This document shows positions 1-27,857 of a stretch of DNA of 27,857 nt, piece by piece. The position numbers and the translations under genes are program-made. The first letter of the stretch is position 1, and the number at the start of each line of letters is the position of its first letter. The stretch is from a virus. The DNA is taken from positions 1 to 27,857 of IMG/VR virus record IMGVR_UViG_3300046780_000851; one strand, given 5' to 3'. The notes beneath the pieces are model-generated. The model was given only the letters and a program-made list of their open reading frames with translations. It ran no database searches and was not told the origin of the DNA.

Positions 1-47
1 GAAGCAATCAGCGCGAGTAGCGCAAGGTGGAACGTCTTGTGTCTCAT
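1..47 (-). CDS. Partial secreted or membrane protein, N-terminus only
   Basis: Only the first 15 or so codons lie in the window; the gene runs off the left edge. An ATG at 47 is preceded by AGGAG with about 8 bases between, a good ribosome binding site. The visible residues begin M-R-H-K-T and continue into an Ala/Leu/Ile-rich stretch, the usual shape of a signal peptide n-region and h-region. It lies just beyond the tRNA and in the direction of the portal/terminase genes, so it is probably the next gene of the late region. Function cannot be told. Confidence 0.6.
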   Translation of the reverse strand, partial: MRHKTFHLALLALIA

Positions 48-86
48 GGCGGTCGTCTCCTGGTTCTTGTGTTGGTTAGGTGACTT

Positions 87-173
87 TGGTGCGCCGGGCT
101 GGGACTCGAACCCGCGAAGTGCTGAAGCACGCCGGGTCTACAGCCCGACCCTTTGCCGCTTGGGTACCGGCGC
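87..173 (-). tRNA. tRNA-Tyr (GTA anticodon), slightly irregular
   Basis: Read on the minus strand this folds as a class II tRNA. The 7-bp acceptor stem is GCGCCGG with CCGGCGC, followed by discriminator A and an encoded CCA. The D arm has three C-G pairs and keeps the conserved GG, the anticodon stem closes a CTGTAGA loop (anticodon GTA), and a long variable arm has a GTGC/GCAC stem. Two irregularities are visible: an unpaired A (plus-strand T100) bulges from the 3' side of an otherwise perfect T stem, and no base is left for position 26 between the D and anticodon stems. It may be a working phage tRNA or a decaying one. It sits between late genes. Confidence 0.8.
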
Positions 174-196
174 GAACGCGTTTTAGCGATCTCTCT

Positions 197-649
197 TCAG
201 ACCTTAGGCGGCCAGTTCCACTGGCCGTTTGAATCGCCGCGCGTGGCCGACGTGACCCACAGGTCGCGCGTGTCTGCGTCGACGAACACCTTCATGTTGC
301 ACGAGCCCACGCCCTCGTAACCGTTGCGGTCCCAAACATGCACGATGATGGCGGGCACAAGCTGCCCTTCCTCGTGCGTGTTGCCGGCAAGAAGGCCTTC
401 ACGACGCAGGTCGTGAATCTTCATCACGTCGCGCACAGCGAGCTTGTAGAGCACGATGCGCCCCTCGCTCGGCGGCTGAGGTGGCTTCGAAGGAAGCGTC
501 GTGGGCGAGCTGGGCTGCACAGCGCCAGAGAGCGTTGCATCGGGTGTTTCGACGAGCGGCGTGGCTGGATCCAAAATGCCCGCGGGCATGGAGCCCACTT
601 CGTCAGGCGTGATCGATACGCTCTCTCTCGCCTTGTCTCTGCTTCCCAT
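197..649 (-). CDS. Small accessory protein after the portal, unknown function
   Basis: This protein of about 150 residues is not one I recognise. The first 65 residues are Pro/Ser/Thr/Ala-rich and probably disordered. The second half is compact, with alternating hydrophobic stretches and a Trp-rich end (W-N-W-P-P), so it looks like one small globular domain. ATG at 649 is preferred over TTG at 655 because AAGAAAGAGAG precedes it at good distance. It starts 3 bases after the portal stop and is probably translated with the portal. Position downstream of the portal suggests a minor head or accessory protein, but nothing in the sequence proves this. Confidence 0.7.
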   Translation of the reverse strand: MGSRDKARESVSITPDEVGSMPAGILDPATPLVETPDATLSGAVQPSSPTTLPSKPPQPPSEGRIVLYKLAVRDVMKIHDLRREGLLAGNTHEEGQLVPAIIVHVWDRNGYEGVGSCNMKVFVDADTRDLWVTSATRGDSNGQWNWPPKV

Positions 650-651
650 GG

Positions 652-2268
652 TCAACTCTCTTTCTTCGCTGCCGGCTTATTGCCCGTGTCGCCCGTGCTG
701 CCCTCATCGCCTGGCTTCGGTGCGCCCAGCGGATTCTCAGCGTTTGCTTTTGCGAGCTCGATGGCGGCCGTCATCTCGGCCTCTTGACGTTGCTTGTCGA
801 GCGCGGCCATCTCCTCACGCGAGGCGATATCGATCGTCGTCTCGGTGCTGTACCCCTCAGGCCTGAAGCGCGAGGTCGCAACTTCGATCGGAGTGATTAC
901 GCCGCTCGCGATGTCGGCCGCGTCTGCCTGCGACGTCTTCAAGCGTACGTCTGCCTTCTCGAGCTCGCTCAGCTCCTTGAACGGCGGGATCGACACGCTC
1001 CAACCACCCGGGTCGACGCCGCCGAACTTGCCGCTCTGCTGCGCGATGATGAACTCGGATAGCCGATGGAAGCGCAGCCGCAGGTGGTGCTTCCAGTACT
1101 GCTTCTTCGACGCGTTCCAGTTCTCCGCGTCGCTCTCGCCGGTCGCGTTCATGCCCGCTGGCGAGCGACCAAAGAACTTGGTCACTGGAATGTCGAACGC
1201 GTTGGCCACCTCGCACATGAAGCGATCGAGCATCTCGGGCAGGTTGCCGAAATCGGGGTTCTCGCGCTCGTAGCTGTCTTCGCCGTCGATCAACACGGCG
1301 TTGATCATCGACTTCGCCATCTCCATGGCCTGAGCGCGCGCCTTTGTCTTCTCCTCACCGTCCTTAGCGAGCAACATGTGCGCGAGGCCCTTGAGCTTGT
1401 AAACGACGTACTGCGCGTTGCCGACTGCGTTCGCGCTCGAACCCCACACCATCGCGTTTCGCTGCAGTGCGATCCAAGCGATGTCGAGCAACGACACGCC
1501 CCAGCCCGCATAGCTCTGCCGCAGCTCAAATGTCGTGGCAGCACCCGGAAACAAGATCAACCGCGAGCGGTGCACGCGCGCCTGATAGCCCATGCCGCTG
1601 TCGACCAGATAGAGAAGCGGCTGCCCGAACGTGGGAGACATCGGGTCACTGTCGATGCTCTCAGCGCTGTAGTCCGCCCAGAGCTGCCTACGGTCGAGCT
1701 CCTTGATGAACAACACGCGTTCGATCTTCGTCATGTCAACAGGGCGCACCTGCGAGAACGCGTCGTAGTGCCCGTCGTCGACAGCAACCCAAATCGCGGC
1801 GCCTCCGTAGAGGTTCTCCCATGTGGCCGCGAGCACGACCTTGTTGATGGAGTCGAGCCGCTCGTGCTCGTCGAGCACCCACGTGCTCAGCTCCGCGCCG
1901 CCTTTGTCCTTCGGCAACGTGAACGAGATCCCGTTCGCGAGCGTCTCCTTCGGGCGCATTTCGCAGCCCTTGCGCGCGGTGGGATCACCATGAAACAGCG
2001 TCGTGAGCGCGTTGTCACCGAGTCGACGAAACACAGTCGGCGCCATGCTCGCGGTGCGGTCGACCAGCTTGTTGCCGAGTCCCGTGAGCACGTTCGCCCA
2101 GCCGTCGAACCGCTCGGCAACGTTCTCGATGATGCCTTCGAGCACCTGGTGCTGATCCATGCGGCGCACGACGCCACGCAGGATGTTTCGCACGACTGCG
2201 CGCGTGCCCGCCGAGCGCTTGAAGTCGTCGCCGATTTCGGCGGGTGGTTCGGTGGCCTCTTCGCTCAT
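652..2268 (-). CDS. Phage portal protein, DUF1073 type
   Basis: The 538-residue protein has the layout of DUF1073-family portal proteins, which form the dodecameric ring at the head vertex through which DNA is packaged. The strongest signature is about two thirds along: a helix containing F-D-I-P-V-T-K-F-F-G, then S-P-A-G-M-N-A-T-G-E-S-D, then an aromatic-rich helix, as in family members where a G-x-S-P-x-G-x-N-A-T-G-E motif is typical. The C-terminal 60 residues are charged and disordered. Some databases name the family after Acb1, an anti-CBASS protein, because of a fused domain in some members; no such extra domain is evident here. The ATG at 2268 follows GAGGAGCG, just after the terminase stop, so terminase and portal are coupled. 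Confidence 0.9.
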   Translation of the reverse strand: MSEEATEPPAEIGDDFKRSAGTRAVVRNILRGVVRRMDQHQVLEGIIENVAERFDGWANVLTGLGNKLVDRTASMAPTVFRRLGDNALTTLFHGDPTARKGCEMRPKETLANGISFTLPKDKGGAELSTWVLDEHERLDSINKVVLAATWENLYGGAAIWVAVDDGHYDAFSQVRPVDMTKIERVLFIKELDRRQLWADYSAESIDSDPMSPTFGQPLLYLVDSGMGYQARVHRSRLILFPGAATTFELRQSYAGWGVSLLDIAWIALQRNAMVWGSSANAVGNAQYVVYKLKGLAHMLLAKDGEEKTKARAQAMEMAKSMINAVLIDGEDSYERENPDFGNLPEMLDRFMCEVANAFDIPVTKFFGRSPAGMNATGESDAENWNASKKQYWKHHLRLRFHRLSEFIIAQQSGKFGGVDPGGWSVSIPPFKELSELEKADVRLKTSQADAADIASGVITPIEVATSRFRPEGYSTETTIDIASREEMAALDKQRQEAEMTAAIELAKANAENPLGAPKPGDEGSTGDTGNKPAAKKES

Positions 2269-2274
2269 CGCTCC

Positions 2275-3867
2275 TCAGATCGCCGTGAGGCCTTGCCAAC
2301 GCATCCAAATCTCTTCGGCCATCCGCGCCGCGTTGTTCGCTAGAAACAGCGCGATTCCCGCGTCGCCGTGGCGCTTGCCGCCGCCTGTCTTAGAGGTGTC
2401 GGTCGTTCTCGCGTCCGGCACCTTCGGGATGCCGTTGACCCTACGAATCTGCGAAACGTCCTTTCGGATGTCGGCGTCTCGCGGGTACTGGATGGTCCTG
2501 TCCTCGTGCGCCTTCTTCAGCGCCGGCATGTTGTCGCGATAGTAGCCGAGCGAGAGCATCACCCGGTGCACGTGCTCATCACCACCGAAGTTGAGCCACG
2601 CTTGCTCCGCTACCCACGAGCCGTTGCCGCCTGCGTCGAGGCACGAGAACATCAAGTAGGGCAGACCCTTCAGAATGTATGAGACCGCCTGGTACTGCTG
2701 ATTGAAGGGGATGTTGCGCATCTCGAGCATGAACGGCACGCGCCGCACCAGGTTCTGTCGAATGCCGATCGGAGCGGCCACCGTAAGGTCAACCGTGCGG
2801 CCGAAGTCGAGGCCGAAGCCGAACGCGCGATAGTCCGCATCCGCGTTGATGAGCTCGAGCAGCGGCTTCACCTGCGCTTCGAGCCACTCCTTCATCTCTG
2901 TGACGCGCTCTTCCTCTGTCTTCGCGCACCACGCGTTGTCTTGCTCGTAGCGCAACACGGGCGCTTCGTACTCGCACGACTCGATGAGCGGACGTCCGAT
3001 GTAGCTCTCGCCCGATCCAACAGGCGTGCAGAAGAGCTCTTCCTCAGCGCCGTCGCCGTAGTCCTTGATCAGCGCAGCAAGCCACGCCGCTTCGCCCTCG
3101 GGGGTGGGGTCAAGTAGCTGGCCGAAGCGCACGAAAGAGTCGGTGCAGATGCGCTGATACAGCCCTTGCGTGATGGCTTCGGTGATCGTGCAGCGATGCA
3201 GCGAGTAGGGCTTCTTCCCATCGCGCACCTCGTTACAGAGCTCGGCGAAAGGGTTGTCGACGCCATTATGCGTCGACAAGATCCACACCTCACCGCCCCA
3301 CATCATCAGCGCGAACGCTGCCTTGAGCAGCTCGGCCAGGTCCGTGTGGAATGCGGCCTCGTCGATGATGACGCGGCCCTGCTTGCCTCGAAGGTTGCGC
3401 GGGTTGCTCGTCAGCGCGGTGATGCGCTTGCCCGATGGAAAGCGGATCTGGAGCGCACGCACTCCCTTTGCGCCTTCTTCAGTCCAATCGAGCAGGCGAG
3501 CCGCGGCCGACGCGCGCGGTGTCGTGTCGTCCTCGTCGTTGACCTCGACCACGAGCGACGACGCAGCCAATCCCAAGCGTTCGCACCACTCGGCACAGTC
3601 GCGGATGAACTCTTTCGCGCCGTCTTCGCTATATGCGACGTACCAAATGTCCTGCGTGCCGCCCCCAGCCTCGAGCACACAGTCCGCGGCCGAGGCCCAG
3701 GTGATGCCGATGCGGCGTGATTTCTCGAAGATGCGCACGCGCGCGCTGTCCGCGATCCACCACTGCTGATAAGGCAGCAGTACAGCGGGAGGCGGCTCGC
3801 CACTAAGGATGCGCGCGAGCTCGGGATCGGCGGCGAGGAGCTCGTCAGCGTGCAGGACATAGGACAA
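2275..3867 (-). CDS. terL: Terminase large subunit, Mu/FluMu gp28-like
   Basis: This is the ATPase-nuclease motor that packages and cuts phage DNA. A Walker A-like segment K-S-R-R-I-G-I-T is at residues 49-56, Walker B V-I-I-D-E at 166-170, a coupling-type S-T-H near 198-200, and the start of the RNase H-like nuclease domain is G-L-D-F-G-R-T with D354. The length (530) and the S-R-R-I-G-I-T-W form match the gp28 group of Mu-like phages, although no transposase is seen here. The only start available is TTG at 3867. An in-frame TGA lies 12 bases upstream and there is no clear ribosome binding site. Comparison with the second copy of this 5' end at 4796-4905 suggests the original, further upstream start was lost by a 23-base deletion. 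It overlaps nothing and is followed closely by the portal gene. Confidence 0.92.
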   Translation of the reverse strand: MSYVLHADELLAADPELARILSGEPPPAVLLPYQQWWIADSARVRIFEKSRRIGITWASAADCVLEAGGGTQDIWYVAYSEDGAKEFIRDCAEWCERLGLAASSLVVEVNDEDDTTPRASAAARLLDWTEEGAKGVRALQIRFPSGKRITALTSNPRNLRGKQGRVIIDEAAFHTDLAELLKAAFALMMWGGEVWILSTHNGVDNPFAELCNEVRDGKKPYSLHRCTITEAITQGLYQRICTDSFVRFGQLLDPTPEGEAAWLAALIKDYGDGAEEELFCTPVGSGESYIGRPLIESCEYEAPVLRYEQDNAWCAKTEEERVTEMKEWLEAQVKPLLELINADADYRAFGFGLDFGRTVDLTVAAPIGIRQNLVRRVPFMLEMRNIPFNQQYQAVSYILKGLPYLMFSCLDAGGNGSWVAEQAWLNFGGDEHVHRVMLSLGYYRDNMPALKKAHEDRTIQYPRDADIRKDVSQIRRVNGIPKVPDARTTDTSKTGGGKRHGDAGIALFLANNAARMAEEIWMRWQGLTAI

Positions 3868-3877
3868 CGTGCTTGAT
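3791..3877. repeat. Intact copy of the duplicated terL 5' end
   Basis: Bases 3791-3869 align without gaps to 4796-4874 at about 80 percent identity by eye. The match resumes with an exact 11-base ACGTGCTTGAT (3867-3877 and 4895-4905) once a 23-base segment present only in the other copy is skipped. This copy forms the true start of the large terminase gene, and homology stops at the beginning of the cargo gene region. Confidence 0.85.
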
Positions 3878-3938
3878 CAAGGTGCAGGCCGGGGGGAGTC
3901 GTGCGGTTTCCCTCGTTTTCGTGCAGCCGGAGGCGGGC

Positions 3939-4766
3939 GTGACTGACTTGCTGAAGAAGAAGACTTTGGAAACGGAAGAAGAGCCCGCAGATGCGCGCGC
4001 CTGGAAAGGCGTCGTAATCGCCGCCATCGTCGTAATCGGCCTGTGGTTGGGATGGTGGTGGATGCCCAACGAAACACACCAAGGACAGAGTGGCGACATG
4101 TTTGGGTCGCTGAACACGCTGTATTCTGGACTCGCGTTCGCGGTGTTGATTGGCACGCTCGTGCTGCAGCGCGCAGAGCTACGCCTTCAGCGTCGCGAGC
4201 TCGCCGACACGCGCGGTGTCATGGAGGAGCAGCAAAAACAGCTTTCGAAACAGGCTGCAGCTGCGGACAAGCAGGTCTTCGAGAGCACGTTCTTTGAGCT
4301 GCTTCGCCTGCTGCGTGAGGTGATACTAGAGGAAAATGGCCCGCAAAGGGACACGTTCTTGGTTATGTTGCTGGACTTCCAGTCTGCCCTGGTACGGGAT
4401 GAGCGAATCGTCGCGATCGACGGGCATTTGGACAAGCATGGCGAGGCTTTGCGGCCGATCACGCGGGTGCTCGAACAACTCTACGACCTTGCATCCGACC
4501 GGGACCCAAAGTCTAAGAAGCTCTACTTGGCCCTGATCGCAGCGCAACTGCCTACCCAGCTCGTTGGAGCGCTCGCTATCTATGCAAATGCTAGGCGCCT
4601 ATCGAGGGTGCTTGTGCAGCATCTACATGAGAACGGCGTCCTCTTTGCGGCTCTCAAAGCGAAACTTCCGCCGAACATCCGCGCCTGGATCGAGAAGTGG
4701 ATCGATGACGAGCACGAGCGCACGACCTCAGCAAGCCAGGGAGCAGCGCAAAGCTCAGAGCGATGA
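3939..4766 (+). CDS. Two-helix membrane coiled-coil protein, putative phage abortive-infection type
   Basis: The 275-residue protein has two membrane helices (about 23-42, W-rich at its end, and 57-77). A long basic coiled coil follows (78-113, with L-R-L-Q-R-R-E-L), then F-F-E-L-L-R-L-L at 118-125 and a helical C-terminal domain. The order L-Y-S-G-L-A-F-A, an L-Q-R-x-E-L-x-L-Q-R-x-E-L heptad region and F-F-x-L-L is typical of small membrane proteins annotated as putative phage abortive infection proteins (AbiC-like, Pfam putAbiC). Assignment is from recall of the pattern, not a search. GTG at 3939 is chosen because GGAGG sits 5 bases ahead; an in-frame TTG at 3873 lacks one. The gene faces away from terminase and is cargo, not structural. 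It could act in defence or superinfection exclusion, or be a membrane effector. Confidence 0.75.
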   Translation: MTDLLKKKTLETEEEPADARAWKGVVIAAIVVIGLWLGWWWMPNETHQGQSGDMFGSLNTLYSGLAFAVLIGTLVLQRAELRLQRRELADTRGVMEEQQKQLSKQAAAADKQVFESTFFELLRLLREVILEENGPQRDTFLVMLLDFQSALVRDERIVAIDGHLDKHGEALRPITRVLEQLYDLASDRDPKSKKLYLALIAAQLPTQLVGALAIYANARRLSRVLVQHLHENGVLFAALKAKLPPNIRAWIEKWIDDEHERTTSASQGAAQSSER

Positions 4767-4795
4767 TTAGCTCACGAGGCGCAGAAACTGCTCGT

Positions 4796-4905
4796 GGCGG
4801 AGCACCGCGGACGATGCGCGCGATCTCGGGAGCGGCGGCGAGGCGGTCGGGAGCGTGGAGGACGTGGGACAACGAGCCCGACGAAGTGATAGGCACGTGC
4901 TTGAT
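4796..4905 (-). pseudogene. Decayed second copy of the terminase large-subunit 5' end
   Basis: On the minus strand this stretch encodes a diverged version of the terminase N-terminus: residues S-H-V-L-H-A-P then A-A-A-P-E-I-A-R-I correspond to S-Y-V-L-H-A-D then A-A-D-P-E-L-A-R-I in the intact gene, with further matches at G-x-P-P-x-A-V. About two thirds of 28 residues agree. Beyond that the reading frame runs into unrelated sequence, so only the first 30 or so codons survive. Unlike the intact copy, this one keeps a GTG several codons further upstream (V-P-I-T-S-S-G-S before L-S-H-V), probably the ancestral start. It lies between two cargo genes and overlaps neither. Confidence 0.8.
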
Positions 4906-4945
4906 TCTTGTTTCTGGGCCAGTCTGGCTCAGAAAGGTGGTCCGG

Positions 4946-5671
4946 ATGGAGATGCAAGACGGTGCCTTGGCGATGCTTGATGCCCTTGGTTTCAAGGGGA
5001 TTTGGCAGCGCTACGATGCTCAGCGCGTGATCGAAAAGCTCGAGTCTCTACAGGCCGCTGCTACCGACGTTGTTGACCGGCACCGCGCCGAACTTCGCGA
5101 GATAAAGGACCCGGACGGTCTCCATGGGCTTGCGAACCTCACGATTCGTGCGCAGTTCCTGTCGGACACGATAGTCATCGGCGTCGGTTGCAGTAACGCA
5201 TTTGTCAGTTGTATCGTGGCTGGAGTGGTCGCCTCGGAGATTATGGGTGTTGGCGCTCACGGTGAGCCAGCTCTCGCGTATCGAGGCGCCATCGCTCAAG
5301 GCAAGCACATCATCAACAACAACTTCATCATCGGTGAAGCGGTTGATGATGCGGCCAAGCATATGGATCTCGCTGATGGCGCTTTTGTTTGGCTGACACC
5401 GTCCGCGCGGCGCGCTGTGGTGGACAATTTGAAGCTGAAGCACCTGAAGGGTGTGCTGGTTCCTTATCAAGTGCCGATGAAGAACGGCGTTAGGTACGAC
5501 ACGTTGGCGGTCGCTCCGTTCTATCAGATGGACGAAAACCCAACTGGTCGTGCGCATTTGGCTGAATCGATCCTGGATACCTTTACAGCGCGCGATCTCT
5601 CAATAGAGATCAAGCGCCAAAACACGGACGCTTTCTTGCGCTACGTGGCGGACTCAATAGCGGGCCGCTGA
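4946..5671 (+). CDS. Class III nucleotide cyclase-like protein, candidate Pycsar-type cyclase
   Basis: The 241-residue protein reads as a single cyclase-like fold. Strand one carries M-L-D-A-L-G-F (D12), a hairpin carries F-L-S-D-T-I-V-I (D74), and then come A-Y-R-G-A-I-A-Q-G (R113) and I-I-G-E-A-V-D-D-A-A-K followed by a short W-L-T-P-S strand. D12 and D74 sit where the two metal-binding Asp residues of class III cyclases lie. The same order, D-x-x-G-F, S-D-S/T, R-G-A-I, G-x-A-x-x-x-A, marks stand-alone bacterial cyclases that include the Pycsar cyclases making cCMP or cUMP after phage infection. Which nucleotide it uses, or whether it is active, cannot be told. ATG 4946 follows AAGGTGG. Base composition looks less GC-rich than in neighbouring phage genes. 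The 3' end overlaps the opposing small membrane gene. Confidence 0.72.
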   Translation: MEMQDGALAMLDALGFKGIWQRYDAQRVIEKLESLQAAATDVVDRHRAELREIKDPDGLHGLANLTIRAQFLSDTIVIGVGCSNAFVSCIVAGVVASEIMGVGAHGEPALAYRGAIAQGKHIINNNFIIGEAVDDAAKHMDLADGAFVWLTPSARRAVVDNLKLKHLKGVLVPYQVPMKNGVRYDTLAVAPFYQMDENPTGRAHLAESILDTFTARDLSIEIKRQNTDAFLRYVADSIAGR

Positions 5672-5959
5672 GGTTTCGCTGCCTGGGGGTGACCGAATCA
5701 GACCGGCTACTTTCATCAGTCGCCAGAACGGCTTGAACCAAGGGTGGAAGCGTTCCTCTGTCGCCTCGTTCATCGCCTCGCGCAGCTCTTCCCAAATCTC
5801 CCACAGCGCGGTGCCGACGCGCGAGACGAACCCGCCCACAAGGAACCACGCCCAGCTCGGCCACTGCAGTTTCAGCACTCGATCGAGCAGCACGCACACG
5901 CCGCACGGCACCACGACCACACAGACGAACCACAGCCATCTCGGCATCACGCTTGGCAT
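5654..5959 (-). CDS. Possible small two-helix membrane protein
   Basis: An open frame of roughly 100 residues runs opposite to the cargo genes and shares strand with the terminases. It has two hydrophobic, Trp/Val-rich segments near its start (one beginning W-L-W-F-V, the second W-A-W-F-L-V-G-G), then an amphipathic acidic helix and an aromatic stretch with F-H-P-W-F-K-P-F. This composition is more protein-like than a chance frame. No convincing ribosome binding site precedes any start; candidates are 5947, 5959, 5980 and TTG 6022. It may be the ancestral gene between the two terminase genes, or a holin-like protein. Without it, 5672-6066 would be nearly 400 bases with no gene. Confidence 0.45.
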   Translation of the reverse strand: MPSVMPRWLWFVCVVVVPCGVCVLLDRVLKLQWPSWAWFLVGGFVSRVGTALWEIWEELREAMNEATEERFHPWFKPFWRLMKVAGLIRSPPGSETSAARY

Positions 5960-6066
5960 CACGGAATGCGTACTACGCATGCCGTCAACCGGCGGGTTTC
6001 CAACGAGCAAACTAGGTTCCAAGGTCGGTGCCAGCTTTTGCTCTCACCGGTAGTATCCTTCGTCGC

Positions 6067-7293
6067 ATGACCTCCCCCCGCGAAGCTTTGACTGCCGCGC
6101 GTTCGGTGTTGCCATCTCGTGCAGCATGGACAATAGGGCTCTTTGTCCTAGTCGGTGTGTTCTTGGCCGGAGCCGTCGTATACGTAATTAGTCACGCCTG
6201 CTTCGTAGCCACCGGGAGCAAGCTGCAATTTGCGCCCCTTATGTCGGGCCTGTTCAAGGTGTCGGCGTCGTTCTGCCGAGATACGACGAAGGCACCTCCT
6301 TGGCTGCTGTTGTCGGGACTGGCGGCGAGCCCATCGGTGCTGCTCACGTGGTACTGGCGGGAAGAGAAGCGGCGGGACGATCAGGTCAACAAACGCGACG
6401 AGCACCTGTTGGCGTATGAATCGGGAATTGCTGGCCGATTCACGAAGGCTGCTGAACTCCTTGCGAACGTCGATTTGATGGCGCGCACGGCGGGGCTGTT
6501 CGCCCTTTGGGACATCGCCCGAGAGTCGTCGGCACATCGACCAACGGTCAATCGCACTATCGCTGCCTACGTACGGGAGCGAGCACCACGCGCCATCGGG
6601 CTCAAACAGGAGCGGGGACGAGAGACCGTGACTGTGGTGAAGCCGAAGCCTCCTAAGCCCGACGTACAGAACGCATTGACGATTCTTGCCGATTCACACT
6701 GGAGCCAACCCGACTGGCATTCAAACGGAGCGCGAATCGAAGCAGACCTGCGCTTGACCGAGCTAAGCCTCGTTCATCTTCCTGGCGTGAATCTCAGCCG
6801 CACGATCCTGGCGAGGGCAAGACTTATATACGCAAACCTTTCTCTCTCCAACCTTGTTGAGGCGGAGCTCAGCAACGCGAACCTCGTAGGGGCAAACCTC
6901 GTCGGCTCGAATCTCACCAACGCGTCGCTCTACGAGTCGAACCTCAGAAGCGCGAGACTCAACGATGCCAAGCTTTGCGGCGCGAAACTCAGCGGCGCGA
7001 TACTCTGCGAGGCATTGCTCGCGGGGGCGGACCTCAGCGGCGCGAGCCTCGTGCAGGCAGACCTCACCAGGGCAAGTCTCGAGAGTGCAAATCTAAAGGG
7101 GGCTGACCTCACTCGCGCGAACCTCATAGAGACGAACCTCGGAGGCGCTAACCTAGTTGGCGCGGACCTCGCAAGCGCAGCCATGAACGGAGCGATTCTG
7201 CGCGACGCGCTGTACGATTCGTCAACGAAGCTACCCCACCAGTGCGACCCCGCAGCGGAGGGCATGCGACTCATAAGTACGCAGCGGACTTGA
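6067..7293 (+). CDS. Membrane-anchored pentapeptide-repeat protein
   Basis: The 408-residue protein has two membrane helices (about 22-44 and 77-96). A linker with R-F-T-K-A-A-E-L-L (124-132) and A-G-L-F-A-L-W-D-I-A follows, ending in A-A-Y-V-R-E-R-A-P. About 30 tandem A-(N/D/K)-L-x-x units follow, forming a right-handed quadrilateral beta-helix. The middle segment is the conserved module of a large bacterial family, where it usually reads R-F-T-K-A-I-E-Q-L and A-L-E-R-I-A; its function is unknown. Pentapeptide helices often mimic DNA or serve as scaffolds, but the membrane anchor argues against gyrase inhibition. ATG 6067 is used; an upstream alternative at 6028 is less likely. It is the third same-strand cargo gene and ends just before the opposing small terminase gene. 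Confidence 0.85.
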   Translation: MTSPREALTAARSVLPSRAAWTIGLFVLVGVFLAGAVVYVISHACFVATGSKLQFAPLMSGLFKVSASFCRDTTKAPPWLLLSGLAASPSVLLTWYWREEKRRDDQVNKRDEHLLAYESGIAGRFTKAAELLANVDLMARTAGLFALWDIARESSAHRPTVNRTIAAYVRERAPRAIGLKQERGRETVTVVKPKPPKPDVQNALTILADSHWSQPDWHSNGARIEADLRLTELSLVHLPGVNLSRTILARARLIYANLSLSNLVEAELSNANLVGANLVGSNLTNASLYESNLRSARLNDAKLCGAKLSGAILCEALLAGADLSGASLVQADLTRASLESANLKGADLTRANLIETNLGGANLVGADLASAAMNGAILRDALYDSSTKLPHQCDPAAEGMRLISTQRT

Positions 7294-7327
7294 CCCGTTG
7301 ACTGATGCTAAGAGCTCAGTTGGTCAC

Positions 7328-8008
7328 TCACCCTGCGCTGGGCGGCAGCGCGCGCACCGGCGCCTGCCCTTGCAGCTTCTTCTTCGCCTCGAACTCCGCG
7401 CGCGCTTGCGGCAACGTCTTCCCGCCCAGCAAAATCTCGCGCCGAATCGCGTCTGCGCCCTGCACCGTGAGCGCGCCTCGGGCCTTCTGGTCGACCTCTA
7501 CGCCCACTGAGCCCGAGACCTTGTGCTCGCTCTCGCTCTTCACATTCGCGTTGAGCGTGGTCGTGGTCGACAGCTGCTGGCGGAAGGCAGGCTCAAAGGA
7601 CTCTAGGAGCCGCCACGCTGTGATCGGGTTCTTCTTCGCGTGGCCGAGGTTCAATCGGATGAGCAGCGCGGTCGCATCCCCGAGGGCCTGACCAAGCGCC
7701 GTCTCGAAGTCGGCAAAGGGCATCTCCTCGTCCGGCACCGGCTCGCCGGCGGCAATCTGCTCGAGCGCGAGCTTGCCCCGTCGCCGCCACCCGTTGAGGC
7801 ATTGCGTCGTGATGCCTGCACGTGCGCACGCCACGTGCGGGGGCGTGATCTCGCGGATCATGTTGCAGACGTCGTCGAGCAGCTTCTTGCTTAGCTTGGA
7901 CGGCCGCCCGCGCCGAGCGCCGAGCTTGGGCGGTAGAGCTGGCTGGGCAGGCTGGGGGGCAGCCGATGCGGCCGGTGCCTCGTTGTTTATTTTTCCCGCC
8001 TCTGTCAT
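7328..8008 (-). CDS. terS: Terminase small subunit-like HTH protein
   Basis: This 226-residue protein begins with a disordered Ala/Pro stretch, then R-G-R-P-S-K-L and a helix-turn-helix (about 36-75: A-C-A-R-A-G-I-T-T-Q-C-L-N-G-W). Small terminases use such a domain to recognise the packaging site. A conserved later region contains W-R-L-L-E-S-F-E-P-A-F-R, frequent in this group, where it often reads W-x-L-E-R, and the tail is basic. The identification is by pattern. The large subunit would normally follow closely; here more than 3 kb of opposite-strand cargo separates the two. Start is ATG 8008, with only a weak GAG-type site ahead. Confidence 0.72.
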   Translation of the reverse strand: MTEAGKINNEAPAASAAPQPAQPALPPKLGARRGRPSKLSKKLLDDVCNMIREITPPHVACARAGITTQCLNGWRRRGKLALEQIAAGEPVPDEEMPFADFETALGQALGDATALLIRLNLGHAKKNPITAWRLLESFEPAFRQQLSTTTTLNANVKSESEHKVSGSVGVEVDQKARGALTVQGADAIRREILLGGKTLPQARAEFEAKKKLQGQAPVRALPPSAG

Positions 8009-8063
8009 CGGTTACAGCTCAACAAGTAGAAAGAAAATCCTGTAAAGAGTCGGCCGTGGGGAT

Positions 8064-8783
8064 TCACGGTGTGGCGTCGTTCTCGCTGAGCCAGCGTGCA
8101 GCCTCGTCATCCTCGGTTTGCTCGCGCGCGGACCTGCGCGCTTCGGCCGGCAGCTTCAATGGCACCGCTTCGCCGATCACCTCGCCCTCCCACTCCTCTT
8201 CTTCGTCTTCCCCGCGGTCCCCCTCGTCGTCCTCGCCGAACTCGAGGCCCAGCCTTTCCGTGAGCAGCTCGAGCAGCACGAACGCGCCCACGTCGACATC
8301 CGCCGCGCTGTCACGCCCACCTAGAAACCCGAGCTGGCCGTTTAGGCTCTCGAAGCCGCCGGCCGCGACTTGGGCGAGCTTGGCCTTGAGCTTCTTGAAC
8401 GCGCCCTGCTCGATCTCGCAGATCCACGAGACTTCGACGCCGATGGCTGCGCCCACGTCTTCCATGCTCGCGCCGTCCGGGTGCGCCTTGACGAACTCCC
8501 GAGCCCACTCGTCTTTCTCGTAGGGCAGGTCGTACCAGGTGCGGCTACCGGGCGCGCCATCAGGCACTTGGTCACGCAGCGCGCGCGGGCGGTTGGTAAC
8601 CTGCTTCGCGGCGGTGACAGCTTCCACCGGGTCCCAGCCCGCCGACAGCCGCTTGCGCAGCGTGTCCTCGGACATGCCCAAGCGCTTCGCCCACTCCGAG
8701 ACGTACAGGGTCTCGCCGTGGGCGGTGATGGTGTCAGCTACAGGGAGAGAGTCAGCGAAGCTGAAGGATGTTTGAGGGATCAC
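8064..8783 (-). CDS. Two-HTH DNA-binding protein with sigma region 4-like domain
   Basis: The 239-residue protein has an N-terminal HTH-like segment (residues 26-60, V-S-E-W-A-K-R-L-G-M-S-E-D-T-L-R-K-R-L) resembling the small HTH seen in many phage and homing-endonuclease proteins. A second segment (about 103-136) reads G-A-S-M-E-D-V-G-A-A-I-G-V, then I-E-Q-G-A-F-K-K-L. That is the layout of sigma-70 region 4 (V-x-x-x-L-G-V-T-x-x-R-V-R-Q-I-E-x-x-A-L-x-K-L-R). The C-terminal third is strongly acidic (about 180-200). GTG 8783 is the start. It lies directly upstream of the small terminase gene, so a role in turning on late transcription is plausible but unproven. No sigma region 2 is present, so it is not a complete sigma factor. 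Confidence 0.65.
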   Translation of the reverse strand: MIPQTSFSFADSLPVADTITAHGETLYVSEWAKRLGMSEDTLRKRLSAGWDPVEAVTAAKQVTNRPRALRDQVPDGAPGSRTWYDLPYEKDEWAREFVKAHPDGASMEDVGAAIGVEVSWICEIEQGAFKKLKAKLAQVAAGGFESLNGQLGFLGGRDSAADVDVGAFVLLELLTERLGLEFGEDDEGDRGEDEEEEWEGEVIGEAVPLKLPAEARRSAREQTEDDEAARWLSENDATP

Positions 8784-8824
8784 GCATGCGGCTTCTGCCC
8801 CCCGGCATCAGCCAAATCGAGAAC

Positions 8825-9157
8825 CTATCGATTTACCCCACGAAGCAGCGACATCTCTTCGAGGCGCGCGCCCACGTGCTCGCCATCCCATTCGCTCGGG
8901 TCGATAACCGCGGCTTTGTCGAGCTCTGCTTCTTCAAGCGGTGGAACCTCGCTCCAGTCGTCGTCGTTCGTTTCAGAGACGAGAAACTCGTCCTCCTCGC
9001 CGAAGCACGTCACAGCCGAAAAGGTGAGCTCTCCGCCATGGCTCTCGCTCCGAATCACGAACACGTTTTCCCATGGCGCACGCTCCCGCTCCGGCGAGAA
9101 CCGATGTCCCACCGGCCACGTGTAGCGTTTCCAGCCTTCCTGAGTTGGCTTGCTCAT
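8825..9157 (-). CDS. Hypothetical acidic protein of 110 residues
   Basis: I do not recognise this protein. It begins with a short W-K-R-Y-T-W-P-V-G-H-R-F-S segment, has a likely beta-rich middle (E-N-V-F-V-I-R-S, then E-L-T-F-S-A-V-T-C-F-G), and becomes very acidic, with several E-E and D-D pairs. Start ATG 9157 overlaps the stop of the Zn-binding gene upstream as ATGA, so the two are coupled. It belongs to the leftward replication operon. An acidic protein this small could be a DNA mimic or inhibitor, but no specific motif supports that. Confidence 0.75.
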   Translation of the reverse strand: MSKPTQEGWKRYTWPVGHRFSPERERAPWENVFVIRSESHGGELTFSAVTCFGEEDEFLVSETNDDDWSEVPPLEEAELDKAAVIDPSEWDGEHVGARLEEMSLLRGVNR

Positions 9158-9564
9158 GACGTCGACCTCGCTTCTCCATCGTCGTCGTCATCTTCCTCGA
9201 CACACTCAACGATGCACTTTTCTTGAGCCGCTTCTTCCGGCGTGAGCTCAACGAGCTTGATGTGCCCATCGCAGGCATAGACGCGCCCGCACGCCATGCA
9301 CTTCACGTTGTAGGCGAAGTCAGCGTCGATGTGGCCGTGGTTGCCGCACACGCAATACACGTCCATGCACACGTTTGTGCCCTTCCACTGGATCCAGCCA
9401 TTCGGCGCATCATGGGTTGGGAACTTCTGCTCGAACGTGCGCTGAACCAGTGACGGTGCTGCCTCGGCTTGTTTGCTCGCGCGCCGCACCTTACCGTCAG
9501 CTGCGCGCGTCACGAAATCGCCCGCCTTGAGGTTCTCGGCCGCGATGTTCTTCTCTTCGTTCAT
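9154..9564 (-). CDS. Putative zinc-binding protein
   Basis: The 136-residue protein carries paired cysteines and histidines: C-V-C-G-N-H-G-H around residues 71-78 and C-M-A-C-G about 13 residues later, followed by a second C-D-G-H. C-x-C and C-x-x-C knuckles of this kind normally bind one zinc ion. The first 15 residues include A-E-N-L-K-A-G-D-F-V, a short beta segment, and the end is a run of acidic residues. Such small zinc-ribbon proteins are common in phage replication operons but rarely have a known role. It overlaps the resolvase gene upstream (stop at 9561) and the next gene downstream by four bases each. Confidence 0.78.
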   Translation of the reverse strand: MNEEKNIAAENLKAGDFVTRAADGKVRRASKQAEAAPSLVQRTFEQKFPTHDAPNGWIQWKGTNVCMDVYCVCGNHGHIDADFAYNVKCMACGRVYACDGHIKLVELTPEEAAQEKCIVECVEEDDDDDGEARSTS

Positions 9565-10322
9565 GCTCTCGCCGCCTTCGCTTCCCAGACTTCGAGTCGC
9601 GCAAACCGCTCGGCCTCTTCAGGCGTGACCTTGGCACCGAGTCGCCACTTGATGAACGCGCTGCCCAGCTGGGAGAGAGCAAACGCGTCTGCGTCGTTGT
9701 CGTCACTCGATTTGTACTGCCAGCGCTTCTCGACCGCCAGCATCATGTCCAGCTTCTTCGCCGCGCCAAAGTCGGCAGTCCACAGCTTGAGCATGCTGGG
9801 CGGTACCTCGACCACATCCCACCCCATGCAGTACGCACTCAGCCGCAGCTGCCCGCCCCACTCGTAGCGCTCGGTCACCTTGCCGAACTTCGATGCGAAC
9901 GCGTAGCCCTCGACGATGAGCAGCCCGGGCCCGTGCTCGCGCGTGACCAAGTCGAGCTCGGTGAGGAACGCGCTACGCATCGCGTCGAGTCGCGCGAGGC
10001 GGTTCGGGAATGCGTCGGGGGCCGTGCGGATCGAGAAGCGCGAGAGCTTCAGATGAGCCATGGCCCGCGCATTCGAGGCCCCGCAAATCCCGTCCACGCG
10101 CGCTTCAGCGATCAGCGCGAAGTGCCCCGCGCTGTGCGTCAGGCTCGGGTCCATGCCGCAGAGTGGCAAGGGCAAGCGCCGCACCGTGTAGAGCGGCTTG
10201 GGCAGTATGAGCTTGGGCTTGCGCGGGCGCTTCGGTTTGCGCTTGTTGGCGATGGCAAGAGGGGAACCGTTGCCGAGGTCGAGCTGCGCAGCGTGGGAGC
10301 GCGCGCGCGCGGCTTTAGGCAT
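9561..10322 (-). CDS. RuvC-like Holliday junction resolvase
   Basis: This 253-residue protein has the RuvC-type RNase H fold signature. The first strand is C-G-M-D-P-S-L-T (D58), a second catalytic acid lies in L-L-I-V-E-G-Y-A-F (E138), then comes E-V-P-P-S-M-L-K-L-W-T, which matches the P-x-x-V/L-K segment of RuvC, and a terminal acidic cluster at 207-212 followed by A-F-A-L. The enzyme would cut four-way junctions in replicating or recombining phage DNA before packaging. The first 40 residues are a basic, probably disordered extension absent from cellular RuvC. ATG 10322 overlaps the gene upstream. The exact fourth catalytic acid is not certain because three Asp residues crowd the site. Confidence 0.82.
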   Translation of the reverse strand: MPKAARARSHAAQLDLGNGSPLAIANKRKPKRPRKPKLILPKPLYTVRRLPLPLCGMDPSLTHSAGHFALIAEARVDGICGASNARAMAHLKLSRFSIRTAPDAFPNRLARLDAMRSAFLTELDLVTREHGPGLLIVEGYAFASKFGKVTERYEWGGQLRLSAYCMGWDVVEVPPSMLKLWTADFGAAKKLDMMLAVEKRWQYKSSDDNDADAFALSQLGSAFIKWRLGAKVTPEEAERFARLEVWEAKAARA

Positions 10323-10521
10323 TGAGCACCTTAGGCTTCTTCTTCGAAAAGAGTCTCTTCAGTACGGACCGCCTCACACCGGCTTGGTCCTTCCCCGCGT
10401 CCGAGACCTTCGCCGAGCATGGCCCCTCGTGTCCCTCGTTCAGTGCGCACCTGTAGATGCCACCGGGAAGAAACACGTTGTCGCCGCACTCGGGCGTGTC
10501 TTGGTCGTTGACCATCGTCAT
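10315..10521 (-). CDS. Small Cys/His protein, probably zinc-binding
   Basis: The 68-residue product has E-C-G-D-N near its start and then Y-R-C-A-L-N-E-G-H-E-G-P-C, giving the ligand set C, C, H, C of a short zinc knuckle that is widespread in phage and high-GC bacterial small proteins (C-x-L-x-x-G-H-x-G-P-C). The C-terminal end is Lys/Arg-rich and could touch nucleic acid. ATG 10521 is chosen because GGAGGG lies six bases ahead, and the TGATG overlap with the upstream stop signals coupling. Its 3' end overlaps the resolvase start by eight bases. Confidence 0.75.
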   Translation of the reverse strand: MTMVNDQDTPECGDNVFLPGGIYRCALNEGHEGPCSAKVSDAGKDQAGVRRSVLKRLFSKKKPKVLNA

Positions 10522-11189
10522 CACCCGTCCCTCCACTCCACGCTCACGAGCTCGGCACCGAGCCCATCCAGCAGCTCGCCCACCGTGAGCGAGCTGAACG
10601 TCTTGCCCTCGACGTAGCCGCGTAGGTCCGCCGCGCGCGCGAGCTCAGGCGTGAGCACCCAATCCCGACCCACCTTGTGCGCGCACCACCTGACCATGTC
10701 CCCCGGCCCCGCCCGCCCGTGCTCAAGCGCGTACGCGGCCCGCTCGAGCTCCTTGGCGGTGAACGCGCACACGCTGGACTGGACGAGCGCGTCGAAGGCG
10801 CTTCGCGCTGTCGTCCACGCCCAGTGCATGGTGGCCAGGTTGGCCTTGGCCATGCCGCCGATCGTTGGCAGCTTGCCGGCGTACTGGATGGTCCCGCGCG
10901 CCGTGTAGGCGATGGGGAACGAGCCGAGGAAGCGCACGGGCACGGTCAGCAGCTCGCGTACGGCTAGCGACGGCGCGCGAACGACACGACGTAGGGCCGC
11001 ATAGCTCGGGGCCTGCTCGCGCTTGTCCTGCTCGCCCAAGAAAGCCTTGAGCCGCTCCGCGATCCAGTCAGGCGGAGGGCCGTCGAGCTCGATACCGAGC
11101 CCGTCATCCGCAACGGAAAGGGTGATCCCGGCACTCTCACAGAGGCCGTGGAGGGCGAACGCTGTGGCGTACGTGCTCAGAGACGCCAT
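10521..11189 (-). CDS. Hypothetical protein downstream of the primase-helicase
   Basis: This 222-residue protein is not recognised with confidence. Residues 11-50 (L-C-E-S-A-G-I-T-L-S-V then L-G-I-E-L, then W-I-A-E-R-L-K-A-F-L) resemble the short helix-strand-strand-helix unit found at the start of many phage replication proteins and in TubC-type docking domains, where it reads like L-x-x-A-G-V-x-L-x-x-x-G-D-x-L-x-V. If real it might mediate contact with the primase. The rest is helical with several Trp and Ala-rich segments. It overlaps the primase gene 3' end by 13 bases and so is expressed with it. Confidence 0.7.
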   Translation of the reverse strand: MASLSTYATAFALHGLCESAGITLSVADDGLGIELDGPPPDWIAERLKAFLGEQDKREQAPSYAALRRVVRAPSLAVRELLTVPVRFLGSFPIAYTARGTIQYAGKLPTIGGMAKANLATMHWAWTTARSAFDALVQSSVCAFTAKELERAAYALEHGRAGPGDMVRWCAHKVGRDWVLTPELARAADLRGYVEGKTFSSLTVGELLDGLGAELVSVEWRDG

Positions 11190-13792
11190 TTCGAAGCCCC
11201 TTTCGCGTTGTCGTTCGAGGGCGATGCGTCTTGTAGTGAGCTGGAGGCGTCTTGTAGTGACGAGTCCTGGTCCTCGTCGAGGCTAGTCACTACAGCCTCT
11301 TTCTCGTCTCCTTCTCTATACTTATTATCTCTTGTAGTGACTTGTAGTGAGGTAGTGAGATGAGAATCGAAGGAAATCTGCTCAGACTCGTGATGTGACG
11401 CGCTCGCTAATTTGTGGATAGTGGAGGACCCCACTTCCGTCACTACGGAACCCACTACAACGCCCCCGCCTTCGATCACTTGGGGGGCCGTGCGCCAGTT
11501 TTGGGTCGCGATTTGGGTGGCTTGCTCGACAGTGTCCCGACGGGCCTTGGCCTCCTTCTCGGGGTCGGTGAGCAGCCGGACGAACTTCCAGCCGTCGCGC
11601 ACGACCTCCCGAGAGTTGCCTTTGCCGTTGCCGTCCGGCTCCTCGACTCGGACGCTGGTCCGAGAGTTTCGAGCGTCGAGGCCGTGCGCAGCCATCGCTT
11701 CCTTGAGACGTGAGGCGAACCGCCGCGAGAAGGCGGGTGGGTGGCCCTCTTCTTTGCACCAAGTGTCGTAGGCCCCACGCAGTGCCTTGCGGGAGATGTG
11801 CATCCCCTGCCCCGTGCCGAACACGCAGTTGTTGGCCAAGAACTCCCCGATGGGATCCATCTCGGCGTGATAGGCGGCGTTCGAGTCGAGGATGGCCTGG
11901 GGCTCGCGCAGCCCATCCTCGAGCCACCGTTGCACGCCGGCAACTGCCCAGGCGAACACAGCGGCGCGGACTGCGGGGTTGCTCTTCACGCGCTCGCGGA
12001 GCTCCTTGTCGGGCGTCTCGGGAGCGTTCACAAACGGGATACGCACCATGCGCCGCCACATGCCCGTGTCTTCGGCGTGGATGATGGGTGGGTCGTTGGC
12101 GACGAGCCACAACTTGAAGCTCGGAACCAGCTCGAAGCCTTCCTTGTTCAGCGTGCGCACGCTCAGCGGGGAGCCACCCGTGATGTTCTTCACGAGCCCG
12201 TTGTCGAGGCGGGCGTCGCGGTCGACCTCGTCGCAGAGCACGATGCGCGAGCCCATAAGCCGCACGAGATCGGGTCGCGGTTTGTCGCCACCTGGATCTC
12301 GGCGCGCGAGGAACGAGCTGATGTCTGCTACGCGCGCGTACTCGCCGAGGGGCGCGAGGATGGCGTTGACGAAGGTGCCTTTGCCGCGGCCGCCCGGGCC
12401 GTAGATGAAGAAGAGCTTGTCCTCGCGTGTGCTGCCCGTCAGCGAGTAACCCACGGCGCATTGCAGGTAGGCGATCATGTCGACATCGCCGCCTGTCGCT
12501 TCGTAGAGGAAGCGTGACCACAGCTCGTGCTTAGCGTCTGCGTCGTAAGCGACGGGCGCAACGCGTGTGATGAGGTCGTCGCGGCGATGCGGGCGCAGCT
12601 GGCCAGTGCGCAGGTCGACGGTGCCGTTCTCGCAGTTGACGAGCCAAGGGTCAGCGTCGAAGTGCTCGGGCTTGACGCTGATCGACTTCATCACGCTGGT
12701 GAGCTTCACCATGGCGCTGAGCCGCGCTTGCGCTTCGGAGCCCTTGGCGTGCAAGCGAATCACCATGCGGGCGTCAGCGTCTGAGGATGCATCGGCTTCG
12801 GCGTAGATGCCGCGCGCGGTGGCCATGGCGCGGCGCACGACTTGTTGCGTGGTGTCGCGCTCCCAGCGCTTGCCGGTCCAGAGGTACCAAGCGCCAATCG
12901 CCTCGCAGTAGCGCACGTCAGCGCCGTAGCGCTTCACCATGCGTTCGGCGTTGCCGAGGTCTGTGAGTGCGGTTGCGTCCGCGGGCGCGCCGGTGACAGC
13001 GGTGGTGTCGGGTGGAAGCGCGCCGTGCTCGCGTGCGTGGTCGAGCAGTTGATGGAACTCGGAGATCTCGTGGGTTGCGAGATAGTCGTCGAGCTTCGGC
13101 GCGTCTTCAGGCAAGCGCACGATGAACACGCGCGCGCCCTTGGCTTCGAGCACGCGGCCAAGCTCGAGCTCTTGCTTGCGGACTTCGGCGTTATAGAGCG
13201 CGTCGAAGTCGAAGATGATGAAGCAGTCGCGCTCCCAGTTCTCAATGTACGCGAGCTCGGGGTGTAGCGTGCGCTCGCCTTTGCGGTGCCAGCTGCTTAC
13301 GCCACCGAGCCCGAGGCAGGACACTCCCGCGCTCTCGCACGCGAGGGCCTTCTTCTCTCCTTCGGTGATGACGATGGGTTTGCCATCGCTGAGCGCACCT
13401 TGCTTCAGGAGCGAGGGACCGTAGAAGACGTGCGTACCGCTCTCTTTGCGCTGCGCGTACTTCTGAATCTTCTCGACGACGCTGCCGTCATCCTTCTTAT
13501 CTTTGAAGACGAACGGACGCGTGGGTTTTGCACGCTCGATCACCGGGTCTTGGTGAAACGGGATGTGGTAGGGGACGAACCAGGCGGGCAGCCGCTTGTC
13601 GGCCCACTCTTTCGGCGAGCGGCCGAATCGCTTCGCGGCCGCTTTGGCGTCTGCGACGAAGTGCACTTTGGCATCGACCAAGATTTGCTCGGAGATGGCG
13701 CTACCGCGGACGAGCTCCTCGACCATGGGCAGCGGCCAGCCGCGGCGCTGCGCAATCTCTTCGAGCTCGGCGTCTGTGGGCGTGCGCTTCAT
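11177..13792 (-). CDS. Primase-helicase with Toprim-like and D5/P4-type SF3 domains
   Basis: The 871-residue protein is the likely replication initiator. Residues 70-245 form a Toprim-like (DUF3854-type) domain with V-I-T-E-G-E-K-K-A-L (E145) and F-I-I-F-D-F-D (191-197). A D5_N-type region near 300-460 contains W-L-V-N-C-E-N-G-T-V-D-L. The superfamily 3 helicase has Walker A G-P-G-G-R-G-K-G-T (465-473) and Walker B I-V-L-C-D-E (517-522), then W-L-V-A-N-D-P-P-I as sensor. Proteins of this build unwind the origin and prime both strands in P4-like and many temperate phages. The last 100 residues are low-complexity Ser/Thr/Asp-rich, and their DNA holds the repeat cluster at 11230-11460. ATG 13792 overlaps the transglycosylase stop. 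Confidence 0.9.
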   Translation of the reverse strand: MKRTPTDAELEEIAQRRGWPLPMVEELVRGSAISEQILVDAKVHFVADAKAAAKRFGRSPKEWADKRLPAWFVPYHIPFHQDPVIERAKPTRPFVFKDKKDDGSVVEKIQKYAQRKESGTHVFYGPSLLKQGALSDGKPIVITEGEKKALACESAGVSCLGLGGVSSWHRKGERTLHPELAYIENWERDCFIIFDFDALYNAEVRKQELELGRVLEAKGARVFIVRLPEDAPKLDDYLATHEISEFHQLLDHAREHGALPPDTTAVTGAPADATALTDLGNAERMVKRYGADVRYCEAIGAWYLWTGKRWERDTTQQVVRRAMATARGIYAEADASSDADARMVIRLHAKGSEAQARLSAMVKLTSVMKSISVKPEHFDADPWLVNCENGTVDLRTGQLRPHRRDDLITRVAPVAYDADAKHELWSRFLYEATGGDVDMIAYLQCAVGYSLTGSTREDKLFFIYGPGGRGKGTFVNAILAPLGEYARVADISSFLARRDPGGDKPRPDLVRLMGSRIVLCDEVDRDARLDNGLVKNITGGSPLSVRTLNKEGFELVPSFKLWLVANDPPIIHAEDTGMWRRMVRIPFVNAPETPDKELRERVKSNPAVRAAVFAWAVAGVQRWLEDGLREPQAILDSNAAYHAEMDPIGEFLANNCVFGTGQGMHISRKALRGAYDTWCKEEGHPPAFSRRFASRLKEAMAAHGLDARNSRTSVRVEEPDGNGKGNSREVVRDGWKFVRLLTDPEKEAKARRDTVEQATQIATQNWRTAPQVIEGGGVVVGSVVTEVGSSTIHKLASASHHESEQISFDSHLTTSLQVTTRDNKYREGDEKEAVVTSLDEDQDSSLQDASSSLQDASPSNDNAKGASKWRL
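11230..11460. repeat. Iteron-like repeat cluster, candidate phage replication origin
   Basis: CTTGTAGTGA occurs exactly at 11230, 11251, 11331 and 11341. Shorter copies are GTAGTGA at 11352 and, inverted, TCACTACA at 11287, TCACTAC at 11440 and CACTACAA at 11453. The first pair is 21 bases apart and the pair at 11331/11341 is 10 apart, two and one helical turns. Between copies lies the most AT-rich patch of the region (11308-11332, containing ATACTTATTAT). The repeats fall in more than one reading frame of the primase gene (S-L-Q in one, T-T in another), so selection on DNA is more likely than on protein. Lambda keeps its iterons inside gene O in the same way. Confidence 0.7.
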
Positions 13793-14304
13793 GTCGATCC
13801 GTGCCCACTCTCGAGCTGCGCGGCGCGTTCAACGACCCACGCTGAGCGCCTACGCACCTTGCGTTTCTTCGGGACGCACCTGCCCGATCGATAGAACGAC
13901 ACGGCTTGCACGGCGTCATCACCACATGCGTCGAAGCCAGCACGAAGGGCGCGCGCTCCAAACACGACGTTCAGCTCTTCGCAGCGATCAGGCTCGAGCT
14001 CGCACGCGTGCTTCCATGCCATGCCCCAGGGCGAGCCCGGGTTGAGCTGCATGAGCCCCTCGCTGCCTGTCTTCGGCTCGACCTTGGAGCTGTCCCCGCT
14101 CGACTCGAGATAGAGAAGGAACGCGAGCAAGGAGGGGCTCACGTGCTCGAGCTCGGCCGCGGAGTGCACCCACGCGCCGAGCTCAGTGACGTAAGCCTCA
14201 CCTCCGCGCGCACGGACATGAGGCGCTAAGACTGGCTCGCCGCCCCGAGGCGGCGTGAAGACTACGAGCAACGCGAAGAGCGCGTGTGTGACGCACAAGA
14301 GCAT
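13789..14304 (-). CDS. Lytic transglycosylase-like (SLT) protein with N-terminal membrane anchor
   Basis: The 171-residue product starts with a hydrophobic segment (about 5-17) that should export or anchor it. A goose-lysozyme/SLT-type core follows: S-P-S-L-L-A-F-L-L-Y-L-E-S-S-G-D, with the catalytic Glu in Y-L-E-S, then S-E-G-L-M-Q-L-N-P, and later A-V-S-F-Y-R-S-G, which corresponds to the A-x-x-x-Y-N-x-G motif. It would cleave peptidoglycan glycan strands. ATG 14304 follows GGGGG at eight bases; TTG 14319 is the alternative. It overlaps the primase start by four bases, an odd place for a lysis or entry enzyme. It might be the phage endolysin, or act in DNA entry, or be made early for another purpose. 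Confidence 0.78.
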   Translation of the reverse strand: MLLCVTHALFALLVVFTPPRGGEPVLAPHVRARGGEAYVTELGAWVHSAAELEHVSPSLLAFLLYLESSGDSSKVEPKTGSEGLMQLNPGSPWGMAWKHACELEPDRCEELNVVFGARALRAGFDACGDDAVQAVSFYRSGRCVPKKRKVRRRSAWVVERAAQLESGHGST

Positions 14305-14358
14305 GGCAGCGACCCCCAAAACGGCGAACCCAGCAAGCGAGCGAAGAAGCGCGCGCGG

Positions 14359-14949
14359 CTACGAGGGCGGTGGGGCCAGGTCTGGCGACTTGATTTCCAT
14401 GCCTACCGGTGTCGCGTCGTCGACGGGTAGGGGCACGGGCAGGTCGCTCGGCGTCATCACGCGGTCTTCGGACGGGGCCGCATCGGGAGACGGGTAGAAC
14501 TTGGCGAGCCTCCCATGCAGCTGAAGAATCGTGGCTTGCTGTCCTTCCACGGTGCTCTTTGATTCTTTCAGCTGCCTGATGAGCTGCTGACGCACAGTCT
14601 CGGCGTGTGTGACTTGCTCTTGTAGCCAGTCGCGTTCTGAGATCGCCCTGTTCACGATCTTGGGGACAGCGGTCACGAGCGCCATGCCCGGGGCGATGCC
14701 GCACATGTTGCCGATGATGTTGAGCGCTTGCTGCGCGTTGAACAGGCTCTGCGCGAGCTCTGCTTCACGTGAGCGTGAGACTTCTTGCACACCCGCGAAG
14801 TGCCTATTGGCAATGTCGAACGCGGTGCCTGCAACGTCTTGGAGGCGCCGCTCAGTGAGGTGAGGCTTGTCTGCTGCAAAGATGGTGATCGCGTTGCGAA
14901 GCTCCATTTTCAATGTTTCGAGTAGTCCGAGACCTGCAGTCGTAGTCAT
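14359..14949 (-). CDS. Hypothetical coiled-coil protein of 196 residues
   Basis: This protein is not recognised. The N-terminal half is helical (L-G-L-L-E-T-L-K-M-E-L, then S-R-E-A-E-L-A-Q-S-L-F-N-A-Q-Q-A-L). A hydrophobic patch with M-C-G-I-A-P-G-M-A-L-V-T-A-V-P follows, then a clear coiled coil (about 105-150, Q-E-Q-V, R-Q-Q-L-I-R-Q-L-K-E) and a Pro-rich acidic tail. ATG 14949 directly follows the stop of the small gene at 14950-15060, whose last codons supply GGCGGAAAG as ribosome binding site. It lies between the transglycosylase and the basic coiled-coil gene. Confidence 0.72.
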   Translation of the reverse strand: MTTTAGLGLLETLKMELRNAITIFAADKPHLTERRLQDVAGTAFDIANRHFAGVQEVSRSREAELAQSLFNAQQALNIIGNMCGIAPGMALVTAVPKIVNRAISERDWLQEQVTHAETVRQQLIRQLKESKSTVEGQQATILQLHGRLAKFYPSPDAAPSEDRVMTPSDLPVPLPVDDATPVGMEIKSPDLAPPPS

Positions 14950-15060
14950 TTACTTTCCGCCTTTCTGTCCAGCGCGCCGCACGCGCTTGTTCACGATCGA
15001 ATGCCTTCCGAGCGCTTCGGCTTGAAAAACCAAGAGATAGAGCCAGCGGGAGAACGTCAC
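14950..15060 (-). CDS. Possible 36-residue basic protein
   Basis: A short frame starts at GTG 15060, eight bases after the stop of the gene upstream, and ends with TAA immediately before the ATG of the gene downstream. It fills an otherwise empty 118-base gap in an operon with almost no spacers. The product is hydrophobic at first (W-L-Y-L-L-V-F) and then basic (N-K-R-V-R-R-A-G-Q-K-G-G-K). GGAG lies about ten bases before the GTG. It could also be only a leader carrying the ribosome binding site for the next gene. Confidence 0.4.
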   Translation of the reverse strand: MTFSRWLYLLVFQAEALGRHSIVNKRVRRAGQKGGK

Positions 15061-15067
15061 GGGCGCG

Positions 15068-15757
15068 CTACTCCGCGCTCGTATCGGCGAAGCTCTCGCG
15101 CTCGAGCACGGGCCTGTGCTTCTTGGGCTTGCTCTTGTCCTTCGTCGCAGCCTTCGGGCGCACCTTGCCCTTCGGCGCCTTCGACGACTTGGCCGCCTTC
15201 AGCGCTTCGGCAGCGGCCTTCTTCTCGCGAACACGCTGCGCGCCGCTCTTCTTCTTGGGCTTGCCGTTCGCGGGTGCGGTGGTGTCTGCGGGCAGCGCGA
15301 GGTGTTCGCGCACGCCACCCGAGTTCGCGGCCTTCACCACTTCGCCGGCAGCTTCGATTGCAGACGCGTCGTCTCGCTTTTGCTTCTTCGCCTGGCGCTC
15401 CATGTTGTTGATCACCTCGTCGAGGTGAAGCTGGTGTTCGTCCGGCGTCATGGGTCGACTGCTCACCACGACGAGGCCGTCTGACTTGACGGTCTCGATG
15501 AGACGCTCGTGCATGTTCATGCGTTCGAAGCATTCGAACGGGCGCATCTCCTTGCCGGTGCGAATGCACTCGCTCACGCGGCGTACGACTTGGTTTTTCT
15601 CTTCGAAGCGCGCCTTGAAGCCGCTCACGGCGGCTTTCTTTTCGGCTTCGATGTGTTCTTTTTCGTCGAGAACGCGCGAGAGCTCGGCGCCTTTGGCGAT
15701 TAGCTCTTGCTGCGTAAGTTCGTGGGGCAGGTCCAGTGCAAATGGTTCGGTTTTCAT
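15068..15757 (-). CDS. Phage coiled-coil protein with histone-like Lys-rich tail
   Basis: The 229-residue protein has an N-terminal half typical of a widespread phage family without a name known to me. It opens with L-T-Q-Q-E-L-I-A-K-G-A-E-L-S-R, has a Glu/Lys coiled coil with F-K-A-R-F-E-E-K, then R-T-G-K-E-M-R-P-F-E-C and later R-P-M-T-P-D-E. Family members usually sit in early or replication operons. The C-terminal 70 residues are Lys/Ala/Pro repeats (K-K-S-G, K-A-A-K-S-S-K-A-P-K-G-K), like histone H1 tails, which suggests nucleic-acid binding. ATG 15757 overlaps the methyltransferase stop, so the two are coupled. Confidence 0.75.
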   Translation of the reverse strand: MKTEPFALDLPHELTQQELIAKGAELSRVLDEKEHIEAEKKAAVSGFKARFEEKNQVVRRVSECIRTGKEMRPFECFERMNMHERLIETVKSDGLVVVSSRPMTPDEHQLHLDEVINNMERQAKKQKRDDASAIEAAGEVVKAANSGGVREHLALPADTTAPANGKPKKKSGAQRVREKKAAAEALKAAKSSKAPKGKVRPKAATKDKSKPKKHRPVLERESFADTSAE

Positions 15758-16410
15758 TTGGGAGACATTCCTTTCGCGTCGTCGACTCGGGTCCAGACTT
15801 CTTCCATGAGCCAGTTGATCTCACCGGGTTCGCGAACCGACTCCCGGCGAACGATCTTCAGAGCCTCTGAATCGAAGCTCGCTTGGTTCTTGCCGCCGTA
15901 TTTCACGCGGTGTGGGAGCTTCGCGCGGCGGCGTACGATGGCGCGCTGTGCCCATAGGTCGTGATCGCGGTCGCGCGAAAACTCGACCGAGACCGGCACG
16001 ATGAAATTGATCGTCGAAGCGAGCTCGAGACCGCGCATGATGAAGCGCTCGTGGCGATTCTCTTCGAAGGGTGGGTTGCCGAGGATGACGTCGAATGCAT
16101 CTCGCTGCCCAGGACGGGGCCAGAAGTGCATGTCGAAGAAGTCGCCTTCGTCGATCATCACTTCGCCGTTGAAGCGCTTACGCGCGAAGTCCGCCCATTC
16201 GGCGTCGAGCTCGGCGCCGTGGATCAGCTTGGGATCGTGGCCGCGCTCGAGGAGAGCGGCGATCATGTTTCCGCTACCGCAGCTGGGTTCGAGCACGCGC
16301 GCGGTTGGCGGAACCCACTGCACGAGCAGCCTGCAGATCCACATGGCTGTGAACCACTGCGAGCGCTCGCTCTTGAGCTCAGGTTCGCCGAGCAGTGAGA
16401 TTTGACTCAC
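15754..16410 (-). CDS. N6-adenine DNA methyltransferase, orphan
   Basis: This 218-residue enzyme shows the AdoMet-binding motif I V-L-E-P-S-C-G-S-G-N-M (residues 39-49) and the amino-methyltransferase catalytic motif N-P-P-F (112-115) in the order motif I then motif IV. With N-P-P-F it most likely methylates adenine N6 in DNA. At 218 residues there is little room for a separate target-recognition domain, so specificity should lie in the C-terminal third. No restriction gene is next to it. Orphan methyltransferases in phages usually protect the genome from host restriction or tune timing of replication or packaging. GTG 16410 overlaps the stop of the small gene upstream. Confidence 0.85.
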   Translation of the reverse strand: MSQISLLGEPELKSERSQWFTAMWICRLLVQWVPPTARVLEPSCGSGNMIAALLERGHDPKLIHGAELDAEWADFARKRFNGEVMIDEGDFFDMHFWPRPGQRDAFDVILGNPPFEENRHERFIMRGLELASTINFIVPVSVEFSRDRDHDLWAQRAIVRRRAKLPHRVKYGGKNQASFDSEALKIVRRESVREPGEINWLMEEVWTRVDDAKGMSPK

Positions 16411-16574
16411 GGCGCCGGCTCCGGCGTGAGCTCGGGCAGATTCGAGTCATCGGTGAGCTCGCAGCCTTCACCGGAGAGCCCGAACGTGAACGCGACGACT
16501 GCTGCGAGCGCGAACACGAAGAACGCGTCGCCGAGGTAGTCAGCGTCGTAGCCTGCTTCGTTGCGGCGACTCAC
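16407..16574 (-). CDS. Small single-helix membrane protein (55 residues)
   Basis: The frame starts at GTG 16574, overlapping the stop of the gene upstream as GTGA, and its stop overlaps the methyltransferase start in the same manner. This double coupling supports it despite its size. The product has a charged N-terminus (S-R-R-N-E), one strong hydrophobic helix (F-F-V-F-A-L-A-A-V-V-A-F-T-F-G-L) and an acidic, Pro-rich tail with one Cys. It could be a holin- or spanin-like protein or a membrane regulator; no motif decides. Confidence 0.65.
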   Translation of the reverse strand: MSRRNEAGYDADYLGDAFFVFALAAVVAFTFGLSGEGCELTDDSNLPELTPEPAP

Positions 16575-16873
16575 TGCGCAGCCTCCGCGCTGAACAACTC
16601 ATCGCGCGACATAGGTTGTGTGTCTTCGGTGGCGTCTTCCTCGCGCGAGCTCAGCGCGTCGAGCGCGTTGCCCATCACACGCCCGGTCCAAAGCGCATTG
16701 GCTTCGGCCATCCACAGCGCGTAGCCGAGCGACCAGTCAGGCGGCTTGAGCGCGCGCGTGGTCCATATCTGCGCGCGGCGTCCGAGCGGCGTGTTGTATA
16801 GCCAGAGATCAATCCGCCCGAGGGGCAGGGTGCGATACTGGCGCGGGTGCACAGCGAGGTAGCGGCAGCTCAT
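16571..16873 (-). CDS. Hypothetical protein of 100 residues
   Basis: I do not recognise this protein. It is rich in Trp, Arg and Leu in its first 65 residues (P-L-G-R-I-D-L-W-L-Y-N-T-P-L-G-R-R, then W-S-L-G-Y-A-L-W-M-A-E-A-N-A-L-W) and acidic with D-E pairs towards its end. It is too polar for a membrane protein, and the Trp spacing suggests a small folded domain. ATG 16873 overlaps the stop of the gene upstream and its own stop overlaps the next start, so it is within the translationally linked leftward chain. Confidence 0.7.
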   Translation of the reverse strand: MSCRYLAVHPRQYRTLPLGRIDLWLYNTPLGRRAQIWTTRALKPPDWSLGYALWMAEANALWTGRVMGNALDALSSREEDATEDTQPMSRDELFSAEAAQ

Positions 16874-17082
16874 AGGCCGAGCTCCTTGCCGTCGAGCAGT
16901 AAGGCAGGCGCTTCGATGGGCTTGAGCTCGGAGGCGAACCGCTTCGCTAGGAACTTGGCGGCGTCCTGGTAGCCGGCCACCGTTTCACCGCTACCGCCCA
17001 TCTTGCGCCAGCGCTCGGCCTCCGCCTCGAGGGCCGCGATCATCGTCTCTACGCTCTGCAGCTTCTGCTCGGGCGCGCTCAC
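16870..17082 (-). CDS. Small helical protein of 70 residues
   Basis: The product is almost wholly helical: Q-K-L-Q-S-V-E-T-M-I-A-A-L-E-A-E-A-E-R-W, a G-G-S-G-E-T turn, then a second helix with A-A-K-F-L-A-K-R-F. This would make a helical hairpin or small dimer. GTG 17082 overlaps the stop of the membrane protein upstream. No family is recognised. Its place near the head of the leftward operon suggests early expression. Confidence 0.68.
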   Translation of the reverse strand: MSAPEQKLQSVETMIAALEAEAERWRKMGGSGETVAGYQDAAKFLAKRFASELKPIEAPALLLDGKELGL

Positions 17083-17264
17083 GGCCGCACCGCCCCGAGT
17101 GCTGTGAGCCAGTCACGTGCGCACAGCGCGCCGAGCCCCAGCGCGATGAGCAGCGTCGCCCACGCGGTGATGGCTACTGCCGCGTCATCGTCGTCGCGCG
17201 TGAAGAAAAGGCAAAACGGCGCCAGCAGGGCGGATGTGATCCGCCCATTCGTGTGGGTACGCAT
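17079..17264 (-). CDS. Small membrane protein at the head of the leftward operon
   Basis: The 61-residue protein has one moderately hydrophobic segment (S-A-L-L-A-P-F-C-L-F-F) and one strong helix (I-T-A-W-A-T-L-L-I-A-L-G-L-G-A-L-C-A), separated by four consecutive Asp. The topology fits a two-helix small membrane protein. Start ATG 17264 has GAGG about eight bases ahead. It is the first gene after the 266-base leader that carries the hairpins, so its expression may depend on read-through of the hairpin. Confidence 0.65.
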   Translation of the reverse strand: MRTHTNGRITSALLAPFCLFFTRDDDDAAVAITAWATLLIALGLGALCARDWLTALGAVRP

Positions 17265-17317
17265 GGGAGAAACCTCGGAGTTGAGCCGCTACGAACTACA
17301 CAGGACGAAAGAAAGAC

Positions 17318-17365
17318 AGCGCCCACGGCTCGACGGGGTTGGGTTGGGTCGAGCCGTGGAGCGCT
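17318..17365 (-). terminator. Long hairpin with T-rich flank, possible terminator or attenuator
   Basis: CCACGGCTCGAC (17323-17334) and its exact complement GTCGAGCCGTGG (17348-17359) form a perfect 12-bp stem. AGCGC/GCGCT extends it to 17 bp with one bulged base (A17360). The 13-base loop is G-rich on the plus strand (GGGGTTGGGTTGG). Read leftward, the stem is followed by the T-rich TGTCTTTCTTTCG, giving an intrinsic-terminator shape though not a clean T run. It lies downstream of the Cro-like gene and ahead of the replication operon. Confidence 0.55.
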
Positions 17366-17413
17366 GCCGGAGCGCCATCGCCGGGGGGCGGTTGGATGAC
17401 GCTGCACGCTTGC

Positions 17414-17450
17414 GAACACTGTTCAAGCCACTGGACAAGCGGTGAACAGT
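17414..17450. repeat. Inverted repeat, possible protein-binding or RNA element
   Basis: ACTGTTCA (17418-17425) and TGAACAGT (17443-17450) are perfect complements with a 17-base loop. The left arm also belongs to an 11-base palindrome, GAACA-C-TGTTC (17414-17424). Such a GAAC/GTTC palindrome is similar in form to some LexA boxes but does not match a specific known consensus for this kind of host. Confidence 0.4.
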
Positions 17451-17530
17451 CTGCATTTTGGGTAAAGAAGAGAACCGGGCGGCCGGAAAGGCTGTTGGCA
17501 AAACCCTACGAGTCCTTATGGGTGCAGACA

Positions 17531-17848
17531 TCATGCAGCCACCTTTCGGACAGCAGACGTCTTGCGGTTCGCAGCTGACTTGCGCCGCGCGGTCTTACGG
17601 GTCTTGCGCGCGAGCTTGCGCACGACCTCGCGCTTCGGCTTGGCGCGAACACCGCCCGCCATGAGCTCGGCGACGGTGACGGCCTTGTTCGTCGCGTCTG
17701 AGAGCCGCTGAGCGGCGGGTTCTGTGAGGATGGGATCACCAGCCAACGCGCGTGCGATGGTCTCGTGGTTGCACCCCGATTTACGCTGGAGGAACGTTCT
17801 CCCACCACGCCCCGGGTGGTGAGTCTCCAGCCATGTGGCCAGGTCCAT
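17531..17848 (-). CDS. Cro-like HTH protein with basic histone-like tail
   Basis: The 105-residue protein begins with a small helix-turn-helix region (residues 1-60: A-T-W-L-E-T-H-H-P, then F-L-Q-R-K-S-G-C-N-H-E-T-I-A-R-A-L-A-G, then S-D-A-T-N-K-A-V-T-V-A-E-L-M), the length and order seen in Cro/YdaS-type regulators. Residues 66-105 are nearly all Lys, Arg, Ala and Ser (K-P-K-R-E-V-V-R-K-L-A-R-K). It faces leftward, back to back with the XRE repressor, across an intergenic region with two operators, as cro and cI do. The basic tail is unusual for Cro and could add non-specific DNA or RNA binding. Confidence 0.72.
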   Translation of the reverse strand: MDLATWLETHHPGRGGRTFLQRKSGCNHETIARALAGDPILTEPAAQRLSDATNKAVTVAELMAGGVRAKPKREVVRKLARKTRKTARRKSAANRKTSAVRKVAA

Positions 17849-17867
17849 GGCGAAAGAAGTGACACAA

Positions 17868-17881
17868 AAGTAGCGCTACTT
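17868..17881. promoter_or_regulatory. Operator site 1 (perfect 14-bp palindrome)
   Basis: AAGTAGCGCTACTT is a perfect palindrome 20 bases ahead of the Cro-like gene start. The motif AAGTAG-NN-CTACTT recurs at 17914 and 19808, the three sites flanking the immunity genes, so it is the probable target of the XRE repressor or the Cro-like protein. Confidence 0.75.
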
Positions 17882-17913
17882 CAATAACCATTGTGCGCCC
17901 GGCCACGGGTTGA

Positions 17914-17927
17914 AAGTAGCGCTAGTT
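17914..17927. promoter_or_regulatory. Operator site 2 (one mismatch)
   Basis: AAGTAGCGCTAGTT differs from site 1 at one base. Its centre lies 46 bases from the centre of site 1 and 25 bases upstream of the repressor start codon, so it probably acts in repressor autoregulation. Confidence 0.7.
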
Positions 17928-17945
17928 ATGCGCTAGGCAGTTGTA

Positions 17946-18572
17946 GTGAGCAAAACCAAGCAGTTGAGCGAGGACGAAGAATCGACGCGACGCCTGAAAA
18001 TGGCGCGTGCGATTCGCGCCGCGCGCGAGGCGGCTGGGCTCACGCAGCAAGAGCTCGCGACCCGTCTGGGTCGAAGCTTGGCGAACATCCGCTCGTGGGA
18101 GCGTGAGAAGCCGCCCGCCGCAGTGCCAGGTGGGTCGATTGCCGAAGCGTTGGCACACGCACTCGACAGCACCATGCAAGCGCTGCACATCGGGCGAGAG
18201 CCGGGTGTTCTCGATGCCGTGCTCGTGCTTGGGGATATGCAGAGAGCGGTTCTCGAGACCAAGCACTATCGCGATGCGGCCTATCCCTCGCTTCAAGAGT
18301 TTCTCAACGAGCACGAAGCCGAGGTGAGTGACGAAGAGCGGCACTGGCTCAACAGCCAGCGCTTCGCAGATGGCGATCCGGGTGATGTGAACTGGTGGGC
18401 CGGTCAGCTGATGAGCTATCGCAAGCTCAAGCGCAACAGCGCAGCTCATGCGCGAGCGCCCACGCCACGTGACGAGCGCGCTGCAAGGGACGCTGCTGCT
18501 CACGGGCGCCCGGTCATCAAAGGCTACCGCATGCTTGGTGAGTCGAAGAAAGACAAGAAGCTGAACGGCTAG
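17946..18572 (+). CDS. XRE-family repressor, CI/ImmR-like
   Basis: The 208-residue protein has a classic XRE helix-turn-helix at about residues 17-55: M-A-R-A-I-R-A-A-R-E-A-A-G-L-T-Q-Q-E-L-A-T-R-L-G, then I-R-S-W-E-R. The remaining 150 residues are helical with no LexA-type Ser-Lys protease domain visible. Together with the ImmA/IrrE gene that follows convergently, this resembles ImmR of ICEBs1 or phage repressors inactivated by a dedicated metalloprotease rather than by RecA-stimulated self-cleavage. GTG 17946 is the start; there is no strong ribosome binding site. The end overlaps the metalloprotease gene by four bases on the opposite strand. It probably binds the AAGTAG palindromes on both sides. 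Confidence 0.85.
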   Translation: MSKTKQLSEDEESTRRLKMARAIRAAREAAGLTQQELATRLGRSLANIRSWEREKPPAAVPGGSIAEALAHALDSTMQALHIGREPGVLDAVLVLGDMQRAVLETKHYRDAAYPSLQEFLNEHEAEVSDEERHWLNSQRFADGDPGDVNWWAGQLMSYRKLKRNSAAHARAPTPRDERAARDAAAHGRPVIKGYRMLGESKKDKKLNG

Positions 18573-19234
18573 TACCTCAGCCCGAGCTGCTCGGCCTCGC
18601 ATACGGTGATGACGCGCTTCCACGCGCCTTCGAACACAGCGAAGCCCCAGAGCAGGTTTCCAGCCTCCACCGTCTCGCCGACCCCGAGCACCTGAGCAGC
18701 TAGCTCGCGCTCGAACTTGCTGAGCTTCGAAAGCCGCTCGGGAAGCCAAGGCGAGGCGATACGGGCCTTGAGCTTGCCGTTATCCCAGACGCTCACGCAC
18801 GCGTCGCGCATGGTGACGATGCGGCGTGCGATCAGCTCGGCTGAGCAGTTGATGTGCTTCGCGCGCAGCTGGCGCATGTCCCAGCCAGTGGCCTTCAGGT
18901 CAGCGTTGAACCCGCGTCGCGGCAGCATTAGCGCGGCGCCTACGTACGAGGCCGCGGCTTCGTCGTCGCGCTCGCCCGCGCGCATCAGTGCCCAGTGGCC
19001 GAGCTCGTGCGCGACGAGGCCGTGCTGGCGCTCGCGGCGTACGCGTTGGGAGACGAGGATGACGTCACCCACGAGGCGCGCGGTGCGCATGGATGCGAGC
19101 TCCACGCGCAGCCTGCACGCTCGGGCAAGTTCGAAGGCGTCGATTGGCGGATCGGGGTCGCCGAGCTCTTCAGACAGACCGAGCGCAACACCCTCTTCCC
19201 AGGCCGCTTTTTGCGACTGGTGAGAGGAGGACAT
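18569..19234 (-). CDS. ImmA/IrrE-type metallopeptidase
   Basis: The protein carries V-A-H-E-L-G-H-W-A-L-M, an H-E-x-x-H zinc site at residues 76-80 counting from ATG 19234, followed by an A-x-Y-V-G-A-A-L-M-L-P helix that provides the third ligand region, as in the ImmA/IrrE (DUF955) family. Family members cleave a partner repressor and so trigger induction; the partner here would be the neighbouring XRE protein. The frame could start as far up as TTG 19324, but neither start has a strong ribosome binding site, and the domain begins with A-A-W-E-E-G after the internal ATG. The C-terminal 100 residues (P-W-L-P-E-R-L and beyond) are an extension of unclear role. Confidence 0.85.
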   Translation of the reverse strand: MSSSHQSQKAAWEEGVALGLSEELGDPDPPIDAFELARACRLRVELASMRTARLVGDVILVSQRVRRERQHGLVAHELGHWALMRAGERDDEAAASYVGAALMLPRRGFNADLKATGWDMRQLRAKHINCSAELIARRIVTMRDACVSVWDNGKLKARIASPWLPERLSKLSKFERELAAQVLGVGETVEAGNLLWGFAVFEGAWKRVITVCEAEQLGLRY

Positions 19235-19338
19235 GGGAGATGGGCCGAATCTAGCCAGGCTTTGGGTATCCCGATCAAGGACGTAGTACCCACTGCCGAT
19301 TACACCTGATTTCACGGCGAGCAAGCCAGGTTGCGTTT

Positions 19339-19695
19339 CTAACGAGCGGCTTGCATCGCGCGCACAATCGCGTCGCGAATCGCTTTGCAGTGACGTTCAG
19401 AGGAAGCCAGAGCACGGCGTTCTCCTCCCGCGGTGGCGATGAAGAGCTTCGCGCGCGAGAGCATGACCACGAGCGCAATGCCTACGAAGAAGAGCGCGGC
19501 GTAGTAGTGCTCGGTCGCGATGAGGTTCTTCGCGAAGAAGACGCACGCCACGATCACAACTATTTGCGCGAGCACGCTCGTGCTCTTCACGCGCACGCTC
19601 GTGATGTTCGGCGTTGAATAGGTCTCCTCACCGATTCGAACCACTGCCGCTGTGACCAGCACGCCGGACTCGTCTTGGTAGATGGTCTCGCTCAT
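19339..19695 (-). CDS. DUF6232-like small membrane protein
   Basis: The 118-residue protein begins with a beta-rich part (V-L-V-T-A-A-V-V-R-I-G-E-E-T-Y, then N-I-T-S-V-R-V). Two membrane helices follow (about 42-56 and 64-79) and a short cytosolic tail. The pattern, with I-T-S-V-R just before paired helices, is characteristic of the DUF6232/QacE-type proteins, whose role is unknown. It lies between the metalloprotease and the right operator region, inside the immunity block, so it may be expressed in the lysogen. It could act in superinfection exclusion, but that is guesswork. ATG 19695. Confidence 0.7.
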   Translation of the reverse strand: MSETIYQDESGVLVTAAVVRIGEETYSTPNITSVRVKSTSVLAQIVVIVACVFFAKNLIATEHYYAALFFVGIALVVMLSRAKLFIATAGGERRALASSERHCKAIRDAIVRAMQAAR

Positions 19696-19795
19696 GGCGC
19701 TCGCTTTTTTTGCGCGAGGGAGATCTGCGCAATCACGTGTGTTTAGCGCAGCTGGCCCGAGCTCCGTTCAGAAATCGTGTCTACGTTCTGTTGAC

Positions 19796-19821
19796 ATAGC
19801 GCTATAAAAGTAGCACTACTT
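19796..19821. promoter_or_regulatory. Right operator region (site 3 and a half-like site 4)
   Basis: AAGTAGCACTACTT (19808-19821) has the same perfect 6-base arms as site 1 with a different central pair. Just before it ATAGCGCTAT (19796-19805) shares the TAGCGCTA core. A TTGACA lies at 19791-19796 and a TATAAA at 19804-19809, but only seven bases apart, so I do not assign a promoter from them. The sites end six bases before the start of the rightward operon. Confidence 0.7.
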
Positions 19822-19826
19822 TCGAC

Positions 19827-20153
19827 GTGACCAGCGAACAGCAAGACATGGCTTCGACGGCGAGCGGCGCGAGCGTTGCCTCAGTGGAATGCGCACTCAA
19901 CGACTGTGCGCGCCTTGCGGTGACCGCGTTGCGTCTTGCGGCGAACGGCTCACCTGTCGAGTGCGGGCGCGTGCTGCGCATGCTCGAGGTGCAGTCGTTT
20001 CCGCACGCGGAGCTGTCGAGCCGCGCCTACCTGCTCTCTGTGTATCTCGAGTCGTTCGCGCTAGCGCGGTGGTCGCGGTCGTACGCAGTCCGAAAGTCGT
20101 TCTCCGTCCACTCACTTCAAACTAAGAGGTCCGCCCGTGCCGCTTCGCTCTAA
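19827..20153 (+). CDS. First gene of the rightward operon, unknown
   Basis: The 108-residue protein is not recognised. It is helical, with A-L-N-D-C-A-R-L-A-V-T-A-L-R-L-A-A-N-G, G-R-V-L-R-M-L-E-V and Y-L-L-S-V-Y-L-E-S-F-A-L-A-R-W, and ends basic. GTG 19827 comes six bases after operator site 3, implying a nearly leaderless message if transcription begins in the operator; ATG 19848 is the alternative. Being the first gene under the right operator, it is in the position of Cro or an anti-terminator in other temperate phages, but no HTH is clear. Confidence 0.65.
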   Translation: MTSEQQDMASTASGASVASVECALNDCARLAVTALRLAANGSPVECGRVLRMLEVQSFPHAELSSRAYLLSVYLESFALARWSRSYAVRKSFSVHSLQTKRSARAASL

Positions 20154-20316
20154 ACCAGACAACGACAACGGGCAGTACGCGCTCGGTCTGTCCAATCGGT
20201 TGTGTCGCGTGCTGCTAGCGCGTGGCCTCGGCGCTCTGTCGCTGCACGACTTGAGCTTGCTCGGCAAGCGCAGGCTCGCGGCACTGAGCCTGGCCGGCAG
20301 CACCGGGCAGGCGTAG
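20138..20316 (+). pseudogene. Possible small gene broken by a one-base frameshift
   Basis: From GTG 20138 (AGAGG eight bases ahead) a frame runs 38 codons to a stop at 20254. The sense of the first 28 codons (L-S-N-R-L-C-R-V-L-L-A) continues in another frame from about 20219 as R-G-L-G-A-L-S-L-H-D-L-S-L-L-G-K-R to a stop at 20316. One added base near 20219-20221 would give a smooth 59-residue helical protein. This may be a real frameshift, a sequencing error or chance. The remaining bases to 20392 hold only the ribosome binding site of the next gene. Confidence 0.35.
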
Positions 20317-20392
20317 CCGCTCCCAAAGCTCTCTCGGACAGCTCTCCTCTCACGTGATCGACGCGCGCGCTGCGCGTTCGAAAGGACTCGTC

Positions 20393-21655
20393 ATGTCTGC
20401 GCCAGCCAAAAGCCTTCCCATTGCCAAAGACGAAAAGCCCGTCACGCGCTTCGACTGGCGCAAGTATGGAACGCTCTCCTTCCCGATTCACAAGTCGCAC
20501 CTGTCGACGCTCGTGGGCGAGTTCGCGTGCACTGAGCAGTTCCTCTACGACCGCAAGCGCGAGGTTGATCCGAAGGCCGAGGAGCGCAAGACGTGCTCGG
20601 GCAAGACCGCCATGGGTAGCGCGGCGCACGAGGCCATCGCGCGCGCACTGCGCAAAGAAGAGCTACGCGATCGACTGCTTGCCGGTGGGCACACGATGTC
20701 CGTCGAGGGCGTTACGAAGGTCGTGCTCGAAGAGTTCGCACGCGAGACCGAGGGCCTCGAAGTAATCTGGTACGGCAAGGCAGAGCGCGAGTCGGTGCTC
20801 GAGAGCATCGTTGCGATGACGCAAGGCTTGCTCAACGACATCCACAAGCACGTGGCGGCCGTCGAGCTCGTCGAAGCGGGGTTCATCGCGCAGATCGGTG
20901 AGTACTGGACCGAGGGACACGTCGACCTCGCCTATCGGCCTAAGGCGAACCCGGAGCAGCTCGGTCTTACCGACTGGAAGACGGGCGCGACCAAGCCGCA
21001 TCAAATCGTGCTCGACCATGGCTGGGAGAGTGGCTTCTACGCGAACGCGTTGCAGTGCGGGATCTTCGTACGCACCGATACCGTGGAGCTGTGGCGCAAG
21101 CTCGTCGCTCACGGCGAGTCCGTGCCGCTCGAAAACTTTGAGCAGACCGCGCTTGCGACTGCGCCGAACGACCGCGAGGCCATGCACATCGTGCTGCGCT
21201 CGATGGCTCGCAAGCGCGAGCGCGGCGAATCGTTGCCCGAAGAAGTGGTGCAGCCCGCGCGTTTCCCGGATGAGATCCGGCTCACGCACCTTGCGGACTA
21301 CGTGCCCTATCAGAAGAAGGGCAAGAAGTCCGTAGAGCGACCTGAAGAGGTCGAGTTCTGGGGCCTCCCGGAGGCCGGCGAGGTGAAGTACGAGGCGGGG
21401 CAGCAGCGCGGACCCGCGTGGTACCGCGTGCGTCGCACTGCTGACGACCTTCCACGCCTCGAGCACTTGCTGCGCGGCGTTGTTGGCTGGGTGCGCTTCG
21501 GGCGCTTCGTCAAGAGCGTGAGCGAGAAGTGCACGCGCTGCAGCTACCGCGCGGAGTGCTTGACCTCGGGCTACGAGGCGCGCGGCGAAGAGGCGAAGCA
21601 GCTCGCCGGCATGCTCAAGAACGTCGAGTTCGACGGCTTCGCAGACAACGACTGA
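20393..21655 (+). CDS. PD-(D/E)XK nuclease with predicted Fe-S cluster, AddB/Cas4-like
   Basis: The 420-residue protein has RecB-family nuclease motifs in order: G-S-A-A-H-E (H79, motif I), G-H-V-D-L-A (D178, motif II) and L-T-D-W-K-T-G (D194 and K196, motif III). One Cys near the start (A-C-T-E-Q-F-L-Y-D-R, C46) and three near the end (C-T-R-C-S-Y-R-A-E-C) match the four Cys that hold a 4Fe-4S cluster in AddB and Cas4 nucleases. It would resect double-stranded DNA ends to make single strands for recombination. ATG 20393 is used because AAGGA stands six bases ahead; a GTG at 20354 lacks one. It heads a block with the Cys-motif protein and the RecD2-like pair. Confidence 0.85.
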   Translation: MSAPAKSLPIAKDEKPVTRFDWRKYGTLSFPIHKSHLSTLVGEFACTEQFLYDRKREVDPKAEERKTCSGKTAMGSAAHEAIARALRKEELRDRLLAGGHTMSVEGVTKVVLEEFARETEGLEVIWYGKAERESVLESIVAMTQGLLNDIHKHVAAVELVEAGFIAQIGEYWTEGHVDLAYRPKANPEQLGLTDWKTGATKPHQIVLDHGWESGFYANALQCGIFVRTDTVELWRKLVAHGESVPLENFEQTALATAPNDREAMHIVLRSMARKRERGESLPEEVVQPARFPDEIRLTHLADYVPYQKKGKKSVERPEEVEFWGLPEAGEVKYEAGQQRGPAWYRVRRTADDLPRLEHLLRGVVGWVRFGRFVKSVSEKCTRCSYRAECLTSGYEARGEEAKQLAGMLKNVEFDGFADND

Positions 21656-21712
21656 CCTGACCTGACACTCCTCCCCCGTTCTCATCACCCAGAAAGCAGA
21701 GATCAAAAAGCC

Positions 21713-22651
21713 ATGGCCAAGACCGCACCCGCACCTGCAGTAACTGAGCAGACCTCGCTTGCCACCACCGCACCCGCTAACGACCAGCTCGCCGCATTCA
21801 ACGCGGTGTTCGGCGATACGGAGCCCGAGGCTGATGGCCTTGAAGAGGCGGACTCGGACGACATCAAGACCCCTTCCGTGGTGTTCAACCTGAAGGGGAC
21901 GGACGGCCGCGGCTACGACCGCACGCTGCGCGACTTCATGTTCACCGACACCGAGGAGTACACGAAGGAACTGCGCTTCATTATGGTTGCGTACGCGAAG
22001 AGCCATCGCTTCGCTGTGTTCAACGAGGGCGACAACAAGAACCAGGTGATCTGCACGTCGTACGACCGCGTGCGTGGTGTCATGCGTGCCAAGCACCCGA
22101 AGCTCGAGGTCTTACAGGGCACGGATCGTCCCTGCGAGAAGTGCCCCGATATGCAGTGGTTCAAGGACGACAAGGGCAAGAACAAGCGCAACTGCTCGGA
22201 GGTGTCGAACGTCTTCTCGCTGCTCGTGAGCGAGGAGCGCGACAAGCACGGTCTCATCCCGGTGAGCGCGCTTGGCCGCGAGTTCATGATCCGCTTTGGC
22301 AAGACGTCGCTGCAACCGTTCGAGGGTCACCTCAACAAACACCACTTCAAGAAGCACCCGACGATCCGCGGCAAGAACGTCGCGCTGTACGCGTACGAGG
22401 TGGTCTTGACGATGGAGCCGCAGAAGGGCGGCGTCTACGCGATCCCGGTGTTCACCAAGGGCGCGATGATTTCGGCCGAGACCAAGGCCGTCTTGGAGCA
22501 GATCTCCAAGGACTTCCGCGAGACGCGCGAGCTGCGCATGGCAGCGGCCGAGAAGCAGGAGGAGAAGCACGCGGGCGCCATCGACACCGAGGGCGAGAGC
22601 TCGACCGGCGGTGCCCGTCGCGACGAGTTCGCGGACGACGACCGCGCGTAA
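21713..22651 (+). CDS. Cys-motif protein, possible single-strand DNA-binding partner of the nuclease
   Basis: The 312-residue protein has no name I can give. After a disordered 50-residue start, it has beta strands (E-L-R-F-I-M-V-A-Y) and Cys residues at 114, 141, 144 and 161 (P-C-E-K-C-P-D-M-Q-W-F and N-C-S-E) fit to bind a metal. Then come S-L-L-V-S-E and I-R-F-G-K-T-S-L-Q-P-F-E-G-H-L, and a charged acidic tail. Similar proteins with C-x-x-C-x-x-x-x-W, a strand with L-L-V and a later T-S-L-x-x-x-x-x-Y/H-L segment occur beside RecB-type nucleases in many phages, and an SSB or annealing role is often suspected. The acidic tail is SSB-like. ATG 21713 follows a CACCCAGAAAG leader shared with the next gene. 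Confidence 0.6.
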   Translation: MAKTAPAPAVTEQTSLATTAPANDQLAAFNAVFGDTEPEADGLEEADSDDIKTPSVVFNLKGTDGRGYDRTLRDFMFTDTEEYTKELRFIMVAYAKSHRFAVFNEGDNKNQVICTSYDRVRGVMRAKHPKLEVLQGTDRPCEKCPDMQWFKDDKGKNKRNCSEVSNVFSLLVSEERDKHGLIPVSALGREFMIRFGKTSLQPFEGHLNKHHFKKHPTIRGKNVALYAYEVVLTMEPQKGGVYAIPVFTKGAMISAETKAVLEQISKDFRETRELRMAAAEKQEEKHAGAIDTEGESSTGGARRDEFADDDRA

Positions 22652-22698
22652 CTCACACCCCGTCTCCCCCACTCCCCCACCCAGAAAGGCACACGGTC

Positions 22699-23049
22699 AT
22701 GGACCCAAGGCTGTTCAATATGTCGCGCGCGGCGGAGCGCGAAGACGCGGAAGGCATCGCAGAGAACCAGCTCTTCAGCTGCACGTGCCCGCAGTGCAGC
22801 GAGAACATCGGCATCATTGCCGGGCAGAGCCGAAGCATGGCGAGCCAGTCTCGCCCTGAGGTTGTGATCGCGGGCCTGTTCACCGGCGTGATCAGTGTGC
22901 TGCTCACGCGTCGCTGCAATGCCAAGCGCTCTCGCGAGCAGCTCAAGAAGACGTTCATGCGTCTTGCGGAGGAGGCATTCGAGTACTTCGCGGATGAAGC
23001 CGTTGCAGTGCAGCGCACCGTAGAGCGTCAAACGCAGGGGATGCACTGA
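22699..23049 (+). CDS. Small protein with CxCxxC motif and one hydrophobic segment
   Basis: The 116-residue protein starts at ATG 22699 with AAAGG about nine bases ahead. It contains F-S-C-T-C-P-Q-C (a C-x-C-x-x-C knuckle), a moderately hydrophobic helix (V-V-I-A-G-L-F-T-G-V-I-S-V-L-L), and then a basic and helical C-terminal half (A-K-R-S-R-E-Q-L-K-K-T-F). No known family is recognised. The leader before it repeats that of the previous gene. It may be membrane-attached or may bind metal. Confidence 0.65.
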   Translation: MDPRLFNMSRAAEREDAEGIAENQLFSCTCPQCSENIGIIAGQSRSMASQSRPEVVIAGLFTGVISVLLTRRCNAKRSREQLKKTFMRLAEEAFEYFADEAVAVQRTVERQTQGMH

Positions 23050-23052
23050 GCC

Positions 23053-23271
23053 ATGGGCGAGCCCATCAAATGGCGCGCGACTGAGTGGCGCAGCGAATGT
23101 GGAAGTTACCATTTGACCCAAGTCTTGGGCGAAGACGGCGGCCCCTTCTACGCTTACGCAATCGACAGGCGTACTTGGACGTTCGTGCCGGGCGCTGCTG
23201 GCGAGCTGATCAGCATCGAAGAGGCGAAGGCCGCAGTCGAACGCGCACGCGACGCTGAGGCGGTGCGCTGA
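23053..23271 (+). CDS. Hypothetical 72-residue protein
   Basis: This small protein has a beta-rich first half (W-R-A-T-E-W-R-S-E-C-G-S-Y-H-L-T-Q-V, then F-Y-A-Y-A-I-D) and a helical end (I-E-E-A-K-A-A-V-E-R-A-R). The beta-then-helix form fits a small domain. Its stop overlaps the start of the RecD2 N-domain gene as TGATG, so the two are translated together. Function unknown. Confidence 0.65.
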   Translation: MGEPIKWRATEWRSECGSYHLTQVLGEDGGPFYAYAIDRRTWTFVPGAAGELISIEEAKAAVERARDAEAVR

Positions 23272-24206
23272 TGGCCCGCTCATCATCACCGCGCCGTGCG
23301 CCCGCTGGCGAGAAGCTTCGCGGCGAGCTCGTGGACTGGCGCAACTGGAAAGAGGGCTGGGGCTTCGGTTCTCTATTGACGAAGCACGACGGCGGTAAGC
23401 AGAAGATCACGGGCACGCTGCTCATGCCGAAGCTGGGCGCGACGCTCGAGCTCACCGGTAGCTTCGTCACCGGCAAGTACGGACCGGAGTTCAAGTTCAC
23501 CGGCGCCGAAGAGCTCGTGCCCGAGGACGCCAACGGCGTGGTTGCGTGGCTCGCGTCGACACTCCCGCAGATCTCCCGTGAGCGCGCCACCAAGATCGTG
23601 GGTCAGCTCGGCATCGAAGGAACGTGGCGCGTGCTGGATGGGCGCGACGCGAACGAGCTTTGCAAGTTCGACGGCATCACGCTGGCGCGAGCGAACGAGA
23701 TCTTCGACGCGTACGACGCGGCGAAGGGCGACCGCGACCGCATGGTGGCGCTCAAGAGCTACGGACTGACCGACAACCAGATCGCGCGCATTCAGGTCGC
23801 GTGGGGCGACAAGGCGCTCGAGAACCTGCGCGACAACCCGTACGCGCTGATCGAGATGGTCAGTGGCTTTGGCTGGACGCGCGCTGACGTGGTCGCGCTC
23901 AAGATGGGCTTGCCTAAGGATGCCGAGCCGCGCCTGCGCGCTGGGCTGATGCACAAGCTCGGCGAGGCTCAGTTCGAAGGGCACTGCTACTGCCCGGGCG
24001 GCAAGCTCGTGAAGACGGTAGCGGACGCCAAGATGTGCGGCGTGCGCGAAGAGAGCGTGCGCGACGTGCTCGAGGACATGGTGCGCAAGGGCGAGCTCGT
24101 CAGGAGAGGCACAGGCGTGTTTCTGCCTGGTCTCGCTGGCAAGGAGCAGGCGCTTGCGGAGTCGTTCGCGGCGCGCGTGAAGGCGCAGAAGGCGAGGGCA
24201 GCGTGA
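23271..24206 (+). CDS. RecD2-like N-terminal domain as a separate protein
   Basis: The 311-residue protein corresponds to the N-terminal half of RecD2-type helicases. It has an OB-like start (W-G-F-G-S-L, then K-I-T-G-T-L-L, L-E-L-T-G-S-F, and Y-G-P-E-F-K-F). Helix-hairpin-helix repeats follow (L-P-Q-I-S-R-E-R-A-T-K-I-V-G-Q-L-G, and N-P-Y-A-L-I-E-M-V-S-G-F-G-W), and then a winged-helix-like part (V-R-D-V-L-E-D-M-V-R-K-G-E-L-V). In RecD2 this continues directly into the ATPase, but here it stops and the ATPase is encoded 240 bases later. The proteins presumably re-associate; alone this one has no ATPase motif. Start ATG 23271. Confidence 0.8.
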   Translation: MARSSSPRRAPAGEKLRGELVDWRNWKEGWGFGSLLTKHDGGKQKITGTLLMPKLGATLELTGSFVTGKYGPEFKFTGAEELVPEDANGVVAWLASTLPQISRERATKIVGQLGIEGTWRVLDGRDANELCKFDGITLARANEIFDAYDAAKGDRDRMVALKSYGLTDNQIARIQVAWGDKALENLRDNPYALIEMVSGFGWTRADVVALKMGLPKDAEPRLRAGLMHKLGEAQFEGHCYCPGGKLVKTVADAKMCGVREESVRDVLEDMVRKGELVRRGTGVFLPGLAGKEQALAESFAARVKAQKARAA

Positions 24207-24442
24207 CGTTTGTCGATGTCGATGGTTTCGCCGTAGTGGTTGAGCGCAGCCACTACAGCCCCGGCATGGTTTCCGTGCGGGATAGCAAAACCTGGGTCCC
24301 GTTTGCTCTCTTCGACGCGAACACCGCTGAACGTGTCGGGGAACACCTCATCAGTCTTGCGCGCAGTCTCCGAATCGCCATGGCCACGTCGGGCGCAGAG
24401 AACGTCGACGCAGACGGCCGCGAGGTGCTGCCGTGCAGCTAG
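24203..24442 (+). CDS. Small protein between the two halves of RecD2
   Basis: The 79-residue product starts at GTG 24203, overlapping the stop before it, and its end overlaps the next start by ten bases, so it is fully embedded between the two RecD2 parts. It has beta strands (F-V-D-V-D-G-F-A-V-V-V-E-R and W-V-P-F-A-L-F-D), then a helix (R-V-G-E-H-L-I-S-L-A-R-S-L-R), and resembles no known family. It is a candidate linker or modulator of the split helicase. Confidence 0.65.
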   Translation: MTFVDVDGFAVVVERSHYSPGMVSVRDSKTWVPFALFDANTAERVGEHLISLARSLRIAMATSGAENVDADGREVLPCS

Positions 24443-25806
24443 ATCCCTCCCAAGAGCTAGCTGTCGAGCTCGCGTGCACGGCGCCCTTCTGCATCCTCAC
24501 GGGCGGCCCGGGCACCGGAAAATCAACGTGCTTGCGCGTCGCGCTCGATCGTATGGACGAGGCCGGCGAGACCTACCGGCTCGCCTCGCCCACTGGCAAG
24601 GCGGCCAAGCGCATGACCGAGACCACCGGCCGGCCAGCGACGACGATTCATCGCTTGCTCGAGTGGCGCGGCGTGTTCCAGCGCAACGCGCGCAATCCCA
24701 TCGAGGCTGACGTGGTCATCATCGACGAGGTGTCGATGCTCGACACGCCGCTCGCGTGCGACCTGCTCGACGCGTGTGGACCGAAGACGCGCATCGTGTT
24801 CGTTGGGGACAGCGACCAGCTCCCGAGCGTAGGCCCGGGACGCGTGCTCGCTGACTTGGTCGAGTCCGGCGAGGTGCCGATCGCGCGCCTCACCACCGTG
24901 CACCGAGCCGCGATGGAGAGCTGGGTGTGCCGCAACGCGCCCAAGGTGCTGAGCGGCGGCCCGCTCGAGCTCGAGGACTGCAACGACTTCCGCTTCGTGG
25001 AGTGCGCTGAGGCTGACGACTGCGCGGCTGGCGTGGAGCGCGTGCTGATCGAGCTCAAGGGCGCAGCACAAGTGCTCAGCCCGCAGCGCACCACTGCGTG
25101 CGGCGTGAAAGCCCTCAACGTGCGCATGCAACGGGTGCTCAACCCCGCGAGCGAGAACAAGCCCGAGTGGGTGCTGGGCAAAGGAGAAGACGCGACCACC
25201 TATCGCATCGGTGATCGCGTCATCCAAACCAAGAACAACTACGAGCTCGAGGTGTTCAACGGCGAGGTGGGGCAGGTCGTGCACTTCGAGGCCGATGGCC
25301 TGATGGCCGTCGACTTCGGAGACCGCAAGGTCCAGTACACGAAGCAAAGCGCCTTCGAGCTCGACTTGGCCTACGCGCTCACGGTCCACAAGAGCCAAGG
25401 ATCTGAGTTCCCTTGGGCCATCGTCGTCGTGCACAGCGCACACACGTACATGCTGACGCGCAACCTTCTTTACACCGGGATCACGCGCGCGAAGAAGGGC
25501 GTGATCATCGTGGGCAACCGCGCGGGCCTGCGCGCAGCTATCGAAGCGAAGGACCCGCCCAAGCGCAACACGAAGCTCGTCGAGCGCATGCGGGAGATCT
25601 TGCAGCCCGAGAGCGCGCCCAGCGAGCCCAAGAACGACGCCGAACTGTGCTCATTGGCGGCCGCTCAAGAGATCGAGCGTGGCGGCGAGCAGTGGGACCG
25701 CGAGCAACAAGCAGAGCGCGGCGAGCCAGCCAACACGAACGCAACCGCGCCGGCAACCAACAACCAGTCAGCTCCGGCAACGGTTAGCGATGACATCCCC
25801 TGGTAG
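24433..25806 (+). CDS. RecD2-like superfamily 1B helicase, ATPase half
   Basis: The 457-residue protein has all the helicase motifs in order. These are I (G-G-P-G-T-G-K-S, 24-31), Ia (S-P-T-G-K-A-A-K-R-M), II (V-I-I-D-E-V-S-M-L, D98 and E99), III (G-D-S-D-Q-L-P-S-V, 125-133), IV (V-H-R-A-A), V (T-V-H-K-S-Q-G-S-E-F, 317-326) and VI (L-L-Y-T-G-I-T-R-A-K, 345-354). These mark a 5'-to-3' DNA helicase of the RecD/RecD2 group. The C-terminal 80 residues are disordered and end in D-D-I-P-W, a motif often found at the acidic ends of SSB proteins, which dock partner proteins. It starts at GTG 24433, inside the preceding gene. The N-terminal domain is in the gene at 23271. Confidence 0.88.
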   Translation: MQLDPSQELAVELACTAPFCILTGGPGTGKSTCLRVALDRMDEAGETYRLASPTGKAAKRMTETTGRPATTIHRLLEWRGVFQRNARNPIEADVVIIDEVSMLDTPLACDLLDACGPKTRIVFVGDSDQLPSVGPGRVLADLVESGEVPIARLTTVHRAAMESWVCRNAPKVLSGGPLELEDCNDFRFVECAEADDCAAGVERVLIELKGAAQVLSPQRTTACGVKALNVRMQRVLNPASENKPEWVLGKGEDATTYRIGDRVIQTKNNYELEVFNGEVGQVVHFEADGLMAVDFGDRKVQYTKQSAFELDLAYALTVHKSQGSEFPWAIVVVHSAHTYMLTRNLLYTGITRAKKGVIIVGNRAGLRAAIEAKDPPKRNTKLVERMREILQPESAPSEPKNDAELCSLAAAQEIERGGEQWDREQQAERGEPANTNATAPATNNQSAPATVSDDIPW

Positions 25807-25813
25807 AGGCGAA

Positions 25814-26083
25814 ATGAAAACTCCCACCAAAAAGAAGCAGAAGTCGCGCGTAGTGCACGCTGCGCCCGTCTTCTCTCCCGCCGAGCGAGAGCGCCGTGAA
25901 GCTGCGCTGAACACCCGCGCGCGGCGCATGGAGGTCGTAGCGTTGGTCCAAGCGGATGAGAGGACGGTGCTCAAAGAGCTGCGCGCTCCTGGTGCCTGCA
26001 AAGGCAGCGTGGGGGAGCGGATTCGCGAGTACTTCGCGACAGGCAAGCTGGCCGAGCGTGTGCCTGAAGGAGTCGCATCGTGA
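25814..26083 (+). CDS. Basic hypothetical protein of 89 residues
   Basis: The start ATG 25814 has GAGG just ahead. The first 17 residues are Lys-rich (K-T-P-T-K-K-K-Q-K-S-R), and the rest is two helices (A-E-R-E-R-R-E-A-A-L-N-T-R-A-R-R, and S-V-G-E-R-I-R-E-Y-F-A-T-G-K). It is probably a nucleic-acid binding protein. It follows the helicase by seven bases and overlaps the next start as GTGA. No family is recognised. Confidence 0.65.
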   Translation: MKTPTKKKQKSRVVHAAPVFSPAERERREAALNTRARRMEVVALVQADERTVLKELRAPGACKGSVGERIREYFATGKLAERVPEGVAS

Positions 26084-26301
26084 GCGACTTGGGGCAGCTG
26101 CAAGACAGCGTAGAGAAACTCGCGTGCAGCAATCGCGTGCTCGTCGATCAGGTCGCGTCGTTGCAGGACGAGCGGCGCCAGCTGAACCGCGAGAACGTCG
26201 AGCTCGCGTGCGACAACAAGCGGCTTGATGCGGAGAACGCACGTCTCGCGCGGCAGCTCTTGGAGATGACGCGGACCGATCACGAAGGAGACGAACTGTG
26301 A
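26080..26301 (+). CDS. Small coiled-coil protein
   Basis: The 73-residue product, from GTG 26080, is a nearly unbroken coiled coil: L-Q-D-S-V-E-K-L, L-V-D-Q-V-A-S-L-Q-D-E-R-R-Q-L and E-N-A-R-L-A-R-Q-L-L with heptad spacing of Leu and Val. It should dimerise. Similar small coiled-coil genes are frequent in phage early operons without known role. It overlaps both neighbours by four bases. Confidence 0.65.
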   Translation: MSDLGQLQDSVEKLACSNRVLVDQVASLQDERRQLNRENVELACDNKRLDAENARLARQLLEMTRTDHEGDEL

Positions 26302-26573
26302 ACCCGCGCGAGCACGCCGAGCAGATGGCGCGCCGGCTTTCGGCGAAGCCCGTGCCCGATCAACTGAAGATGGCTGCCGAGATGGTCGAGCAGGCCGAAC
26401 TGCCCGAGGCGAGCCACGTGCACCGTCAGTCGATGCTGTCGCTCGCACATGCGTTGCTTGACCGCATCACGACCGACATCGCAGCACGGCTCGCTGCGAA
26501 GGGGATGATCTCTCAGCCGAAGCTGAAGCTGCCTGAAGAGAAGAAGAGCAAGAAGGCAAAGGGGGATTGGTGA
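26298..26573 (+). CDS. Hypothetical helical protein of 91 residues
   Basis: The protein from GTG 26298 is helical in its first 65 residues (H-A-E-Q-M-A-R-R-L, L-K-M-A-A-E-M-V-E-Q-A-E, H-R-Q-S-M-L-S-L-A-H-A-L-L) with a Lys-rich end (K-K-S-K-K-A-K-G-D-W). It overlaps the coiled-coil gene before and the ASCH gene after. Not recognised. Confidence 0.65.
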   Translation: MNPREHAEQMARRLSAKPVPDQLKMAAEMVEQAELPEASHVHRQSMLSLAHALLDRITTDIAARLAAKGMISQPKLKLPEEKKSKKAKGDW

Positions 26574-27055
26574 AAGCGATCACTGAGATTGGACCGTGGG
26601 GGTTCGCCATAATCTCCCTTGGCAAGCGTGTCGAAAATCGCTCGTGGTACCCGCCAGAGAACGTGATCGGCCAGCGCATCGCCATCCACCAGGGCAAGAC
26701 GCTGGACGAGCGCGCGGTGATGGAGCTGCGTCGAGACCACTTCGGCAGCCCCAACACGCGCGACCTGGTTGCCGGAGCGGTGCTCGGCACGGTCTTGCTC
26801 AAGGGCTTCGTGTACGTGCGAAAGGATGGCTCGCACACTCACACGAGCTCGCTGACGCCGGACGATGCGCTTGACGCAATGACGTCGCGTTGGCGCAATC
26901 CCGGCGCGAAAGTTCTCTGGGTGCTCGAGGAGCCACGCGCGCTGAGCAAGCCAGTCTACTGCCGGGGGATGCAGGGTCTTTGGACCCTACCGCGCGAAGT
27001 GATCGAGACCATGGCGATGCAGAACGATGTCGTCGGTGGCGACGCACGCCCATGA
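26570..27055 (+). CDS. ASCH-domain protein
   Basis: The 161-residue protein opens with P-W-G-F-A-I-I-S-L-G-K-R-V-E-N-R-S-W, the first strand and conserved K-x-x-E-N-R-S/T-W of ASCH-fold proteins, followed by I-G-Q-R-I-A-I-H-Q-G-K (the usual G-x-x-I-A-I-H-A strand) and further strands with V-A-G-A-V-L-G-T-V. ASCH domains are PUA-like folds that bind RNA or modified bases; some hydrolyse modified nucleosides, and phages often carry one. Start GTG 26570 has GGGGG just before and overlaps the preceding stop. The C-terminal 45 residues keep W-V-L-E-E-P, another ASCH segment. Confidence 0.82.
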   Translation: MKAITEIGPWGFAIISLGKRVENRSWYPPENVIGQRIAIHQGKTLDERAVMELRRDHFGSPNTRDLVAGAVLGTVLLKGFVYVRKDGSHTHTSSLTPDDALDAMTSRWRNPGAKVLWVLEEPRALSKPVYCRGMQGLWTLPREVIETMAMQNDVVGGDARP

Positions 27056-27432
27056 GCAACGTCTCGCACCTCCCCACGGTCCGCCGCTTCATCGTGTGGC
27101 TCGCGCTGAGCGAGCAGGTGGGCGTAGCGAGCGTGGCGCGTGGCGTAGACGCGGAGCACGCGGCGGCCGAGTACATGGAGGAGTGGGATCAGGCCTACGA
27201 CGTGCGCGAGATCGCGTATCCGTTTCTCGTGTGCGTGGTCGACCAGAAGACGCTCGCGCCCGAGCTCGTCGAGGTGTCGATGGACACGGACCCGAGCGTG
27301 ATTTTCTGGGGAAACGGAGCCAGCCGAGAAGCGCGCGACGTGTTCGCCGCGGTGTGGGCTCTGAGTCAGTTCGGGATTTTTGGACAGATGGCGCGGCCGC
27401 GCTCGGAGCGGCCGCTGAGGAAAGCAGGTTGA
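27052..27432 (+). CDS. Hypothetical protein of 126 residues
   Basis: Start ATG 27052 overlaps the ASCH stop as ATGA. The protein has a helical N-terminal half (V-R-R-F-I-V-W-L-A-L-S-E-Q-V-G-V-A-S-V-A-R-G, which could be an HTH) and a beta part (I-A-Y-P-F-L-V-C-V-V-D). The HTH idea rests only on S-V-A-R-G-V-D-A-E-H-A-A-A-E, so it is weak. No family recognised. Confidence 0.65.
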   Translation: MSNVSHLPTVRRFIVWLALSEQVGVASVARGVDAEHAAAEYMEEWDQAYDVREIAYPFLVCVVDQKTLAPELVEVSMDTDPSVIFWGNGASREARDVFAAVWALSQFGIFGQMARPRSERPLRKAG

Positions 27433-27434
27433 CG

Positions 27435-27665
27435 ATGTCACTGACGAAGAAAGAAGAGCTCGAGAACCCCAACAGTTGCCTGAACAAGGCAGCGGACGAT
27501 GAGCCTGTGTTCGTGATTCGCGCGCAGGATTCACTCGCGCCGGTGATCGTGCGTCGGTGGGCGGCGCACGCGGAAGGTCTCGGCGTCGATCCGGCGAAGG
27601 TTGCCGAAGCGCGCGTCTGGGCGACCGCGGCGGAGAACTACCCCCATCGCAGGCAGCCCACGTGA
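27435..27665 (+). CDS. Small conserved phage protein of 76 residues
   Basis: The protein contains E-P-V-F-V-I-R-A-Q-D-S-L-A-P and V-R-R-W-A, a pattern that occurs in a family of very small phage proteins (P-V-F-V-L-R-A-x-D-x-x-A-x-x-x-V-x-x-W) of unknown function. I recognise the pattern, not a function. Start ATG 27435 lies two bases after the previous stop, and its stop overlaps the next GTG. Confidence 0.68.
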   Translation: MSLTKKEELENPNSCLNKAADDEPVFVIRAQDSLAPVIVRRWAAHAEGLGVDPAKVAEARVWATAAENYPHRRQPT

Positions 27666-27857
27666 ACAAGGGGCCGGTCATCCTCTTCGCCTGCAGGCGC
27701 GCGAGCGACATGGACAGCTGCAAGGTCTGCCACGCGCGGACGGGCGCAGCTTGTGAGTACCCGTTGCATGGCGCGCTAGCCGGCAAGACGTGCGGCACGC
27801 CTGTCTGCGCGAAGCACGCGCACGCCCAGGGCGAAGGTGGGACCGGTCCTTTCTATT
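27662..27857 (+). CDS. Cys-rich zinc-binding protein, 3' end beyond the window
   Basis: The gene starts at GTG 27662 and runs off the right edge. The visible residues have cysteines in two pairs (C-K-V-C-H near the middle, then C-E-Y-P-L-H-G and T-C-G-T-P-V-C-A-K-H-A), the arrangement of a small treble-clef or cross-brace zinc-binding fold common in phages, where C-x-Y-P-L-x-G and C-x-x-x-x-C-x-K-H-A recur. Its role is not known. Confidence 0.65.
   Translation, partial: MNKGPVILFACRRASDMDSCKVCHARTGAACEYPLHGALAGKTCGTPVCAKHAHAQGEGGTGPFY

Follow-up and report, generated by a model that had tools for sequence, protein, structure and literature searches.

A candidate replication origin within the 3' end of a phage P4-family primase-helicase gene

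Near its 3' end, the primase-helicase gene of a phage carries a cluster of short DNA repeats in both orientations, which raises the question of whether these repeats serve the encoded protein, the control of a neighbouring gene, or the replication of the DNA itself. An earlier note on this DNA had proposed the last of these, with the replication protein of the phage itself recognising the origin. The window, that is the whole stretch of DNA analysed here, is the complete IMG/VR virus record IMGVR_UViG_3300046780_000851 (27,857 bases); this record may represent only part of the phage genome. Terminase and portal genes are present, and the window also encodes a helix-turn-helix (HTH) regulator and a protein with a metallopeptidase domain. 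A portal search for close relatives of the phage returned two contigs with a related terminase and no primase in the stretch covered. At the left end of the window lies a tRNA-Tyr gene (anticodon GTA; 87-173, minus strand), which may be phage cargo or the mark of an integration site. A RecD2-like protein is apparently split over two frames (23271-24206 and 24433-25806), with an HHH domain in one frame and the helicase domains in the next.

The gene that contains the repeats and the two parts of its product that matter here are as follows.

11177 to 13792, minus strand: P4-family primase-helicase gene (871 aa), with DUF3854, D5_N, an SF3-type helicase, a C-terminal winged-helix-type domain and a disordered tail
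11573 to 11827, minus strand: predicted C-terminal winged-helix-type domain (residues 656-740), the candidate iteron reader, from AlphaFold2 and alignment with relatives
11180 to 11503, minus strand: disordered tail (residues 764-871) spanning the iteron array, from pLDDT; absent from most relatives

Pfam returned D5_N (1.2e-36), DUF3854 (2.2e-17) and DUF5906 (1.7e-8), the PHROG match was DNA primase, and residues 384-692 scored 253.3 bits against NCBIfam TIGR01613, for which the curated cut-off is 108.7, placing the protein within that family. The best PDB sequence match was the SaPI5 primase-helicase (7ola, E 3.7e-7), which also aligned in the fold search with a TM of 0.71 on its own length; ranked by Foldseek E-value, primases of large eukaryotic viruses stood above it. 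AlphaFold2 modelled the helicase with confidence, and likewise a C-terminal domain at about 656-740, the blocks of which had pLDDT values of 75-97. This domain is predicted to contain two helices (668-682 and 689-702) and a beta hairpin (709-736), an arrangement compatible with a winged helix. Beyond it, pLDDT falls to about 30-36 over nearly the whole of residues 764-871, in agreement with the disordered tail that the earlier note had expected from the sequence, and the iterons map to residues 779-855, entirely within this predicted tail.

The repeats were then located individually, with the following result.

11230 to 11239, plus strand: iteron 1, CTTGTAGTGA
11251 to 11260, plus strand: iteron 2, CTTGTAGTGA, 21 bp from iteron 1
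11287 to 11296, minus strand: iteron 3, inverted, GCTGTAGTGA
11331 to 11340, plus strand: iteron 4, CTTGTAGTGA
11341 to 11350, plus strand: iteron 5, CTTGTAGTGA, 10 bp from iteron 4
11352 to 11358, plus strand: iteron 6, core GTAGTGA
11440 to 11446, minus strand: iteron 7, inverted, core GTAGTGA
11452 to 11461, minus strand: iteron 8, inverted, GTTGTAGTGG
11317 to 11366: candidate melting site, where the DNA of the window is least stable and richest in AT; carries iterons 4-6

The core GTAGTG was found eight times within 11233-11458, with five copies on the plus strand (starting at 11233, 11254, 11334, 11344 and 11352) and three on the minus strand (11288, 11441 and 11453). Our recount thus agrees with the eight GTAGTG(A) cores in 231 bases, in both orientations and four of them exact, that had been described before. 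The spacings of 21 and 10 bp given there are also correct, since the exact copies of CTTGTAGTGA start at 11230, 11251, 11331 and 11341. Steps of 10 and 8 bp separate the iterons at 11334-11358, and this short-repeat spacing at the 3' end of a primase gene matches the P4-type layout. The whole array (11230-11461) lies inside the gene, the stop codon of which is at 11177-11179. The longer word GTAGTGA occurs seven times in the cluster and once elsewhere in the window (17943), and none of 100 whole-window shuffles reached eight copies. No second GTAGTGA array was detected in the 27.9 kb, where the word otherwise appears in single copies only. The sole other significant repeat cluster in the window consists of coding repeats at 6.8-7.2 kb, in the gene for a pentapeptide-repeat protein (421 aa, 6028-7293) that adjoins the structural genes.

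Inside a gene shuffling has little power as a test, and therefore the amino acid sequence was kept fixed while synonymous codons were redistributed along the tail. Under this treatment GTAGTGA occurred 0.7 times on average and at most five times in 5000 trials, and the seven copies observed were reached in none of them. A looser consensus test (10-mer, up to two mismatches) was weaker for the window, with 4 of 500 permutations reaching the observed six. Third codon positions have a GC content of 0.83 in the core of the gene and of about 0.5 across the array. The iterons are read out as SLQ (three copies), as LTT and VTT in the same orientation but another frame, and as VVT and VVG in the opposite orientation. 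Because of the codon re-dealing result, the fall in third-position GC and the three kinds of peptide encoded, the array stretch is constrained as DNA. Both parts of the earlier argument are thus borne out, namely that the repeats encode different amino acids in different frames and that they look selected as DNA. The converse explanation, in which selection acted on a repeated peptide (SSLQDASSSLQDAS and similar) and not on the DNA, can point to SLQDAS, which occurs twice, close together. It does not account for one DNA word giving unrelated peptides in two frames and on both strands, nor for an excess of GTAGTGA that persists with the protein fixed; furthermore, the tail is predicted to be disordered and its peptide is not common to relatives. 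We give this explanation next to no credence, and it was rejected on the protein-preserving codon test. The reading frame runs through the array, and the tail peptide is therefore probably in large part a by-product of the DNA-level constraint. The suggestion of the earlier note to this effect fits the comparison with related sequences, in which the tail peptide is unconserved: relatives have tails that are for the most part short and unlike one another, and that of the window is missing from most of them.

The DNA of the array was further examined for properties that accompany replication origins. Over the whole window, AT content is highest in the 60 bp from 11318 and stability lowest in the 50 bp from 11317, so that the AT-rich patch noted earlier among the repeats proves to be the extreme of the window. 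Iterons flank this patch on both sides and three of them overlap it, in irregular sets; relatives such as loci L086 or L098 have more regular opposed sets. The minimum of the cumulative GC skew is at 10752, about 0.5 kb from the array, and in genes on the same strand the G/C skew at fourfold sites shifts from -0.04 before the array to +0.24 after it (p 1e-7). This change is compatible with an origin; mosaic gene ancestry could be an alternative cause. A DnaA-box role was considered and dropped, as the sole one-mismatch DnaA word in the window (11413, within the array) is at the level of one expected by chance and DnaA boxes are not enriched in the arrays of the primase family.

If the array belongs to the replication system of this primase family, similar placement should be visible in relatives with other repeat words, as the earlier note had proposed to check. 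A single-sequence scan of genome contigs gave no relatives, and an alignment-based search succeeded. The survey, to which 80 viral and 80 genome loci were added after the first twelve, covered 169 loci, a cluster being defined as an 8-mer repeated at least four times, and more often than by chance, within the 500 nt that follow the helicase core. Such a cluster was present in 74 of the 169 loci, which were gathered via conserved-peptide searches and are not a random sample, compared with 0/174, 3/153, 4/143 and 3/149 of the control stretches (0-3%). After thinning of related proteins, 39 of 111 loci retained a cluster. No cluster was found in 56% of the surveyed loci at the threshold used, which misses degenerate arrays. 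The expected placement with different iterons is therefore seen in relatives.

The repeat words differ between loci, as several of the first twelve already showed: mycobacteriophage CrimD carries GGCACAGAT seven times after its primase, and the repeats at the primase loci of Bacillus phage phi105, an Enterococcus phage, a Singulisphaera plasmid and Microvirga are AGTAACA, ACTATTCAC, AGGGTACT and GGTGACG, respectively. The spacing is common to them, with tandem neighbours 9-10 bp apart. Neighbours at 8-12 bp are on the same strand in 82 cases against nine on opposite strands, whereas gaps of 55-80 bp separate opposite-strand copies in 43 cases and same-strand copies in 19. In the first survey, 44 of 47 arrays had their AT maximum between the outer iterons. 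The winged-helix and iteron sequences covaried weakly (partial rank correlation 0.10, permutation p 0.04), and this was dropped as support.

Several characterised systems show a comparable arrangement. The SaPI Rep protein recognises iterons just downstream of its own gene through its C-terminal domain, and its reported mechanism is of the ring assembly and melting type, for which SCCmec Cch2 provides in vitro support (PMC7581432). A unit of rep and ori from a PICI replicates a plasmid (PMC6092414). The window resembles the SaPI/PICI pri-rep-ori in its D5-type core initiator helicase (SaPI5) and its 3'-end iterons (PMC6092414, PMC7581432). The SaPI/PICI origins have two iteron sets around an AT-rich patch (PMC6092414, PMC7581432); in the window, iterons lie on either side of such a patch, in irregular sets and with three iterons overlapping it. 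Those origins come after the gene and have another iteron sequence, although the place of the array with respect to the predicted DNA-binding domain is the same, and the window belongs to a phage with terminase and portal genes. SCCmec Cch2 is likewise a D5-type helicase whose C-terminal domain, also when isolated, binds DNA with short direct repeats just behind its own gene (PMC7581432), but these are only three 5-nt iterons (AAGTG) in an intergenic position, and its primase is a separate protein. Origins within the coding sequence of their own initiator are found in the lambda O gene (PMC7157519) and in repC of repABC plasmids (PMC3155836), although these initiators are of unrelated families and the repC origin lacks iterons (PMC3155836). 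The orf904 protein of plasmid pRN1 is a primase-helicase with an SF3 helicase and has essential DNA directly 3' of its gene (PMC4234260); this element is a stem-loop, and no iterons were found in it. The classic iteron plasmid origin (17-22 bp iterons plus DnaA boxes) is not matched by a core of 7-10 bp with a DnaA word at chance level. For the Sfi21-type origins of Streptococcus phages, the literature search gave only a secondary mention of a replication-module ori (PMC6356513).

The comparison with P4 supplies the main rival. P4 alpha aligns with residues 363-717 of the window protein (E 1e-8), and in both elements the 3' end of a P4-family primase-helicase gene is accompanied by short repeats that follow each other at about 9 bp and occur in either orientation. 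In the annotated P4 record this array is crr; it starts less than 50 bp after the alpha stop codon, and its 8-bp type 1 repeats, found in either orientation, are spaced by 9 bp. The type 1 repeat is GGTGAACA and lies outside alpha, unlike the GTAGTGA of the window, which lies inside the gene. Since the named origin of P4 (ori1), with the same type 1 repeats, is about 4.7 kb from crr, the array of the window might correspondingly be a cis element like crr, to which the primase-helicase would bind and on which replication or copy control would depend, with synthesis starting elsewhere. A second array could lie outside the window if this is a fragment, but none is present in its 27.9 kb. The array also contains the least stable DNA of the window, with the cumulative skew minimum only about 0.5 kb off, and PICI origins at the equivalent position work together with rep (PMC6092414). 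A crr-like role is accordingly judged improbable. We regard the array as very probably the initiator-binding replication origin of the phage, or its essential cis core; the proposal of the earlier note is supported in every part that could be checked on sequence.

The candidate reader of the repeats is likely the primase-helicase and not the 222-residue neighbour, because no relative of the latter was found and arrays in the family follow the primase. The neighbour (222 aa, 10521-11189), which comes directly after the primase gene, had no family match and no viral contig relative, and was set aside as an iteron reader. In the mechanism that we propose, the primase-helicase would bind the GTAGTGA iterons via its predicted C-terminal winged-helix-type domain and assemble as helicase rings on the iteron sets. 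It would then open the AT-rich patch near 11317-11366 and prime DNA synthesis there.

Regulation offers another use for such repeats, which could be the operator or promoter sites through which a transcription regulator controls the replication operon or the 222-residue gene (start 11189), and the array does end about 40 bp before the start codon of that gene. The HTH regulator gene, too, has a single near-copy of the iteron, GTTGTAGTGA, which overlaps its GTG start codon (17940-17949); about one such core is expected by chance. The control region of this regulator has its own, different palindromes: a palindromic word occurs twice at 17865-17930 (AAAGTAGCGCTACTT and AAAGTAGCGCTAGTT, 46 bp apart), between divergent genes before the regulator, and these are likely the operators of a lysogeny switch. 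Arrays in relatives stay behind the primase whichever gene comes next, and eight sites in 230 bp with steps of 8-10 bp and inverted copies are a better fit to initiator arrays. An operator function is thus highly improbable, and the origin reading is retained.

In relatives, the array usually begins near the stop codon and continues behind it. When the in-gene state was defined as at least 70% of the array within the gene, ten arrays qualified (the window, L015, L019, L086, L116, L137, L140, L143, L146 and L167). The protein-preserving test on the commonest 7-mer was passed at 1/500 or less by L015, L019, L086, L116, L137, L140, L146 and L167, and failed by L143 (60/500). The archaeal contig L140 (Candidatus Methanoperedens) encodes the same kind of primase and has ten iterons, all within a 225-residue tail. 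Iterons placed 9 bp apart surface as tripeptide runs, such as GQQGQQGQQGQQGQQ in L116 and NLVNLVNL and GSQGSQGSQGSQ in L086. As these runs (NLV, GSQ, GQQ) are read-outs of 9-bp iterons, a low-complexity tail in this family may be the sign of an origin. Mapped onto a tree of 45 helicase cores, the in-gene state requires seven changes, of which well supported branches force at least three, and the overlap of origin and coding sequence therefore arose several times. Whether it was selected for, and is not incidental, is a more tentative matter; we consider such selection possible but rather doubtful.

It is already known that iterons are tied to the 3' end of SF3/D5-type initiator genes and that origins lie within the initiator genes of other families. 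In the largely open-access literature searched, we did not find a description of an in-gene array of this kind, of its repeated appearance or of its breadth. What appears to be new, with due caution and as judged from sequence comparison, is that the arrangement extends to tailed phages and plasmids from many phyla and that origin and coding sequence have come to overlap repeatedly.

These results suggest a rule for finding the origin of phages and plasmids with a P4-family primase, which is to check the 3' end of the gene, inside it or just after it, for repeats of 7-10 bp placed 9-10 bp apart in opposed sets. At the sequence level, this layout is seen across many phyla, in plasmids and tailed phages as well as in genome contigs. 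The odd low-complexity tails of annotated primases would thereby be explained as DNA signals. If the overlap is indeed selected, initiator and origin would be welded into one mobile cassette in which iteron and reader domain could change together, and transcription and translation of the initiator would cross its own origin, giving cis-acting control. The 9-bp iterons would then have left their footprints in the tail tripeptides (GQQ, GSQ, NLV), from which the origin of each element could be predicted. The evolution of origin specificity could be tested across dozens of naturally diverged pairs of reader and iteron.
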